From assembly GCA_017616015.1 (NCBI GenBank), contig JAFZYY010000001.1, positions 62,001 to 126,000 of the forward strand: DNA of 64,000 bases. The letters are read 5' to 3'. A program made the position numbers and the translations under genes. The notes under the pieces are model-generated. The model saw only the letters and a list, made by a program, of their open reading frames with translations. It had not been told where the DNA came from and made no database searches. Below are positions 1-64,000 of the stretch, in pieces. The stretch is from Alphaproteobacteria bacterium. Lineage in GTDB: Bacteria > Pseudomonadota > Alphaproteobacteria > CAAGCB01 > CAG-977. Numbering within the stretch: position 1 is the stretch's first letter; the number at the start of each line of letters is the position of its first letter.

Positions 1-155
1 ATCAGTTCGACGTCCGGATCGTTCGTTTTGAAACGCAACAGACGGGAATCTTCGTCAAAGAAGGCTTCTTCCGGCCGTATGCCCGTATGAAGCAGAAACG
101 GTTCGGCTTCTTTTAAGATGCGGCCTTTGGGCAGGGCGATAATGGTTTTCGGCAT
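1..155 (-). CDS. hisG: ATP phosphoribosyltransferase, N-terminal part (cut by window edge)
   Basis: First enzyme of histidine synthesis, joining ATP and PRPP to give phosphoribosyl-ATP in the cytosol. Only the first 51 codons are present. Translating the minus strand from the ATG at 155 gives [20 protein letters not shown], followed by a stretch with SRLLRF and a TNDPDVEL motif. The LPKGR and TND elements are typical of the HisG N-terminal substrate-binding lobe. It starts 3 bases after the murA stop, so it is probably co-transcribed with murA. The rest, including any sign of a short (HisZ-dependent) or long form, lies outside the window. Confidence 0.88.
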
Positions 156-158
156 GGT

Positions 159-1436
159 TTATTCTCCGTGCAGGCGCTCGATATTTGCGCCGCAGGAAGA
201 CAGTTTGTCTTCCAGATGTTCATAGCCGCGGTCAAGATGGTAAACGCGGTTGACGATCGTTTCGCCTTCCGCCGCCAGTCCCGCCAACACCAATCCCATA
301 GACGCGCGCAGGTCGGTCGCCATGACTTCCGCACCGGAAAGGCGGGGGACGCCGCGGATAATCGCGGAGGAAACGCCGTGGACGTTGATGTTCGCCCCCA
401 TGCGCGCCAATTCCGGAACGTGCATGAAGCGGTTTTCAAAAATGGATTCCGTGACCAGAGACGCGCCGCTGACCGTCGTTAAAAGGGCGGTTAATTGCGC
501 CTGAACGTCGGTCGGAAAGCCCGGATAAGGCTCCGTCATCACATCGGTTCCGATTAAATAGGCGTTTTGCGCGTCGGTGATGAAGCCGTTTTCCGTTTCG
601 GTGATCGAAACGCCGATGTCGATCAAAACGTGCGCCACGGCGGACAGCAGATTCAAAGGAATGTCCGTCAGCTCGATTCTGCCGCGCGTGATGGCGGCGG
701 CGATTGCGTAGGAAGCGGCTTCGATTCTGTCGGCGATGACTTTATGCGTTGCGGAATGTAAATGCTCCACGCCGTCGACAATCAGGGTGTCGCTTCCCAG
801 TCCTTCGATTTTCGCGCCCATTTTAATCAGGCATTCGGCCAGATCCGTGATTTCCGGCTCGCGCGCGGCATTTTTGATGACGGTACGCCCTTCGGCCAAA
901 GTCGCCGCCATTAAAATGTTTTCCGTGCCGCCGACGGTGACTTTCGGAAAGACGATCTCCGCGCCTTTCAGCTTGCCCGTTTCCGTGAAAGCGACGATGT
1001 AGCCTTCTTTGATTTTGATTTCCGCGCCCATTTTTTCCAAAGCGGACAAATGCAAATCTACGGGACGCGTGCCGATGGCGCAACCGCCGGGCAGGGACAC
1101 TTTCGCTTTGCCGAAGCGAGAAAGCAAAGGCCCTAAAACCAGAATGGACGCGCGCATTTTGCGCACGATGTCGTACGGGGCTTTCAGGTTGAAAATATGA
1201 GAAGCGTTAAAGCATAACGCGCCGCCGTCCTGATCGGTCAAAGTCAGTTTGACGCCGTGCTGCGCGAGCAGGTTCGTCATCGTCATGATGTCGGCCAGAT
1301 GCGGCAGGTTGGTCAGGGTCACGTCCTCGTCGGACAAAAGGCAGGCGGCCATCAGCGGAAGCGCCGCGTTTTTCGCGCCGCTGATTCTGATTCTGCCGTT
1401 TAGGGGAGTGCCTCCGATGATGCGAATACGATCCAT
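159..1436 (-). CDS. murA: UDP-N-acetylglucosamine 1-carboxyvinyltransferase
   Basis: Transfers enolpyruvate from PEP to UDP-GlcNAc, the committed step of peptidoglycan synthesis in the cytosol. The 425-residue length is normal for the family. The N-terminus has the catalytic lysine in SGAKNAALP (K22), and the loop [13 protein letters not shown] carries the active-site cysteine (C119), which is also the fosfomycin target. The C-terminal half has the usual FPTDVQAQ and MATDLRAS motifs. It lies between a small conserved ORF (start 1633) and hisG, with hisG only 3 bases downstream, so the three probably form one operon. Confidence 0.97.
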
Positions 1437-1474
1437 TCCGGTCCTTAGCGTATGACTTTAAGTTTTAATCTTTT

Positions 1475-1633
1475 TTAATCCACTCCGCCTGTCTGGGCAA
1501 GCTCTTTCCCGTCGGAATTTTTCTTTTTTTCCGCGGCGAGTTTATTGCGCTCTTCGATTTGCTTTTTGCGCAAAACCAGATTGTGGCGCAACATTTCGGC
1601 TTGTTTTTCTGTTTTGTCTGCGGACTTTGACAT
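1475..1633 (-). CDS. Small conserved charged protein upstream of murA
   Basis: A 52-residue ORF, starting MSKSADKTEKQAEMLRHNLV and rich in Lys, Arg and Glu, with a central stretch rich in RKKQ and EERNK. Its start follows an AAGGGA ribosome-binding site about 8 bases upstream. Small basic proteins with an N-L-x-x-R-K-x-Q core are common next to murA in alphaproteobacteria, which supports calling it a real gene; the function is not known to me. It has no membrane segment or metal-binding motif and is probably a cytosolic helical protein. It ends 38 bases before the murA start codon on the same strand. Confidence 0.6.
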   Translation of the reverse strand: MSKSADKTEKQAEMLRHNLVLRKKQIEERNKLAAEKKKNSDGKELAQTGGVD

Positions 1634-1665
1634 ATTCGGAATCCCTTTGCTGAACCGACAGATAC

Positions 1666-1695
1666 AGTATCGGATTTTTTAACAAACTTCATCAA
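1666..1695 (-). promoter_or_regulatory. Possible sigma-70 promoter for the small ORF-murA-hisG operon
   Basis: Read on the minus strand, TTGATG (1690-1695) and GATACT (1666-1671) are separated by 18 bases, 33 bases before the ATG at 1633. The -35 matches consensus at four positions and the -10 at four. No other promoter-like pair is obvious between this gene and the divergent tRNA. Confidence 0.35.
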
Positions 1696-1751
1696 TAAAA
1701 TATTTTTTGCTTGCATAGGAAGGGCAATTCTTATATCTTCAGGCTCGCGCC

Positions 1752-1826
<75 letters not shown>

Positions 1827-1831
1827 TTCTT

Positions 1832-1864
1832 AAACCCCGCGGCAGTAAGGCTTTGCGGGGTTTT
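1832..1864 (+). terminator. Rho-independent terminator after tRNA-Thr
   Basis: The stem AAACCCCGC (1832-1840) pairs with GCGGGGTTT (1855-1863) around a 14-base loop, and the right arm runs into a short T run. It ends 20 bases before the next ATG, so the following gene may be reached partly by read-through. Confidence 0.75.
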
Positions 1865-1883
1865 GAATTATCGGGGGATTCCG

Positions 1884-2792
1884 ATGGGATTGAAAAAAGA
1901 AATCATTAAAGCCGGCTTGTGTTGGATTCCGAATAAGGAAAAACGTCGCTTCCTGCGCAAGAAATGGGAGCTGAAATGGCATTGTCTGGACATAGAGCCG
2001 TATGCCGGCTATTTCGACAGCGTCTGGCACAAGCATCGGGGATTGCTGGAAGACGCGGATAAAATCGACACGCTTCTTCTGGGCGACAGTCACGCTCAGT
2101 TCGGATTGGTTCCTTTCGCCTTTCCCGAAGGAATGTTCGCGCATAATTACGCGTTTAACGCGAACAGCCTGTACGAAACATTTGAATCGTTAAAGTTCGC
2201 CGCGTCAAAATGCAAAAACCTGAAGAATGTCGTTTTGCTGTGCTCCTTTTATAACGGCGGTTTCAGCCTGATCCGGGGCGGCGACGCGTGGCATTGCCGG
2301 ATATTGGAAAAGAAAATCGGAATGAAATTTGATTTCGGGTTGAATCCCGCTTTCGATTCCGCCTTTTATGACGAAATCATCAACGGGCTTTCCCCGCGCG
2401 CCGGCAAAGTGTACTGTCAGGGCTACGATTTCGTCGGTTTGCACGTCAGTCCTTCGACGCAAAAAACGCGGGAAAGAGTCGAACACCACTTCAGGATTTA
2501 CCGGAAATATAAAAACCAGCTGTCTTTGTTGGACGATATCATTTCTTTTTGCGAACAAAAGGGAATAAAGATTGTTCTGGCAAATTCCCCCGTGCGCAGC
2601 GACTACGCGGCCGTTTTGAACGAATTGTCGCAGGGGGAGGACACCTTGTCCGATATCAGGCAGGCCGCCGGAAAACACGGCGTAGCGCTACTTGATCCGA
2701 CGGGCTTTGCGGACGACGATTTTTCCGATTCCGACCATTTGAATTTTAACGGCGCTTTGAAACTGACGCGACAACTCGCGGCGCTGTTATAA
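1884..2792 (+). CDS. SGNH/GDSL-type hydrolase-like protein
   Basis: A 302-residue protein. I chose the ATG at 1884 (MGLKKEIIK) because the reading frame further upstream runs through the tRNA gene, and GGGGGA lies just before this ATG. It has the SGNH block I serine in LLLGDSHAQFG (about residues 64-74) and a block V-like D-x-x-H in DSDHLNFNG near the C-terminus. Enzymes of this superfamily add or remove ester groups, often acetyl groups on surface sugars. The N-terminal IPNKEKRR stretch resembles the basic leader of many polysaccharide enzymes, and no signal peptide is visible. The nearby epimerase and glycosyltransferases suggest a role in surface glycan synthesis. Substrate unknown. Confidence 0.6.
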   Translation: MGLKKEIIKAGLCWIPNKEKRRFLRKKWELKWHCLDIEPYAGYFDSVWHKHRGLLEDADKIDTLLLGDSHAQFGLVPFAFPEGMFAHNYAFNANSLYETFESLKFAASKCKNLKNVVLLCSFYNGGFSLIRGGDAWHCRILEKKIGMKFDFGLNPAFDSAFYDEIINGLSPRAGKVYCQGYDFVGLHVSPSTQKTRERVEHHFRIYRKYKNQLSLLDDIISFCEQKGIKIVLANSPVRSDYAAVLNELSQGEDTLSDIRQAAGKHGVALLDPTGFADDDFSDSDHLNFNGALKLTRQLAALL

Positions 2793-2800
2793 AAAGGCAT

Positions 2801-2834
2801 AAAAAAAACGGCTGATTTCTCAGCCGCTTTTTTT
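2801..2834. terminator. Bidirectional rho-independent terminator
   Basis: CGGCTGA (2809-2815) and TCAGCCG (2820-2826) form a 7-bp hairpin with a 4-base loop, flanked by eight A on the left and a run of T on the right. It serves both the plus-strand SGNH gene and the converging minus-strand operon that ends at 2834. Confidence 0.85.
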
Positions 2835-3442
2835 TATTCGATACAGCAATCTACCGCTTTTCGGACAAAGCTTTTCATTTTAGCCAGCGCGCCGACGGGT
2901 TCTTCCCCATGGTTTGTGGCGGCTTCTGCGGCGGCGGGAGCGGCGGTCGTCGTTTTTCCCATGACGGCGTCCACTTTGTCGGACAGCTTTTTGATGTCTT
3001 CCGCTTTATCTTCCAGCCATTTCACGTCGTCGAGGTTGATCATGTTCATGTTCAATCCCCAGAACAAGCTGTAGAGATCATAAGCTTTATTGAATAAATC
3101 GTAGGCCTGTTTTTTGTTACCCAGGCTCTGCTGTTTCGTGCCGACTTCCATCAAACGCATTGAAGACGCCAATAAGTGTTTCGAAATGCACCAGACTTCG
3201 CCTTCGTAAGCCGGAATGACCTTCTGCATCAGCTGTTTTCTGGTTTCGCGGATTTCTTCGATTAAATCGTAGAAAGCGGTCTTTTCCGTCTTTGCACCCG
3301 AAAAAATCAGATGCTCTTCGATCGAAATCAGATTCATAATCGCAATCGTCAGATCCTGATCCGAAGACAAATCCTTCGGATTGACTTTCTTTTTGGCATC
3401 AATCTTTTCGACAAACTCTTTTACGGATTCTATTTTTTTCAT
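2834..3442 (-). CDS. Unknown helical protein, partner of the membrane protein at 3478-3993
   Basis: 202 residues with no signal peptide or membrane segment. It is predominantly charged and helical, with a central WCISKHLLASSMRLMEVGTK stretch that looks like a helical bundle, a helical DLFNKAYDLYSLFWGLNM region, and an Ala/Thr-rich linker near residues 165-178 before a short C-terminal helix containing two adjacent cysteines. The start has a perfect AAGGAGG ribosome-binding site 6 bases upstream. It lies 35 bases downstream of the membrane protein gene on the same strand, so the two form an operon closed by the terminator at 2801-2834. I do not recognise the family and assign no function. Confidence 0.7.
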   Translation of the reverse strand: MKKIESVKEFVEKIDAKKKVNPKDLSSDQDLTIAIMNLISIEEHLIFSGAKTEKTAFYDLIEEIRETRKQLMQKVIPAYEGEVWCISKHLLASSMRLMEVGTKQQSLGNKKQAYDLFNKAYDLYSLFWGLNMNMINLDDVKWLEDKAEDIKKLSDKVDAVMGKTTTAAPAAAEAATNHGEEPVGALAKMKSFVRKAVDCCIE

Positions 3443-3477
3443 TTTTCCTCCTTAAATGCGGAATCGGATTGCGGTTG

Positions 3478-3993
3478 TCATACCGGCAAAATCGGATAAT
3501 AGCTTAAATAAACGCTGACGCCGAACAAAACGGCCAGCGGCAAAACGACTTTTTCAAACGGGAAGTGCGCGTGACCGCCGTTGCGCGCTTTCATCCAGAA
3601 ATACAGTTTTTCCGTATAGATGAACAGCAAAGCGCCGGCAATGGCGCAGAACAGGAACGGATCCAGATACAGCACGTACAAAATCGGGCGCGGCATATAC
3701 ATCATGTCCTTAACGTATATAAAGCCGATCGAACCGACGGAAAGCAGCATCATCAACGCGTCGCGTCCCCAAAAATACCATTTTTTCTTGTTGCACCACA
3801 AAATTGCCCAGTAGCCGACGAGCGCAAGCATAGCGCCCGCCCACAAAGCGACGATATTGTCGTCAACGCCCATTTTTCTGGCAATGCCGAGAGAAGCGCC
3901 GATCGCGACCGTGCAGACGGCGCACGCTGGATTGGCTATGGCCGCGCGGGGCAAGGCTATCAAAGCGGATAAGACATAAAGCAGTTTTTTCAT
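3478..3993 (-). CDS. Polytopic membrane protein with periplasmic CxxC motif, function unknown
   Basis: 171 residues. An N-terminal signal-like segment ends near residue 20 (AAIANPA) and is followed at once by the motif CAVCTVAIGASLG and a conserved-looking ARKMGVDDN. About four further hydrophobic helices follow, with a HAHFPFEK loop before the last one. I recall similar proteins with a CPVCTVAVGAG start in candidate-phylum and archaeal genomes, without an assigned role. The CxxC just after the signal region suggests metal or thiol chemistry on the outer face of the inner membrane (inference). First gene of a two-gene operon with 2834-3442. Confidence 0.7.
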   Translation of the reverse strand: MKKLLYVLSALIALPRAAIANPACAVCTVAIGASLGIARKMGVDDNIVALWAGAMLALVGYWAILWCNKKKWYFWGRDALMMLLSVGSIGFIYVKDMMYMPRPILYVLYLDPFLFCAIAGALLFIYTEKLYFWMKARNGGHAHFPFEKVVLPLAVLFGVSVYLSYYPILPV

Positions 3994-4061
3994 AACAACT
4001 CCTTATCTGATTTTTGATACTACTTTACACATATTTTTTTGAAATGTTTAGAAAAAAGAGT

Positions 4062-4961
4062 TTAATACGTCCTTTTAAAGAATTCGACCGTTTCGGCCAG
4101 TCCGTCGGCCAAAGTCGTTTGCGGCGTGAAATCCAGCGTTTCCGCAACCAGAGCATTGTTTAAAACACTGTGTTTTATATCGCCCGGACGGGACGGGGCT
4201 GGAATTGGCAAAAGCGCGTAATCCGTGTTTTCTTTGATAAGTTCAAACAGTTTGTTGACGCTGGTCTGCGTATTCGTCGACACGTTCAGCACGACGTTTG
4301 AAGCGGGCGAAATTACCGCGCGGCAATTCATTTCCGCCACGTCGGCGACATAAACGAAATCGCGCGTCTGTTCGCCGTCGCCGTGAATTTCAATCGGCAG
4401 GCCTTTAAGCGCTCTTTCGATGAAAATCGATACGACGCCCGCTTCCCCGTGCGGATCCTGACGGGGACCGTAGACGTTCGCGTAACGGAAAATGATATAA
4501 TCCAAGCCGGACAGCCGAACGTATTCTTCCATCGTGTGTTTGGAAATTGCGTAGGGCGATAAAAAACTGACGGGGTGTTTTTCGTCGACGGGCAGGTATT
4601 GCGGCACGGCGTACAAAGCCGCGCTGGAGGAAACGATGATCTTTTTCACACCGTATTTTTTGCAGTATTCAATCACGCGGACGGAAGCCATAACGTTATC
4701 CGCGGCGTCTTTGACGGGGTCGGCGACGGAAACGGCGACGGACGCCTGCGCTGCCAGATGGATTACACAGTCAAAATCGTGCGCTTTAAAAACGTTTTCC
4801 GTTTCGGGATTGTTCAGGTCCAGACGGTAATAAATCGCTTCATCGTTTCTATATTTCGGTTCGGCTCTGTCGATGACAACGGTCTGTATGCCTGCCGAAA
4901 TCAGCTTGTCCACCGTGTGCGATCCGATAAAGCCCGCGCCGCCCGTGACCAAAACGTTCAT
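4062..4961 (-). CDS. NAD-dependent nucleotide-sugar epimerase/dehydratase (GalE-like)
   Basis: An extended short-chain dehydrogenase of 299 residues. It has the NAD-binding GGAGFIGSHT motif at residues 7-16, the catalytic serine region VSSSAALY, and the catalytic Y-x-x-x-K in PYAISKHT. The later YGPRQDPHGEAGVV segment is typical of UDP-glucose/UDP-GlcNAc 4-epimerases. It probably supplies an epimerised nucleotide sugar in the cytosol for the divergently transcribed glycosyltransferases at 5055-6982. The precise sugar cannot be decided from sequence alone; a UDP-glucuronate or dTDP-sugar enzyme remains possible. Confidence 0.85.
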   Translation of the reverse strand: MNVLVTGGAGFIGSHTVDKLISAGIQTVVIDRAEPKYRNDEAIYYRLDLNNPETENVFKAHDFDCVIHLAAQASVAVSVADPVKDAADNVMASVRVIEYCKKYGVKKIIVSSSAALYAVPQYLPVDEKHPVSFLSPYAISKHTMEEYVRLSGLDYIIFRYANVYGPRQDPHGEAGVVSIFIERALKGLPIEIHGDGEQTRDFVYVADVAEMNCRAVISPASNVVLNVSTNTQTSVNKLFELIKENTDYALLPIPAPSRPGDIKHSVLNNALVAETLDFTPQTTLADGLAETVEFFKRTY

Positions 4962-4981
4962 TTTTGTTTCCTCATTTTAGT

Positions 4982-5009
4982 TTGACTTTCCCGTAGATTA
5001 CTCTAAAAC
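4982..5009 (+). promoter_or_regulatory. Possible sigma-70 promoter of the glycosyltransferase pair
   Basis: TTGACT (4982-4987) and TAAAAC (5004-5009) are spaced by 16 bases, 45 bases upstream of the ATG at 5055, in the divergent intergenic region between the epimerase and the glycosyltransferase genes. Confidence 0.4.
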
Positions 5010-5054
5010 ATAAAAATTAAAAGCGGTTTTTGCCGAATCATTAAGGAAATCCCG

Positions 5055-6182
5055 ATGAAAGTCATGATCGTCAAGGACAGAAACGTCCTGAATACAAAAT
5101 TTCTGGCGCAGTTCGTTAATTCTCTGCATCGGATCGGTTTCGAAGTCACCGTCGTATGCGATTCTTACAAAAAACAGGGCTCCGGCGTGACTTTGGACGA
5201 AGGTGTAAAGTTTATCAATCTTAACGGAAAAACTAAAAACCCGTTCTTTAATCTTTATCGTTTTTTGCGCGGAAAGCTGTTTCGTCCGGTAAAACGTTTT
5301 GCTCAAGTGATTGCCGAAGAAAGGCCCGACGTGATTGTCTGCTACTTTATGGTGGATCTGGTGAACGTGCTTTACAAACAGACGCATGACGTTCCCGTCA
5401 TCATGATGATGCACGGTTATCCGCCGATCATGCTGGGCAATCTGATGCGTAAAAAGCCCTATATGCGCAAAATCTACCGGCAGGTGATGGATAAAGCGGC
5501 GGCTTTCCACGTTCTGATGAAATCATACGAACCGACGATCGCCGAATTCTGCACGCCGAAACGCGTGGTGACGATTCCGAACGAAGTCGTGCAGATTCCG
5601 CCGGAGGAACGCACGGATCTGTCCGTCGAAAAAAAGAAAATCATCTATGTCGCCCGTATCGAAAAAGAGGGAAAGCGTCATCATTTGCTGGTGGAGGCTT
5701 TCGGGGAATTGTTCAAAGAGTTCCCCGATTGGCATCTGGAGTTTTGGGGAATGCGGAAATATCCCGCCTACGAGCGCGAATTAATGGAACTGGCGGCGAA
5801 ATACGGCGCGGAAAACAACGTCCATATCAAGGGCTATCACCCGAAAATTCAGGAAGTTTACCGTCAGGCGGACATTCACGCTTTCCCGTCCGCGCACGAA
5901 GGCTTTTCTCTGGCTTTGGCGGACGGCATGGCTTGCGGTCTGCCTTCCATAGGCTTTGCGGACGCGCCGTCGGTCAACGAATTGATTATTGAGGGGCATA
6001 ACGGTTTTCTGGCCAAAGACAAAGAGGACTTCACCAAAAAACTGCGTCGTCTGATGCAGGATCAGGGGTTGCGGCAGGCGTTCGGCAAAAACGCCGCCAA
6101 AGATATGGAGGCTTACGCGCCCGAAAAAGTCATCGAGTTATGGCGGCGTCTGATCGTCGAAACCGTCGGAGAAGGCAAATGA
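5055..6182 (+). CDS. GT-B glycosyltransferase, family 4-like
   Basis: 375 residues with two Rossmann-like halves. The N-terminal half begins MKVMIVKDRNVLNTKF and has MMMHGYPPIM in mid-domain. The C-terminal half has IIYVARIEKEGKRHH and the donor-site motif HEGFSLALADGMACGLP at about residues 281-297. The usual E-x7-E of family 4 reads E-x7-D here, a conservative change at the second acidic position. It transfers a sugar from a nucleotide donor in the cytosol, most likely onto a surface polysaccharide or LPS core. AAGGAA lies 8 bases before the start, and the stop overlaps the next gene's ATG by four bases (ATGA), so the two are translationally coupled. Confidence 0.85.
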   Translation: MKVMIVKDRNVLNTKFLAQFVNSLHRIGFEVTVVCDSYKKQGSGVTLDEGVKFINLNGKTKNPFFNLYRFLRGKLFRPVKRFAQVIAEERPDVIVCYFMVDLVNVLYKQTHDVPVIMMMHGYPPIMLGNLMRKKPYMRKIYRQVMDKAAAFHVLMKSYEPTIAEFCTPKRVVTIPNEVVQIPPEERTDLSVEKKKIIYVARIEKEGKRHHLLVEAFGELFKEFPDWHLEFWGMRKYPAYERELMELAAKYGAENNVHIKGYHPKIQEVYRQADIHAFPSAHEGFSLALADGMACGLPSIGFADAPSVNELIIEGHNGFLAKDKEDFTKKLRRLMQDQGLRQAFGKNAAKDMEAYAPEKVIELWRRLIVETVGEGK

Positions 6183-6982
6183 TACCGAAAAAAATCCATT
6201 ATTGCTGGTTCGGTCCCCGCCCGAAAGGCGAAGTCGAGCTGAAATGCATCGAAAGTTGGAAAAAAATCCTGCCCGATTACGAAATCCGCGAATGGACGGA
6301 CGCCGATCTGGCCGGTCTGGATAACCGCTATCTGAAGCAGGCCGTCAAAGCGAAAAAATGGGCTTTCGTGTCCGACTACGTCCGCCTGCACGCTTTGTTG
6401 AACGAGGGCGGCATTTACTTCGACACGGACGAGGAAATCAGAAAACCGCTGGACGATTTTATGAATTTCGACTTTTTCATCGGGTCGCAAAAATGCGGAT
6501 CCTGCCGCGACATTTCTCCGGCGTTGATCGGAACCGTGCCGGACTCTCCGATCGTCAGGGATTTGATTTCCGTTTACGACGACATCGACTTTGTGCGTCC
6601 CGACGGCAGCTTCAACCTGACGACGAATCCGATGTACTTCACCCGCGTGCTTAAGGAAAAATACGGCGTCGCGGACACGTTTGTGACGAAAGAACGCGTG
6701 AAAATCACGGAAAACGCCTATATTTACCCGTATTATTATTTCTGCACGGATAATCCGGACGCGTACGCCGTGCATCACTATACGGGCAGCTGGAAACCCG
6801 ACTGGAACGTGCGGGACAAACTGTCGGTTCCTTTGGGAAAAGGCAGAAAGCTGATTTTGCGCAAGTACAAGAAAAACCGCGATGGTAGCGAAATGCCGTT
6901 CGCCGAAGACGAAAAAACATTATGTTCCCTGAAAACGTCCGGGCGTTCCACGTTGTTTCTGCTGGTTAAAGGAAAACGGTAA
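6179..6982 (+). CDS. Glycosyltransferase with DXD motif (family 32-like)
   Basis: 267 residues. I chose the ATG at 6179 because it overlaps the preceding stop and begins the family's typical MIPKKIHYCWFG. The segment AFVSDYVRLHALLNEGGIYF is followed by D-T-D-EE (near residue 82-86), the metal-binding DXD of GT32/Och1-like transferases that hold mannosyl- or galactosyl-type donors. The later HHYTGSW motif is also characteristic. It is cytosolic or peripherally membrane-bound and probably acts on the same glycan as the preceding glycosyltransferase. The C-terminal 50 residues are basic. Confidence 0.85.
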   Translation: MIPKKIHYCWFGPRPKGEVELKCIESWKKILPDYEIREWTDADLAGLDNRYLKQAVKAKKWAFVSDYVRLHALLNEGGIYFDTDEEIRKPLDDFMNFDFFIGSQKCGSCRDISPALIGTVPDSPIVRDLISVYDDIDFVRPDGSFNLTTNPMYFTRVLKEKYGVADTFVTKERVKITENAYIYPYYYFCTDNPDAYAVHHYTGSWKPDWNVRDKLSVPLGKGRKLILRKYKKNRDGSEMPFAEDEKTLCSLKTSGRSTLFLLVKGKR

Positions 6983-7162
6983 TCCTTTCCGCCGATCGTA
7001 AAAAAAGTGTGCGTTTATAATTCCTTAAATGTTTTGGTTGAAAATGAACAAAGGTGAAGAATTAACCTCTGTTCGGAAATATTCGTTTTAAGATATTCCT
7101 TTCAGACAGACAAAAGAGCTGTTTGCCGTCGTCGGCGAATGAGTTCTTTGATAGGAGAAAGA

Positions 7163-7813
7163 ATGGTCAACTATCTGTTTGATGTTGCGCGTGCCGTTTT
7201 TGCCGCGATTGTGATTTTGTTTTTCCTGATGTTGCCGGAAATGATTTTAGGGGGTGTTTACCCATCTTTCGCGCCGTGCTGGGATCCCGTCAGATTAGGC
7301 ATACTGTTGGCTTTGGCTCTGTCGCTTTCTTTGGTGAAAAGCAAAAAGTTTTTAACGTGCTTCCTGCTGGTTTTTAGCGTTTTGCAACTGCTTCAATTCG
7401 GCGTCGTCATGTCTGCCGGCCGTTATGTTTCTCCGTTCGAATGGGACTCCTTTGCCTGGGCAGGCTTTGTTTCTTCGATAAAAGACAGCGCGTGGTATCG
7501 TTGTCTGGCGCTGTTCGGTATGGTTTTGGTTCCGTATCTGATACTGGAATATATCTTTGCCCGCGGGATCTTAAATCCGCCCGCCTTTAAAAAAGGCTGG
7601 ATCGCGACAATTCTGTTTCTGGCCGTTTTTGTGGGATACACCGTTTCTCCGGAAAGAAAAACGGAAACGCAGACAGCGTGTTCCTGTTATGCAAGCTATA
7701 ACACGCTGAACGTTTCGGCGTTTTATCTGGCGGACACGCTACCGCAGAAAATCAAAGAAAAATGGCCGGACGTTTCTTTCGCGGGACTGTCCGCGCAGGC
7801 CGCCGAAGAATAA
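7163..7813 (+). CDS. Membrane protein resembling the N-terminal half of a phosphoethanolamine transferase
   Basis: 216 residues. The ATG at 7163 is preceded by AGGAG at the ideal distance and is preferred to an ATG at 7139. There are about five hydrophobic segments (near residues 8-28, 45-62, 66-90, 110-133 and 142-160), then a periplasmic tail of about 55 residues. The segment VLQLLQFGVVMSAGRYVSP resembles the membrane region of EptA/sulfatase-fold lipid A modifiers, and the tail AFYLADTLPQ resembles the linker before their catalytic domain. That domain, with its metal ligands and nucleophilic threonine, is absent. It is either a truncated, possibly inactive relic or a stand-alone membrane domain. 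Function unproven. Confidence 0.5.
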   Translation: MVNYLFDVARAVFAAIVILFFLMLPEMILGGVYPSFAPCWDPVRLGILLALALSLSLVKSKKFLTCFLLVFSVLQLLQFGVVMSAGRYVSPFEWDSFAWAGFVSSIKDSAWYRCLALFGMVLVPYLILEYIFARGILNPPAFKKGWIATILFLAVFVGYTVSPERKTETQTACSCYASYNTLNVSAFYLADTLPQKIKEKWPDVSFAGLSAQAAEE

Positions 7814-7841
7814 TTATTCCGTCTGAACGGTTTTCAACAGG

Positions 7842-9656
7842 TCAATCTATCAATTCGGCCTTTCCGAAGAGAACGGGCGGAGCTATTTTTATCCGGTCAA
7901 ATCCGATAGTTTTAATCTCTTCGGGAACTTCGATATAAATCTTTTTAGTTGACGGAGGAACAAAATCCGAAACAAAGGAAGAAACGTTTTCTTTCGTATT
8001 GATAAAAGAAACAGCAAGTTGGGAAGAGATGCACTCCATTTCCAATGAAAGAAGATTGCCGTGTTTCATTTCATTAAAATCAACAGAAAATGCGTCCGGA
8101 TAAAATACGTAAAAAGCGTTTTTGTTTTTTACGGACGGCCTCTTATTTTTTACGTTTAATTCAAAGATGTTTTTGAAACGCGTTTCAGAAAACAGCGGAG
8201 CGGAAATAATTTCTTTTAATTTGTCGTAATAAAGAGCGGTTTCTTTATCTTCGATCATATTTTTTCCGGACAACAAAGTTTCTCTGTATCCTTTCGGAAA
8301 CGATCTGAGGATATGTCCCGTTCTCCAGTTGTCATATCTTAAGGGAAGGCGAGCCAATAAAGAATCGGTCAGTCCGTAAGAGTCGACAATATGTATTCCA
8401 TCGTTATTGAAGGGGAGAAGACCGGCCGTCGCATAAAAGCGAACCGGCATTGTTTGTTTTAAGCGAAAATCAAGGGGAAGACGAAGCGTCATCTTTTTTT
8501 TTCGCGTGATGTTATGCCAAAAATGTTTTTCGTCTCCCACAGTTTTTCTTTCCAAAAAACAATTTTGCCGGGTATTCCACGGTAACCAGCAAGATAACGT
8601 CGACGGATATATTAAAAACTGCGTTATCGGCACGGACAAACAAAGAATGGAAAATCCAAGTTGTTTTTCGGATTTGAATAAAAGACGGTTGTACGGGAAA
8701 ACAAATACGGATACGAAAAATGGAACGGAAAAGAACCTGCCGGCCATAAAGTCGCCGCCGATATAAAGAATGTAAAGCAGATAAAGGACAATGCCGATTC
8801 CCGTAGCGATAAACCGGAAATCCGCGGGTTTGTAAAACATCGCAAACAGTCCGGCGGCAATCCCGAACAAGGTAACGATGTCAAACAGAAAAGAGTATTC
8901 GTAGTACCACCAGCCACGGATAAGATATTCGTTTAAGGGAATAGAAGTTTGCAGTTTGGTGTAATAAGTGTTCGGAAACGGAAAACCATAGTAGATAATA
9001 CAGAAAATTTCCCACAGGATAAACGGCGATAATCCCGAAAAAACAAGAAAAAACAGGCGCTTCTTTTTGCCGTTATAACAGCGCAGACATGCATAAGACA
9101 ACGCCGGAAAAACAATCAAAATGGTGTCCATGCGATTCAGCAATGTCAATCCCGTTACCAGGGACAGACAGAAAATATCTTTGTCGTCAAAGGTCGTTTT
9201 TGAAAAAAATCTCAGAAAAAACAGAGCGGATAACAAATATCCGAGCGAGTTTTCCAATCCTGAGGTGGCGTAATCTTTAAAAGCGGTGCTGAAAATCAAT
9301 AAAACCGAGCAAAAAATAAGCTGTTTAACGGATTTTTCCTGCCTGAAGTAAAACAAATAAAGAGCGGCGGCGGTTGTGCTTAAATTTAAAAATAAAAGGG
9401 TAAAGTAGTATTCCCGCGTGATGGCCGCGGCAATCGTTATGCAAATAATCCAAAGCGGATTCGTAAAAGTTTGGACACGTTCGGAAATATTGTAACGCCA
9501 GCCGTGCCCTTGTAAAAAATGCTTGACCGTGCGCAAGCCGATAAACGCGTCGTCTCCCACCCATGCGGCACTGCAAATCAGAACGAAAAGCAAGGTCATA
9601 AAAATCAATGGCAGGCGGTTTTTTCTTTCCGATAGGAACATTTTAACAGCAGTCAT
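7842..9656 (-). CDS. GT-C-like polytopic glycosyltransferase, copy 1
   Basis: 604 residues, starting at the ATG at 9656 (MTAVKMFLSERKN). AAGGAAA lies 8 bases upstream, and the paralogue at 9857-11824 starts with the matching MTAIKAFLSEKKN; an ATG six codons earlier is less likely. About ten or more hydrophobic helices. After the first helix comes WVGDDAFIGLR, then GHGWRYNISERVQTFTNPLW, the acidic-pair and ERV-x-x-x-T-x-P-L-W signature of GT-C enzymes that use lipid-linked sugars (AftB-like and related families). It probably transfers a sugar on the periplasmic face of the inner membrane. Substrate unknown. The C-terminal 200 residues form a soluble domain. Confidence 0.7.
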   Translation of the reverse strand: MTAVKMFLSERKNRLPLIFMTLLFVLICSAAWVGDDAFIGLRTVKHFLQGHGWRYNISERVQTFTNPLWIICITIAAAITREYYFTLLFLNLSTTAAALYLFYFRQEKSVKQLIFCSVLLIFSTAFKDYATSGLENSLGYLLSALFFLRFFSKTTFDDKDIFCLSLVTGLTLLNRMDTILIVFPALSYACLRCYNGKKKRLFFLVFSGLSPFILWEIFCIIYYGFPFPNTYYTKLQTSIPLNEYLIRGWWYYEYSFLFDIVTLFGIAAGLFAMFYKPADFRFIATGIGIVLYLLYILYIGGDFMAGRFFSVPFFVSVFVFPYNRLLFKSEKQLGFSILCLSVPITQFLIYPSTLSCWLPWNTRQNCFLERKTVGDEKHFWHNITRKKKMTLRLPLDFRLKQTMPVRFYATAGLLPFNNDGIHIVDSYGLTDSLLARLPLRYDNWRTGHILRSFPKGYRETLLSGKNMIEDKETALYYDKLKEIISAPLFSETRFKNIFELNVKNKRPSVKNKNAFYVFYPDAFSVDFNEMKHGNLLSLEMECISSQLAVSFINTKENVSSFVSDFVPPSTKKIYIEVPEEIKTIGFDRIKIAPPVLFGKAELID

Positions 9657-9710
9657 TATGATTTTCCTTGTCATAAAACAGGTTTTGTTTTTACCGCGCC
9701 GTTTTTAGTC

Positions 9711-9825
9711 CGGAAATCCGAACCGTAAAGTCGTTTATAGCAGGCATAGCAAACGGACTGTATCCGATTAAAACGAAAAAAGGAACTTAATTTCTTTTCG
9801 AAAGAAAATTTTTAATTGATGGCAG
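9711..9825 (-). pseudogene. Decayed copy of the ABC-F promoter region and first codons
   Basis: Bases 9731-9825 match 13741-13835 without gaps, including a perfect 27-base core (9754-9780 versus 13764-13790 apart from its edges). On the minus strand the copy still reads ATG then codons for PAINDFTVR, where the true gene reads MLDINDITLR, and it ends in a stop after 18 codons. So this is the 5' end of a lost ABC-F gene sitting directly upstream of GT-C copy 1, as the intact ABC-F gene sits upstream of copy 2. It may still act as a promoter region for copy 1. Confidence 0.75.
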
Positions 9826-9856
9826 GAAAGCCGTCCGACAGGGGCGATGAAAAAAT

Positions 9857-11824
9857 TCAGTCAATCAGTTCAAATTTTTTCAATAAATACAAGTCGTTGA
9901 TCAAACAGTTGCTCTTTGTTATTAAAATCTGGTTGAAACCATGTTTCCGAGCTTCTTCCGGAATGTCAATATTCATTTGTTCCGAAAAAGGAATATTGAC
10001 CAAAGTAACGGCTTTCTTTTCCGTGTTGAAAAAGGCAAGTCCAAGAAATTGACAGCCGAAAGTGCTCCTCTCCATATCAACGGATAAAATCGAACTGTGA
10101 GATGGTTTTTCAAGGTTGATCACAAGCTCATCATCTATATGAAAGTCGTATTTTTTCAGATCTTTTTGTAAAACGGGCAGATCTATTTTATCCGCAATCA
10201 ATCTGAGAAATTCCGGATAAGGAACTTTGTTTTGAAAGTTTTTCAGAATGTTTTCGTATTGTTCTGAAGACAAGCTTGTTTTTTTGAATAAGTGATCTTT
10301 GGGAAACGGTTTTTTGGTATTTAATTCCCAGATATATTTAAAACGCCTGAATGAAAAAATGTCTCCGGAAACGACTTCGTATAGTTTATCATAATAGGCC
10401 GCGATTTCGGGATCCTGAATAAGATTTTTACCGGAAATGAGGGATTCTTTATATCCTTTCGGCAAAGCCCTGAGAAAATGCCCGATTCGAAAGTTTTCCT
10501 GATCTATCAAAGGCAGGCGAACCAACAACGGATTCGTTAATCCGTAAATATCTATAATGTGAATGTCCGGCTCGGAAAAAGCTTTAAAACCCGCTGTGAA
10601 ATAAATCTGAACGTTTCCTTTCTGTTTGGAAAGGAAATCTATGGGCATTTCCTTCGTTTCAACTCCGTTTAAATATTTATAGGCTTCCACATAGAGCCAT
10701 TTTTCGTTCACTACGCCGTTTTCTTCCAGCAAACATTGATCTTTGAATAAAAGGCAGACCGGGCCGGAATGAACGCAGATTGATGTGCCGGTCGTCAGCA
10801 AACAGACGATTATGAAAAAAGCGCTCTTTTTTAAATTGAACACGGCGCATTCCGGATTGTACGGCAGGACAAACAGGCAAATAAAGAACGGAACGGAAAA
10901 GAATCTTCCGCCCATAAAATCTCCGCCGATATAAAGAATATAGAGCAGGTAAAGAACAATGCCGATCCCTAAGGTTTTAAACCGGAAATCCGCGGGTTTG
11001 TAAAACATCGCGAACAGTCCCGCCGCAATTCCGAATAAAGTGATTGTATCGAATAAAAGCGAATATAAGTAATAACTTATGCCGCGATTCAGATAGGCGT
11101 CCAAAGAAATATCCGAGTTCAGCTTTGTATAGTAACTGTTCGGAAACGGAAAGCCGTAGTAAATGACGCAGAAAATTTCCCACAGGATAAACGGCGATAA
11201 TCCGGCGCAAGCAAGAAAAAACAGGCGTTTCTTTTTGCCTTCGTAACAGCGCAGGCAAGCGTAAGCCCATGCCGGAAAAACAATCAAAAGAGTGTCCATA
11301 CGATTCAGCAGAATCAGCCCCGTCAATAAAGACAGATAAAAAATATCTTTGTCGTCAAAGACCGTTTTTGAAAAAAATCTCAGCAGAAACAGGGCAAAAA
11401 GCAGATAACCGAAAGAATTTTCCAATCCCGAAGAGGCATAATCCAGAAAAGCGGCGCTGAAAACAAATAAAATCGAACAAAAAACAAGCTGTTTAACGGA
11501 TTTTTCCTGCTTAAAATAAAACAAATACAAAGCCGCCATCGTCGCGGATATGTTCAAAAACATCAAAGTGAAATAATATTCTCGGGTAAAGAACGCGGCA
11601 ACGGTCATGACAATCAGCAAAAGCGAGCTTGTGGCAATCTGAACCCGTTCTGAAATGTTGTAACGCCAACCGTGCCCTTGCAAAAAATTTTTGACGGAGC
11701 GCATCGCCACAAAAGAATCGTCGCTGATCCATGCGGCGCAGAAAATCAAAATAAAAAGCAACGCCATGAAAAATAACGGCAGGCGATTTTTCTTTTCCGA
11801 TAAAAAAGCTTTGATGGCAGTCAT
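9857..11824 (-). CDS. GT-C-like polytopic glycosyltransferase, copy 2
   Basis: 655 residues from the ATG at 11824 (MTAIKAFLSEKKN). The reading frame stays open further upstream but would overlap the ABC-F gene, and this start matches the paralogue. The N-terminal two thirds closely follow copy 1: ISDDSFVAMR in place of VGDDAFIGLR, then GHGWRYNISERVQ, then the same run of membrane helices with GGDFMGGRFFSVPF. The T-x-P-L-W part of the family signature has drifted to TSSLLL. The soluble C-terminal domain is longer and more divergent than in copy 1. Tandem duplication with relaxed or changed acceptor specificity is likely. It lies 31 bases downstream of the ABC-F gene. Confidence 0.7.
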   Translation of the reverse strand: MTAIKAFLSEKKNRLPLFFMALLFILIFCAAWISDDSFVAMRSVKNFLQGHGWRYNISERVQIATSSLLLIVMTVAAFFTREYYFTLMFLNISATMAALYLFYFKQEKSVKQLVFCSILFVFSAAFLDYASSGLENSFGYLLFALFLLRFFSKTVFDDKDIFYLSLLTGLILLNRMDTLLIVFPAWAYACLRCYEGKKKRLFFLACAGLSPFILWEIFCVIYYGFPFPNSYYTKLNSDISLDAYLNRGISYYLYSLLFDTITLFGIAAGLFAMFYKPADFRFKTLGIGIVLYLLYILYIGGDFMGGRFFSVPFFICLFVLPYNPECAVFNLKKSAFFIIVCLLTTGTSICVHSGPVCLLFKDQCLLEENGVVNEKWLYVEAYKYLNGVETKEMPIDFLSKQKGNVQIYFTAGFKAFSEPDIHIIDIYGLTNPLLVRLPLIDQENFRIGHFLRALPKGYKESLISGKNLIQDPEIAAYYDKLYEVVSGDIFSFRRFKYIWELNTKKPFPKDHLFKKTSLSSEQYENILKNFQNKVPYPEFLRLIADKIDLPVLQKDLKKYDFHIDDELVINLEKPSHSSILSVDMERSTFGCQFLGLAFFNTEKKAVTLVNIPFSEQMNIDIPEEARKHGFNQILITKSNCLINDLYLLKKFELID

Positions 11825-11855
11825 TGTTTTATTTCCCGTGTTTTGAAAATACCGT

Positions 11856-13757
11856 TTATTCCGATTGCGCCGCTTCCAATTCAGCAGACAGTTCCAACCA
11901 CTCCTCTTCAGTTTTATCAATTTCCGCTTCCAGTTGGGCAAGCGAAATTTGCATGCTTTTAACTTTAGCCGCGTTCATGCCGACCATATACAGCGTCGGA
12001 TCTTCCAGAATGCCTTCGATTTGGCCTTTCTGATCGTTCAGTTTTTCCAGTCTGTTTTCTGCGTCTTTCAGTTTTTTGCGCAAGGGGGCGAGTTGCTGCC
12101 GCTTTTCGGCGGCTTCGCGGCGTTCGTCTTTACGCGAAACGGCGGGTTTTTCCTGTTTGTCGGCCGTTTTTCCGGCGGCCTGGATTTTCGCTTTTTGCGC
12201 CAGCAAAGCGCGGTAATCGTCCATATCCCCGTCATAAGGCGCGCACCGCCCGCCGTCAATCAGCCATAATCTGTCCGCCGTCAGCTCGATTAAGTGCGGA
12301 TCATGCGTAATTAAAATAACCGCCCCCCGATAAGAGTTAATCGCGTCGATCAAAGCGTCGCGCGCATCAATGTCCAAATGGTTCGTCGGTTCGTCCAGCA
12401 ACAGAATGTTCGGCGCGTCTTTTGTCATCACGGCGAACAGCAGGCGGGCTTTTTCTCCGCCGGAAAGCAGTTCGATTTTCGTTTCCGCTTTTTGTTGCGT
12501 CAGTCCGAAGGCGCCCAGATGCGCGCGGATTTGTGTTTCGGTCGCGTCTTTCATCAACGGCTTCATCTGCTGAATCGGCGTTAAATCTTTAGAGAGTTCT
12601 TCGGTTTGGTGTTGCGCGTAGTAGCCGACTTTCAGCTTGCCCGAAGAAAACATTTCGCCGCTCATCAGTTTCAGTTTGCCGGCCAGCAATTTGGCAAAAG
12701 TGGATTTTCCGTTTCCGTTCGCGCCCAGCAAAGCGATACGGTCGTCCGCATCTATGCGCAGGTTCATTTTGGACAGGACGACTTTTTCCCCGTAACCGAC
12801 ACTGCCGTTTTCAATTTTGATCAAAGGAGAGGGCAGTTCCTGCGGCGAAGGGAATTTGAAATGCAGAACGGAAGAATCGTATAAAAACGCTTTTTCGGGC
12901 AGTTTTTCCAACATTTTGACGCGGCTTTGCGCTTGTTTGGCTTTTGTGGCTTTATAGCGGAAGCGATCGACGAAAGACTGCAAATGCTTTCTTTTTTCCT
13001 CTGTTTTGGCGGCTTGTTTCAAATCGTTTTCCATTTGCAGGGCGCGCGTTTGCTCGAAAGCGTCGTAGTTGCCGCCGTAGCTCTGGATTTTCAACGCTTC
13101 GATATGCAGAATGCGGGTACAGAGGCGGTTTAATAAAGAACGGTCGTGACTGATGATGACCAATGTTCCGGGATAGCGGCTTAAAAAGTTTTCCAGCCAC
13201 AGGGTCGCTTCCAAATCCAAATGGTTCGTCGGTTCGTCCAACAGCAGAATGTCGGACGGCACGAACAAAGCGGACGCCAGTGCGACGCGCATGCGCCAAC
13301 CGCCCGAAAAATCGGTTAAAGGCTGCTTTTGTTGTTCGGCGGAAAAGCCTAATCCGTATAAAATTGCGCCGGCTCTTGCTTCGGCGGCGCCTGCGCCGAT
13401 TGCGTTCAATCGTTCGTGGATTTCGCTGATTTTAATGCCGTCCTGAGCCTGCTCGGCTTTTTCCAGTTCGGAAAGCAGGGTCGTTCTTTCCGTGTCGGCT
13501 TTTAAAACGCAGTCCAGCAAAGAGATGCTTCCGTCCGGAATTTCCTGCGCGACGGTCGCGATGCGGTGGCCTTTGGTGATAGAAATGTCGCCGTCATCAC
13601 AGGCCAATTCTCCCAAAATCAAACGAAACAGCGTTGTCTTGCCCGTTCCGTTGCGTCCGGTCAGGCCGACTCTCTGCCCGTCGGAGATATGCGCTGACGC
13701 GCCGTCGAATAACAGCCGTCCGCCGAACCGCAATGTAATGTCGTTTATATCCAGCAT
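11856..13757 (-). CDS. ABC-F family ATPase (Uup/EttA-like)
   Basis: 633 residues from the ATG at 13757 (MLDINDITLRFGGR), the usual start of alphaproteobacterial ABC-F proteins; a TTG ten codons upstream is possible. It has two ATPase domains and no membrane segment. Walker A motifs are GRNGTGKT (residues 34-41) and GANGNGKS, signature motifs FSGGWRMR and LSGGEKAR, and both Walker B regions read LLLDEPTNHLD. An interdomain linker of charged helices and a C-terminal Lys/Glu coiled coil, as in Uup, follow. ABC-F proteins bind the ribosomal E site and regulate or rescue translation. The GT-C gene is 31 bases downstream and may be co-transcribed. Confidence 0.9.
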   Translation of the reverse strand: MLDINDITLRFGGRLLFDGASAHISDGQRVGLTGRNGTGKTTLFRLILGELACDDGDISITKGHRIATVAQEIPDGSISLLDCVLKADTERTTLLSELEKAEQAQDGIKISEIHERLNAIGAGAAEARAGAILYGLGFSAEQQKQPLTDFSGGWRMRVALASALFVPSDILLLDEPTNHLDLEATLWLENFLSRYPGTLVIISHDRSLLNRLCTRILHIEALKIQSYGGNYDAFEQTRALQMENDLKQAAKTEEKRKHLQSFVDRFRYKATKAKQAQSRVKMLEKLPEKAFLYDSSVLHFKFPSPQELPSPLIKIENGSVGYGEKVVLSKMNLRIDADDRIALLGANGNGKSTFAKLLAGKLKLMSGEMFSSGKLKVGYYAQHQTEELSKDLTPIQQMKPLMKDATETQIRAHLGAFGLTQQKAETKIELLSGGEKARLLFAVMTKDAPNILLLDEPTNHLDIDARDALIDAINSYRGAVILITHDPHLIELTADRLWLIDGGRCAPYDGDMDDYRALLAQKAKIQAAGKTADKQEKPAVSRKDERREAAEKRQQLAPLRKKLKDAENRLEKLNDQKGQIEGILEDPTLYMVGMNAAKVKSMQISLAQLEAEIDKTEEEWLELSAELEAAQSE

Positions 13758-13835
13758 AGCAAACGGACTGTATCCGATTAAGCGCAAAAAATAAACTCAA
13801 TTCCTTTACAAAAGAAAATTTTTGATTGATGATAA
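13721..13835 (-). promoter_or_regulatory. ABC-F upstream region, source of the copy at 9711-9825
   Basis: This region holds the ABC-F start and its upstream sequence. It contains the small inverted repeat CGGA-TACAG-TCCG between the TTG and ATG candidate starts, which is preserved exactly in the copy near 9760 while flanking bases have drifted. That preservation hints at a function such as an operator, leader hairpin or translation control. AAGGA precedes the TTG by about 13 bases. No clear -35/-10 pair was found. Confidence 0.4.
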
Positions 13836-13868
13836 GTCTGTTATTTTTCAGGATTAAAGTGATAAACG

Positions 13869-14519
13869 ATGAGCAACCGCCTCTATTACATGAAGGTTTT
13901 TTTTCTTCAATATAAAGCCTTTGTTTTGGGCGGAATATTGATCTTTATTCTGGGATTTGCTTTGGCTATGGCGGTTTTCCGGGGGCCTAAAGTTCCTAAA
14001 ACGGAAGAAGACTATGCGCACGCGCTGAAGGTCGGCGAACACTTATTCGAAACAAAACGCTATGAAGACGCGTTCAAGTATCTGATCTATCCCGGCGAAC
14101 ACGGCTATCCGAAAGCCCGTTTCCTGTTGGGCGAGATGTATTACAACGGCTGGGGCGTCGAAAAAGACAATAAACGCGCTTTTGAAAATTACAAATCGGC
14201 GGCCGATGATTTGATCGAAGCCAGATATATGGTCGCTTCAATGGTTTTCCGCGGCGAAATCAAAGACGCGCCGAAAGGAACGGCCACAACTTTATTAACC
14301 GAAGCCGCTTACCACGGATCAAAACGGGCACAGCGGGATTTAGGCGTTTATTCTCTGATGTCTTCGGATTACGAACAGGCGTATTTCTGGCTTTCTCTGG
14401 CTTCGCAGAACGGGGACGTCCGCGTGCAAAAAGCCTTAAAGGCCGCGTCTGAAAAACTGAACGATTATCAAAAGGGATTGCTGGACGCGGAAATAAAAGG
14501 CTTCGTCGCCCGAAAATAA
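13869..14519 (+). CDS. Membrane-anchored Sel1-repeat (TPR-like) protein
   Basis: 216 residues, with one hydrophobic segment at about residues 18-37 followed by a periplasmic Sel1-like repeat domain. Visible repeat units include ARFLLGEMYYNGWGVEKD, then ARYMVASMVFRGEIKDAPKG and AQRDLGVYSLMSSDYEQAYF. These alpha-solenoids bind partner proteins, commonly in envelope or signalling assemblies. It is transcribed divergently from the ABC-F gene and lies upstream of ndk, which has its own promoter. No catalytic motif. Specific partner unknown. Confidence 0.8.
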   Translation: MSNRLYYMKVFFLQYKAFVLGGILIFILGFALAMAVFRGPKVPKTEEDYAHALKVGEHLFETKRYEDAFKYLIYPGEHGYPKARFLLGEMYYNGWGVEKDNKRAFENYKSAADDLIEARYMVASMVFRGEIKDAPKGTATTLLTEAAYHGSKRAQRDLGVYSLMSSDYEQAYFWLSLASQNGDVRVQKALKAASEKLNDYQKGLLDAEIKGFVARK

Positions 14520-14531
14520 ACAATTTGTAGG

Positions 14532-14560
14532 TTGAAAGCTTGCGCCGAGACGGGTATAAA
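14532..14560 (+). promoter_or_regulatory. Sigma-70 promoter of ndk
   Basis: TTGAAA (14532-14537) and TATAAA (14555-14560) are exactly 17 bases apart, 43 bases upstream of the ndk ATG, matching consensus at five and five positions. It may drive ndk and the genes that follow closely. Confidence 0.65.
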
Positions 14561-14603
14561 GAAGCTCATCTGAGTTTAACTTTTAAAACATATAGAGGAT
14601 AAA

Positions 14604-15026
14604 ATGACTGTACAACGTACGTTTTCCATTATTAAACCCGATGCCACCCGCCGCAATCTGACGGGCAAAATCAACGCCGTAATCGAAGAAAACGGCCTGC
14701 GCATCGTAGCTCAGCGCCGCGTCCGTCTGACAACCGAGCAGGCGAAGGCTTTTTATGAAGTCCATGCCGGCAAGCCGTTCTATGACGAACTGGTCGAATT
14801 CATGACTTCCGAACCGGTTGTCGTTCAAGTGCTGGAAGGCGAAAACGCCGTTGCGCATTACCGCGAAGTGATGGGTGCCACGAATCCGGAAAAAGCCGCC
14901 GAAGGAACAATCCGGAAAATGTTTGCCGTGTCCATGGGCGAAAATTCCGTTCACGGTTCCGATTCGGAAGAAAATGCCGCGCGCGAAATCGGTTTCTTCT
15001 TCTCCGAATGTGATATAGTCGGTTAA
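14604..15026 (+). CDS. ndk: Nucleoside diphosphate kinase
   Basis: Balances nucleoside triphosphate pools in the cytosol by moving the gamma phosphate through a phosphohistidine. 140 residues, the standard size. The N-terminus [14 protein letters not shown] contains the conserved lysine. The active-site histidine is H117 in ENSVHGSDS, preceded by the [13 protein letters not shown] motif. A hexamer or tetramer is typical. An AGAGGA ribosome-binding site precedes the start. Transcribed from the promoter at 14532-14560. Confidence 0.97.
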
Positions 15027-15052
15027 TTGTTAAACAACGGGAGCCGCCTGAG

Positions 15053-16261
15053 ATGAAAATTTTTCGTTTTTGCGCCGTTTTAACAGCGGTGCTGTTCAAT
15101 GTCCTGTTTATCGGTCGGACACAGGCGGCTTCGGTTGATTCCAAAATGTTTTCGGCCAGCGGCATTCAGATTGACGTGACGGCCGAAAACGCGGCCAGCG
15201 CCCGCGAACAAGCCATGCAGGACGGTCAGAAAAGGGCGCTGATGGTCGTTATGGCGCGGATTACGCCGGCTTATGCGGCGGAGCAGCTGCCCGAACTGGT
15301 GCCGGACGATATTTTGAACTTTGTTCAGGATATCAGCGTTTCCAATGAAAAAACATCGGCCGTGCGTTATATGGCGACACTGGACGTGCGCTTTAATCCA
15401 GAAGCGGTAAGAGAATTGTTGCGTCAGAACGGATTGCCGTATGTCAGGACTTCCGGAAAGCTTTTGTTGATTTTGCCGATTTACAAACGTTCCGCTTCGG
15501 CCACTCCCATTCTGTGGGAAGAAGAAAATGCATGGTTGCGGGCATGGATTAACCGGAAAGCGGAAAGTTATATGATTCCGTTGTTTGTGCCGCTGGGCGA
15601 ATTGTCGGACGCGCAAACGCTTTCCGTCGATCAGATTTTACGGGGGGATTTGGTTGCGGCTCAGGAATTGGCCAAGCGCTATGAGGCCGAAGGAATCCTG
15701 ATTGCAGAGCTGGTGCGTAACGGTCAGACTTTTACCGTCAAAGGACGCGCCATGGACGAAGCGACCGCTTCCGAAATTCCTAATTTTTCTTTTTCCGTTC
15801 CGTTGACTAAAAATACGGCGACGACTTTCGCCCGCGCCGTCGCAAAGGTCGTTGACCATTTGGAAAGCGTTTGGAAAAGCGAACAAATGGTGCAATTTAA
15901 CGAAGCCGCTTCTTTGGTGGCGATGGTGCCGGTCGTGAACCTGAAGCAATGGGAAATCATTAAAGAAAGACTGGACAGAATTCCTTTGATCAGTTCGTAT
16001 TATTTGCAGGCGGCGCGTTCCGGCGTGTTGCAGTTGACGGTCTTTTTCGCGGAAAGCATGGAAAGACTGCAGAAAGAAATGAACAAACGCATGCTGTCTT
16101 TGACGGCGTTGCCTTCCGGCGTGTTTAAACTGACGACAGCAGAACAAATGTCTTATCTGCCTCTCGGAGAGGGCGTCTCTTCCTTTAATGATAAAGAGGA
16201 AGCGAGTATAATGCCCGTCGCGGAAGAAAAGGCTAAACCCGAAAACCGTAAGGAAAAATAA
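15053..16261 (+). CDS. DUF2066-family exported protein
   Basis: 402 residues with an N-terminal signal peptide cleaved near residues 23-26 (RTQAAS). The following region, with RALMVVMARITPAYAAEQL, fits the DUF2066 family, which is found widely in proteobacteria next to an AI-2E family permease and hdaA, as here. A mature C-terminal part has no catalytic motif that I recognise. Probably periplasmic; biochemical function unknown. Its stop overlaps the next start by one base, so expression of the permease is likely coupled. AGCCGCCTGAG lies before the start, giving only a weak ribosome-binding site. Confidence 0.75.
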   Translation: MKIFRFCAVLTAVLFNVLFIGRTQAASVDSKMFSASGIQIDVTAENAASAREQAMQDGQKRALMVVMARITPAYAAEQLPELVPDDILNFVQDISVSNEKTSAVRYMATLDVRFNPEAVRELLRQNGLPYVRTSGKLLLILPIYKRSASATPILWEEENAWLRAWINRKAESYMIPLFVPLGELSDAQTLSVDQILRGDLVAAQELAKRYEAEGILIAELVRNGQTFTVKGRAMDEATASEIPNFSFSVPLTKNTATTFARAVAKVVDHLESVWKSEQMVQFNEAASLVAMVPVVNLKQWEIIKERLDRIPLISSYYLQAARSGVLQLTVFFAESMERLQKEMNKRMLSLTALPSGVFKLTTAEQMSYLPLGEGVSSFNDKEEASIMPVAEEKAKPENRKEK

Positions 16262-17334
16262 TGTCAAATACCCAAAAATTGTGGATATGGGGCGGGGCTT
16301 TTATCGCGTTTTTCATAGGCGTGTACATTTTGCGCGCTGTTTTGCTACCTTTTGTCGCGGGAATAACCATTGCTTATTTTTTGGATCCGCTGACTTCTTT
16401 TTTGCAACGGAAAATGCATTCCAGAACGGCGGCTTTATGCGTCGTCTGCGCCGTTTTGATTTTGGTTTTGTTGTTATGCTTTTTTATCATTGTCCCGATC
16501 GTGCAGAAGCAGCTCGGCATTTTCCTGTCCAACCTGCCTATTTATGCCGGCTTGCTGTGGGGCAGAATCGAACCGTATGTCGCCGAGTTGAAAAAAGTGT
16601 TTCCCAATCAAACGGACAGTCTGCAGCAAACGATTTCCGAACATTTGTCCGGCGGTATGAAACTGTTGTTGGGAACGGTCAAAAAGCTTTTGTCCGGCAG
16701 TATGGCTTTTATCAATCTTTTGTCGGTGTTGCTGATCACGCCGGTCGTCGCGTTTTATCTGTTGCGTGACTGGAATAAGTTCTGCGGCGCCATTAAAGGG
16801 TTGTTGCCCAGAGAGGAAGCCCGGACAATCAGAAAACTGTTGTCGGAAATGAACGACATCATTTCGGGCTTTGTGCGCGGACAGGCGACGGTTTGTTTGT
16901 GTTTAGGCATTTTTTATGCCGTCGGACTGACATTGTCCGGTCTGGATCTGGGATTGCTGATCGGCTTGGGAATAGGCGTTCTGTCTTTTATTCCGTACGT
17001 CGGATCGACGATCGGTTTTATCACCAGCGTCGGTTTGTCCATTGTTCAGTTTGACGACTGGAAACACATTGTTGCCGTTGTCGTCGTGTTTTTCCTGGGG
17101 CAAATGCTGGAAGGCAATGTTTTGACGCCGAAACTGGTCGGGGAAAAAGTCGGGCTTCACCCTGTTTGGGTGATGTTTGCTTTGCTGACCGGCGCGAGTC
17201 TGTTCGGCTTTTTAGGCGTTTTGATCGCTGTGCCGACAGCGGCGATTATCGGCGTATTGGTACGTTTCGGCATTCAGAAATACAAAGAAAGCGCCCTATA
17301 TTTAGGGGCGGCAAGGCCGCGTGAAAATGCCTGA
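16261..17334 (+). CDS. AI-2E/PerM family permease
   Basis: 357 residues with about seven or eight hydrophobic helices and the family's periplasmic loop after the third helix. Characteristic elements are the N-terminal pair of helices ending in FLDPL, the LLRDWNKF segment after helix 4, SGFVRGQA, the long glycine-rich SFIPYVGSTIG helix, and the C-terminal EGNVLTPKLVGEKVGLHP. Members export small molecules such as autoinducer-2 or act as Na+/H+ antiporters; substrate here is unknown. Overlaps DUF2066 by one base and hdaA by eight. Confidence 0.88.
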   Translation: MSNTQKLWIWGGAFIAFFIGVYILRAVLLPFVAGITIAYFLDPLTSFLQRKMHSRTAALCVVCAVLILVLLLCFFIIVPIVQKQLGIFLSNLPIYAGLLWGRIEPYVAELKKVFPNQTDSLQQTISEHLSGGMKLLLGTVKKLLSGSMAFINLLSVLLITPVVAFYLLRDWNKFCGAIKGLLPREEARTIRKLLSEMNDIISGFVRGQATVCLCLGIFYAVGLTLSGLDLGLLIGLGIGVLSFIPYVGSTIGFITSVGLSIVQFDDWKHIVAVVVVFFLGQMLEGNVLTPKLVGEKVGLHPVWVMFALLTGASLFGFLGVLIAVPTAAIIGVLVRFGIQKYKESALYLGAARPRENA

Positions 17335-18010
17335 TCGTTTCCATCAAACGGCTCTTAAACTGCCGGTCAGATCGCTGACGGGCAGAGCGGATTTCTTTAC
17401 GGCAAAAGAAAACGCGCAGGCCGTGGCGATGATTGATTCTTTCCCGAACGGTTTTCACGGAGCCGTTATTTTCGGGGAAAAAGGGTGCGGCAAAACGCAT
17501 CTGGCGCGTTTGTTCGCCGATACGGTCTTTCAAAAGACGGGAAAAAAGCCGGACTTTGTTTCTTTTGACGCCTGGAGCGCGCAAACGGATAAAGAAACGC
17601 CGTATATTATTTTGGAAGACGTTCGTCCTCCGATTGATGAAACAGCGATGTTTCATTTGCTTAATCAGGTTAAAAGTACGAACGGTTTTGTTCTGATGAC
17701 GTCGGAAACGGTTCCGTCCGGGTGGAATTTGAAACTGCCGGATTTGATGACTCGCCTGAAGGCGTTGCCGTGCATTCAAATTCAATCTCCCGGGGAAGAG
17801 CTGATGCGGGCGGTTCTGATCAAGCAATTCGCCGATCGTCAATTAACCGTCGCTCCCGAAGTGATTACTTATATTCTGAAAAATATGGAACGTTCTTTTG
17901 CGGCTTTGTCTTATGTTGTGCAGCGCGCGGACGAACTTTCTTTGGAAAAAAAGCGGGCGGTCACGGTTCCTTTAATCCGACAGGTTCTGGACAAACCGGA
18001 CGCTGTATAA
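17327..18010 (+). CDS. hdaA: DnaA-related ATPase HdaA, regulator of replication initiation
   Basis: 227 residues, homologous to the AAA+ core of DnaA without its DNA-binding domain. I chose the ATG at 17327 over a GTG two codons earlier, since AAGG lies about 9 bases upstream. Walker A is FGEKGCGKTH (about residues 47-56), the Walker B region is YIILEDV (conserved D usually follows), and arginine-finger/sensor features are in the DLMTRLKALP segment. In alphaproteobacteria HdaA works with the DNA clamp to convert DnaA-ATP to DnaA-ADP and prevent re-initiation. Translationally overlapped with the upstream permease. Confidence 0.85.
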   Translation: MPDRFHQTALKLPVRSLTGRADFFTAKENAQAVAMIDSFPNGFHGAVIFGEKGCGKTHLARLFADTVFQKTGKKPDFVSFDAWSAQTDKETPYIILEDVRPPIDETAMFHLLNQVKSTNGFVLMTSETVPSGWNLKLPDLMTRLKALPCIQIQSPGEELMRAVLIKQFADRQLTVAPEVITYILKNMERSFAALSYVVQRADELSLEKKRAVTVPLIRQVLDKPDAV

Positions 18011-18096
18011 AAAAGATTGCTAAATTCAATCGGATTGCCTAAAGTTCCAACAGGAATTTTTCCTGAAATCAATTTTGTTGCTATAAGAGAAGAAAA

Positions 18097-19410
18097 ATGC
18101 GTTTATCTCGTTATTTTATGCCGACCCTGAAAGAAAATCCGGTCGAGGCTCAAATCGTTTCCCACAGACTGATGCTGCGCGCGGGCATGATCCGTCAAAG
18201 CAGCGCGGGGATTTACATCTGGTTGCCGCTCGGTTTGCGGGTGTTGCAGAAAATCGAAAACATCATTCGCGAAGAACAGGACAGAGCGGGAGCACAGGAA
18301 TTGCTGATGCCGACGTTACAGCCGGCCGAGCTGTGGAAAGACAGCGGCCGTTACGACGCTTACGGTCCGGAAATGCTCAGAATTACCGACCGTCACGAAC
18401 GCGTTCTGGTTTACGGACCGACGGCGGAGGAAGTCATTAACGACATCGTGCGCAACGAGCTGAAAAGCTATAAGGAAGCGCCGAAAATTCTCTATAATAT
18501 TCAATGGAAATTCCGCGACGAAGTCCGCCCTCGTTTCGGCGTAATGCGCGGCCGCGAATTTTTGATGAAGGACGCGTATTCGTTCGATCTGACGTATGAA
18601 GGCGCGAAACATTCCTATAACAAAATGTTCGTCGCTTATCTGCGTACGTTTGCGCGTTGCGGCGTTCACGCGATTCCGATGAAGGCGTCGACGGGGCCGA
18701 TCGGCGGCGATTTGAGCCACGAATTCATCGTTCTGGCGGACACGGGCGAAGAGCAGGTTTACTGCGACAAACGCTATCTGACGATGGAAATTCCTGACGA
18801 AAACATCGATTACGATTCGGATCTGGAACCGCTTTATCAGAAATGGACAAGCCTGTATGCGGCAACCGAGGAAAAATATGATGAAGCTGAAGCGAAGGCT
18901 GTCGGCGACAATCTGCTGAGCGCGCGCGGAATTGAAGTCGGGCAGGTGTTTTATTACGGCAAAAAGTATTCTTCTTCAATGAATGTCGCTGTTGCCGGCG
19001 AAGACGGAAAGCCCGTTTTGTTCGAAGGCGGTTGCTACGGAATCGGCGTATCGCGCGTGATGGGCGCGATTATCGAGGCGTCCCATGACGATAACGGCAT
19101 TATCTGGCCGGAATCGGTCGCGCCGTTCAAAGTCGGACTGATCAATCTGACGGCGGGCAAAGAGGAAACGGATAAGGCTTGCGAAGACCTGTACGCCAAA
19201 TTGCAAAAAGCCGGCGTCGAAGTGCTTTACGACGACCGTGACGAACGGGCGGGCGTGAAGTTTTCGACGATGGATTTGATCGGTCTGCCGTATCAGCTGA
19301 TCGTCGGATCCCGCGGGCTGAAGAACGGCGTCGTTGAGATTAAGAACAGAAAAACCGGAGAACGCAAAGAATTGTCACCGGACGAAGCGATTAATTTGTT
19401 GGCGAAATAA
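18097..19410 (+). CDS. proS: Prolyl-tRNA synthetase (short form)
   Basis: Attaches proline to tRNA-Pro in the cytosol. 437 residues, the compact type without the roughly 180-residue editing insertion of E. coli ProRS, as is usual in alphaproteobacteria. Class II motif 1 is in [16 protein letters not shown], motif 2 in [21 protein letters not shown], and motif 3 in [14 protein letters not shown]. The C-terminal anticodon-binding domain runs from about residue 345 (FKVGLINL) to the end. It lacks the zinc-binding C-terminal extension of the archaeal type. Followed after 18 bases by lolC/E. Confidence 0.97.
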
Positions 19411-19428
19411 AAACGGACAGAAAAACAG

Positions 19429-20679
19429 ATGATTTTTTCCGCTTTTGAACGCATGGTGGCGTTTCGATATTTAAGGGCAAGACGCAAAGAGGGCTTTGTG
19501 TCCGTCATTGCCGCTTTTTCCTTTTTGGGAATAGTGCTGGGTGTGGCGACGCTGATCATCGTGATGGCGGTGATGAACGGTTTCAGGCAGGAGCTTCTTT
19601 CCCGCGTTTTGGGCTTGAACGGTCATATCGGGATTTATTCGATCCAAGGCGCCGTGCTGAGCGACTATGATGAACTTGCTGAAAAAGCTCGGAAACTTGA
19701 CGGCGTTAAAATGGTGATGCCTTTGATTGAAGGGCAGGTCATGGTCAGCTCTGTCAGAAGCGCTCAAGGCGCGATTGTTCGAGGTATCCGTCCCGAAGAT
19801 TTTATGAAAAGAAAAATTCTGTCCGAGAATTTAATCGACGGCTCTCCGCAGGCTTTTTTCGAACCGGACACCGTTTTTATCGGCGATAGGTTGGCACATA
19901 AACTGGGAATTTACGTCGGCGAGGAAATCACGCTGATTTCGCCCAAGGGAACTGTGACCGCGTTCGGTTCGGTGCCGCGCATGCGCTCTTATACCGTCGG
20001 CGGAACGTTTGAAGTCGGTATGTACGAATACGATTCCGCTTTTATCTTTATGCCGATGGCGGACGCGCAAAAGTTCTTCAATATGGACGAAACCGTTACT
20101 AATCTGGAAGTTTTTCTGGAACGTCACGATCTGGTGCCGTCCGTTCAGAAACAGATATCCTCCCAGCTCGGAGCGGGACTGCGCGTTTACGACTGGCAGA
20201 GATCAAACGCGGCGTTCTTTAACGCGATTCAGGTTGAACGCAACGTGATGTTTTTGATTTTGACTCTGATTATTCTGGTCGCGTCCTTCAATATGATTTC
20301 CGGACTGATCATGCTGGTTAAAGACAAAGGTCGCGATATTGCCGTTTTGCGCACGATGGGGGCGACGCGGGGCATGGTGATGCGCATTTTCTTTATGAGC
20401 GGCGCGTCAATCGGCTTTTTCGGCACGCTGTTCGGCGTGATTTTCGGGCTTTTGTTCTGTGACAACATAGAAAATATCCGCCGGTTTCTGGAAAGCCTGA
20501 CCGGCACGGATCTGTTTTCGGCGGAAATTTATTTCCTTTCCCGCCTGCCGGCCGAAGTCGATCCCGTCGAAGTCGTCGCCGTCGTGATTATGGCTTTGTT
20601 CCTGTCGTTCGCCGCGACGATTTATCCGTCCTGGCGCGCGGCGAGATTGGATCCCGTGGAGGCTCTGCGCTATGAATGA
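19429..20679 (+). CDS. lolC: Lipoprotein-releasing system permease (LolC/E family)
   Basis: 416 residues. The N-terminal amphipathic stretch ERMVAFRYLRARR and first helix (LGIVLGVATLIIVMAVMNGFRQEL) are diagnostic of LolC/LolE. A large periplasmic MacB-like domain (about residues 45-260) and three C-terminal membrane helices follow. With LolD it extracts lipoproteins from the inner membrane and hands them to LolA. Only one LolC/E-type gene is present here, which fits the alphaproteobacterial arrangement in which one hybrid subunit (LolF) forms the homodimer; the symbol is therefore approximate. It overlaps lolD by eight bases. Confidence 0.92.
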   Translation: MIFSAFERMVAFRYLRARRKEGFVSVIAAFSFLGIVLGVATLIIVMAVMNGFRQELLSRVLGLNGHIGIYSIQGAVLSDYDELAEKARKLDGVKMVMPLIEGQVMVSSVRSAQGAIVRGIRPEDFMKRKILSENLIDGSPQAFFEPDTVFIGDRLAHKLGIYVGEEITLISPKGTVTAFGSVPRMRSYTVGGTFEVGMYEYDSAFIFMPMADAQKFFNMDETVTNLEVFLERHDLVPSVQKQISSQLGAGLRVYDWQRSNAAFFNAIQVERNVMFLILTLIILVASFNMISGLIMLVKDKGRDIAVLRTMGATRGMVMRIFFMSGASIGFFGTLFGVIFGLLFCDNIENIRRFLESLTGTDLFSAEIYFLSRLPAEVDPVEVVAVVIMALFLSFAATIYPSWRAARLDPVEALRYE

Positions 20680-21439
20680 TCAGACTGAAACATCGGCGAA
20701 ACTGCCCGCCATTCCCGTTTTATCGCTGAAAGGCGTTCGTCGGCACTATGTGCAGGGCAAAAGCATTATCGACGTTCTGCGCGGCATAGATTTGCAGGTC
20801 GCTTCAGGGGAAACGGTCGCTTTGGTCGGACCTTCCGGCGCGGGCAAATCGACACTGTTGCATGTGACCGGATTGTTGGAGGCTCCCGACGAAGGCGAAG
20901 TGTTCTTAAACGGTATTCCGAGCTCTGATATGGACGACGACACGCGCACGAAAATGCGGCGGGAGTATCTGGGGTTTGTCTATCAAAACCATAACCTTCA
21001 GCCCGAGTTTTCAGCGTTGGAAAACGTGATGATTCCTCAGATGATCGCCGGCAAAAAGAAAAAAGAAGCAATCGAATACGCGGAACATCTGTTGGAAAAG
21101 ATGGGGTTGAAAGACAGAATAAAACACCGTCCGGCGCAGCTGTCGGGCGGCGAAGCGCAGCGCGTGGCGATCGCCCGGGCTTTGGCCAACAAGCCGCACA
21201 TGCTGTTGGCGGACGAACCGACCGGCAACCTTGATCCGATGACGTCGGAAAACGTATTCAACGTTTTGGTTGATGTGGTCAGGGAAACGGGCTTGTCCGC
21301 TTTGATTGCAACGCATAACCCGGAACTGGCCGACCGTATGGATCGCATGATCGCTTTGAAAGACGGCAAACTGGAAGAACTTGACACGCTCGGCATGAGC
21401 GGACGCATCGCTTTTAAACAACGCTTCGTTCAGGTGTAG
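20672..21439 (+). CDS. lolD: Lipoprotein-releasing ABC transporter ATPase
   Basis: ATPase of the Lol complex, at the cytosolic face of the inner membrane. 255 residues, with Walker A GPSGAGKST, Q-loop FVYQNHNLQPEFSALENV, signature LSGGEAQRVAIARAL, Walker B MLLADEPTGNLD and the switch histidine in IATHN. The FVYQ-x-H-x-L-Q-P-E-F segment is typical of LolD and MacB-type ATPases. It overlaps the permease gene and is followed within four bases by dnaE. Confidence 0.95.
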   Translation: MNDQTETSAKLPAIPVLSLKGVRRHYVQGKSIIDVLRGIDLQVASGETVALVGPSGAGKSTLLHVTGLLEAPDEGEVFLNGIPSSDMDDDTRTKMRREYLGFVYQNHNLQPEFSALENVMIPQMIAGKKKKEAIEYAEHLLEKMGLKDRIKHRPAQLSGGEAQRVAIARALANKPHMLLADEPTGNLDPMTSENVFNVLVDVVRETGLSALIATHNPELADRMDRMIALKDGKLEELDTLGMSGRIAFKQRFVQV

Positions 21440-21442
21440 CGC

Positions 21443-24400
21443 ATGACGCAGGACGCCGCCTCTTCCTCCGTTTTGCCTTTGTCTCCGTTCATTCATTTAC
21501 GGGTGCATACGGCGTATTCTTTGCTGGAAGGAGCCGTTAAAGTCAAAAAACTGACGGGATTGTGCGAACAATACCGTATGCCGGCTGTGGCAATGACGGA
21601 TTCCAACAATCTGTTCGGCGCGTTTGAAATGTCGACTGAATGTAAGGAGCACGGCATTCAGCCGATTATCGGGATTCAGGCATGCATAGATATAGGTCTG
21701 GAAGAAAAACGCTTTAACGCCAAAGATCCTGACGCAAACTTGTCCGACATCGTTTTATTGGTTCAGAACGAAGCGGGATACGGCAATCTGCGCATGCAGT
21801 CGGAGCAGGCGTACATGTTCACGCCGTCTGATGAAAAGCCTCATGTCCCTTATCATAAATTGAAAGAGTATTCGGACGGTCTGATTTGTCTGACGGGCGG
21901 GGTGAACGGACCTGTCGGCAAGCTTCTTCTGGCGGGAAAAACGGAAAAGGCGGAAGAGGCTTTAAAGCTTCTGATGCAGGCTTTCCCGAAGCGGCTCTAT
22001 ATGGAAATCCAGCGTCACGGCACGGAGGACGAGGAAAAGACCGAGCAGGCTTTCCTTGATCTGGCGTATAAGTACGATGTGCCGTTGGTCGCGACAAACG
22101 AAGTGTATTTTGTTGACAGGGATATGTTTGAAGCGCACGACGCTTTGCTGTGTATCAAGGAAAAAACGCACGTTATCGTCAACGACCGTCGCCGTTTGAA
22201 TCCCGAGTACTATTTCAAATCGCCCGAAGAAATGGTCGCGCTGTTCGAAGACTTGCCGGAAGCGATCGAAAACACCGTCAATATCGCCAAGCGATGCGGC
22301 TTTATGGTGCAGTTTCACGAACCCGCTTTGCCGATTTATCCCGATTGCGATCCGATTGGCGATGACGAACAAAAAGCCCGACAGGAAATGTATGAAAAAA
22401 TCCGCGGCTATCTGACCGATGATCCCAAAACGGGCAAGACGGTTCAGGAACAGTTGGAGGAAAGGACCGTCGGCGAGCTGCAGGAAGCGGTCACTGTTCA
22501 GGAACGCGCGCGCAAAGGATTGATTGACCGCCTGAATATTCATGTTTTCACCCCCGATATGACGGAAGAGCAAAAAGCCGAAACCGGCAAACCGTATCAG
22601 GATCGATTGGAATACGAATTAAGCGTCATTATCAAAATGAAGTTTTCCGGCTACTTCCTGATCGTGTCGGACTTTATCGGCTGGTCGAAGGCGCACGGCA
22701 TTCCGGTGGGGCCGGGGCGCGGATCCGGCGCGGGCTCCGTCGTCGCGTGGTCGCTGAAAATCACGGATCTGGATCCGCTGAAACTGAATTTGCTGTTTGA
22801 GCGCTTTTTGAATCCTGAACGCGTGAATATGCCGGACTTCGACGTGGACTTCTGCCAGACCCGGCGCGGCGAAACAATCGAGTACGTCCGCGAAAAATAC
22901 GGTCACGACCGCGTGGCGCAGATCATCACGTTCGGTCAGATGCAGGCCAAAGTTGTTATTCGCGATGTCGGGCGCGTGCTGCAAATGGATTTTATTGCGG
23001 ACAAGCTGGCGCGCATGGTTCCGCCGGATCCGAAAATGACGTTGGCAAAAGCGTATGAATCCGAACCTGAATTCGCCGTTATGCGCAAAGCGGATCCGCA
23101 GGTGAACCATCTGCTGTCTTTAGCTGAAAAGCTCGAAGGATTGTATCGTAACGCTTCGACGCATGCGGCGGGGGTCGTCGTCGGGCAAAAACCTTTGAAT
23201 CAAATCGTTCCCGTGTTCCGCGATTTAAGCTCCGGTTCCGAGTTGCCGGTGACGCAATACAATATGAAATTCGTCGAATCAACGGGACTGATCAAGTTCG
23301 ACTTTTTGGGATTAAAGACTCTGACCGTGATTCAAGAAGCCGTCGACATGGTCAACAGCCGCATTGCCAAAGAAGGCAAACCTGAACTGAAAATTTCCGA
23401 AATCAGCCTGACGGACGCGGATACCTACGCGTTGTTGCAACGGGCGGAAACGGACGGCATTTTCCAGCTTGAAAGCGGCGGCATGCGCAAAGTCCTGCGC
23501 GATTTGGCGCCGACGACGTTCGAGGAAATCATCGCTGTGATTTCTTTGTATCGCCCCGGGCCTATGGATAGTATCCCGAGCTACATCAACCGCAAGCACG
23601 GGATTGAAGATCCCGACTACATGCACCCGATTCTGGAGGATATTTTAAAAGAAACTTACGGCGTGATGATCTATCAGGAACAGGTCATGCAGATCGCTCA
23701 GAAGATGGGCGGCTACACGATGGGCGGCGCGGACGGTCTGCGCAAGGTCATGGGGAAGAAAATTAAGGAAAAAATTCCTCTGGAACGCGAAAAGTTTGTG
23801 ACCGGTTCCGTTAAAAACGGGATAGAGAAAAGTCTGGCGGAGGCGATTTTCGATCGTATGGCAAAATTCGCCGAATACGGTTTCAATAAATCGCACGCGG
23901 CGGCTTACGCGCTGGTGACGTATCAGACCGCTTATCTGAAAGCGCATTATCCGGTCGAATTTATGGCCGCGACAATGACATACGATATGCAGAATACGGA
24001 CAAGCTCGCTTTGTATAAAAAAGAGCTGGCTCACTTAAAAATCAAGCTTTTGCCGCCGGATGTAAACGCTTCGTTCGTTCATTTCGCCGTTGAAAACGGA
24101 GCCGTGCGCTACGCTCTGACAGCGGTGAAAGGTGCCGGAGAAGGGGCGGCTCTGGCCGTTGTTGAAGAAAGGCGGAAAAACGGCCGATTTAAATCCGTTT
24201 CTGATTTTATTCACCGTATGGGAACGGCTAATCTGGACAAGAAAAGCATGGAAACGTGGATTAAAGCGGGCGCTTTTGACACGTTGGAAAAAAACAGAGG
24301 GCTGTTGCATGCGAATCTGGATCTTTTGATGAAGCATGCCAAAGCGTCGACGGAAGAAAAAGCCAGCTCTCAAATCAGTTTGTTCGGACAAACGCCGAAC

Positions 24401-25069
24401 GAAGAAAAAATAGCTTTGACGCCGGCTCCCGAATGGACGGCGGACGAAAGATTGAAAATGGAATCTTCCGTAATAGGGTTTTATTTGTCAGCGCACCCGC
24501 TTGATCGCTATGAAAAAAGTCTGGAACGCCTGAATGCGACAACGTATGCGGAAATAGTCAAAAACATTGCTCATGCCGGTTCTTTACGTGTCAAGATGGG
24601 CGTGACGGTTTCTTCCGTCAGGGAACGTTTAAGTAAAAAAGGCAGCAAATACGCTTTTGTTTCCGTTTCCGATGTTTCAGGCAGCTTTGAATTTACCGTT
24701 TTTCCGGATAACTTAAGCAGGTACAGAGAACTGCTGAAGTCGGATCGTCCTTTGTTGATTACCGTTAATGCCGAAAAAGAGGAAGGCAATGACGAACCGC
24801 GCATGATTTTACAGCATGTCGAATATCTGGACGACGTGATTTCCGAAACGGCAGGCGGCATTATGATTGTTTTGAATCGCGAAGAGGCCGTGGCGTCGAT
24901 AAAAAAAATGTTGGACGGACTTCCCGCCGGACGCAGTCAGATCTTTTTGACTCTGCTGATCGATAAATGGGAAGTGGAAATTGTTTGTGAAAAAAGGTAT
25001 GCTTTAACGTCAGAAGTTTTAACAGCGTTGCCTAAGATACAAGGCGTATTGGAAGTGCGGGAATTATAA
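21443..25069 (+). CDS. dnaE: DNA polymerase III subunit alpha
   Basis: Catalytic subunit of the replicative polymerase. 1208 residues, close to the usual length. The PHP domain starts at LRVHTAYSLLEGAVK (about residue 15). The palm has the catalytic acidic pair in NMPDFDVDFC (about residues 463-472), preceded by VGPGRGSGAGS. It has the conserved GIFQLESGGMRK, the HhH domain, and an OB domain in the last 200 residues. A clamp-binding QISLFG motif lies at about residues 976-981. It directly follows lolD and its stop overlaps the following membrane-protein gene by one base. Confidence 0.97.
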   Translation: MTQDAASSSVLPLSPFIHLRVHTAYSLLEGAVKVKKLTGLCEQYRMPAVAMTDSNNLFGAFEMSTECKEHGIQPIIGIQACIDIGLEEKRFNAKDPDANLSDIVLLVQNEAGYGNLRMQSEQAYMFTPSDEKPHVPYHKLKEYSDGLICLTGGVNGPVGKLLLAGKTEKAEEALKLLMQAFPKRLYMEIQRHGTEDEEKTEQAFLDLAYKYDVPLVATNEVYFVDRDMFEAHDALLCIKEKTHVIVNDRRRLNPEYYFKSPEEMVALFEDLPEAIENTVNIAKRCGFMVQFHEPALPIYPDCDPIGDDEQKARQEMYEKIRGYLTDDPKTGKTVQEQLEERTVGELQEAVTVQERARKGLIDRLNIHVFTPDMTEEQKAETGKPYQDRLEYELSVIIKMKFSGYFLIVSDFIGWSKAHGIPVGPGRGSGAGSVVAWSLKITDLDPLKLNLLFERFLNPERVNMPDFDVDFCQTRRGETIEYVREKYGHDRVAQIITFGQMQAKVVIRDVGRVLQMDFIADKLARMVPPDPKMTLAKAYESEPEFAVMRKADPQVNHLLSLAEKLEGLYRNASTHAAGVVVGQKPLNQIVPVFRDLSSGSELPVTQYNMKFVESTGLIKFDFLGLKTLTVIQEAVDMVNSRIAKEGKPELKISEISLTDADTYALLQRAETDGIFQLESGGMRKVLRDLAPTTFEEIIAVISLYRPGPMDSIPSYINRKHGIEDPDYMHPILEDILKETYGVMIYQEQVMQIAQKMGGYTMGGADGLRKVMGKKIKEKIPLEREKFVTGSVKNGIEKSLAEAIFDRMAKFAEYGFNKSHAAAYALVTYQTAYLKAHYPVEFMAATMTYDMQNTDKLALYKKELAHLKIKLLPPDVNASFVHFAVENGAVRYALTAVKGAGEGAALAVVEERRKNGRFKSVSDFIHRMGTANLDKKSMETWIKAGAFDTLEKNRGLLHANLDLLMKHAKASTEEKASSQISLFGQTPNEEKIALTPAPEWTADERLKMESSVIGFYLSAHPLDRYEKSLERLNATTYAEIVKNIAHAGSLRVKMGVTVSSVRERLSKKGSKYAFVSVSDVSGSFEFTVFPDNLSRYRELLKSDRPLLITVNAEKEEGNDEPRMILQHVEYLDDVISETAGGIMIVLNREEAVASIKKMLDGLPAGRSQIFLTLLIDKWEVEIVCEKRYALTSEVLTALPKIQGVLEVREL

Positions 25070-25851
25070 TGATTAACTCTATAACATTACTGTCTTTGCT
25101 GAAACCGACATTCATTTTTTTATTTAACCGTCAGCGGCTGATTTATTTGCTGACAATTCCTTTTTCGGCGTTGATAGCCGTTATGATTCTGGCGAAATTT
25201 TTCCCGCTGTTCTATTTGAGGGAAACGGTTCAGCCCATATATGGAATTAATTTTTATATGCTTTTTTTGATAGCCGGTTCTTTTTCTTTTTTTCTTTTAT
25301 CCGTTATGTTGCGTACGCAACAGCTTGTTTTTTTCGGCGACGGGGATCCGGAAAAGAAATTTTTTATTCCGAAACCGGACGCAAAGCTGTGGCGATATTT
25401 CTTCAAAGGTCTTTCCACAGCGTTTTATTCTTTGTTTTTATCGGCGTTGCTTACGCTTACGTTGCTTTCGATCGCACAGTATCTTCTGCCTCTTTTTGAT
25501 ATGCTCGGGTATCTGTTTATGATAGGGACGGCCGTTTTATTCCCGTATTTTTTCGTGCGCTTTATTTTCAGAGTGTTTGCGACAGCCGCAGATCAGACTT
25601 TGGGGTGGTGGGAAGCCTGGAGAATGACCCGTTCGATTAACATTATGTTCGCCGTGCTGTCTTTGTTCTTTTTGTTTTTGCCAATATCGGTAATGTTTTG
25701 CGTATATCATCTTTTTCAAAAACTTTTCGGTGCCGATTTTACGGCTTTATTTATGGACACGTTCGGCGTGACGTTCGTTTTTTTAATCGCTTCCGTATTA
25801 ATGTCGGCATACAGCGGATATTTGTACTCGCTGATAAAATCGAAGAACTGA
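25069..25851 (+). CDS. Unknown polytopic membrane protein downstream of dnaE
   Basis: 260 residues with about six hydrophobic helices (near residues 24-45, 60-83, 110-135, 145-170, 200-218 and 225-252), a short cytosolic loop GDGDPEKKFFIPKPDAK between the second and third, and a C-terminal basic tail. Rich in Phe and Leu. The start overlaps the dnaE stop by one base, so it is translated in the same operon. I do not recognise the family and see no transporter or enzyme motif. Confidence 0.65.
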   Translation: MINSITLLSLLKPTFIFLFNRQRLIYLLTIPFSALIAVMILAKFFPLFYLRETVQPIYGINFYMLFLIAGSFSFFLLSVMLRTQQLVFFGDGDPEKKFFIPKPDAKLWRYFFKGLSTAFYSLFLSALLTLTLLSIAQYLLPLFDMLGYLFMIGTAVLFPYFFVRFIFRVFATAADQTLGWWEAWRMTRSINIMFAVLSLFFLFLPISVMFCVYHLFQKLFGADFTALFMDTFGVTFVFLIASVLMSAYSGYLYSLIKSKN

Positions 25852-25917
25852 AACCGTTTTATAAATTATCTCTTGCCAAAAAAGAAAAAGCAGGATAGAA
25901 ATGTCCATGATTTCACA

Positions 25918-25998
25918 CGCAGGTGTCGGCGGATTGTTTTGTTTAAAATTATTCGCTCCGGTGTTGAGGGAATGGGTCTCTCAGCTCATTTGCCTGCG
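25918..25998 (+). promoter_or_regulatory. Probable structured leader of the rpsB mRNA
   Basis: In the 176 bases upstream of rpsB, CGCAGG (25918-25923) pairs perfectly with CCTGCG (25993-25998), closing a multi-part fold. Inside it TGAGGGA (25965-25971) pairs with TCTCTCA (25977-25983) around a 5-base loop. The fold ends 29 bases before the ATG. Ribosomal protein S2 is known to repress its own mRNA through a leader in several bacteria, so autoregulation is a reasonable inference. I cannot assign it to a named RNA family. Confidence 0.5.
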
Positions 25999-26027
25999 GA
26001 GGTTTAACCGGAAAAGAGGTAATAAAA

Positions 26028-26807
26028 ATGGCACTTCCTACATTTACTATGCGTCAGCTGATTGAATCTGGCGTTCATTTTGGTCACAACACGCGTCGCT
26101 GGAACCCGAAAATGAAAGAATATATTTTCGGCACGCGCGACAATGTGCACATCATTGACTTGCAGCAAACCGTTCCGATGCTGTACCGCGCGATGCAAGC
26201 CGTTCGTGATACGGCGGCTCAGGGCGGACGCATTCTGTTTGTCGGCACGAAGACGCAGGCTCAGCAGCCGGTGCGCGAAGCGGCCGAACGTTGCGGTCAG
26301 TACTATGTCAACCATCGTTGGCTGGGCGGCACGCTGACGAACTGGAAAACGGTTTCCCAGTCGATCCGTCGCCTGAAAGAAATCGATTCCAAACAGGAAA
26401 AAGGCGAATTTGAAGGTCTGACCAAAAAGGAAAAGCTGAACATCTCCCGTGAACGCGAAAAATTGGATCGTTCTCTGGGCGGAATTAAGGATATGGGCGG
26501 TCGTCCGGACTTGATTTTCGTTATTGACACGCTGAAAGAAGGTCTGGCTTTGCATGAAGCCAAACGTCTGGGAATTCCCGTGATCGCGATTTGCGACACG
26601 AACTCCGATCCCGAAGGCATTGATTTCCCGGTTCCGGGCAATGACGACGCGATTCGCGCGATCAATTTGTACTGCGATTTGGTGTCCGGCTCCGTATTAG
26701 ACGGTATTCAGGCTGAGATGGCTGCTGCCGGCGTCGATTTGGGCGCTCAGGAAACGGCTGTGGAAGAAGTCGAAGCCGCCGCTGACGAAGAAAAAGCCGA
26801 AGCTTAA
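26028..26807 (+). CDS. rpsB: Ribosomal protein S2
   Basis: Small-subunit protein needed for S1 binding and translation initiation. 259 residues. The N-terminus [30 protein letters not shown] is the family hallmark, and [14 protein letters not shown] and [10 protein letters not shown] follow. The acidic alanine-rich tail, about 25 residues, is common in alphaproteobacteria. AAGAGGT precedes the start. A hairpin lies between it and tsf. Confidence 0.98.
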
Positions 26808-26823
26808 TTTTTAAAAGCTTTTT

Positions 26824-26854
26824 GAATGGCGGCAGCCTGGTTCTGTCGCCATTC
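26824..26854 (+). other. Strong intergenic hairpin between rpsB and tsf
   Basis: GAATGGCGGCAG (26824-26835) pairs with CTGTCGCCATTC (26843-26854) in a 12-bp stem with one G-U pair and a 7-base loop. No T run follows, so it is not a standard terminator. It may be an mRNA processing or stability element that sets the S2 to EF-Ts ratio. Confidence 0.6.
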
Positions 26855-26891
26855 CTATGTGAATAAGATATTGTTTTGAAAGGAAAAATAA

Positions 26892-27833
26892 ATGGCCGAA
26901 ATTACAGCCGCCGCTGTTAAGGAACTGCGCGAAAAGACGGGCGCAGGCATGATGGATTGCAAAAAGGCTTTGTCCGAAGCCGCCGGAGATATTGAAAAAG
27001 CCGTTGACTGGCTGCGTAAAAAAGGCTTGGCCTCCGCCGCCAAGAAAGCCGGCCGCGTCGCTGCTCAGGGACTGGTCGCCGTCAAAACGGCCGGCAAAGA
27101 AGGCGTCGTTGTCGAAGTCAACTCTGAAACCGACTTTGTTTCCAAAAACGAATTGTTCCAGAACTTTGTCGCTTCCGCGGCGGAAATCGCTCTGAAGGGC
27201 AACGGCGATGTCGAAGCTTTGAAGACGACCGCTTTTGCCGACGGAAAAGACGTTCAGGGCGCTTTGACGGATCTGATCGCGAAGATCGGCGAAAACATGA
27301 ATCTGCGCCGCTGCGCGAAAGTTGCCGTAAATGACGGTGTCGTCGTCGGTTATATGCATGGCGCGATTGCCGACGGTCTGGGCAAAATCGGCACGTTGGT
27401 CGCTCTGGAATCGACCGGCGATAAAGCCGCTTTGGAAAAGCTGGCCAAAAATCTGGCGATGCACGTCGCCGCTGCCGCTCCTGTTTGCCTGAACGTCGCC
27501 GATGTTCCTGCGGAAATGGAAGCCCGCGAAAAGAAAGTCGTCGAAGACCAGATTAAAGAAGAACAGGCCAAGACGGGCAAGACGAAACCCGCCGAAGTCA
27601 TTGAAAAAATGATGATCGGCCGTATTCGCAAATTCCATGAAGAAATCGTTTTGAACGAACAGTTCTTCATTATGGACGACAAAAAGAAGATTAAGGACGT
27701 CATTGCGGAAGCCGCCAAAGAAATCGGCGCTCCTGTCGAGTTGAAAGCTTTCGTTCGTTTTGCTCTGGGCGAAGGCATTGAGAAAAAACAAGAGGACTTT
27801 GCGGCGGAAGTTGCTGCCGCAGCCGGTAAGTAA
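26892..27833 (+). CDS. tsf: Translation elongation factor Ts
   Basis: Exchanges GDP for GTP on EF-Tu. 313 residues, normal for the family. The N-terminal UBA-like domain contains LREKTGAGMMDCKKAL, and the core has the catalytic VVEVNSETDFVSKN segment (about residues 75-88) with the TDFV motif that inserts into EF-Tu. A dimerisation coiled-coil region follows. AAAGGAAAAA lies upstream. It is followed by a strong terminator. Confidence 0.98.
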   Translation: MAEITAAAVKELREKTGAGMMDCKKALSEAAGDIEKAVDWLRKKGLASAAKKAGRVAAQGLVAVKTAGKEGVVVEVNSETDFVSKNELFQNFVASAAEIALKGNGDVEALKTTAFADGKDVQGALTDLIAKIGENMNLRRCAKVAVNDGVVVGYMHGAIADGLGKIGTLVALESTGDKAALEKLAKNLAMHVAAAAPVCLNVADVPAEMEAREKKVVEDQIKEEQAKTGKTKPAEVIEKMMIGRIRKFHEEIVLNEQFFIMDDKKKIKDVIAEAAKEIGAPVELKAFVRFALGEGIEKKQEDFAAEVAAAAGK

Positions 27834-27847
27834 TTCAACTTTTGAAA

Positions 27848-27880
27848 CGGCGGGACGTTTTAATTCCCGCCGTTTTTTTT
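27848..27880 (+). terminator. Rho-independent terminator between tsf and pyrH
   Basis: CGGCGGGA (27848-27855) and TCCCGCCG (27865-27872) form an 8-bp GC-rich stem, followed by eight T. Only 21 bases separate the end of the T run from the pyrH ATG, too few for a full promoter, so pyrH must use read-through or a promoter within tsf. Confidence 0.88.
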
Positions 27881-27901
27881 AGAATCTTAAGGTACGATCA
27901 A

Positions 27902-28615
27902 ATGAAATATAAACGGATTCTGTTGAAACTGTCGGGCGAAGGTCTGATGGGAAATAAAAGCTTCGGGTTGGACGAAGAAATGCTCGCTTTGATTGCGCGG
28001 GAAATCAAACTGGTGCATGAAGCCGGTGTTCAGATCGCCGTGGTTATCGGGGGTGGTAATATTTTCAGAGGCTTATCCGGAGCCGCCGGCGGTATGGACA
28101 GAGTCCGCGCCGATCACATGGGCATGCTGGCAACGGTTATCAATTCTTTGGCGATGCAGGACGCTTTGGAGCGTATCGGCGTTTCCGCCCGCGTCGTTTC
28201 GGGCGTGATGATGCCGACGATTTGCGAACCGTACGTTCAGCCCAGAGTGAAAAAGAAACTGGCGGACGGCAGTGTGATTATTTTTGCGGCCGGCACGGGA
28301 AATCCGTTCTTTACCACGGATACGGGCGCGGCTTTGCGCGCAGCGGAAATGGGCTGTGAAGCGATTTTCAAGGCGACGCAGGTGGACGGCGTTTATTCCG
28401 CCGATCCGAAAAAAGACAAAAACGCTGTACGGTTTGAAAAAGTCAGTTATGATGAAGTATTGGTTAAGCAGTTAAAGGTAATGGACGCCGCCGCGATTGC
28501 TTTGGCTCGGGACAACAACATTGAAGTTGTCGTTTTTTCGATGCACGGGGAAAAAGCGTTGTATCGCGCTTTGAACGGTGAAGGCGCTTTTACCGTTATT
28601 ACTGACGCTGAATAA
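27902..28615 (+). CDS. pyrH: Uridylate kinase
   Basis: Phosphorylates UMP to UDP in the cytosol as a hexamer. 237 residues from the ATG at 27902 (MKYKRILLKLSGEGLMG). An upstream in-frame ATG at 27842 would run through the terminator hairpin and is rejected. Motifs are the Gly-rich VVIGGGNIFRG, MDRVRADHMGMLAT, and the acceptor-site AAGTGNPFFTTDTGAALRA. AAGG lies 9 bases before the start. First gene of the long pyrH-to-lpxB block. Confidence 0.97.
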   Translation: MKYKRILLKLSGEGLMGNKSFGLDEEMLALIAREIKLVHEAGVQIAVVIGGGNIFRGLSGAAGGMDRVRADHMGMLATVINSLAMQDALERIGVSARVVSGVMMPTICEPYVQPRVKKKLADGSVIIFAAGTGNPFFTTDTGAALRAAEMGCEAIFKATQVDGVYSADPKKDKNAVRFEKVSYDEVLVKQLKVMDAAAIALARDNNIEVVVFSMHGEKALYRALNGEGAFTVITDAE

Positions 28616-28627
28616 GGGAGGAAATAA

Positions 28628-29191
28628 ATGGCAGGCTTTAATGAGGTTAAACAGGACGCGCGCACGCGTATGGAAAAGACGACGGATTCTTTGAAAAAAG
28701 ATTTTTCGGGATTAAGAACGGGACGCGCTTCCACGGCTTTGTTGGACGGCATTATGGTTGAAGCTTACGGCGCGATGTCTCCTTTAGCGCAGGTCGGAAC
28801 CGTCAGTGTTCCCGAATCGCGCATGCTGTCCGTTCAGGTGTGGGATCGTTCTTTGGTTAAATCCGTGGAAAAAGCGATCCGCACTTCCGAATTGGGACTG
28901 AACCCGATGAGTGATGGTCAGTTAATCCGTATTCCCATTCCGCCGTTGAACGAAGAACGCCGCGTCGAACTGACCAAAGTTGCCGCGAAATATACGGAAC
29001 AGGCGCGCGTTGCCGTGCGCAACATTCGCCGCGATGCGATGGATTCCATTAAAAAGATGCAGAAAGACGGTGAAATTTCAGAAGACGAACAGAAAAAATA
29101 CGAAACGGAAATTCAGACGCTGACAGATTCGACAATTAAAGCAATGGACGATATGCTGAAGGCTAAAGAACAGGAAATCAAACAGATCTGA
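28628..29191 (+). CDS. frr: Ribosome recycling factor
   Basis: Splits post-termination ribosomes together with EF-G. 187 residues, the usual length, with the three-helix-bundle signature [14 protein letters not shown] near residue 23 and the conserved IPPLNEERR (about residues 104-112) and [12 protein letters not shown] helices. GGGAGGAAAT lies before the ATG. The stop shares one base with the uppS start. Confidence 0.97.
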
Positions 29192-29907
29192 TGAAAGAAA
29201 AACAAACGGTTCCCGTTCATGTCGCCGTCATTATGGACGGCAACGGCCGCTGGGCGAAAAAGCATAATCTGCCGCGCTCGGCCGGACATCGGGAAGGAGC
29301 TAAAGTCGTTGAAAAACTGGCGAATACCTGCTTGTCTTCGGGGGTTCGCTATTTGACTTTATTTTGTTTTTCTTCGGAAAACTGGAATCGTCCTCAGAGC
29401 GAAATAAACGCTTTGTTTTCTTTGCTGGAAGAATATCTGCAAAAAGAAGTAAAGCCGTTCCGCGAAAAAGGGATTAACTTTTCTTTTCTAGGACACACGG
29501 AGTTGTTGCCGGAAAAAATACAGCGGCAGATGGCTGAACTGGAAAAAAACAACTTGCCGCCGGAACAGGAACAAATGCGCCTGATTCTGGCAATCAGCTA
29601 CGGCGGACGGGAGGAAATCATTGACGCGGCGCGCCGTTTGGCGCAAAAGACCGCGGCCGGAGAAGTAAAGCCCGAAGAAATTGATGAAAAAACTTTCGCT
29701 TCCGTTTTGTATCTGCCGGATATTCCCGATCCCGATTTGGTAATCCGTACCAGCGGGGAAAAAAGAATCAGCAATTTTTTGTTGTGGCAGTCGGCCTATT
29801 CCGAGTACGTGTTTTTGGATACGTTATGGCCGGATTGCACCGAAAAGGATTTTAACGGGGCTTTGGACGAATATGCCGCCCGTCACCGCCGTTTCGGTAA
29901 AGTGTAA
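29191..29907 (+). CDS. uppS: Undecaprenyl diphosphate synthase
   Basis: Cis-prenyltransferase that makes the C55 carrier lipid for peptidoglycan and LPS. 238 residues. The catalytic aspartate is in VAVIMDGNGRWAKK (D16), followed by the HREGAKVV motif; the C-terminal DLVIRTSGEKRISNFLLWQ and EYVFLDTLWPD are diagnostic. Overlaps frr by one base and precedes cdsA by eight bases. Confidence 0.97.
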   Translation: MKEKQTVPVHVAVIMDGNGRWAKKHNLPRSAGHREGAKVVEKLANTCLSSGVRYLTLFCFSSENWNRPQSEINALFSLLEEYLQKEVKPFREKGINFSFLGHTELLPEKIQRQMAELEKNNLPPEQEQMRLILAISYGGREEIIDAARRLAQKTAAGEVKPEEIDEKTFASVLYLPDIPDPDLVIRTSGEKRISNFLLWQSAYSEYVFLDTLWPDCTEKDFNGALDEYAARHRRFGKV

Positions 29908-29915
29908 AAGGAGTT

Positions 29916-30701
29916 ATGATGTTAAAACAGCGAATACTTTCAGCGTGTATTTTACTGCCACTGCCTGTTTTGGCGCTTTATTTCGGGTCACCGTGGTTTG
30001 AACTGCTGTGCGCCGTTGTTTTAACGGTTATGGGCTGGGAGTGGGAAAAGCTGATTTTAAAGCGGTTCTCCGTTTTGGGAATGCTGATCGCCGTTACAGG
30101 GGTATGTAGCGTTTTCATTTTGGATTTGGATCCTCTTGTTGCCTGGATTTTGCCGGCGGTGATGACTGTTGTTTTGTATGTTGCGGCAAAAAAACAGCAG
30201 CTTGAACATAAAAAGTTGTTTGCTTTCGGCATGATTTATTCGGTTTATCCGATAGTCGCTTTGGCTTTTATGCTTCAGAATTACGGCTTTATCAGTACAA
30301 TCTGGCTGATCGGAACGGTATGGGCAATGGATACGGGCGCTTATCTGTTTGGCAAGACGATCGGCGGTCCGAAAATGTGTCCGAAAATCAGTCCGAAAAA
30401 GACGTGGGCGGGACTGATTGGCGGCATGTTGGCTTCGGCCGCATGGGGAGCCGCCTGCGCCGGTTTCGGCGGCGCTTCTTATGAGCCGGTCATGATTGTT
30501 TCGGCAGTATTGGGAGCTGTTTCTCAGGGCGGAGATTTGTTCGAGTCCTGGATTAAGCGTTATCTGGGCGTTAAGGATTCCAGTGATTTAATTCCCGGAC
30601 ACGGCGGTATTTTCGATCGTACGGACGCTTTGCTGGCCGTTGCGCCGATTGTTGTGATTATTATTGTTTTCATTTATCCGGAACTGAATTTCTGGGGGTA
30701 A
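29916..30701 (+). CDS. cdsA: Phosphatidate cytidylyltransferase
   Basis: Makes CDP-diacylglycerol from CTP and phosphatidate, the branch point of phospholipid synthesis, in the inner membrane. 261 residues with about seven to eight membrane helices. The C-terminal signature is present as GDLFESWIKRYLGVKDSS, then LIPGHGGIFDRTD, containing the metal-binding aspartates. AAGGAG precedes two adjacent ATG codons (29916 and 29919). The stop lies three bases before dxr. Confidence 0.95.
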   Translation: MMLKQRILSACILLPLPVLALYFGSPWFELLCAVVLTVMGWEWEKLILKRFSVLGMLIAVTGVCSVFILDLDPLVAWILPAVMTVVLYVAAKKQQLEHKKLFAFGMIYSVYPIVALAFMLQNYGFISTIWLIGTVWAMDTGAYLFGKTIGGPKMCPKISPKKTWAGLIGGMLASAAWGAACAGFGGASYEPVMIVSAVLGAVSQGGDLFESWIKRYLGVKDSSDLIPGHGGIFDRTDALLAVAPIVVIIIVFIYPELNFWG

Positions 30702-30704
30702 GAG

Positions 30705-31871
30705 ATGTCGGAAAAAAGTATTACGATACTGGGCTCGACCGGTTCGATCGGCAAAAATACGGTGGATATTATTCGCCGTTATCCCGAAAAGTATCGGGTA
30801 AAAGCATTGACAGGCAATCAAAACGTAGCGTTATTGGCAGAACAGGCCGTTTTGTTAAAAGCCGAAACGGTTGTTACGGCGAACAAAGCCAAGTATCAGG
30901 AATTGAAAGAACTGTTGTCCGGCACATCAATCCGCGTCGAAGCCGGCAACGAGGCGGTCGCAGCCGCGGCGGCGGAGGACGCGGACTGGACGATGTCCTC
31001 CATTGTGGGTGCGGCGGGGCTGATTCCGACGATGGAAGTGATTAAGCGCGGCAAAACGCTGGCTTTGGCGAACAAAGAAACATTGGTTTGCGCCGGCGAA
31101 ATCGTGATGAAAGCGATTAAAGAATATAAGACGACGTTGGTGCCGGTTGATTCGGAACACAGCGCGATTTTTCAGACGTTGGAAGAAAAGCACCGCGGGG
31201 CGGTCGATAGGATTTTGCTGACGGCTTCCGGCGGTCCTTTCCGTGAAAAAGATCTGGCCTTTATGGAAAACGTCACGCCGGAGCAGGCGGTGGCTCACCC
31301 GAATTGGAACATGGGCGCAAAGATTTCCGTTGATTCGGCAACGATGATGAACAAAGGGCTGGAAATTATCGAAGCCTATCATTTGTTCGGTTTTCCGGCG
31401 GAAAAAATTGAAGTGCTGGTTCACCCGCAGTCCATCGTGCACAGCGCGGTCGGCTATAAGGACGGTTCCGTCCTGGCGCATATGGGCATGCCGGATATGC
31501 GCACGCCTATTGCGTATGCTTTGGCGTATCCCGAAAGAATGGAGTCTCCGACGGCGAAACTGGACTTTACGAAAATCGCCGCTCTGACGTTTTCGCACCC
31601 CGACGAAACCCGTTTTCCGGCTTTGCGTCTGGCAAAAGAATGTCTGGCGAAGGGACAGACGGCGACGGCAATCATGAACGCCGCGAACGAAGTGGCGGTC
31701 AGTGCTTTCCTGAACAGGAAAATCGGTTTTCTGGATATTGCGCGTACGGCGGAAAAGGTTGTGAAATCTTCTTCCTTGACGCCGGTTTCTACGATTGAAG
31801 AAGTGATCGCCGCGGACGCCGAAGCGCGCGAAGCGGCTCGTCACTGTATAGAGGAAAGGATTAAAAACTAA
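30705..31871 (+). CDS. dxr: 1-deoxy-D-xylulose 5-phosphate reductoisomerase
   Basis: Second step of the MEP isoprenoid pathway, NADPH-dependent, and the target of fosmidomycin. 388 residues. The nucleotide-binding ILGSTGSIGKNTVD is at residues 8-21. The metal and substrate site is in VPVDSEHSAIFQ, followed by LTASGGPFR, HPNWNMGAKISVDSATMMNK and HPQSIVHS. It feeds precursors to uppS two genes upstream. The stop shares one base with the rseP start. Confidence 0.97.
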   Translation: MSEKSITILGSTGSIGKNTVDIIRRYPEKYRVKALTGNQNVALLAEQAVLLKAETVVTANKAKYQELKELLSGTSIRVEAGNEAVAAAAAEDADWTMSSIVGAAGLIPTMEVIKRGKTLALANKETLVCAGEIVMKAIKEYKTTLVPVDSEHSAIFQTLEEKHRGAVDRILLTASGGPFREKDLAFMENVTPEQAVAHPNWNMGAKISVDSATMMNKGLEIIEAYHLFGFPAEKIEVLVHPQSIVHSAVGYKDGSVLAHMGMPDMRTPIAYALAYPERMESPTAKLDFTKIAALTFSHPDETRFPALRLAKECLAKGQTATAIMNAANEVAVSAFLNRKIGFLDIARTAEKVVKSSSLTPVSTIEEVIAADAEAREAARHCIEERIKN

Positions 31872-32962
31872 TGTCCGCTTTATTATCTTTAGTCTATCCG
31901 GTTTCTTTTTTAATCGTTCTTTCTTTGGTCGTGATCGTGCATGAATTCGGTCATTTTTTCGCGGCGCGCCGATGCGGTGTGAAAGTTGAACAGTTCTCTT
32001 TGGGATTCGGCCGGGTTTTGTGGTCCCGCAAAGACAAAAAAGGAACGGAATGGAAAGTGTGTTTGATTCCTTTGGGCGGATACGTTCAGATGTTCGGCGA
32101 CGCGGACGCTTCCAGCGCAAAGGCGGACGAGAAAGTTAAGGATTTTACGGAAGAGGAAAAAAAGGTTTCCTTCCCGCATCAGCCGTTATGGAAAAAAGCT
32201 TTGATTTCCTTTGCCGGTCCGGCGATGAACTATATCTTTGCGATTGTTTTGCTGACGATCTTTTTATCGATTTTCGGCATTATTGTTGTTCCGCCGGTTG
32301 TTTCCGCCGTCAGCGAAGGATCCGCGGCAGAGGCCGCCGGTATTCGGAAAGACGACCGGATTTTGATGATTAACGGTGAAAAAATAAATGAGTTCAGTGA
32401 AGTCCGCCGCTTTGTTCAGCTGGACAGCGTTTTAAATATGACCGTTTTGCGCGACGGACAAGAAGTTTCTCTGACGGCGCATTTAAAACCGGAAACGGGC
32501 GGTGCCATTTTAGGCGTTCAGGCCGTTATGACGCAGGAGCATTTCCGTTCGGTCACCGTGCCGCAGGCTTTTGTTGAATCCGTTAAGGAAGCATGGGAAA
32601 TAACGGCGGACACTTTAGTGGTGTTAAAACGGATTGTATTAGGGCAGCGTTCCGCTGACGATATGCGCGGACCTTTGGGCATAGCGGAGGCTTCAGGCGA
32701 TGCGGCCAGAGGCGGCGTTATCAGTTTTATCCTGTTCATCATTCAGGTTTCGATCGGTATCGGATTGGTTAATTTATTGCCGATTCCCGTTTTGGACGGC
32801 GGCCATTTGCTGTTTTACGCGGTGGAGGCGATTATTCGCCGTCCCGTCAACGAAAAAGTGCAAAATGTGGCTCTGAACATAGGTTTAGCATTATTGCTTT
32901 GTTTGTTGATCGTGACTTCATGGAATGATATTGTCCGTATATTCGTTCGTTTGTTTCGCTAG
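31871..32962 (+). CDS. rseP: Site-2 intramembrane metalloprotease RseP
   Basis: Cleaves membrane-embedded anti-sigma factors and remnant signal peptides. 363 residues. The zinc motif HEFGH is at residues 24-28 in the first membrane helix. A PDZ domain (about residues 125-200, with VSEGSAAEAAGIRKDDRIL) follows, and the third zinc ligand is in NLLPIPVLDGGHLLF. Family proteins often have two PDZ domains; only one is evident here. It lies between dxr and bamA as in most proteobacteria. Confidence 0.95.
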   Translation: MSALLSLVYPVSFLIVLSLVVIVHEFGHFFAARRCGVKVEQFSLGFGRVLWSRKDKKGTEWKVCLIPLGGYVQMFGDADASSAKADEKVKDFTEEEKKVSFPHQPLWKKALISFAGPAMNYIFAIVLLTIFLSIFGIIVVPPVVSAVSEGSAAEAAGIRKDDRILMINGEKINEFSEVRRFVQLDSVLNMTVLRDGQEVSLTAHLKPETGGAILGVQAVMTQEHFRSVTVPQAFVESVKEAWEITADTLVVLKRIVLGQRSADDMRGPLGIAEASGDAARGGVISFILFIIQVSIGIGLVNLLPIPVLDGGHLLFYAVEAIIRRPVNEKVQNVALNIGLALLLCLLIVTSWNDIVRIFVRLFR

Positions 32963-32970
32963 GTGATTTT

Positions 32971-35238
32971 TTGAAAAAGCTGTTCGTTCTTGCGTTGGCA
33001 GGGCTGTTGTTTCCTTTTTGGTCTGCTGCGGCGACCGAAAGGAAAACCGTTGCTGAAATTGAAATCAGCGGCATTATGCGCATTGAACCGGAAACGGTTT
33101 TAACCTATCTGATGATCCGCACGGGCGATACCGTTTCGGACGAAAAGTTGGATCGGGGATTGAAGTCTCTGTTTTCGACGGGACTGTTTGCCGACGTTCG
33201 TTTATCCATGGATAAAAACGTTTTGAAAGTCGATTTGGTCGAAAATCCAATCGTGAACAGAATCGCTTTTGAGGGCAATAAAAAAATTAAAACGCAACAG
33301 TTGGAAGACGAACTGACTTTGCGGACGCGTTCGGTCTTTACGCGGTCGAAAGCTCGTCGGGATACGGAGCGTATTATTGAACTGTATAAGCGGCTCGGGC
33401 GTTATTCCGTGCAAGTGGAACCTAAAATTATCGAACGGTCTCAAAACAGACTGGACGTTGTTTTTGAAATCGACGAAGGGCAGGCGACATTTATCCGGAA
33501 AATTGATTTTATCGGCAACAAATCTTTCAGCGCGACGGAGCTGGAAGAAGAAATGCTGTCCAAAGAAAACCGTTGGTATCGGTGGTTTACGTCCATGGAT
33601 ACGTATGATCCCGACCGGTTCGCTTACGATCAGGAGCTTTTGCGCCGCTTTTATCTGCGCCACGGCTATATGGATTTTAATATTATTTCCTCTTCCGCGG
33701 AACTGTCGCCGAATCGGGAAGATTTTTATCTGACTTTGGTGATCGAGGAGGGGCCGCGCTACAAAGTGGGCGATATCAAGGTCGTTTCCGAATTGAAAGG
33801 TTTAGAAGCCGATACGGTGGCGGACGTCGTTTCCGTTAAAACGGGGAAATGGTATAACAATGTCAAAGTCGAAAACAGCGAATTGGCTTTGATTAATGCG
33901 GTCGGAGCAAAAGGTTTTCCTTTTGTCGACGTTTCTTCCGAAGCTAAAAGGCGCGAAGGGGAAAATATTGTCGATTTGACATTTAAGATCAAAGAGGGAC
34001 AGCACCTGTTTATTGATGAAATTCAAATCACGGGAAACAGTCGGACGCAAGATCGGGTGATCCGCCGCGAATTCCGGTTCGCGGAAGGGGACGCTTACAG
34101 TCCCGCCAAGATTCGTCGATCCAAACAGCGCATCGAAAATCTGAATTATTTCGACCGCGTAATGATGGACATCGATCAATCTCAGGACGCTCCCGACCGC
34201 GCTGTTTTAAAAACGGAGGTTTCCGAAAAATCGACCGGTTCTTTAAAGTTGGGCGTCGGGTGGTCTTCGTATGACGGGCCGTTGGCGGAAGTTTCTTTGC
34301 AGGAAAACAACTTTTTGGGAACGGGACGCAGATTGGGCGCTTCCGCTTCGGTGGCGGAAAAGAAAACGTTGTTTGATATCAGCTTTGTCGAGCCGTGGTT
34401 TTTGGATCGGGAATTATCTTTGGGCTTTGACGTGTTTTATCTGACGCGCAACTATTCCAGCCGAAGCTCGTACGATTCCGAAATGGTCGGTTCTTCCGTT
34501 TCTTTGAGCTGGAAATATACCGAAGAGCTGTCCCATACCGTTAAATATACCCTCAGACAGGATAAAATCATGGACGTTAAAGAGGGCGCGTCCATTTACG
34601 TGAAAGAGCAGGAAGGAAAGACAATCACCTCGATGGTCAGCCACACGCTGTTCTGGGATTATCTGGACAACCGCTATAATCCGTCCGACGGCTATTACTT
34701 TTCTTTCTCGAACGACCTGGCCGGTTTCGGCGGCGACACGCGCTATTTAAGGACGGACGCCAGCACGGGATACTATATTCCGCTGACGGATAAGTGGGTG
34801 CTGGGATTGACGTCTTCCGCCGGATATATCAAAGGCATCGGGCAGAAAGTACGCCTGAATAACCGTTATTTTCTGGGCGGATCGACGCTGCGCGGGTTTG
34901 AAGACGGCGGCGTTACGGCCAGATCGAAAGTCGGAAATGATTCTTTGGGCGGCAACTGGCAGGCGACAGCGGGGATTCAGCTGATGTTTCCGTTGGGACT
35001 GCCCAGCGAATTCGGTATGAGGGGCAAAATCTTTTCTGATTTCGGTATTGTCGGAAAACCAAGCGATTTTGATGCAACTCAGATGTGGTATTCTTCAAAA
35101 TTGCGTGGTAGTATCGGGATCGGCTTCGTATGGTCATCGCCGTTGGGGCCGATCAATGTTGACTATGCGCGTCCTTTCTTAAAGGAACGCTTTGATGAAA
35201 CGGAATATTTCCGTTTGAACTTTGGATGGGGATTTTAG
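32971..35238 (+). CDS. bamA: Outer membrane protein assembly factor BamA
   Basis: Central component of the beta-barrel assembly machine in the outer membrane. 755 residues, starting with TTG at 32971, supported by AGGTGA just upstream and by the signal peptide that follows (KKLFVLALAGLLFPFWSAAA). Five POTRA domains occupy about residues 25-415, and the 16-stranded barrel the rest. The lid-lock loop motif VRGF of the family appears as LRGFEDGG. The last residues end in an aromatic beta-signal (YFRLNFGWGF). No in-frame ATG exists near the start. Confidence 0.95.
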   Translation: MKKLFVLALAGLLFPFWSAAATERKTVAEIEISGIMRIEPETVLTYLMIRTGDTVSDEKLDRGLKSLFSTGLFADVRLSMDKNVLKVDLVENPIVNRIAFEGNKKIKTQQLEDELTLRTRSVFTRSKARRDTERIIELYKRLGRYSVQVEPKIIERSQNRLDVVFEIDEGQATFIRKIDFIGNKSFSATELEEEMLSKENRWYRWFTSMDTYDPDRFAYDQELLRRFYLRHGYMDFNIISSSAELSPNREDFYLTLVIEEGPRYKVGDIKVVSELKGLEADTVADVVSVKTGKWYNNVKVENSELALINAVGAKGFPFVDVSSEAKRREGENIVDLTFKIKEGQHLFIDEIQITGNSRTQDRVIRREFRFAEGDAYSPAKIRRSKQRIENLNYFDRVMMDIDQSQDAPDRAVLKTEVSEKSTGSLKLGVGWSSYDGPLAEVSLQENNFLGTGRRLGASASVAEKKTLFDISFVEPWFLDRELSLGFDVFYLTRNYSSRSSYDSEMVGSSVSLSWKYTEELSHTVKYTLRQDKIMDVKEGASIYVKEQEGKTITSMVSHTLFWDYLDNRYNPSDGYYFSFSNDLAGFGGDTRYLRTDASTGYYIPLTDKWVLGLTSSAGYIKGIGQKVRLNNRYFLGGSTLRGFEDGGVTARSKVGNDSLGGNWQATAGIQLMFPLGLPSEFGMRGKIFSDFGIVGKPSDFDATQMWYSSKLRGSIGIGFVWSSPLGPINVDYARPFLKERFDETEYFRLNFGWGF

Positions 35239-35240
35239 AG

Positions 35241-35816
35241 ATGAATAAAAAAATCGGACTTTCAGTCGCTTTGGCTTGTCTTTTCTTTTCCGACGCGGCA
35301 ATGGCGGAAAAAATCGGCTTTATCAATGATCCGGAATTGGCTCAGAAATCGACGGCTTTGCAGGGATTGCAGATGCAGCGCGAAAAACTGGCGGCGGTTT
35401 TAAAAGTCGATATTGAAAAAGAAGCCAAATCCATTTTGGAACAAAAACAAAAATTGGAAAAAGAAAGCGCCGAACTTTCTAAAACCGAATTGGGCAAGCG
35501 GTTGGACGAAATCGATAAAGCCGAACAGGATTTGAAAATGCGTGCTCAGGAAGCTGCGGCTGAAATGCAGAAAAACTTTATAGAAGCTGCTGTTTCCTTT
35601 AAAGAAAAAGCAATTAATCCCGTTGTCGCGGAATTGGCCAAAGAAAAAGAATTCGATGCCATTTTGAATGCGGCAAACGCTTTCTATATCCAGGAAGGAT
35701 TGGATATTACGGAAGAGGCCATTAAACGCATCAATAAAAAAATGCCGAAGATCGAACTGAAAAAAGTCTCTTTGTCCAAAGCAAAAACAGATAAAAAGTC
35801 CAAGAAATCCAAATAA
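35241..35816 (+). CDS. skp: Periplasmic chaperone OmpH/Skp
   Basis: Holds unfolded outer-membrane proteins in the periplasm on the way to BamA. 191 residues from the ATG at 35241; an in-frame codon at 35226 would overlap bamA and precede the signal peptide. The signal peptide ends at AAMA, giving mature EKIGFINDPEL, the usual start of Skp. Long coiled-coil tentacles follow, rich in Glu, Lys and Gln (residues 50-125). The strongly basic C-terminal tail, about 15 residues, is longer than in E. coli. Confidence 0.9.
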   Translation: MNKKIGLSVALACLFFSDAAMAEKIGFINDPELAQKSTALQGLQMQREKLAAVLKVDIEKEAKSILEQKQKLEKESAELSKTELGKRLDEIDKAEQDLKMRAQEAAAEMQKNFIEAAVSFKEKAINPVVAELAKEKEFDAILNAANAFYIQEGLDITEEAIKRINKKMPKIELKKVSLSKAKTDKKSKKSK

Positions 35817-35829
35817 TCGGGAGATCGGA

Positions 35830-36846
35830 ATGCCTGACAGTCGTTTTTTTAAAAAAGCAGGACCGTTTACGCTCAAACAACTGGCCGAAATCGGCGGGTG
35901 CGAGCTTCTTAAACCGGAAGATGCCGATATACAAATCGAAAACGTCAATTCCCTGCGTGCCGCCGGACAAACGGACATCAGCTTTTTGCTGAGCCGGAAG
36001 TATCTGGACGATCTGAAAAAAACAAACGCCGGCGCCAGCATCGTTCACCCCGATTTTGCGGCTTCTGCGCCTGAAAAAACGGCTGTTCTGCTGTCAAAAG
36101 AGCCGTACCGCTCCTACGGTTTGATCGCGGCGGCGTTTTATCCGGCGCCTAAAGCGGAAAAAACGATCGTTCACCCGAAAGCCGTCATCGCTTCAACGGC
36201 GGTCATCGGCGAAGGATCCCGCATTGACGCCGGCGCCGTCATCGGCGAAAACGTCACTTTAGGGAAAAATTGCCATATTTGCCCGAACGCCGTGATCGGC
36301 GATAATGTCGTCATGGGCGACGACTGCATCGTCGGTGAAAACGCTTCCGTGTTGTACACGCTGGCCGGCAATCAGGTTTATATCTATCCCGGCGCGCGTA
36401 TCGGGCAGGACGGTTTCGGATTCTTCATGAGCCCGAAAGGTCACACGAAAATCCCTCAGCTCGGGCGCGTGATCATCGGCAACGACGTGGAAATCGGCGC
36501 GAATACGACGATCGACCGCGGCGCTTTGGACGATACGATTGTCGGCGACGGAGCGCGTTTGGACAATCTGGTTCAGTTCGGACATAACGTGCAAACGGGA
36601 AAATGCTGTGTGGTCGTTTCTCAGGCGGGGATTGCGGGAAGCACGCATCTGGGCGATTTCGTCGTTTTGGCCGGTCAGGTCGGCGTTGCCGGACATTTGA
36701 ATATCGGCAGCGGCGCGCAGATCGCGGGACAATCCGGCGTTATGCGCGACGTCGAACCGATGGAAAGCCTGATGGGAACGCCTGCCGTTCCGATCAAAGA
36801 CTTTATGCGTCAGGCGGCTACGCTGAAAAAACTGATTAAACGCTGA
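35830..36846 (+). CDS. lpxD: UDP-3-O-acylglucosamine N-acyltransferase
   Basis: Adds the second (N-linked) acyl chain in lipid A synthesis, using acyl-ACP. 338 residues: an N-terminal uridine-binding domain (about 1-100), a left-handed beta helix of hexapeptide repeats and a C-terminal helix. The catalytic histidine is in LVQFGHNVQTGK, preceded by TTIDRGALDDT. Part of the skp-lpxD-fabZ-lpxA run. Confidence 0.96.
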   Translation: MPDSRFFKKAGPFTLKQLAEIGGCELLKPEDADIQIENVNSLRAAGQTDISFLLSRKYLDDLKKTNAGASIVHPDFAASAPEKTAVLLSKEPYRSYGLIAAAFYPAPKAEKTIVHPKAVIASTAVIGEGSRIDAGAVIGENVTLGKNCHICPNAVIGDNVVMGDDCIVGENASVLYTLAGNQVYIYPGARIGQDGFGFFMSPKGHTKIPQLGRVIIGNDVEIGANTTIDRGALDDTIVGDGARLDNLVQFGHNVQTGKCCVVVSQAGIAGSTHLGDFVVLAGQVGVAGHLNIGSGAQIAGQSGVMRDVEPMESLMGTPAVPIKDFMRQAATLKKLIKR

Positions 36847-36859
36847 AAAAGGAAGAACA

Positions 36860-37315
36860 ATGGAAGAAAATAAAATAATAGAAGTCGGAACCAATGAAAT
36901 TTTAAAACTGCTTCCTCACCGTTATCCTTTTTTATTGGTGGACAAGGTTTCGATCATTAAAGAAAAACAGGAAGGAATCGGACTGAAAAATGTTACGGCG
37001 AACGAGCCGCAGTTTACGGGGCATTTTCCGGAAAATCCGGTGATGCCGGGCGTCCTGATTGTTGAAGCGATGGCGCAAACGGCCGCCGTCATTGAAATGT
37101 ACGGCAAACCGGACGATGTGAAAAAAGGTTGCTTCTTTATGAGCCTCGAATCCGTGAAATTCCGCAAACCCGTCGTTCCGGGGGATCAGCTGAAAATGCA
37201 TCTGACTTTGGAACAGGCGCGCCGCAACGTCTACCGTTTTCGCGGAGAGGCTACGGTCGGTGATGTCCTTTGTACCGAAGCAATGTTGACGGCAATGATT
37301 TTTGATGAGAAATAA
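36860..37315 (+). CDS. fabZ: 3-hydroxyacyl-ACP dehydratase FabZ
   Basis: Dehydrates 3-hydroxyacyl-ACP in fatty acid elongation, competing with LpxA and LpxD for the same precursor. 151 residues with the hot-dog fold. LLPHRYPFLLVDKV comes near the start and the catalytic GHFPENPVMPGVLIVEAMAQ at about residues 53-72 carries the histidine and glutamate of the active site. It starts 13 bases after lpxD. Confidence 0.97.
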   Translation: MEENKIIEVGTNEILKLLPHRYPFLLVDKVSIIKEKQEGIGLKNVTANEPQFTGHFPENPVMPGVLIVEAMAQTAAVIEMYGKPDDVKKGCFFMSLESVKFRKPVVPGDQLKMHLTLEQARRNVYRFRGEATVGDVLCTEAMLTAMIFDEK

Positions 37316-37318
37316 ACT

Positions 37319-38119
37319 ATGACACAGATACATTCTACCGCCATTATCGAGGACGGCGCCAAAATAGGCGAAAACGTCGAAATCGGACCGTATTGTTTCG
37401 TCGGTTCTCAGGTCGAGCTGAAGGACGGGGTGAAGCTGATTTCTCACGTATGGGTGGGCGGCGATACCGTCGTCGGTGAAAACACGGAAATCAGTCCTTT
37501 TGCGGCGATCGGCGGCAAAAATCAGGATCTGAAGGATAAGGAAAAGAAAGGCAAGCTGATCATCGGCAAAAACAACTCGATCCGCGAATACGCGACGATG
37601 CAGCCCGGCACGCCGGACGATAAAGGCGTTACGGTCGTCGGGGACAACGGATTGTTCATGATCGGCGTCCATATCGCGCACGACTGCGTGATCGGCAACA
37701 ATATCATCATGTCGAACAACGCGACCTTGGCCGGACACGTCAAGGTCGGCGACAACGCGATTATCGGCGGGCTGTCGGCCGTGCATCAGTTCACCCGTAT
37801 CGGCGCGCACGCGATGGTTGGCGGCATGTGTCCCGTGACGCGCGACGTTATTCCGTATTCGCTGATTTCTCAGACCGGACTGGAAGGCGTGAACATCATC
37901 GGGCTGAAGCGCCGCGGATTTTCTTTGGAAACAATCACTAATCTGCGTCTGGCCGTTTCCGAAATATTCAAAGGGGAAGGGACGTTGTCCGACCGCATCA
38001 GGCGGGTGGCCGAAACGTATCCTGACTGCGAACCGGTACAGGATATTGTTACATTTATGCAGACGGACTATAAGCGCGGCTTTATGCAGCCGGCGACGAA
38101 AGCGTCCATAGCGGAGTGA
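37319..38119 (+). CDS. lpxA: UDP-N-acetylglucosamine acyltransferase
   Basis: First step of lipid A synthesis. 266 residues. A left-handed beta helix of hexapeptide repeats (IHSTAIIEDGAKIGENVEIG onward) carries the catalytic histidine in HIAHDCVIGNN (about residues 117-127), followed by the conserved AHAMVGGMCPVTRDV. A C-terminal helical domain closes the protein. It begins three bases after fabZ. Confidence 0.97.
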   Translation: MTQIHSTAIIEDGAKIGENVEIGPYCFVGSQVELKDGVKLISHVWVGGDTVVGENTEISPFAAIGGKNQDLKDKEKKGKLIIGKNNSIREYATMQPGTPDDKGVTVVGDNGLFMIGVHIAHDCVIGNNIIMSNNATLAGHVKVGDNAIIGGLSAVHQFTRIGAHAMVGGMCPVTRDVIPYSLISQTGLEGVNIIGLKRRGFSLETITNLRLAVSEIFKGEGTLSDRIRRVAETYPDCEPVQDIVTFMQTDYKRGFMQPATKASIAE

Positions 38120-38120
38120 T

Positions 38121-38948
38121 ATGGCTGAAAAATTAGGGATTATTGCCGGGGGCGGCGCTCTTCCAAAGCAGTTGATTAACCACTGCCGCAAGGAAGGCCG
38201 TCCTTATGCTTTGGTGTGTCTGAACAATTTCGCTTTGCCGGAAACCGCCGAGGGCGAGGAATGCCTGTGGTGCAGAATGGGCGAGGCGGGAAAGGCCATT
38301 TCTTATTTCAAAAAGAAAGACGTTCGTCAGCTTGTGATGATCGGCGGGGTCAGACGGCCGGCGTTGTTGCAGCTTCGTCCGGATTGGTGGACGACCAAGT
38401 TTTTGATTAAAATCGGCTTTAAGGCTTTCGGCGACGACAATCTGCTGTCCGCGGTCATTAAAGGCGTGGAAGCCGAAGGATTCCAATTCGTCGGTATTCA
38501 CGAAATCATGACGGATTTGCTGGCTGACGAAGGTGTTTGGGGCAAAGTCGAACCCGACGATCTGGCTTCGGCGGACATCAAACAGGGCGTGCGTGTCGCT
38601 TTGGGATTGGGCGCTTTGGACGTCGGACAGTCGGTCATCGTTCAGCAGGGCATCGTTTTGGGCGTTGAAGCGGTCGAAGGCACGGACGCTTTGATTAAAA
38701 GATGTAAGGACTTGAAACGGGAAGGCGTCGGCGGCGTTCTGGTGAAAATGAAAAAACCGCAACAGGAAAAACGGGTGGATCTGCCGACCATCGGCGTTCA
38801 GACGATCGTGAACGCGCACGAAGCGGGATTGCGCGGCATCGCCGTTCAGGCCGGAAACACGCTTGTCGCCGACCGTCAGGCCGTCGTGAAAAAAGCCGAC
38901 GAGCTCGGAATGTTCATTGTCGGAGTGAAAAGCGATGGCGCAAAATGA
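38121..38948 (+). CDS. lpxI: UDP-2,3-diacylglucosamine pyrophosphatase LpxI
   Basis: Makes lipid X by hydrolysing UDP-2,3-diacylglucosamine; the alphaproteobacterial replacement for LpxH. 275 residues. The N-terminal LGIIAGGGALPKQLI, VMIGGVRRPAL and FGDDNLLSAVIKGVEAEGF, and C-terminal DLPTIGVQTI are typical of the former DUF1009 family. It starts two bases after lpxA and overlaps lpxB by 14 bases. Confidence 0.95.
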   Translation: MAEKLGIIAGGGALPKQLINHCRKEGRPYALVCLNNFALPETAEGEECLWCRMGEAGKAISYFKKKDVRQLVMIGGVRRPALLQLRPDWWTTKFLIKIGFKAFGDDNLLSAVIKGVEAEGFQFVGIHEIMTDLLADEGVWGKVEPDDLASADIKQGVRVALGLGALDVGQSVIVQQGIVLGVEAVEGTDALIKRCKDLKREGVGGVLVKMKKPQQEKRVDLPTIGVQTIVNAHEAGLRGIAVQAGNTLVADRQAVVKKADELGMFIVGVKSDGAK

Positions 38949-40113
38949 CGAACCTCTGATTTATCTGATTGCGGGCGAACCGTCCGGCGATTTGCTGGCG
39001 TCGCGTCTGATGAATGCTTTGAAAGAGAAAACAAACGGAAAAGTCCGTTTTGCCGGCGTCGGCGGAGAAACGATGATTGCAAACGGCTTTGAAAGCCTGT
39101 TTGATTCTTCGGAGCTGGCCGTGATGGGATTGGCGGAAGTAATTCCTTCCATTCCCCGCATTATGGCGCGGATACGGCAAACGGTTGACGATATCGTCGC
39201 CAAAAAGCCCGACGTCGTCGTCACCGTGGACAGCTGGAGCTTTTGCGCCAGAGTCAATAAAGGACTGCGTTCTTTGAACACGGGGATTCCTCAGATGCAC
39301 TATGTCGCGCCGCAGGTCTGGGCATGGAAAAAGCGGCGCGCGAAAACGTGCGGGCGTTACATCGACCGGCTGATGGCTTTGTTGCCATATGAGGCAAAAT
39401 ACTTTGAACCGTACGGATTGAAGGTCGATTATGTCGGACACCCCGTCGTCGAAGGCGGCGCGGCGAAAGGAAACGGCGCCGCTTTCCGCAAGGCGAACGA
39501 TATTCCGGAACAAACGAAGTTGCTTTGCGTTTTACCGGGGTCAAGGCGGTCGGAAACGAAGTATCTGTTGCCGGCTTTCAAGGGCGCTGTCGAAATACTG
39601 GCTCGGAAATATCCGGAAATGCACGTTGTGATGCCGACGGTCGTGACGGTGGAAAAAACGGTGCGCGAAGCGACGGCGGACTGGGCTTTGCCGGTTCATA
39701 TCGTGACGGGCGAGGCCAATCGCTATGACGCTTTTGCGGCGTGTGATGCGGCTTTGGCGGCGTCGGGTACGGTCGCTCTGGAATTGGCGATGGCGAAAGT
39801 GCCGTACACAATCGCCTATCAGACCAGTTGGTTTACCGCAAGGTTGATCAGAATGCTGGTAACGGGAAAGTACGCCAATCTGGTCAATATCATGGCAGGA
39901 CGTGAAATCGTCAAAGAACATCTGTTGGAGGACTGCACACCCGAAAAACTGGCGGCGGAAGCGGAAAAACTGCTGGACGACGAAGCCTATCGGACGACGC
40001 TGACGCATGATGCTTTCGACGTTTTAAAGACGCTCGGGGCGGAAGATCCCGTCCCGCCCAGCATGAAGGCGGCGGAAGCAGTTCTGGAAACGGCGCGGAA
40101 AGCCGGCAACTGA
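38935..40113 (+). CDS. lpxB: Lipid-A-disaccharide synthase
   Basis: Joins lipid X and UDP-diacylglucosamine to give the lipid A disaccharide, at the inner face of the membrane (GT19). 392 residues. LIAGEPSGDLLASRLM is at residues 11-26. Also present are FAGVGGETM, HYVAPQVWAWKKRR and CVLPGSRRSE. It is the last gene of the plus-strand block and converges with the SGNH gene at 40115 with a single base between the stops, and no terminator hairpin is visible. Confidence 0.96.
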   Translation: MAQNDEPLIYLIAGEPSGDLLASRLMNALKEKTNGKVRFAGVGGETMIANGFESLFDSSELAVMGLAEVIPSIPRIMARIRQTVDDIVAKKPDVVVTVDSWSFCARVNKGLRSLNTGIPQMHYVAPQVWAWKKRRAKTCGRYIDRLMALLPYEAKYFEPYGLKVDYVGHPVVEGGAAKGNGAAFRKANDIPEQTKLLCVLPGSRRSETKYLLPAFKGAVEILARKYPEMHVVMPTVVTVEKTVREATADWALPVHIVTGEANRYDAFAACDAALAASGTVALELAMAKVPYTIAYQTSWFTARLIRMLVTGKYANLVNIMAGREIVKEHLLEDCTPEKLAAEAEKLLDDEAYRTTLTHDAFDVLKTLGAEDPVPPSMKAAEAVLETARKAGN

Positions 40114-40114
40114 G

Positions 40115-41578
40115 TTATTTTTTGACAAGCTCTAAGACGCACTCCTTGCCGTCTTTTTTGCAAACGATTTGCCTGACGGCGACGACTTCCCGAGAAACGG
40201 TGTCGTAAGCGACGATATACGTTCCGTTCTTATCGTCGATATATTCCTTTCCGTTATAGAACAGCGAATTGACGGCGGACAGCTTGTCCGAATAAGCTCT
40301 TTTTTGTTCAAAAATGATTTTTTCATCAAATAAACCGGCGACGTGCCGCCAGTTGATTTTATTTCCCGACAATTCGGTCAAAGCGCCGTTGTCGAACCCG
40401 TACAGCCGGCCGTCTTTCAAAGCGGTTCCGTTTGCGCCTAATTTTTTGAAAAAGCCTTTTCCGACGATTTCGCGCGTGGACGAAATCGTGTTGATGTAGA
40501 GTTTTATCCCTTTGTTTTCTTTTATGTTCTTAATAAAGTCGTCTGTGTTGTCCGCTTTTCTTATGTTTTCATTTACGGACTCGTTTTTAAGGATTTTGCT
40601 GCTGATTTCCCATGAAACGTACTCTTTGTCACCACGCCGGTCGGGGACGGAAAAATTATTTTTGATATACGCGCCGAGAGATTTCGAGAGCTTTACGGAG
40701 CCCGAATGATTAAGATGAGCGAAATCCATAAAGTCTTTGGAAAAATCCAATCCTATCTCGTCATATTTTCCGGAACGGTTGTAATTGATGAATTTCACGG
40801 ATAAATCTTTTGCCAGTCGCTCCAGAGAATTGAAATGTTTTTGAATATTTTTGTTGATTACGTAAGGGGACACGAATACAAGCACCGGAATGTTTTCTTT
40901 TTTGCACGTTTCCATGATTTTCAGAAAATATTTCTGATGCTTTTTGTTTAAGGGCAAAGTTTCCGTCGTTTCGGTGACGGAGAGCTCCGGACGCGTTTGT
41001 TTTTCCGTTTTTGGAGCCGTAAAAAATCCTTTGTTGTCGCGAAATCTGCCTTTTTGATAGAAATCTTCGCGATCCTGCGCCGTTAATTCTTTATACCGCG
41101 AATGATATAGCCTGTATCCGAAAAGATAGTCGTCGCGTTTATGCTTCGGCGCGGAAACCAATACCGATTTGAATTTCAACAAACCGTTTTTTAATCCGAA
41201 ATTGTTTTTGACAATACCGCCATGGTCGGCGTGCAGGTACTCAAGGCTCGAAGATAATCCCTCAAGGACGACGAGCTTCGGTTTTTGGGTTTTCAGCGCT
41301 TCTTTCAGATAGACATAACTGTTCCAGAAAGGTTGCCCGCTTCCCGCCAGAACGTAAGCGGCGATGCCGTATTCGTCAAAAAGAGTCTGCGTGTTCACGT
41401 CGTTGAAAACGTGGCTTGACCCCAGAACAAGAACATCGATACCCCCCCCTGTATATTTATACAGGTTTCTGACCTGCACGATGCCGTCGTTCCACTTAAA
41501 TAACAGAACTTTTTTAACGGAAACAAGCAATGTCGCGAAAACGGCAAGCAACAGAACTATGGTTATTTTCTTTTTCAT
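40115..41578 (-). CDS. Membrane-anchored SGNH-like protein A (surface glycan acylation)
   Basis: 487 residues with an N-terminal signal-anchor (about residues 4-24) and a periplasmic domain. Block I is VLVLGSSHVFNDVN (serine near residue 54), and the C-terminal half of the SGNH core has DFAHLNHSGSVKLS, providing D-x-x-H. The architecture resembles the AlgJ/AlgX/DltD helpers that work with MBOAT O-acyltransferases. A further domain of about 170 residues after the SGNH core, ending in a region with YNGKEYIDDKNG, is shared with its neighbour. Third gene of acyl transfer in the operon 45362-40115. Substrate and exact reaction unknown. Confidence 0.7.
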   Translation of the reverse strand: MKKKITIVLLLAVFATLLVSVKKVLLFKWNDGIVQVRNLYKYTGGGIDVLVLGSSHVFNDVNTQTLFDEYGIAAYVLAGSGQPFWNSYVYLKEALKTQKPKLVVLEGLSSSLEYLHADHGGIVKNNFGLKNGLLKFKSVLVSAPKHKRDDYLFGYRLYHSRYKELTAQDREDFYQKGRFRDNKGFFTAPKTEKQTRPELSVTETTETLPLNKKHQKYFLKIMETCKKENIPVLVFVSPYVINKNIQKHFNSLERLAKDLSVKFINYNRSGKYDEIGLDFSKDFMDFAHLNHSGSVKLSKSLGAYIKNNFSVPDRRGDKEYVSWEISSKILKNESVNENIRKADNTDDFIKNIKENKGIKLYINTISSTREIVGKGFFKKLGANGTALKDGRLYGFDNGALTELSGNKINWRHVAGLFDEKIIFEQKRAYSDKLSAVNSLFYNGKEYIDDKNGTYIVAYDTVSREVVAVRQIVCKKDGKECVLELVKK

Positions 41579-41591
41579 TTCGCGCGCTCTC

Positions 41592-43082
41592 TTATATGAC
41601 CGGGGGCGGAAGAGAAAACTTCTTCACCAATTCGACAGAGCGTTTGCCGTTTTCTTTTTTGAAAATGATTTGAACGATGGCGGCGACTTCTCGTGAAACG
41701 GTGTCGTAAGCGACGATATACGCTCCGTTTTTATCGTCGATGTATTCCTTTCCGTTCCAAACCAGCGAATTGACGGCGGACAGCTTGTCGGAATAGTTCT
41801 TTTCCTGCCGGAAAATTGCTTTTTTATCAAACAGTTTCGCAACGTGCCGCCAGTTGATTTTATTTCCCGACAATTCGGTCAGAGCGCCGTTGTCAAACCC
41901 GTACAGCCGCCCGTCTTTCAAAGTGTTTCCGTCTACGTTCAATTTTTTGAAAAAGCCGCTTTCCGCGATTTCGCGCGTGGACGAAATCGTGTTGATGTAG
42001 AGCTTTATTTCTTTGTTTTCGCGTAGTTTTTGAATGAAGTCGTCCGCGTCTTTCGCGTCGGCGATGTTCAGGTTGGCAAACGAGTTTTTCAGAACCGTGT
42101 TGTTTATCTTCCATGAGGCATACTCTTTGTTGCCGCGCCGGTCGGGCAGGGAATAATTGTCTTTGATGTCTTTTCCGAAAAATTTTGAAAATTTCAAGGC
42201 CCCCCGATAATTGAAATGAGCGTAATCCAGAAAGTCTTTTGAAAAATCCAATCCGATTGCGTCATACATTTCGGGCCGGTTGTAATTGATGAATTTTAAG
42301 GAGTGTTTCTTTGCTAATTTTTCCAGATAATTAAAGCGTTTTTGCTCGTCCTCCTTCACAGCGAACGGAGTGACGACCACCATCAGCGGAATATTGTGTT
42401 GTTCGCACAGTTTCACAATCCGTTCGAACCATTTTTCCATTTTTTCGTTCATCGGCAGCGTTTCTTTCGTTTCCGTGACGGAAAGGCTCGGTCTGACGGC
42501 TTTGTTCGTAATGAAAATGGGAATGTACCCTTTGCTTTCTCTCAGTCGTCCTTTTTGATAAAACTCTTTGCGGTCGGTCTCGTTTAAATCTTTGTACCGG
42601 GCGCTGTACAGCCTGTATCCGAAAATATAATCGTCGCGATTCTTTTTCGGAGAAGACGGCCATAAGGATTCATATTTTAAGAAACTTTCCTTTAATCCGA
42701 AAAAGTTTTTAATAATCCCCTGATGATGGTGATAGACAAGCCATTCCCGTGAGGAGATAAAACCCTCAAAGACGACGAGTTTCGGTTTTTGCGTTTTCAA
42801 CGCTTCTTTCAGATAGAAATAGCTGTTCCAGAACGGCGCGCCTTCTCCGGCCAAATCGTAAGCGGCAATGCCGTAGTCGTCAAAAAGCGGCTGCGTATTT
42901 ATATCGAAAAAGACGTGGCTCGACCCTAAAATCAAAACGTCAATGCTGTTGCGTTTCTGTTTGTACAGATTCCGCATCTGCGTTATTCCGTAGGGGAATT
43001 TAAACAAAAGCGTGTTCCTGACCGAACAGAATAACGACACGCCGATAAAACACAGCAGAACGATAAGAATTCTTTTCCTCAT
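41592..43082 (-). CDS. Membrane-anchored SGNH-like protein B (paralogue of A)
   Basis: 496 residues from the ATG at 43082 (MRKRILIVLLCFIG). TAGGA lies 9 bases upstream, and an ATG three codons earlier has no room for a ribosome-binding site. It is collinear with protein A over its whole length, with VLILGSSHVFFDIN, then YDLAGEGAPFWNSYFYLKEA, DYAHFNYRGALKFS and the same C-terminal domain. In the last 100 codons the DNA itself is almost identical to the other gene, which suggests recent duplication or gene conversion there. It lies 11 bases after the MBOAT gene and 13 bases before protein A. Confidence 0.7.
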   Translation of the reverse strand: MRKRILIVLLCFIGVSLFCSVRNTLLFKFPYGITQMRNLYKQKRNSIDVLILGSSHVFFDINTQPLFDDYGIAAYDLAGEGAPFWNSYFYLKEALKTQKPKLVVFEGFISSREWLVYHHHQGIIKNFFGLKESFLKYESLWPSSPKKNRDDYIFGYRLYSARYKDLNETDRKEFYQKGRLRESKGYIPIFITNKAVRPSLSVTETKETLPMNEKMEKWFERIVKLCEQHNIPLMVVVTPFAVKEDEQKRFNYLEKLAKKHSLKFINYNRPEMYDAIGLDFSKDFLDYAHFNYRGALKFSKFFGKDIKDNYSLPDRRGNKEYASWKINNTVLKNSFANLNIADAKDADDFIQKLRENKEIKLYINTISSTREIAESGFFKKLNVDGNTLKDGRLYGFDNGALTELSGNKINWRHVAKLFDKKAIFRQEKNYSDKLSAVNSLVWNGKEYIDDKNGAYIVAYDTVSREVAAIVQIIFKKENGKRSVELVKKFSLPPPVI

Positions 43083-43093
43083 TTCGCGCATTC

Positions 43094-44563
43094 CTAAAAT
43101 CTGATGTAGATAAAGTCCTGCGCGTTGAATTCCGGACCGTACATTCCGAATACGAACACGGACATGAAGAGGAAGAATAAAAAGCAAAACTGGAATATGT
43201 AGTCCTGCTCCGCGATTAAAGTGTCCGCGTTTTTATCCGTTTTGTATTTTATATAATCCAAAAGGATAAAAAGAATCAGATAGACGAATAAAATGTTCGC
43301 TTCCGGACTTTTTAAACCGACCGTATCGAATTTGAAATTCATCACGTCTATCATCGAAAACGTCGAAACCATCTGACCGATATAACCGAAGGCGTCCGTT
43401 ATCGTTTCGGCTCTGAAAAATATCCACGCGGTGGAAACGCACATGAAAATGAACAGTTTCCGCCAGAAATGAGCGCTGAAGCAATCCGTTTTGATTTCAA
43501 ACGCTTCGACGAACTTCCGGCGCATTTCTTTCGTGTGAATGCCGATGACCTGATACAGCCCGTGAAGAAGTCCCCAGAAAACAAACGTCCAGCTTGCGCC
43601 GTGCCACCAGCCGCTGACCAGAAAAGTCACAAGAATATTGAAATCCTTTCTCAATACGGAACATCTGTTTCCGCCGAGCGATATATAAACGTAATCCCGC
43701 AGCCACAGGCTGAGCGATATGTGCCATCTGCGCCAGAATTCCTGTATGCTTTCGGAAAAATAAGGGGCTTTGAAGTTTTCAAACACGTCCAGATTCAATG
43801 TCCTGGCAACGCCCAGCGCCATCAGGGAATAGGCGGAAAAGTCGCAGTAAATCTGCAACGTGTAAAATATCGAGGAAACGAATAAAGCAACGCCGTTATA
43901 TCGTTCGTAATCCTGAAAAACGGTGTCGACGACAATCGACAGCCTGTTTGAAAGAACGAGCTTTATAAATACCCCGTAGAAAAACAGGATTAAGCCGTTC
44001 TTTATGTTCTGCCAATCGATTTTCGCCGTTTTCTCGCCGGAAAACTGCGGAATCAAATGTTCCGCCCGTTCGATGGGCCCGGACGTCACGGTCGGAAAAA
44101 ACGTCACGAACGCCGCGTAACGGAAAAGATTTTTTTCGGGCGTCGCGTTTCCGCGGTAAACGTCGACGACATAGCTGATTGCCTGAAACGTGAAAAAGCT
44201 GATTCCGACGGGCGCGACAGGGTTTCTGTTTGAAATGATAAGCCCCGTCAGACCGAAAACATTATCGGCAAGGAAATTGTGATACTTGTAATAAAGCAAC
44301 GGAAACAGGCATATCAGCGTCAGGACGTTGAAAAAGACTTTTTTGTTTTTTATTCTTTTGTCCGAGACGTATCTTCCGTAACACCACGAAACGACGGTTA
44401 CAAACGCGATCGGCAACAAATCATGGAACGTGTTGCACCAGGAAATATAAAAGAACAGGTTGCATAAAAGGATAAACAGATATTTGTTTTCCCGGCTTAC
44501 CGCATAGTATCCGAAAATAACGGCCGTCAGGAAAAAAGCAAAATAGACGGTGGTAAAAGACAT
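43094..44563 (-). CDS. MBOAT-family O-acyltransferase (AlgI/DltB-like)
   Basis: 489 residues with about eleven or twelve membrane helices. The family core is present: PVAPVGISFFTFQAISYVVDVYRG, FPTVTSGPIERA, FWRRWHISLSLWLRDYVYISLGG and GWWHGASWTFVFWGLLHG, which includes the catalytic histidine (WWHGASW). These enzymes move acyl groups, usually acetyl, across the inner membrane to extracytoplasmic polysaccharides, with an SGNH partner completing the transfer. Here two SGNH proteins follow. The GLUG-repeat protein gene lies 4 bases upstream. The modified polymer is unknown. Confidence 0.9.
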   Translation of the reverse strand: MSFTTVYFAFFLTAVIFGYYAVSRENKYLFILLCNLFFYISWCNTFHDLLPIAFVTVVSWCYGRYVSDKRIKNKKVFFNVLTLICLFPLLYYKYHNFLADNVFGLTGLIISNRNPVAPVGISFFTFQAISYVVDVYRGNATPEKNLFRYAAFVTFFPTVTSGPIERAEHLIPQFSGEKTAKIDWQNIKNGLILFFYGVFIKLVLSNRLSIVVDTVFQDYERYNGVALFVSSIFYTLQIYCDFSAYSLMALGVARTLNLDVFENFKAPYFSESIQEFWRRWHISLSLWLRDYVYISLGGNRCSVLRKDFNILVTFLVSGWWHGASWTFVFWGLLHGLYQVIGIHTKEMRRKFVEAFEIKTDCFSAHFWRKLFIFMCVSTAWIFFRAETITDAFGYIGQMVSTFSMIDVMNFKFDTVGLKSPEANILFVYLILFILLDYIKYKTDKNADTLIAEQDYIFQFCFLFFLFMSVFVFGMYGPEFNAQDFIYIRF

Positions 44564-44567
44564 TGTT

Positions 44568-45362
44568 TTATCTCCACTTCTTTACGGCGCTTCTGTCTAT
44601 GACTTTTTGGGAAATCAGATGGAAAAGCCCGTCGTTCAGTTTATCCGTGATCTTTTTTTCGGCGGAATTGAATTCGGTATAGTTGCCGTCAAACGTATTC
44701 GGCAATCCGGAGGATTCGGAATGCGCGGCGATGATGTCCGCGGCATTGTACGAAACGATTTCGCCCGTGACGGGGGCTGTGACGGTTCCTTCGTTGGCGC
44801 AGTTGATGATGGTGCCTTTGCCAAAATCGTCGGCTATGCCGCCCGCGCGGAATTTCCCCGTGACGGCCGCTTTGTTATAGCAATTTATCAGCGCGGCGTT
44901 TTCTCCGCCCGACCGGCCGGCGATGCTTCCGGCGTAATCTCCGGCGATTGTCCCGCTTTCGATGCCCAGATTCTTTACGGTGCCGCTCAGAACGCCGAAG
45001 AATCCGGCGTGCGCGGAAGAAACATTCAGATTTTTGATAACGTGTCCGTTTCCGTCATACGTTCCTTCAAAATATTTGTCGGAGCCGGATATTCCTATCG
45101 GCGTCCATTCGGCGTTTTGAAGGTCGATGTCTTTCGTCTGTACGAAATGCCAATCCTTAAACGATTTTCCGTTATTGACTTTGTCCCTGAATTTTTCGAG
45201 GGCTTTTTTGTTTTTTATCGCGCACGGATTGCTTTTATCCCCGCATTTGAAAAAATGTTTTCTGGATTTTGACATCGATCCCTGCGGATAAACGGAAAAT
45301 AAAGCGAGTATGGTCACGGAAAAGAGAAGGGCTGTTTTTTTCAGAATGTTTTTGTATCGCAT
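44568..45362 (-). CDS. Secreted GLUG-repeat-like protein
   Basis: 264 residues with a signal peptide (about 1-28, LLFSVTILALFSVYPQG). The mature part has a CGDKSNPCAIKN region and then degenerate beta-helix-like repeats: WTPIGISGSDKYFEGTYDGN, VIKNLNVSSAHAGFFGVLSG, then GTVKNLGIESGTIAG and GAYxGSIAGR-like units with repeated N-C-x-N or N-C-A-N turns. Such GLUG and related repeats occur in surface and adhesion proteins. It may be a periplasmic or surface ligand for, or substrate of, the acylation machinery encoded directly downstream. No catalytic motif. Confidence 0.65.
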   Translation of the reverse strand: MRYKNILKKTALLFSVTILALFSVYPQGSMSKSRKHFFKCGDKSNPCAIKNKKALEKFRDKVNNGKSFKDWHFVQTKDIDLQNAEWTPIGISGSDKYFEGTYDGNGHVIKNLNVSSAHAGFFGVLSGTVKNLGIESGTIAGDYAGSIAGRSGGENAALINCYNKAAVTGKFRAGGIADDFGKGTIINCANEGTVTAPVTGEIVSYNAADIIAAHSESSGLPNTFDGNYTEFNSAEKKITDKLNDGLFHLISQKVIDRSAVKKWR

Positions 45363-45430
45363 ATCGATGAGGCTTCAGACGGGAAAGAAACGGAAAAGTT
45401 GATTTTTATAAAAAAGTCTTTTTACAAAAA

Positions 45431-45450
45431 AACCGCAGTTTCCTGCGGTT
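45431..45450 (-). terminator. Rho-independent terminator after tRNA-Lys
   Basis: AACCGCAG (45431-45438) pairs with CTGCGGTT (45443-45450) around a short loop. On the minus strand it is followed by a long T run (A run at 45425-45432 on the plus strand). It lies immediately downstream of tRNA-Lys and upstream of the GLUG operon. Confidence 0.75.
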
Positions 45451-45454
45451 TAAT

Positions 45455-45530
45455 TGGTGAGCGTGCCGGGACTCGAACCCGGGGCCACTTGATTAAAAGT
45501 CAAGTGCTCTACCGACTGAGCTACACGCCC
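45455..45530 (-). tRNA. tRNA-Lys (anticodon TTT), CCA encoded
   Basis: On the minus strand the acceptor GGGCGTG pairs with CACGCTC (one G-U), followed by A and an encoded CCA. The anticodon loop CTTTTAA is held by the ACTTGA/TCAAGT stem, and the T arm CCGGG-TTCGAGT-CCCGG is perfect. It has its own promoter and terminator. Confidence 0.97.
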
Positions 45531-45543
45531 TTGATCAAACGAC

Positions 45544-45572
45544 AACATATAGACCTATTCGTTTAAGGTCAA
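45544..45572 (-). promoter_or_regulatory. Sigma-70 promoter of tRNA-Lys
   Basis: On the minus strand TTGACC (45567-45572) and TATGTT (45544-45549) are exactly 17 bases apart, with the -10 ending 13 bases before the tRNA 5' end. Confidence 0.75.
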
Positions 45573-45599
45573 TAGTTTTTTTCCCTTTTTTGAAAAAAT

Positions 45600-45911
45600 T
45601 TATGCGGTTAATTCGGATAAAACGGATTCGGTCGTTTCGTTCCACGCTTTCAAAACTTCTATGTTGGCTTTGTAAGCGAAAGAAGACGCCATCATATCAA
45701 CGCTTGATTCAACCAAAGCGGCGTCCGACGCCAGATAAGCCGTCGACTGAGCGCCGATTTCCGGAATGGCCGCAACCGGCTGCAATTCGGCGGAGAACTG
45801 TTCTTGTCGTTCGGGAACGGGAGCGACGGCATTCAAAACATTTTCGGCGCTTTTTTCAAATCTGACGCGCGCCGTGTTTATTCCCGTTAAAGCCGTCGAC
45901 ATAATTCTCAT
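45600..45911 (-). CDS. Miniature flagellar rod/hook-like protein
   Basis: 103 residues from the ATG at 45911 (MRIMSTALTGINTARVRFEK), with AAGGGA 8 bases upstream; the TTG two codons earlier is less likely. The N-terminus resembles the flagellar rod/hook helix (S-T-A-L-x-G-x-N, then a conserved-like SAENVLN in place of ANNIAN). The C-terminus, VDMMASSFAYKANIEVLKAW, resembles the matching C-terminal helix of FlgC/FlgG (V-x-x-M-x-x-x-x-x-A-Y-x-A-N-x-x-V). The middle is only about 40 residues, so the hook domain is missing. No other flagellar gene is in the window. It may be a non-flagellar polymerising protein. 12 bases downstream of the Ser-rich gene. Confidence 0.65.
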   Translation of the reverse strand: MRIMSTALTGINTARVRFEKSAENVLNAVAPVPERQEQFSAELQPVAAIPEIGAQSTAYLASDAALVESSVDMMASSFAYKANIEVLKAWNETTESVLSELTA

Positions 45912-45923
45912 GGGCAAAATCCC

Positions 45924-46319
45924 TTAACCGAATCCCTGCGTTTTCTTTTTCAGCGGTTCATCGGACTGTTCAATCGTGCGTTCATACGATTCAATGTGAT
46001 GGTTGACTTCCTGTAAAGACAGATAAACAGGTTTGTTTTCCTGAAACTGCAACTGCACGGAAGAGGAAACTTCGTTGCTTAAAGGACTAAAGGGAAGAGA
46101 AAGCTGCTGTTCCTGTTCGTCGTCCTGAAAATAGGGATTGACGTTTTCTTCGGCGTTCTGCAAATACTGGTCGGTTGCCGATCCGATGTTGGACGAGTCG
46201 CTGATGGCGGAGATTGAATTTGCGACAGACGACACACTGGCCGAACGTACGCTGTTCAGCTTAGCTATCGACGTCGAGTGCCCTACTGGCGCCCCGGATG
46301 TAACCTTTGCAGATGACAT
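45924..46319 (-). CDS. Ser-rich, low-complexity protein, partner of the rod-like protein
   Basis: 131 residues, unrecognised. The N-terminal 55 residues are rich in Ser, Ala and Val (SIAKLNSVRSASVSSVANS) and resemble a disordered or coiled region. The middle is acidic and Gln-rich (DDEQEQQLSLPF). The C-terminus has a possible helix with VYLSLQEVNHHIESYERTIE. No signal peptide or membrane segment. It is preceded by a consensus -35 promoter and followed at 12 bases by the rod-like gene. Could be a chaperone or adaptor for it, but that is only a guess from context. Confidence 0.6.
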   Translation of the reverse strand: MSSAKVTSGAPVGHSTSIAKLNSVRSASVSSVANSISAISDSSNIGSATDQYLQNAEENVNPYFQDDEQEQQLSLPFSPLSNEVSSSVQLQFQENKPVYLSLQEVNHHIESYERTIEQSDEPLKKKTQGFG

Positions 46320-46359
46320 TTCTATTCACCTTGTTTCTAAGATACATTTTTCTAACCTA

Positions 46360-46388
46360 ATAATTGCATAGCTTAAATTTTTTGTCAA
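46360..46388 (-). promoter_or_regulatory. Strong sigma-70-like promoter for the rod-like gene pair
   Basis: On the minus strand a perfect -35 TTGACA (46383-46388) is followed after 17 bases by AATTAT (46360-46365), 40 bases upstream of the ATG at 46319. Confidence 0.65.
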
Positions 46389-46521
46389 GGAAAAAGAATT
46401 TATTTTTATTCGTTTAGGGCAAAAAGCGCATGCTTTAAAAAAATTTTTTGGTTGAAAGCAAAGGTGGTTGTTTTTTTGTTTGTATGGGGTTTCGTATTAT
46501 TGAGTAAGAAAGAACGTTCCT

Positions 46522-47823
46522 TTATCCTTTTAAAATGGCCTGACTTTGAATTAAAACGGGGGCGACGCGAACGGCTTTTTCGGGCAGGGGGCAGGCGTTG
46601 ACGCACGCGCCGCAGCCGATGCACAGTTCGGCGTTCGGAACGGCTTTTTCTTCGCCGTCAATTTCCGTAATGGCAATGGCTCCCCGGGGGCAGGTGTCGG
46701 CGCATAATCCGCACCCGACGCACTTTTCCGCCGAAAATTGAGCCAAACCGATGCGCCGGCGTTGCTTTTCCGCCAAAGTCAGCGGCGTTAAAGCGCCTGT
46801 CGGACAGACGGAGCCGCACTTATGGCAGTCGTAAAGGCAGTGGTTTTCTCCGTATTCCAGATGCACGGTTTTATACAGTTTGGATTTGGGACGCAGGACT
46901 TTGCCTTTGCAGTTGGTAACGCACAGCTGGCAGTTCGTGCATTTTGACGCAAATTCTTCGGCCGTTGTCGCTCCGGGCGGGCAAATCGGGCGTTGTTCTT
47001 CAGGCGTTTCGGACGTCGTTTGACGGGCAAAGACGACACCCGCGCCGATGGCGGCGGCCGCTGTCAAAGAGCCCGTCAGAAATCCCCGTCTGGACAAATC
47101 CGTTTTCGCGGGGAGGGTGGTTTTCTTTTCAAATCCGATTGCGCCGACGGGGCAGACCTCCGTACATTTCAGGCATCTGACACAGCGTTCGTTGTCCAAA
47201 GCCGCGTTATCGGGATCGACGCAACCGGACGGGCAGACGGAAACGCACTTGCGGCACTTTACGCATTTGTCGGACAGGCGTAGCTTAAACGGACTGATTC
47301 CGGCGCACAGTCCCAAAAGCGTGCCGACGGGACAGACGGAGGTGCAGAAAACTCTTTTTTTCCATACGGATAAAACGGTAATTACAAGCAGAGCGACGCC
47401 GCCGATGAGATAAGAGGGATTTTTAACAAAAGAGGCAATGCGTCCGAAGTTGGAATACGGATCCAACCAACCGATAAAGAAAGCGCTGCCGGCGAAAAAG
47501 GAAGCAAAAGTCAGTCCCGCGACGGCATAGCGCAGTTTCGGACGGTTGGCGTCTACGCGGGCTTTGCGGCGGGAAAGAAAGGCGATGATGTCCTGCAATA
47601 TTCCAAACGGGCAGACGATTGAGCAGTAAAACCGGCCGAACAAAACCGTTATAATCGCGACGGCGGCGACAACGCCCCAGGCTTTTCTGTCGATCGCGGG
47701 GAAAAGTTGCGCTTTGACGGCCGGAGCGAAACCGGAAAATCCCGCGAAGGTCAGGCAAACGGCGATAAAAAACAAAGCGGCGCAAAAGAGGCGTATAAAA
47801 AACAAAAGGCGGTCTTTTTTCAT
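46522..47823 (-). CDS. Polyferredoxin membrane protein (NapH-like plus extra 4Fe-4S domains)
   Basis: 433 residues. The N-terminal half has about five membrane helices with the cytosol-facing CPFGILQDIIAF and CPVGTLLGL motifs, as in NapH/YccM. Two 4Fe-4S modules follow (CVKCRKCVSVCPSGC, CVRCLKCTEVCPVG). An internal RRGFLTGSLTAAAAIGAGVV segment (about residues 247-266) resembles a twin-arginine or anchor region, and further clusters follow it: CTNCQLCVTNC, CHKCGSVCPTG, CVGCGLCADTCPRG and CIGCGACVNACP. It looks like a NapH and a NapG-like protein fused into one. It probably moves electrons across or along the inner membrane, but donor and acceptor cannot be seen. Confidence 0.8.
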   Translation of the reverse strand: MKKDRLLFFIRLFCAALFFIAVCLTFAGFSGFAPAVKAQLFPAIDRKAWGVVAAVAIITVLFGRFYCSIVCPFGILQDIIAFLSRRKARVDANRPKLRYAVAGLTFASFFAGSAFFIGWLDPYSNFGRIASFVKNPSYLIGGVALLVITVLSVWKKRVFCTSVCPVGTLLGLCAGISPFKLRLSDKCVKCRKCVSVCPSGCVDPDNAALDNERCVRCLKCTEVCPVGAIGFEKKTTLPAKTDLSRRGFLTGSLTAAAAIGAGVVFARQTTSETPEEQRPICPPGATTAEEFASKCTNCQLCVTNCKGKVLRPKSKLYKTVHLEYGENHCLYDCHKCGSVCPTGALTPLTLAEKQRRRIGLAQFSAEKCVGCGLCADTCPRGAIAITEIDGEEKAVPNAELCIGCGACVNACPLPEKAVRVAPVLIQSQAILKG

Positions 47824-47955
47824 GTTCGGGAATCCTTAAGGTGTGATTTTTAATCAGTCTAAGTCTTAATGCCGGCTTTAAGTCAATACGTTATTTGTTG
47901 AATTTTTGTTTTTTCCGCTTAATCTTTTTGATAAAGCAAAATATAGGGAATCCGA

Positions 47956-48465
47956 ATGTCTCTTTTATACGAAGCCGTTAAAAACGACGATCTGAGAGCT
48001 CTGAAAAAAGCGTTAAAAGAACCGTGCCCGGCCGACGAGTTGGCGGGGGCTTTGCGCAATGCTTCGGAAAAAGGTCAAATCAGACAAATAAAATGCCTCT
48101 TGTCCGCGGGAGCGCACGACGATTGGGCGATCGCGGCGGCGGCTTCTTTCGCCTCGGTCGAAACGGTGAAGTTGCTTTACAAAAGGATTGGCGGGGATTT
48201 GAACGCCGCTTTGATCGGAGCGGCGGCGCACGGACGGCTGGAAACAACTCGTTTTTTGCTGACGACACCGGCAAGCACTTTGAACGAGGCGTTGGCGGAC
48301 GCGGTTTTGCGGAAATATCACGCAATCGTCGGGCTGTTATTGGAAAAAGGGGCGGATCCTTTCGCGCCGGTTTACGGCGGGCAGACAGCGGCCGGTATCG
48401 CCGAAAGAAAAGGGGACAGAGAGCTGGAGGCTTTGTTTGACGCGCGGCAATCCTTAAAAAAGTAA
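47956..48465 (+). CDS. Ankyrin-repeat protein
   Basis: 169 residues, no signal peptide. Four to five ankyrin-like repeats are visible: LLYEAVKNDDLRALKKALK, ALRNASEKGQIRQIKCLLSAGA, LIGAAAHGRLETTRFLL and VLRKYHAIVGLLLEKGADPF, then GGQTAAGIAERKGDRELEALF. It probably binds a protein partner in the cytosol. Ankyrin proteins are frequent in host-associated alphaproteobacteria, but no secretion signal is visible. Transcribed divergently from the polyferredoxin gene, with its own intergenic region of 132 bases. Confidence 0.85.
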   Translation: MSLLYEAVKNDDLRALKKALKEPCPADELAGALRNASEKGQIRQIKCLLSAGAHDDWAIAAAASFASVETVKLLYKRIGGDLNAALIGAAAHGRLETTRFLLTTPASTLNEALADAVLRKYHAIVGLLLEKGADPFAPVYGGQTAAGIAERKGDRELEALFDARQSLKK

Positions 48466-48664
48466 GTCTGTTTTTGTCAACATTTTAATATAATAACGAA
48501 ACAGAGGAACAAAACGCCCTCTTCTTATTATTAAGGGAACGGCTGTTGAAAAATTTTTCGAAAAAAACGAAATTTTTTTCTAAAAAGTCTGGTAAAAAGA
48601 AAAAAAATAGCATATCATTTCAGTAATTTTATATTAACTTATTTGTCTCTTTAAGGGGTCGTCA

Positions 48665-51298
48665 ATGGCTATTTTAAACGAATATGAATTGCATCGTCTG
48701 GCTGTTATGGCGGGAATCGACAGTCACGCCACAATAGAAAACAAGCAGTCTCTGTTGATTGCTTTGGATATTTTAAAACCGCAAGGCGATTTGTCGGATC
48801 AGCAATACGCGCAGGAAATTAGCAAAACATTGAATAAAGCTTTGGACGCTCAGTACGCTTCTCCGCTCGGTCCCGTTTGCGTGATGCGCAAAGATCGCGA
48901 AAAAGAAGTGGAATTCGTTGTTCCCGTCGGCCATGAAAATGAAGAGCTGAAATGGACTGTTAACGAAGAAAACGGCAATGTTCAGTCCGGCGCTGTGAAA
49001 ATGTCCGATACGACAGTGAAGCTTGACGACGAAGGCAAGCCGATGATTCGCGAAATCAACGGCGTGAAGTATGAAAAACGCGTGTTTAAAATGCCGGCCG
49101 ATTTCGACATAGGCTATCACAAACTGGAAATGGATATTCCGGGACAGCCGAAAGCGTCGACCCGTATGATTTATGCGCCGACCAAATGCTATGATCCGAT
49201 CGATATAGCGAACGGCGGCAAAGCTTGGGGCGTTCCCGTCCAGCTGTATGAACAGCGTTCCGATGAAAATCAGGGAATCGGCGACTTTTCCGATTTGGCG
49301 GAAATCGCGGATACGCTCGGAAAAAGCGGCGCCGGTATTTTGGGTGTCAACCCGTTGCATGCCATGTTCCCCGAAGCCGCGGAAGAAGCTTCCCCGTATG
49401 CGCCGGCCAGCCGTACTTACTTTAACCATGTTTATGTTGACGTAACGGCCGTTCCCGAATTTGAAAAAAGCAAGGAAGCAGTCGCTTTGTACGATTCGCC
49501 CGAATACACCGCGAAACGCCGCAAAGCGCAGGACGCTTCCGATGTCGACTACACGGCGGCTTTCGAATTAAAAACGCCGATTTTGGAAATGTGCTACGAA
49601 GAATTCGTAAAGAACGGTTCTCCGGAACGCAAAGCGAAATTTGAAGAATTTAAGGCAAACGGCGGTCAGCGTTTGCAGGATTTCGCCGTTTTCCAGGCAT
49701 TATGCGAACATTTTGCTAAACAGGAGCCTAAATTAACGGATTGGCGCGATTGGCCGCCCGAATATCAGGATTCCAAAACGCCGGAAGTCCAAGCGTTTGC
49801 CGAAGCGAACAAAGATCGTATCGGCTTCTATACCTATTTGCAGTTTGAAACGCTGAACCAAATGGAAAATGTTCAGAAAGTCTGCAAAGACAGCGGCATG
49901 AAAGTCGGTTTGTATACGGATATCGCCGTCGGTTCCGCAAAGTTCGGCTTTGAAGGCTGGGGCTGCAAGGATTTGTATATGAAGGCTTCGGCCGGCGCGC
50001 CTGCGGACGTTTTGTCTCCGAACGGACAGAACTGGGACGTGATGGGCTTTAAGCCTCAGGCGTTGAAAGATACCGCGTACGAACCGTTTATCGAAATGTT
50101 ACGCAATAACATGAAAACGGCGGGTTGCACGCGTCTTGACCACGTTTTGCAGCTGTGCCGCCTGTATATGATTCCGGAAGGAAAGTCCGCGAAAGAAGGC
50201 GCTTTCGTTTACTATCCGGTTGACGAACTGATGGCGATCGCCGCTTTGGAATCGCATCGCAATAAATGCATGCTGATCGGCGAAGACTTGGGGCAGTTGC
50301 CTCCGGGATTCCAGGAAAAACTGATGGATCACGGCATTTTGTCTTATCGCGTGATGCCGTTTGAACGCGAATGGGGCTATCAGAATGGCGGAAACAATAA
50401 CGCTTTCCGTCACCCCGAAGAATATCCGCAATATTCGACAGCGGCGCCTTCCACACATGATACGCCGTCTTTGGCGAGTCAGTGGACGGCTCGCGACGTT
50501 CACCTGAAGGATTATCTGGGCTACTATGAAAGCGATCAGCAGCGCGATCTGGAATTCCGCCAGTATGAATCTCAGCGTTGCGCGTTAAACTGGGCGTTGA
50601 ATGAAAAAGGCTGCTGGGAAAGAGTCGGCGGTCAGCCCGTGACGGATCCGGCACATGATACGCGTTCGTGTCCGGAAAAATACGAACAGGCCGTTGCGGA
50701 TTATTTGGGACAGTCCCGTTCCGCGATGCTGTTGTTCCCGTTCTCCGATATGTTCCGCACGAACTATATGGGCAACATTCCGGGGACTCGTCAGCGTTCC
50801 GAATCTTCAGCCGGCGGAAAGGATACAAAGGTTTTTGAAGAAGGCGGAGCAAGCCGTATTCCCTGGAAGAACTGGCGTCCGAAAATGCACCTGAAGGTCA
50901 ATGAAATCAAGGAAGTTCCTGTTTTCAGAGAAATTGCCAATATTTTGAACGGCTATCGTCAGGCTGGAAATGAACATTCCAAAGAAAAAGATCCGCAGAT
51001 TGGCGAATTTAAACGTCCGGGACGCACGGAAAAGAAACAGCGCGATGCCAAACGCGTTATTCAGCTGTATGAGAAATTGGCTCAGCTCGGATATTTCAAG
51101 ACTCACGCCTATGATATTATTGCCGCTAAGTTTTCGAAAAAGCATCATGATCGTGATGCACAGAAAACAGAGGAATTCAAGAAAGAGTACGAAGATCGTC
51201 GTACCGCTATTGAAGAAAAGAAACGGCAGTATCAGCAAAAACCGACGGATTCTAAAGTTGTTCAACAGAAGAGAATCCAAAAACAGACGGAAAGATAA
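48665..51298 (+). CDS. malQ: 4-alpha-glucanotransferase (GH77), oversized
   Basis: Transfers alpha-1,4-glucan segments between maltodextrins or glycogen chains in the cytosol. 877 residues against about 500-700 usually. The GH77 catalytic set is present: nucleophile in TRLDHVLQL (about residue 488), acid/base in IGEDLGQLPPGF (about residue 542), and the third aspartate in STHDTPSLAS. VQLYEQRSDENQGIGDFSDL and NPLHAMFPEAAEEASPYAPA form the substrate groove. The N-terminal 190 residues form an extra domain like that of MalQ with a starch-binding role. The last 100 or so are a Lys/Gln-rich coiled-coil extension. AAGGGG precedes the ATG; a clear terminator follows. Confidence 0.9.
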   Translation: MAILNEYELHRLAVMAGIDSHATIENKQSLLIALDILKPQGDLSDQQYAQEISKTLNKALDAQYASPLGPVCVMRKDREKEVEFVVPVGHENEELKWTVNEENGNVQSGAVKMSDTTVKLDDEGKPMIREINGVKYEKRVFKMPADFDIGYHKLEMDIPGQPKASTRMIYAPTKCYDPIDIANGGKAWGVPVQLYEQRSDENQGIGDFSDLAEIADTLGKSGAGILGVNPLHAMFPEAAEEASPYAPASRTYFNHVYVDVTAVPEFEKSKEAVALYDSPEYTAKRRKAQDASDVDYTAAFELKTPILEMCYEEFVKNGSPERKAKFEEFKANGGQRLQDFAVFQALCEHFAKQEPKLTDWRDWPPEYQDSKTPEVQAFAEANKDRIGFYTYLQFETLNQMENVQKVCKDSGMKVGLYTDIAVGSAKFGFEGWGCKDLYMKASAGAPADVLSPNGQNWDVMGFKPQALKDTAYEPFIEMLRNNMKTAGCTRLDHVLQLCRLYMIPEGKSAKEGAFVYYPVDELMAIAALESHRNKCMLIGEDLGQLPPGFQEKLMDHGILSYRVMPFEREWGYQNGGNNNAFRHPEEYPQYSTAAPSTHDTPSLASQWTARDVHLKDYLGYYESDQQRDLEFRQYESQRCALNWALNEKGCWERVGGQPVTDPAHDTRSCPEKYEQAVADYLGQSRSAMLLFPFSDMFRTNYMGNIPGTRQRSESSAGGKDTKVFEEGGASRIPWKNWRPKMHLKVNEIKEVPVFREIANILNGYRQAGNEHSKEKDPQIGEFKRPGRTEKKQRDAKRVIQLYEKLAQLGYFKTHAYDIIAAKFSKKHHDRDAQKTEEFKKEYEDRRTAIEEKKRQYQQKPTDSKVVQQKRIQKQTER

Positions 51299-51308
51299 TG
51301 TAATACAA

Positions 51309-51335
51309 AAAGAGCCCTTCGGGGCTCTTTTTTTG
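51309..51335 (+). terminator. Rho-independent terminator of malQ
   Basis: AGAGCCC and GGGCTCT pair around a TTCG tetraloop (51311-51328), followed by a run of eight T. It closes the core chromosome segment. The remainder of the 309-base gap 51299-51607 holds the truncated tRNA-Val at 51394-51444, AT-rich sequence and the 11-bp repeats at 51569-51590. Confidence 0.9.
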
Positions 51336-51393
51336 GGGGAAAAGGGCGTAATGAAAAAGCCTTGTATTCGGCTGAATACAAGGCTTTATGAAA

Positions 51394-51444
51394 TGGTGGG
51401 CACGACAAGGATCGAACTTGTGACCCCTACGATGTCAACGTAAA
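51394..51444 (-). pseudogene. 3' half of tRNA-Val(GAC): attachment site of the island
   Basis: On the minus strand the sequence reads the anticodon loop TTGACAT (51432-51438, anticodon GAC at 51434-51436), its 3' stem CGTAG, the variable loop, a perfect T arm ACAAG-TTCGATC-CTTGT, the acceptor 3' strand CGTGCCC, A and CCA. The D arm and the acceptor 5' strand (expected GGGCACG) are missing and replaced by AT-rich DNA. This is what remains when an integrase recombines within the anticodon region of a tRNA gene. The integrase gene begins 160 bases away. The reconstituted complete tRNA-Val should lie at the far end of the island, beyond the window. Confidence 0.85.
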
Positions 51445-51568
51445 AAATTATTTTTTACCGATTTTTTATTTCTGGCGATTGTTTTTAATAAATGGCTCAT
51501 TTCCGCTAAAAATCATTTACTTTTCAGATTATGAAGAATATCTTTTCTTATCGAAAAATCCTTTTTGT

Positions 51569-51590
51569 TGGAACCCCGGTGGAACCCCGA
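51569..51590. repeat. Tandem 11-bp repeat upstream of the integrase gene
   Basis: TGGAACCCCGG (51569-51579) is followed directly by TGGAACCCCGA (51580-51590), 18 bases before the integrase ATG. Adjacent short repeats next to an integrase gene are commonly arm-type binding sites or operators for the integrase. Function inferred from position only. Confidence 0.5.
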
Positions 51591-51607
51591 TGTAAAATGA
51601 GGGCAAT

Positions 51608-52831
51608 ATGGTTAAAATTTGTAAGTCGTTTATCAACAAGCTTGTTCCAGATGGAAACGAAAAATCATACTTTGATGACGAAGTGTCGGGATTTGGTGTC
51701 AGGGTTCGTAAAACGGCGATGACCTATTTCCTGTATTACAGGAACGATCAGGGCGTCAAAAGACGGCTCACGATTGCCAAAACGACCGAAATAACGCCGG
51801 AGGAAGCCAGGAAAATAGCCGCCGAAAAATTGCTTTTGATCAAGCAGGGAAACGACCCCGCCAGGGATAAAATCGAAAACAGAAACGCAATGACCGTTTC
51901 CGAGCTGTGCGATTTATATTGGGAACAGGGGACGCGGCATAAGAAAGCTTCGACTTTGGCAATAGACCGCGGACGTATAGACAGGCATATCAAGCCTCTG
52001 ATCGGCAATCTGCCCGTCAAGAATTTGAAGCACTCCGATGCCCAGCAATTTTATTTTGATGTCGTTGACGGCAAAACCGCCAAAAAAGTAAAAACGAAAG
52101 CGCGGGGATTGGCAAGAGTGACCGGCGGCGCGGGGTCGGCAAACAGAGTGATCGATCTTTTAAGCGCGATTATGTCGTTTGCGGTCAGAAGGGATCTTCT
52201 TGATAAGAATCCCTGCCACGGCATCGAAAAAATGAAATCGAACACCATTCGGGAGCCGATTCCGGAACCGCGAATGAAGATTCTGGGCGAAATACTGAAA
52301 AAGGAATTTGCGACTCACCCGTTGGAAGTTACGGCTATTCGTTTGTTTGCTCTGACCGGTTGCCGGAAGGGGGAGATACTCGGCTTGACCTGGGACGAAG
52401 TCGCTTTGGACGAACAGGTTTTCCATTTTAGGGATACAAAAACAGGACGGCAAAACCGTGTTTTCGGAAAAGGGGCTTTGTTGGAATTGCAACGAGCGAA
52501 AGAGCTTTTCCACGACGAAAGCGGCAACAACTATGTTTTTCCATCCCGTCTTCACAAAGGAAAGCGATTGGACGATGTCGCGCTGTATATGCAAAAGCTG
52601 TGCGCGGCAAACGAAGGATTCGGAAAATACACGCTTCATCAGTTTCGACACACGTTTGCAACAACGGCGGCAGAAATGCGTTATGCCGACACGACGATCG
52701 CCGGTTTGCTCGGTCATTCTCAACGCGGCGTGACAAGCCGCTATATCCACGCCGTTGACAAGGCTCTGATCGTCGCCGCTGATGATGTCAGTATGAAAAT
52801 CCGCGAATGGTTGGACGGAGAAACGGAATGA
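51608..52831 (+). CDS. Tyrosine integrase (P4-type) of the genomic island
   Basis: 407 residues. The N-terminal Arm-DNA-binding domain (about residues 1-85) has GFGVRVRKTAMTYFLYYRND and a P-E-E-A-R motif. A core-binding SAM-like domain (about 95-205) and the catalytic domain follow. Catalytic residues visible are R in LTGCRKGEIL (about 253), H-x-x-R in LHQFRHTFAT (about 344-347), H in LLGHSQ and the tyrosine in TSRYIHAVDK (about 379). It should catalyse site-specific integration and excision at the adjacent tRNA-Val site. The last 56 bases of the gene recur at 60869-60924. The stop overlaps a tiny ORF (ATGA). Confidence 0.95.
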   Translation: MVKICKSFINKLVPDGNEKSYFDDEVSGFGVRVRKTAMTYFLYYRNDQGVKRRLTIAKTTEITPEEARKIAAEKLLLIKQGNDPARDKIENRNAMTVSELCDLYWEQGTRHKKASTLAIDRGRIDRHIKPLIGNLPVKNLKHSDAQQFYFDVVDGKTAKKVKTKARGLARVTGGAGSANRVIDLLSAIMSFAVRRDLLDKNPCHGIEKMKSNTIREPIPEPRMKILGEILKKEFATHPLEVTAIRLFALTGCRKGEILGLTWDEVALDEQVFHFRDTKTGRQNRVFGKGALLELQRAKELFHDESGNNYVFPSRLHKGKRLDDVALYMQKLCAANEGFGKYTLHQFRHTFATTAAEMRYADTTIAGLLGHSQRGVTSRYIHAVDKALIVAADDVSMKIREWLDGETE

Positions 52832-52887
52832 TACTTTCTTTTAATGGCAGCAAAAGAAACGATATATATTATACATACAACGTATAA
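52828..52887 (+). pseudogene. 19-codon ORF, possible remnant of a HigB-like toxin
   Basis: ATG at 52828 overlaps the integrase stop and gives MILSFNGSKRNDIYYTYNV, ending 11 bases before the HigA-like gene. HigB toxins precede HigA and typically start M-I-x-S-F. This could be a collapsed toxin gene or a mere leader. The evidence is thin: one short match and position. Confidence 0.25.
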
Positions 52888-52898
52888 GGACGAAAACG

Positions 52899-53219
52899 AT
52901 GACGGAAAAATTCATAGAACCGGAAACGGTCGGACAGATGTTGAAAGTGGAATTTCTTGAACCGTTGAAACTGTCGCAAAACGCATTAGCGCAGGCGATC
53001 GGCGTGCCGTCGAACAGAATTAACGGCATTATCAACGGAACAAGAGGAATTACCGCCGATACGGATTTGCGGTTGACGCGTTATTTCGGGCTGACGGAAG
53101 GCTTTTTCCTGCGCTATCAGAACAGGATTGAATTAGTCAAAGCCAAACATAGAATCCACGCTCAACTGGATAAAATCGTCCCGTTCCATCGTCCTGCTTC
53201 TGCGGAAACTTCCGAATAA
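52899..53219 (+). CDS. HigA-family antitoxin / XRE-type regulator without visible toxin
   Basis: 106 residues. The helix-turn-helix region (about residues 14-75) has FLEPLKLSQNALAQAIGVPS, then RINGIINGTRGITADTDLRL and YFGLTEGFFLRYQ, which match the HigA/VapI antidote family. HigA normally neutralises the RNase HigB encoded just upstream and represses the pair; here only 67 bases separate it from the integrase gene, so no full toxin is present. It may now act as a stand-alone repressor. AAGGAC precedes the ATG, and the AT-rich TATATATTATA just upstream could hold a -10. Absent from the second copy of this repeat region near 60929. Confidence 0.8.
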   Translation: MTEKFIEPETVGQMLKVEFLEPLKLSQNALAQAIGVPSNRINGIINGTRGITADTDLRLTRYFGLTEGFFLRYQNRIELVKAKHRIHAQLDKIVPFHRPASAETSE

Positions 53220-53420
53220 CAACTTAAAAGGCGTGAATAATCTATATATAATTTATTTTTGCGGGTATTCATACCTGCGCATAATCTAATATTTCCATAT
53301 TCCGAAACCTGCGCATAATCCGTAAAATAAATATTTTCAAATAGTTATAAGAAAGCAAGCTTTTGATTGATAGAAAGGCGTTCTATCAATCATAAAAAGG
53401 CAAAATATGAGTTATAGAAA
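53220..53420. repeat. 201-bp non-coding direct repeat, copy 1
   Basis: Aligns without a gap to 60929-61129 at roughly 90% by eye, most differences being transitions. It contains two CCTGCGCATAATC units (53274-53286 and 53309-53321) and a perfect 12-bp hairpin, TGATTGATAGAA paired with TTCTATCAATCA around AGGCG (53363-53391). No open reading frame is conserved between the copies. With the features at 53460 and 53681 it fills the 534-base gap between the HigA-like and Abi_2 genes. It may be a regulatory leader or a recombination substrate. Confidence 0.85.
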
Positions 53421-53459
53421 ATCAGGCATTTATAGTTTTTTGCGATTTTTGATTATTTG

Positions 53460-53602
53460 AGCGGTAAAAAGTTCGGAGAAAAGTTCGGAGAAAAGTTCGG
53501 AGAAAAAGTTCGGAGAAAACGGGAAAAACTAGGGAGAAAGCCAGGGAGAAAACGGGAAAAACTAGGGAGAAAACTAGGGAGAAAACTAGGGAGAAAAACT
53601 GG
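53460..53602 (+). pseudogene. 12-bp tandem repeats, remnant of an SSEK/TREK-repeat gene tail
   Basis: Three perfect units of AGTTCGGAGAAA (53470-53505), then a 1-base shift, one more unit, and a run of related GAGAAAACTAGG units. In the right frames they read SSEK repeats and then TREK/GKTREK repeats. The same AGTTCGGAGAAA unit encodes the SSEK repeats of the gene at 61198-62589. As that gene follows the other copy of the 201-bp repeat, this is most likely the tail of a lost homologue, now broken by a frameshift. Confidence 0.65.
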
Positions 53603-53680
53603 TTATTACACATCGAAAAAATGTTAATAGCGGTTCCCCTTGACTTCGGAAAACAAAATGATAATATCTTACTTGAACGT

Positions 53681-53731
53681 ACCCCCTCCACCTAGACCGG
53701 CTTCGTCCGGAAGATGTGAAAATGAGGGGGT
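53681..53731 (+). ncRNA. Candidate structured RNA element upstream of Abi_2
   Basis: ACCCCCTC (53681-53688) pairs perfectly with GAGGGGGT (53724-53731). Inside, CAC/GTG (53689-53691 and 53716-53718) and CCGG-CTTCGT-CCGG (53697-53710) form further pairs, giving a compact, interrupted hairpin. It ends 22 bases before the Abi_2 ATG and has no strong T run after it. This could be a regulatory leader, or an RNA antitoxin as found with some toxins. I base this on folding by eye only. Confidence 0.45.
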
Positions 53732-53753
53732 CAATTTTATCTAAGGTTTTTCT

Positions 53754-54725
53754 ATGACGCTCAGTAAACCGCCTCTTTCCATTGGAGAACAGCTTTCCCT
53801 GTTAAAGCAAAGAAGAATGAGTATCAGCAACGATCTTTTTGCAAAGGATTGTTTGAAGAATATCGGATATTACCGTTTGTCCGGATATTGGTATAAGTTC
53901 CAAGATAAAAGTCAGCCGGACGAAAGATTTTTACCGGGCACATCTTTTGAGGAAATTATAGAGCTTTACCGCTTTGATACGAAACTTCGTTCTTTGGTTT
54001 TTGATGCCATTGAAAAAATAGAAATATCCTTTTCAACACATTTGAACAATTATATGTCCTGTTCCTTTGGTGCGGATTGGTATATTCGTTCCGAGTTCTT
54101 TGCCGATACGGAACAACACGCTAAATTGATTAAGGATATTTCCTACTGGATCGATAAGAATAGAGATAAATTGCCGGTTAAATCATATCGGATAAAACAT
54201 CCAGACGATGAATGCTTGCCTTTTTGGATTGTGGCTTTGGTTATTCCGTTGGGAACATTGTCAAAGCTGTTCGGCTTATTAAAAGAATGCCATCAAAAAG
54301 AAGTGGCTAAACAATTTGAAATGACGGGAAGATTTTTGGTATCCTGTATGCGTTCGTTGACGACGGTTCGGAATAACTGCGCCCATTATAACCGCTTGTG
54401 GGATTTCAGATTGCCTCTTAGAGCGTTGCGCGTTAAAAATCCGACGAAACTTTCCCGATATAACTATACAGAGCTGACAGAAAAAAACGATCAGGATTTC
54501 TTCGCGCCGTTTTATATCATCAGTCTTTTCCTGTGTGTGATTTCACCGGATAGCAAGTTTTGTTCTTTGACAAGAGATTTAATCGGTCGCTATATCGAAA
54601 AAACAAATTCAAAGCTGACATACGGTAAAATGGGCTTTCCGCCTGACTGGGAAAGACTGCCGCTGTTTGAAAGAATGCTGAAAAACGAAAACAAGATGGT
54701 TCGTGTTGGAACGGACAAGAGCTGA
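53754..54725 (+). CDS. Abi_2-family abortive infection protein (AbiD/AbiF-like)
   Basis: 323 residues. The N-terminus KPPLSIGEQLSLLKQRRMSI and IGYYRLSGYWYKFQ are characteristic of the Abi_2 family. The HEPN ribonuclease motif R-x4-H is present as RNNCAHYNRLWD (R206 to H211), preceded by a helical region. These proteins stop phage growth by damaging RNA in infected cells. TAAGG lies 9 bases before the start. It is preceded by the structured element at 53681-53731 and followed by a kinase gene 27 bases later. Expression control may involve the structured element. Confidence 0.9.
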   Translation: MTLSKPPLSIGEQLSLLKQRRMSISNDLFAKDCLKNIGYYRLSGYWYKFQDKSQPDERFLPGTSFEEIIELYRFDTKLRSLVFDAIEKIEISFSTHLNNYMSCSFGADWYIRSEFFADTEQHAKLIKDISYWIDKNRDKLPVKSYRIKHPDDECLPFWIVALVIPLGTLSKLFGLLKECHQKEVAKQFEMTGRFLVSCMRSLTTVRNNCAHYNRLWDFRLPLRALRVKNPTKLSRYNYTELTEKNDQDFFAPFYIISLFLCVISPDSKFCSLTRDLIGRYIEKTNSKLTYGKMGFPPDWERLPLFERMLKNENKMVRVGTDKS

Positions 54726-54752
54726 AATGAGATTTTATAGAGTTTTTATAAA

Positions 54753-55931
54753 ATGAGCAGCTTTGAAAATGTCATATATAGCATATCGAAAAAATATGAA
54801 GGTCAGATTGATAAAACATATGCTGAATTATACCAGGAATTTAATGACGAGAATATCATAAATCTTCTTTCATTGCTTCACGGACAGTTAGTTGAATGTT
54901 TTGAAGTAATGAATCAAAGATTACCAACAGAAGAATATGATGTGCATTATCGTGCGGGAGATAGTCGTCAACTGTTATTAGCAATAAAATCCATCAGAAC
55001 ATTAAAAGGGGCGACAATAAATACAGAATATGATTTTGATATTGAAAAGTATTATTCTGATTTGTTGGAAAAATGTATGACTTTTTTAAGTGATTTAGGC
55101 GGCAGTTCGATTCCTCCACATATGGATAAAATTGATATTTTTTATAAGGATAAGATTTTTATAAAAAAAGATTGTGTATGTATAGATCGTCCTGCTTTAA
55201 GTCAGAACTTTCAAATTCAACAAATCGGAAGCGGTTCTTACGCGACCGTTTTTTCATACGAAGATTCTTTTTATAACAGGAAATTCGCTATAAAACGGGC
55301 GAAAAAAGAACTTAACGATAAAGAACTTGAACGGTTTAGACGGGAATACGACACCATAAAGCAATTAAATTCACCGTATATTTTAGAAGTTTATAATTAC
55401 GATTCTTCAAAAAACGAATATGTAATGGAATATATGGATTTTACACTCAAAAAATACATAGATAGTCATAATCAGACGATAACTTCTATGGAAAGAAAGT
55501 GTATATGCAATCAAATATTAGAAGCGTTTACATATATTCATTCAAAGGAAATTTTACATAGAGATATTGCGCCTACGAATGTTCTGATCAAAAAATACGA
55601 TGATTCAAGAATTGTCGTTAAGATTTCAGATTTCGGTTTGGTTAAAATACCTGATAGCACTTTAACGGACGCGGAAACAACATTCAAAGGTTCTTATAAC
55701 GATCCTTCTTTGCGAACAGACGGTTTTGATAAATACTCGATGGAACACGAAACTTTTGCTCTCGTTGAATTGCTTATTTTTGTTCTTACAGGAAAAACAT
55801 CCGGCTATCCTTCAATAAAAAACAAAACCATACGTTCTTTCTGGGAAAAAGGCTTGAATCCGGATAAGACAAAAAGATTTCAGAATATAAATGAGATCAA
55901 AATAGCTTTTAAAGCTCTTTGTTTGGATTAA
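54753..55931 (+). CDS. Ser/Thr protein kinase with novel N-terminal domain, possible defence role
   Basis: 392 residues, AT-rich. The N-terminal 150 residues match nothing I recognise and are largely helical. The kinase domain (about 155-390) is complete: glycine loop IGSGSYATVF (158-167), catalytic lysine in KFAIKRAKK, HRDIAPTNV (H269-D271) and DFG (D293-G295). The loop after HRD reads IAPTNV in place of the usual LKPxN, so the catalytic lysine there is missing, as in some protein kinases that remain active. It lies directly after Abi_2, 27 bases apart, and ends at a terminator. Its first 16 codons also occur as a stub at 62591. Substrate unknown. Confidence 0.8.
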   Translation: MSSFENVIYSISKKYEGQIDKTYAELYQEFNDENIINLLSLLHGQLVECFEVMNQRLPTEEYDVHYRAGDSRQLLLAIKSIRTLKGATINTEYDFDIEKYYSDLLEKCMTFLSDLGGSSIPPHMDKIDIFYKDKIFIKKDCVCIDRPALSQNFQIQQIGSGSYATVFSYEDSFYNRKFAIKRAKKELNDKELERFRREYDTIKQLNSPYILEVYNYDSSKNEYVMEYMDFTLKKYIDSHNQTITSMERKCICNQILEAFTYIHSKEILHRDIAPTNVLIKKYDDSRIVVKISDFGLVKIPDSTLTDAETTFKGSYNDPSLRTDGFDKYSMEHETFALVELLIFVLTGKTSGYPSIKNKTIRSFWEKGLNPDKTKRFQNINEIKIAFKALCLD

Positions 55932-55960
55932 AAAGGCAGAGTTTTTCACTCTGCCTTTTT
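55931..55960. terminator. Bidirectional rho-independent terminator after the kinase gene
   Basis: AAGGCAGAG (55933-55941) and CTCTGCCTT (55949-55957) form a 9-bp stem with a 7-base loop. A residues precede it and T residues follow. Confidence 0.85.
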
Positions 55961-56035
55961 CTCATTTTCCGAACAGTTGATTTTGCGTTCCATTTCATCA
56001 AAGTCTTCAACGATGGAGTAGTGAACCTTATCGCT
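55946..56035 (-). pseudogene. C-terminal remnant of an unidentified minus-strand gene
   Basis: On the minus strand the frame reads NSDKVHYSIVEDFDEMERKI then NCSENEKKAE and a stop at 55946-55948. The composition looks like a protein tail, and codon use looks coding. The frame overlaps the plus-strand AAA remnant at its other end, so the join is probably a deletion point. Family not identified. Confidence 0.3.
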
Positions 56036-56156
56036 GTTGAATTTCCGCGAAAAATTCAAAGACCGTATCGGCGAATGCTACATTATCCACCCGAAAAACT
56101 TCACGATAAAAGACGGCATCATCTGCCTGCCGCCGTATATGACAATTTGCTTATAA
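56025..56156 (+). pseudogene. C-terminal remnant of an AAA ATPase (DUF4143-type)
   Basis: Reads TLSLLNFREKFKDRIGECYI, then HPKNFTIKDGIICLPPY and MTICL before a TAA at 56154. The pattern F-x-x-K-F-x-x-x-I, then V/I-x-H-P-K-x-L/F and a final L-P-x-Y-M-x-x-F/L resembles the end of AAA_14/DUF4143 ATPases. In-frame stops lie just upstream (TAG TGA). It ends 8 bases before the converging RelE-UvrD gene stop. Confidence 0.5.
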
Positions 56157-56163
56157 AACTGTT

Positions 56164-58230
56164 CTATGCTTCTATTAAGTCTTCAATGAATTCCGATCCG
56201 GGGGAGATGCCTGTAATAAAAAGGGCATCTCTGGCGCGTGTGCACGCCACATAAAGCAGATACCGTTCCGTATTATAGACTTCTGCCAAATCGGATTCTT
56301 CCGTCACGTTTTCGATACGGTCAAGAGACGGAATAACGTCTTCATCACAAGACATAACAATAACAGCTTTGAACTCCAGTCCCTTTGCCTGATGCATTGT
56401 TCCGATAATTATACATCCTTCTTTCGGATCCATAAAATCGTCGATACAATCGCAACTTTCCCCGCTAAATTTCACCGCCGCGTTTGCTTGTTCCAGTTCT
56501 GCGGCAGAACGAACAAAAATACCGATTTCGTTTTGTTGTATTCCGCGTTTAATCCATTCGGTTATTTTTGAACTGACGGCAGAGATTTCATCTTCTTTTG
56601 TCGCAAAAAGCTGAATCTGCGGCGTTGGGCCGTCAAAGATTGAAATGGTGCCCTTTCTTGTTTCAATATTTCCGTCAACGTCTGATATTTCATTGGGAAG
56701 AAGACGATCAGCCTGCAATCTGATTTGATGAGATGTTCGATAATTGATTTTAAGCGTTGATGAACGTCCTTGAATGCTGATCCCTAATTGTTTCCATGAA
56801 AAAGGCGGTTGAAAGATACGTTGTCCTATATCTCCCGCAAAGAATAAACTGTCCGGCCTGTTCTTTCCTAATGCAGACAAGAATTTGAGTTCGGGAATGC
56901 TTAAATCTTGGGCTTCATCGACAACTGCAAAATCAACGGGAGAAGTTTTTATTTGATTTAAGAGGGCAAAATCCTTTTCATAAACTTCCGAAACAGTCAT
57001 TAAATTCCGATTTGATAATTCCTGTTTAACCAATGTGAAAATTTGCCATAAAACTTTTCTTTGCAGTTCCGGGAGACGTGTTTTTCTGCCTAATCGAACA
57101 ACATCACGATATTCTTCCCATGTTTTTAACCAACGAGCGTCCACGATTTCGTTCCATTCGGACAAGACGAAAACCGGGCTGAACTTATGTCCTTCAACAT
57201 TTTTACAGGCGGATGCGATTATGTTTTTTAAATTTTCATCAGAAACTATATTGGGCTTTTGTCCTAAACGGGCACGGTAAAAATTCAAAGCGTAGCTTTT
57301 CAACGGTTGAATTTCGATTTGTTCCCCGATTTTAGGCGCCCCTTTTAAGAGCCAGCGCAATCGAACACTTAACGCGTTTGCAAGTTGTTTTGTAAATGTT
57401 GTAAGCAAAATCCGGGTATCGGGATTCTTTTTAGCCAAAGCAACCGCCCGATGCAAAGCGACTACCGTTTTGCCGGTTCCTGCCGAACCTGAAACCCGAG
57501 CCGGTCCGGAATAATCTTTTTCGACCAACGCTCTTTGAGCAGGGTGCAGGAAAACGATCCATTTTTCCCACGGGGCGGCGAAAGCCTGTTCCAGTTCATC
57601 CCGGTTATTGATGATTCTGAAGTGTCGTAAAGCGTCCGGATGATTAAACGGATTGACATCGGAGCCGATTGTTTCAGGAAAGTCGGGGGTATTTCCCGTA
57701 GCCAATTCCAACAAAATTTCGCAGGATTCTTGCGGCAGATGATCCGTCAATCTGAACAAGTCTTCTTCATTTTGAACGGCACGCACCATCGGCATGGATT
57801 CAACCGGAATGCCGTATTTAATCAAATCATCATCGGAAACGTGTTCAAACAACGGTTTTTCAACGGGATTTGCGGGGATAAATGTCGGTATTTGACGGAC
57901 AATTTCCTGAATTTCCACAAGTTGAGCCGCACCGGTTTTAGGGTGGATTTCCAATTTACGCCGACGCGCCCATTCATAAGCTTCGTCATGATGACCGACA
58001 TAACAGAGAAGCAAATTATCTGCTGTTTTATGAACGATAATTCGTAAATCGCTGCTGGCTCTGACGGACCAGAAATTGGGATCTTTTGATTTTTCTACTC
58101 TGTGAAAACTGGAACCGTTTCCGGACGGATTGATTTGCAAATCAAAGACCGTTGTTTTGACAAGTTTTTGCTCGTCATTCGTTAAGCGAGCCAAACTGCC
58201 CGTAAAGGTATCGGCAATACGAAATTCCAT
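56164..58230 (-). CDS. RelE-like domain fused to a UvrD-type helicase
   Basis: 688 residues. Residues 1-95 match the RelE/ParE fold: FTGSLARLTNDEQKLVKTTV, then WSVRASSDLRIIVHK and VGHHDEAYEWARRR. A linker leads to a superfamily 1 helicase with Walker A SGSAGTGKTVV (247-257), FAVVDEAQDLS (near 440), GDIGQRIFQPPFSW, NYRTSHQIR and the C-terminal GTMHQAKGLEFKAVIVMSCDE, VACTRARDALFITG. It has no obvious nuclease domain. GAGG precedes the ATG, 30 bases after the methyltransferase stop, so the two are one operon. The toxin-like domain may sense or bind ribosomes or simply dimerise. Confidence 0.85.
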   Translation of the reverse strand: MEFRIADTFTGSLARLTNDEQKLVKTTVFDLQINPSGNGSSFHRVEKSKDPNFWSVRASSDLRIIVHKTADNLLLCYVGHHDEAYEWARRRKLEIHPKTGAAQLVEIQEIVRQIPTFIPANPVEKPLFEHVSDDDLIKYGIPVESMPMVRAVQNEEDLFRLTDHLPQESCEILLELATGNTPDFPETIGSDVNPFNHPDALRHFRIINNRDELEQAFAAPWEKWIVFLHPAQRALVEKDYSGPARVSGSAGTGKTVVALHRAVALAKKNPDTRILLTTFTKQLANALSVRLRWLLKGAPKIGEQIEIQPLKSYALNFYRARLGQKPNIVSDENLKNIIASACKNVEGHKFSPVFVLSEWNEIVDARWLKTWEEYRDVVRLGRKTRLPELQRKVLWQIFTLVKQELSNRNLMTVSEVYEKDFALLNQIKTSPVDFAVVDEAQDLSIPELKFLSALGKNRPDSLFFAGDIGQRIFQPPFSWKQLGISIQGRSSTLKINYRTSHQIRLQADRLLPNEISDVDGNIETRKGTISIFDGPTPQIQLFATKEDEISAVSSKITEWIKRGIQQNEIGIFVRSAAELEQANAAVKFSGESCDCIDDFMDPKEGCIIIGTMHQAKGLEFKAVIVMSCDEDVIPSLDRIENVTEESDLAEVYNTERYLLYVACTRARDALFITGISPGSEFIEDLIEA

Positions 58231-58260
58231 TTAATTACCTCATTTTTTACCAAAGCAGTT

Positions 58261-60981
58261 TTACCCGACCTTAAAGATCTTCAGAACTTCATCGCCCAAA
58301 TGATTGATGACTTTAACGGCGATTCTGCCCGAAGACGGTTTGTCAAACGGACGCGATAAATCGCTATGCAAGGATTCCCAGGCATCTTTATCAATTTCCG
58401 CGTTCAAGGACTTTTTCAAAGCCGAATAGGGATCGTTCGCCCCCAGGAAATAAGCCTGACGGACGAAGAAACTTTCTTCGTTATAATCCGTATCGACAAA
58501 CCAGCACGCGATTTCATCGGGATCGCTGCTTTCTACTATACCTTCATTCGGGCGGAAAACATCTACTCCCCTCAGCTTTACCTGAATCTGATTATTTCCT
58601 GCGTCAACGATTTCTATATCTGGTTCGCCGAAAACAACAAAGAGATTGCCGTTTCCCGTGTTTTTCAATTCTTCCGCCATATGCAGATCGGCATTCATAC
58701 GCGCTTTTAAGACGGGGATTTTTCCTAATTTATTAAATTCGGAGGAAGCCGCGTCAAAATTGAAAGCACAAGCGACCAGAACATCAAAACCTGCGTCCGC
58801 CGCTTCGCGAACGGCGGAAACGAGGTCGGGTCTGGCAACGGTTCCGAATTCCGGACCGATAAAAATAGCGGCTCGGCGTTCCGTTTCGCCTTCCTCATAG
58901 CGACCTTCCGCGCAAATATACGTTCCGGGCCAGGGTGAAACCGACAAAAAGTCGATTTTATCGTCTTTATGCGCTTGCTGAATTCCGGAAACCTTTAATG
59001 TTTCCAGAATCATACTGACGAATTTACCGGTTTCGTTTCCTTCGTCACTTTTATCATACAAAACCGGATTGTCGTCTTCGTCCACGGGGATATAACGATG
59101 CGGAGAAAGGCTTTCCACCGTGAACGGTCCGGCGACGCGGACTTTTTTATTATCGACATACGGACGGTCGTAAAGATATTCAAAATCAGCCTTTGCCGCG
59201 ATGGACGCATCTATTTCTTTTTGACGTTGAACGCGCAGATTCCACCATTCGATCAAGTCTGTAATCGCTTTGTCCTTCCATGATTTATCGGGTTGACGGG
59301 GCAGTTCCCATTCTTCAAACGAATTTCCGGTCAAAGCGTTTATTTCCGCGCGCAACGGTTCCATTTTTTGCTGAAACTTATCATAGATCACATCAATTTC
59401 GGCGTTGTTGGCGATTGATTTTAATGTGATGTGCGGAACACGTTCATAAACAAAACCGTGTCGGATATTGCCCGTTGTCGGTGTTGTTTTAGGGGCGGTA
59501 TGTGTGATTTCCGCCTCTTTTAATTGTCCTTCCCTGCTGTCGGCAAGCAGATAATACGGATATTTTGCCCCCATGATTCTGGCGCGCGCCAAAGCCAAAG
59601 CGACACGGCTGGTATCAATCGTTATCCATCGTCGTCCCCATTGTTCCGCCACATAAGCGGTCGTTCCCGAACCGCACGTCGGATCAAGGACCAAGTCACC
59701 GGGATCTGTTGTCATCAGAATACAACGTCGAATTATGGTAAGTCCAGTTTGAACAACATAAATTTTATCTCCGCCAAATTGATTTTGTCCCAAAGTATCA
59801 TTCCATATATTACTTAAAGGAACCCCCATAAAATCATCAAAATATCGGATATAGCCAAGTTTATTGTTTTTACTAGTTTCAAGTCTTCCTGCTTTTTCAA
59901 GACGAAACATTCCTATTGGAAAACTTGTTTTCCAATGATTTGCATTACCAGGAGAAACTTTATTTCCACGGAACATAAAGTCTTGATTTTCTGAAGACTT
60001 CCCTTGAGATGTTACATTGTCAAGTGCCAGAACACGACAATGTTTTGTTTTTTCGCATCGGCGATCATAATCAAATTTAATATTATAAATACGTTCAAAA
60101 TCACTTATTGAATAACGTTCTCCATTTTCTAATTCTATTTTTGAATAAGCAGAAGAACCTTCTCCTCCAAATACTTTATTTTTTAAAAGTGTTCTCAGCT
60201 TTGCTATTGATTTATCCCTGCAATACCAAATGACATGATTTGTTACGCTACTCAACCCCTCTGAAGAAAAGCCACTTGTTGAAGCGTATGAAATTTGCGC
60301 TTCAAAATTATCTTCTCCGAAAACTTCATCCATTAAGGCACGAACTCTATGGACGTTTTCATCGCCGATTTGAACAAAGATCGATCCGCTTTTCGCCAAA
60401 AGAGAACGCGCGACAATCAGTCGATCGCGTAAGTAGGACAAATATGTGTGTATCCCGTCCCGCCATGTGTCACGGAACGCTTTGACCATTTCCGGTTCGC
60501 GGGTAATGTCTTTCCCGTCCTTGACATTCGTCGTTGTCGTTGACCATTGAAAATTTGAATTGAATTTAATCCCGTAAGGCGGATCAAGATAAATACATTG
60601 AACCTGTCCCTGCATTCCTTCCTTTTCCGCCAAAGACGCCATAACATACAGACTGTCCCCCAGAATCATTCTGTTTTGCCAGTTGCAATCGTGTTGATAA
60701 AATTCCGTTTTTGCGTCTTCGTTCGGTAATCCGTTAAAGTCGGCAAACAAATCAGGGGTAGAGTCTTCTTTGGCGGAAGTTTCTTTCGTTGTTTTACGCA
60801 GATCGTCGATCAATGTTTGCGGTTTGATTTTTTCCTGAACAAACAAAGGCGGAGCAGTCACATCCAGTTGATCGTCGCCGCCGATGATGTCAGTATGAAA
60901 ATCCGCGAATGGTTGGACGGAGAAGAAACAACTTAAAAGATATAAATAATCTATGTATAATTTATTCTTACGGGTGTCCAT
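58261..60981 (-). CDS. Type III-like adenine DNA methyltransferase, with chimeric N-terminus
   Basis: 906 residues as an open frame. The N6-adenine methyltransferase core is complete: RMILGDSLYVMASLA, catalytic DPPY (133-136, YLDPPYGIKF), then the SAM-binding DPGDLVLDPTCGSGTTAYVA near residue 425. A target-recognition region lies between them, and the C-terminal half matches large DNA-methyltransferases of restriction or defence systems (RVAGPFTVESLSPHRY). The first 38 or so residues are translated antisense from the integrase-tail remnant (60869-60924) and the 201-bp repeat, so the original N-terminus was lost and the true start is uncertain. No cognate type III restriction subunit is in the window; the RelE-UvrD protein follows. 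Confidence 0.85.
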   Translation of the reverse strand: MDTRKNKLYIDYLYLLSCFFSVQPFADFHTDIIGGDDQLDVTAPPLFVQEKIKPQTLIDDLRKTTKETSAKEDSTPDLFADFNGLPNEDAKTEFYQHDCNWQNRMILGDSLYVMASLAEKEGMQGQVQCIYLDPPYGIKFNSNFQWSTTTTNVKDGKDITREPEMVKAFRDTWRDGIHTYLSYLRDRLIVARSLLAKSGSIFVQIGDENVHRVRALMDEVFGEDNFEAQISYASTSGFSSEGLSSVTNHVIWYCRDKSIAKLRTLLKNKVFGGEGSSAYSKIELENGERYSISDFERIYNIKFDYDRRCEKTKHCRVLALDNVTSQGKSSENQDFMFRGNKVSPGNANHWKTSFPIGMFRLEKAGRLETSKNNKLGYIRYFDDFMGVPLSNIWNDTLGQNQFGGDKIYVVQTGLTIIRRCILMTTDPGDLVLDPTCGSGTTAYVAEQWGRRWITIDTSRVALALARARIMGAKYPYYLLADSREGQLKEAEITHTAPKTTPTTGNIRHGFVYERVPHITLKSIANNAEIDVIYDKFQQKMEPLRAEINALTGNSFEEWELPRQPDKSWKDKAITDLIEWWNLRVQRQKEIDASIAAKADFEYLYDRPYVDNKKVRVAGPFTVESLSPHRYIPVDEDDNPVLYDKSDEGNETGKFVSMILETLKVSGIQQAHKDDKIDFLSVSPWPGTYICAEGRYEEGETERRAAIFIGPEFGTVARPDLVSAVREAADAGFDVLVACAFNFDAASSEFNKLGKIPVLKARMNADLHMAEELKNTGNGNLFVVFGEPDIEIVDAGNNQIQVKLRGVDVFRPNEGIVESSDPDEIACWFVDTDYNEESFFVRQAYFLGANDPYSALKKSLNAEIDKDAWESLHSDLSRPFDKPSSGRIAVKVINHLGDEVLKIFKVG
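60869..60924 (+). pseudogene. Duplicate of the integrase 3' end
   Basis: This segment matches the last 56 bases of the integrase coding region (52767-52822) with one visible difference, and reads AADDVSMKIREWLDGE. It is followed directly by the second copy of the 201-bp repeat, while in copy 1 the HigA-like gene lies between the two. It overlaps the 5' end of the methyltransferase reading frame on the other strand. Confidence 0.85.
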
Positions 60982-61129
60982 GCCTGCGCATAATCTAATA
61001 TTTTCATATTCTGAAACCTGCGCATAATCCGTAAAACAAATGTTTTCAAATGGTTATAAGGAAACAGACTTCTGATTGATAGAAAGGCGTCCTATCAATC
61101 ATAAAAAAGCAAAATATGAGTTATAGAAA
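60929..61129. repeat. 201-bp non-coding direct repeat, copy 2
   Basis: Partner of 53220-53420. It keeps the two CCTGCGCATAATC units and the hairpin, with one mismatch in the hairpin's right arm (TCCTATCAATCA). Here it immediately precedes the AlbA/RecG-like gene, which supports a leader role in the ancestral unit. It also overlaps the start of the methyltransferase frame. Confidence 0.85.
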
Positions 61130-61143
61130 GAGAAAATCATAAA

Positions 61144-61171
61144 TTGACATCAGGCGTTTCAAAACTTTATT
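61144..61171 (+). promoter_or_regulatory. Possible promoter of the AlbA/RecG-like gene
   Basis: A perfect TTGACA (61144-61149) is followed after 16 bases by TTTATT (61166-61171, four of six), 26 bases before the ATG at 61198. Confidence 0.45.
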
Positions 61172-61197
61172 CTCAAGGAAGAAATAAGGAGATTTCA

Positions 61198-62589
61198 ATG
61201 GCGGTATCCGATTATCTGAACGGCGAAAACAAAAATCTGGAATTTAAGGTCGCGCTGCCGACAAAAGCGGAACACTATATCAAGACGGTTGTCGCTTTTG
61301 CGAACGGGAACGGCGGCAAACTGATTGTCGGCATAGACGACAAAACAAAGCAAATCGTCGGCGTTGACGATGACAAAGTGTTTCAGATTATGGACGCTGT
61401 CGCCAATACGGTTTCGGACATAGTGGAACCTCAAATCGTTCCGAACATTATGCTTGAAACGGTGAACGGAAAAAGCCTTGTCGTCGTTGAAATCGAAGCC
61501 GGAGAAAACCGCCCGTATTATATCAAAAGCGAAGGACGCGACAAAGGGACGTATATCCGTGTCGGTGCGACTTCCCGCCCTGCCGATCCGACGCAAATCA
61601 AAGAGCTGGAAATCGAGGGCAAGAATCTGTCTTGGGACAAACTGCGCTGTGTCGGTTGTCCGGTAGACGAAGCCGCCGTTGAAAAGCTGTGTGCTGACAT
61701 CAACGGGTATCGGGAGCGTTTGGGAAAAGACAACGAAGGCAAAGTCGGCAAAAAGCAGTTGATCAGTTGGGACGTTTTGCTTTCCGGAGAAGCCGCTCCC
61801 GTCGCAACGAACGCTTTTGCTTTGCTGACGGGCGGAAAATTCGATTACGCCAAAATCCAATGCGCCCGCTTCAAAGGCAAAGACCGCTCCGTTTTCATCG
61901 ACCGGAAAGAATACAGCGGGGCTTTATACGAACAGATTGAAAACGCTTATAATTTCGTCCTGAACTATATCGAAATGAGAGCCGAAATCAAAGGCTTGGT
62001 GCGTGAAGACAAATACGAAATCCCCGTTTCCGCCGTGCGTGAAATGATCATCAACGCCGTCTGCCATCGGAACTATATGAACGATTCCGCGATACAGGTT
62101 TCCGTGTTTGACGACCGGATCGAAGTGACTTCCCCCGGAACGATTTGCAGAGGCTTGACGTTGAAAGACGCTTTGGAGGGATATTCCAAAACGCGCAACA
62201 AAGTGATCGCGAAAGTCTTTCATCATATGGGCTTGATCGAAGAATGGGGAACCGGTTTGGGACGCATCTTGCGCCAAGCCGAAAGCTATCACTTGAAAAC
62301 GCCCGAATTCATAGAGATGGACACGGCTTTCCGCGTCAATTTATACCGCACGGAAAAGGCAAAAAGTTCGGAGAAAAGTTCGGAGAAAAGTTCGGAGAAA
62401 AGTTCGGAGAAAAGTTCGGAGAAAATCATCAAGGCCATACAGAAAAATCCGGCTGTAACGATTGAGGAACTGGCTAAAATCACACGAACGACGACGCGTT
62501 CCGTTGAAAAGAATCTGACCAAACTGAAAAACGAAGGCCGGATTGTCCGCATCGGCGCGGATAAGGGCGGAAAATGGGAAGTTTTATAA
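61198..62589 (+). CDS. AlbA_2 domain / RecG-like regulator with SSEK repeats
   Basis: 463 residues from the ATG at 61198 (AAGGAG 7 bases upstream; the open frame extends to a TTG at 61144). The N-terminal Schlafen-type AlbA_2 domain (about 8-135) has NLEFKVALP and FANGNGGKLIVGIDD. The HATPase-like domain (about 270-370) has VREMIINAVCHRNYMN, IEVTSPG and EEWGTGLGRIL. Five exact SSEK repeats (residues 390-409) act as a hydrophilic linker to a C-terminal winged helix (VTIEELAKITRTTTRSVEKN). Such proteins, annotated as RecG-like ATP-binding or transcriptional regulators, occur in defence islands. The remnant of the kinase start follows it by one base. Confidence 0.85.
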   Translation: MAVSDYLNGENKNLEFKVALPTKAEHYIKTVVAFANGNGGKLIVGIDDKTKQIVGVDDDKVFQIMDAVANTVSDIVEPQIVPNIMLETVNGKSLVVVEIEAGENRPYYIKSEGRDKGTYIRVGATSRPADPTQIKELEIEGKNLSWDKLRCVGCPVDEAAVEKLCADINGYRERLGKDNEGKVGKKQLISWDVLLSGEAAPVATNAFALLTGGKFDYAKIQCARFKGKDRSVFIDRKEYSGALYEQIENAYNFVLNYIEMRAEIKGLVREDKYEIPVSAVREMIINAVCHRNYMNDSAIQVSVFDDRIEVTSPGTICRGLTLKDALEGYSKTRNKVIAKVFHHMGLIEEWGTGLGRILRQAESYHLKTPEFIEMDTAFRVNLYRTEKAKSSEKSSEKSSEKSSEKSSEKIIKAIQKNPAVTIEELAKITRTTTRSVEKNLTKLKNEGRIVRIGADKGGKWEVL

Positions 62590-62641
62590 AATGAGCAGCT
62601 TTGAAAATGTAATATATAGCATATTGAAAAAATATGAATGA
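62582..62641 (+). pseudogene. Stub of the kinase gene start
   Basis: Bases 62582-62638 match 54743-54800 apart from a 1-base gap and two substitutions. The ATG at 62591 begins MSSFENVIYSILKKYE, where the kinase has MSSFENVIYSISKKYE, and a TGA follows. It shows that a kinase gene once followed the AlbA/RecG-like gene. The remaining sequence to 62683 is AT-rich with nothing else recognisable. Confidence 0.85.
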
Positions 62642-62683
62642 TTGAATAATAGACTCTGCCGTCACTGATTGCCTAAAAAGGGT

Positions 62684-63214
62684 TTACATTTTTAATTTCC
62701 CATATAAATCAAATAAGAATTCATAAGAAATATCATACTGTTCAGTTATATTTAAATCAGAATATTGTATTTCATCGCCAATATTTTTATCTTTTTTAAT
62801 TTTGATGATTTTGTTTGTATATAAGCCCCCGTTGTGCTTATAAGCATTACAATACAACCTTAATAAATTTACATTTTTTATGTTTCTTATTTGCTTTGCA
62901 TTGATGTGCTTTTCTTTCAAAAAAACAGAAAAATTTTTATAGTTATAATCTTTTGATCCCATTAAACGGCATAAATCATATTCTAATGCTGAATATATTG
63001 TTAATAGGAAATGGGCATAAAGATGATTATACTCTTTTGTTAAAAAGTATTCATCAACATAAGATTGAACATTCTTATAATATGCAATTTGTTGAAAATC
63101 ATATTCCTTTTTATTCTTGAGAAGGAGGTTCCATTCAGAAACAAATTTGTAAATATCTTCCATTTGAGAAAATTCGTGATACGTCAGCCAAATTGAAGAT
63201 TGATAAATATTCAT
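62684..63214 (-). CDS. AT-rich HEPN-like protein, function unknown
   Basis: 176 residues, very rich in Tyr, Asn and Lys and markedly more AT-rich than the surroundings, which suggests separate recent transfer. It is largely helical with a mid-domain FLLTIYSALEYDLCRLMGS, then NVNLLRLYCNAYKHNGG, which resembles the C-terminal R-x-x-x-x-x-H (N-x-x-K-H) region of HEPN domains (for example, MAE_28990 or similar families). HEPN proteins are frequent RNA-targeting parts of defence systems. The assignment is tentative. It ends in the gap after the kinase stub, and its upstream region faces the UvrD-type gene. Confidence 0.6.
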   Translation of the reverse strand: MNIYQSSIWLTYHEFSQMEDIYKFVSEWNLLLKNKKEYDFQQIAYYKNVQSYVDEYFLTKEYNHLYAHFLLTIYSALEYDLCRLMGSKDYNYKNFSVFLKEKHINAKQIRNIKNVNLLRLYCNAYKHNGGLYTNKIIKIKKDKNIGDEIQYSDLNITEQYDISYEFLFDLYGKLKM

Positions 63215-63329
63215 TATTCGTTCCCTTCTATGTTTCGTTCAATAGGTTACGAAAATCTGTTGATTTATCGTATCCCCTTATTGCTTTGGAGTGCTTAAGA
63301 TGGGTTCAAATACCATTGATGCATATGAC

Positions 63330-64000
63330 TTATTCTCGAAAAAATAATGAATCAATGTTCATTGTTCGTTGTGTTTCAAAATCATCAAATTGGATGGTGG
63401 CTGTGTTTTCTATAATGTTTATAGATAAAACAGTGCCATCTCCGAATATTCTATGATTAACGTGCATTCCTTTCTTTATCTTGTTTTGTTGATTTTCGTT
63501 TATTTTGCTGTTTTGTGTTTTATAAATATATTGTTTATCGTTTGATGTTGTTGTTTTGATAAAAGTTTTTCCTTTTAAATCTTTTAAATATTTTGAGCCG
63601 ATATCATATAAAAATCGAGAGGTTCTGTCTTCAGAACAATAGATACTTGACATACAATTATCCGATAAAAATAAGTATTTTTTTGCCCTTGTTATCGCGA
63701 CAAACATAACCCTTCTTTCTTCCTCCATATCTTCATCTGTTGAAATTTGAGATGAGGGAAATATTCCCTCCATTAAATGACAGATGAAAACACAAGGGAA
63801 CTCAAGTCCTTTTGCAGAATGGACTGTCATTAAGTATACGCATTTTTTTTCTTTATCTTCTTTATCTAAATCCGATAATAAAGCTACATCTTGAATGAAA
63901 TTTTGAATAGAAAGATCGTCTTCTTCGCATTGAATAAGGATTCGCTTAAACTCTGCCACATTGTCCAAGCGTTCTTGATCGCCATCAAGACGAAGATTTT
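63330..64000 (-). CDS. UvrD/PcrA-family helicase, C-terminal part (cut by window edge)
   Basis: The open frame continues to the window edge, giving 223 residues of the C-terminal end, so its true start lies outside. It has the SF1 motifs V-x-V-x-T-V-H-S-A-K-G-L-E-F (YLMTVHSAKGLEFPCVFIC) and EEERRVMFVAITRAKKYLFL, plus a PcrA-like C-terminal Tudor-like stretch (VNHRIFGDGTVLSI). It could be the helicase of a two-gene nuclease/helicase defence pair, but the partner is not visible. Composition is AT-rich, like the preceding HEPN-like gene. Confidence 0.85.
   Translation of the reverse strand, partial: NLRLDGDQERLDNVAEFKRILIQCEEDDLSIQNFIQDVALLSDLDKEDKEKKCVYLMTVHSAKGLEFPCVFICHLMEGIFPSSQISTDEDMEEERRVMFVAITRAKKYLFLSDNCMSSIYCSEDRTSRFLYDIGSKYLKDLKGKTFIKTTTSNDKQYIYKTQNSKINENQQNKIKKGMHVNHRIFGDGTVLSINIIENTATIQFDDFETQRTMNIDSLFFRE

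Follow-up and report, generated by a model that had tools for sequence, protein, structure and literature searches.

Cas13 and its guide RNA are proposed to descend from AbiF proteins and their RNAs. In Clostridioides difficile, the RNA RCd22 neutralises AbiFCd both in cis, through premature termination, and in trans, through direct binding, and the toxicity of AbiFCd requires R202 and H207 (PMC12373285). For PbAbiF the complex of the protein with its ncRNA is available as 8vz6 (PMC12737573). As the work of Zilberzwige-Tal et al. is summarised in PMC12737573 and PMC12373285, AbiFr is the antitoxin of PbAbiF, it binds each PbAbiF monomer, and its bulge nucleotides inhibit the RNase. We take the abiF-type family to be a structured RNA family, as Rfam already holds in RF03085. 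Here, we describe an Abi_2 gene with a hairpin directly upstream, found in a 64 kb stretch of DNA (hereafter the window, meaning the whole stretch that was analysed). We put the probability at about 0.83 that this segment is a type III-like toxin–antitoxin module, in which an AbiF HEPN ribonuclease is paired with a divergent abiF RNA as its cognate antitoxin. AbiF with an abiF RNA is a kind of system already known; the RNA described here is a divergent variant that lies outside RF03085 by test.

Results

The toxin gene is assigned from its sequence to the Abi_2/AbiF HEPN family, with a predicted toxic RNase activity:

53754–54725, + strand: Abi_2 / AbiD-F HEPN RNase toxin, 323 aa (PF07751, PADLOC AbiD, PDB 8vz6)
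54369–54386, + strand: catalytic R-x4-H motif RNNCAH, residues 206–211, with R206 and H211

The protein matches PF07751 with an E-value of 4.2e-51 and 174 bits (cut-off 25.6) over profile positions 2–184 of 184, and PADLOC AbiD with an E-value of 1e-65. A search of the PDB gave 8vz6 as the sole match (E 9e-34), aligned over residues 4–305 with the catalytic R and H in register. The initial annotation had read the R-x4-H ribonuclease motif as kept, and rightly so; both residues are invariant in 79/79 full-length proteins, the window protein included. It is the one Abi_2 gene of its own genome. The same annotation saw no protein antitoxin adjoining the gene, which agrees with the nearest upstream gene being an XRE-type HTH gene that ends at 53219 and was not found again at homologous loci within the short flanks available.

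Upstream of the toxin gene, the following elements were located:

53640–53667, + strand: candidate promoter TTGACT-16-TAATAT, with TG before the −10 (consensus scan)
53673–53680, + strand: 5′ leader TTGAACGT; its AAC abuts the outer stem, and the majority of homologues are alike (AACAnn/AATAnn)
53681–53731, + strand: abiF-type RNA element, the proposed RNA antitoxin (fold, R1 match without own training, covariation)
53681–53688, + strand: outer stem, 5′ strand ACCCCCTC (folding; perfect pairing, 8 bp)
53689–53691, + strand: inner stem, 5′ strand CAC, where the majority of homologues have CGC (fold, covariation)
53697–53710, + strand: terminal stem-loop CCGG-CTTCGT-CCGG; the stem of the homologue L067 differs, TCAATC/GATTGA (fold)
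53716–53718, + strand: inner stem, 3′ strand GTG (fold, covariation)
53719–53723, + strand: 3′ bulge AAAAT, where canonical abiF RNAs have CACCA/CACCC (homologue comparison)
53724–53731, + strand: outer stem, 3′ strand GAGGGGGT (folding; relative to L067, two pairs altered on both sides)
53732–53741, + strand: weak U-rich tail CAATTTTATC, a possible partial terminator or attenuator (read from sequence)
53743–53746, + strand: Shine-Dalgarno-like AAGG, 7 nt 5′ of the ATG (read from sequence)

The hairpin is thus closed by an outer stem of 8 bp; five nucleotides bulge on the 3′ side between this and the inner CAC/GUG stem, and at the top is a terminal stem, in which CCGG at 53697–53700 pairs with CCGG at 53707–53710. 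Coordinates and folding bear out the initial description of a perfect 8-bp outer stem with inner pairs 22 bases 5′ of the Abi_2 gene; the gap between hairpin and ATG (53754) is exactly 22 nt (53732–53753). The candidate promoter predicts a transcription start at about 53674. The consensus scan that gave it found three promoters with 1.6 expected, which is weak evidence alone; at the corresponding place, the sequence of L067 reads TTGACT followed by an AT-rich −10 region. A terminator scan called no terminator-like site at the tail CAATTTTATC.

Taken alone, the fold is only mildly unusual and weak evidence, because shuffled sequences and window tiles also reach such shapes. The minimum free energy of −21.9 kcal/mol corresponds to a z-score of −2.4, with 6 of 200 shuffles equally good, and the descriptor score is reached in 7 of 500 shuffles of the surrounding 150 nt and in 26 of 1,704 window tiles of that length. 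A stricter structural descriptor returned about as many matches as in shuffled DNA. Structure-only descriptors were rejected as proof, given that chance yields equally many matches, and the hairpin is judged to be real because of its conservation and covariation in homologues.

For the comparison with homologues, Abi_2 upstream regions were read directly; they came from Bacteroidota and the window's own phylum, and from plasmids of cyanobacteria, Legionella, Ensifer and Novosphingobium. The majority share one hairpin plan: behind an AAC/AAT leader comes an outer stem of 7–8 bp, in some cases with a bulged A; the inner stem is CGC/GCG, about 5 nt (often CACCA) bulge on the 3′ side, and a T-rich tail usually follows. 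RF03085 recognises 2 of 20 homologous loci at its cut-off, and 15 of 22 genomes at weaker scores. The initial annotation had suggested a covariance model from upstream regions of related Abi_2 genes, and we built one (R1), trained on 39 elements with the window element left out. At an E-value of 0.01, R1 matches 64 of 84 Abi_2 loci, almost always immediately upstream of the gene; 39 of the 64 are training members, and the match at L074 lies on the wrong strand and is doubtful. The homologues do covary. With 40 elements aligned on sequence alone, two-sided changes occur at 10 of 10 pairs, and the covariation score is 0.424 against 0.123 for shuffled alignments (0 of 500 shuffles reach it) and 0.05–0.10 for slid versions. 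Paired cells amount to 93.2% against 77.3% in shuffled alignments, a percentage inflated by the elements having been picked for their hairpin; two-sided changes at fixed columns are not created by such picking.

Some of the sampled loci are organised differently. A second abiF-type RNA lies 170–240 nt upstream of the first at L085:760-823 and L086:759-821 (both on cyanobacterial plasmids) and at L055:1152-1215, which recalls the two motifs of RCd22. In L030, L031, L033 and L037 (Muribaculaceae and relatives), the region directly upstream holds no abiF-type hairpin, and the antitoxin RNA may be elsewhere or of another type. At L049:1432-1465, L073 and L061 there is a variant whose long outer stem precedes CCUCUGCA...UGUAC or a similar sequence; it lacks the CGC/GCG inner stem and is missed by R1.

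Within the window, R1, which had not seen the element, ranks 53673–53745 first, with 23.8 bits and an E-value of 9e-4. The alignment spans the full model, inner stem and bulge included, as one motif, and the second-best match in the 64 kb is an ordinary terminator-like hairpin. Across the whole genome, terminator-like hairpins score equally high or higher, up to 26.9 bits, because R1 contains the U-rich tail. Hence, the R1 score alone is not specific genome-wide, and position and homologues must count too; the genome-wide search, swamped by such hairpins, was rejected as proof. An Rfam scan of the window and of the region found no RNA family at the element, and RF03085 (gathering score 37 bits) gave no match at an E-value of 10 in the element's region or in its own genome. 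The element has the outer stem, the inner stem, the 3′ bulge of about 5 nt and the same-strand position directly upstream of Abi_2 that characterise the abiF-type plan, and it has CAC/GUG and AAAAU in place of the canonical CGC/GCG and CACC-type bulge. Since RF03085 does not recognise it, we class the element as a divergent relative and not as a plain match. The initial annotation had mentioned reports of RNAs associated with Abi_2/AbiF genes, and its suspicion of such an RNA restraining the HEPN toxin is supported; the likeness holds for the hairpin, its place and the strong covariation in homologues, and fails for a plain match to RF03085.

The nearest relative found is L067, with 42% protein identity, and its upstream region folds likewise. 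Its outer stem, ACCCCTCC/GGAGGGGT, differs from that of the window by two pairs swapped between C-G and U-A on both sides; it keeps the CAC/GUG inner stem and the core CACYUAG...GAUGUGAAA, and its terminal stem is wholly replaced yet intact. The same plan is seen in the folds of L068 and L003 (z-scores of −4.2 and −4.1). No Rfam match was found in L067, L068 or L003 at an E-value of 5. The bulges read AAAAU in the window, AAAGCCAU in L067, AAUAU in L068 and CAUCA in L003, with the canonical CACC in none; the bulge sequence is also variable in other abiF-type members. These four loci form one protein clade with a support of 99/88, and the RNA class tracks the protein clade, as all four with such an RNA group together. 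Canonical abiF RNAs occur in two relatives from the same genus and family, L004 and L005, and the presence of both lineages in close hosts suggests that the two AbiF/RNA lineages were acquired separately. It is conceivable, and on balance rather doubtful, that the four loci represent an AbiF clade with an antitoxin RNA class of its own. The CACC bulge would have been replaced, by A-rich sequence in three of the four and by CAUCA in L003, the window and L067 would have gained a long terminal hairpin whose YUAG/GAU internal loop is conserved, and the pairs would be mutually specific, orthogonal to canonical abiF RNAs, and different in how the HEPN site is blocked. A wider homologue search (the orders of G441 and G583, and a second class draw) gave none closer than L067, L068 and L003. 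The core pattern of the window and L067, CCACYTAG...GATGTGAAA, had 54 chance matches in viral contigs; in no case did the contig stretch hold an Abi_2 relative, nor did any match have the outer stem.

The surroundings are probably an integrated, defence-rich island. An integrase gene (51608–52831) adjoins a 47-nt stretch (51394–51440, minus strand) that, from its sequence, is probably the 3′ half of a tRNA-Val gene, from T-arm to CCA; ARAGORN listed no tRNA there, and no second copy occurs within the window. This stretch is the likely attachment site of the island. Downstream of abiF, after 27 nt, lies a Ser/Thr protein kinase gene (54753–55931) that resembles phage-defence kinases (PADLOC mad6, Stk2, PD-T4-6), followed at 56164–60981 on the minus strand by genes for a UvrD-like helicase and for a type III restriction methyltransferase (1232 bits with PADLOC MTase_III). 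The kinase is possibly an operon partner of abiF, here only; it was rejected as a conserved partner. Neither the HTH gene nor the kinase was found beside homologues within the short flanks available, and the conserved module therefore appears to be the RNA and the toxin only. Purine-rich tandem repeats (AAAAGTTCGGAG, GGAGAAAACTAG) occupy 53467–53600, past the HTH gene and before the hairpin. Repeats are characteristic of classical type III antitoxins. A different 14-mer array lies upstream of the Abi_2 gene in L070.

Discussion

With the gene family, catalytic motif, RNA architecture, conserved position, covariation and protein-clade clustering observed, the parsimonious reading is that 53674–53745 would be the RNA antitoxin of AbiF, and by homology to described systems an antitoxin role of the hairpin is very probable. 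The promoter at about 53640–53667 would make a short RNA from about 53674, which would fold into the outer stem, the inner stem with its 5-nt 3′ bulge, and the terminal stem. The AbiF HEPN ribonuclease is expected to work as a dimer, to which the RNA would bind, blocking the RNase site at R206/H211. Part of the transcripts would read through into abiF, so that toxin and RNA would share a transcript, and the AAGG at 53743–53746 would serve their translation. Should phage infection or stress lower the level of the unstable RNA, free AbiF would cleave RNA, and growth of the cell would stop. Expression, binding, neutralisation and triggering are taken here from homology to RCd22/AbiFCd and AbiFr/PbAbiF, and the toxin could be inactive or otherwise controlled.

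The alternative that survives best, although improbable, is a purely cis-acting leader or attenuator, which would terminate most transcription or hide the abiF ribosome site, with no protein bound by the RNA. The hairpin does sit in the 5′ leader close to the ATG, with a T-rich tail and Shine-Dalgarno-like motif just after it. Cis attenuation is also reported for RCd22 (PMC12373285), and a structured 5′ UTR is ascribed to L. lactis abiD1 where that paper cites it. However, as a terminator the tail CAATTTTATC is poor, conservation of the inner stem, bulge and AAC leader exceeds what a terminator needs, and RCd22 acts in trans too. Cis and trans roles are compatible. Within the toxin–antitoxin module that we favour, the weak tail makes cis attenuation the less certain of the two.

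It is highly improbable that the antitoxin is instead the XRE-type HTH protein (52899–53219) or the repeats at 53467–53600. Both are found a short distance upstream within the island, but at homologous loci the HTH gene was not found again within the short flanks available and the repeats do not recur, for which reason they were rejected as parts of the module, and the candidate promoter sits between the repeats and the hairpin. Least probable of all is an ordinary intrinsic terminator or chance intergenic hairpin with no tie to abiF, which would fit the unexceptional structural score and the good R1 scores of ordinary terminators genome-wide, but not the lack of a good U-tract, the compensatory changes in a homologue of 42% identity or the position kept upstream of 64 of 84 homologues.

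At this locus and its relatives, the RNA type follows the protein clade, and the RNA can alter bulge and loop while stem architecture and position persist. RF03085 misses part of the family, and a broader model would find more such systems. The diversity of antitoxin RNAs is also relevant to the question of how, in the proposed ancestry of Cas13, an inhibitory RNA turned into a guide.

Comparison with known systems

The classical type III systems ToxIN, CptIN and TenpIN share the logic of an RNA antitoxin upstream of an RNase toxin, whereas their toxin fold and RNA repeats are unrelated (PMC12373285 and established knowledge). PbAbiF–AbiFr (8vz6) is closer, with a toxin that can be aligned over residues 4–305 at an E-value of 9e-34, catalytic R and H included. 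The window bulge is A-rich, and the bulge nucleotides reported as inhibitory in that complex could not be mapped onto the window RNA. RCd22–AbiFCd from Clostridioides difficile prophages (PMC12373285) likewise joins an R-x4-H Abi_2 HEPN toxin to a structured RNA upstream in the same direction, but RCd22 carries two abiF motifs plus a terminator apart from them, whereas the window has one motif and a weak U-rich tail. With the abiF RNA of RF03085, the window element shares the outer and inner stems, the one-sided 3′ bulge of about 5 nt, the AAC leader and the position directly upstream of Abi_2. The canonical RNA has a CGC/GCG inner stem and a CACCN bulge where the window has CAC/GUG and AAAAU, and to this plan the window adds a terminal stem with a CUAGA/AAGAU internal loop.
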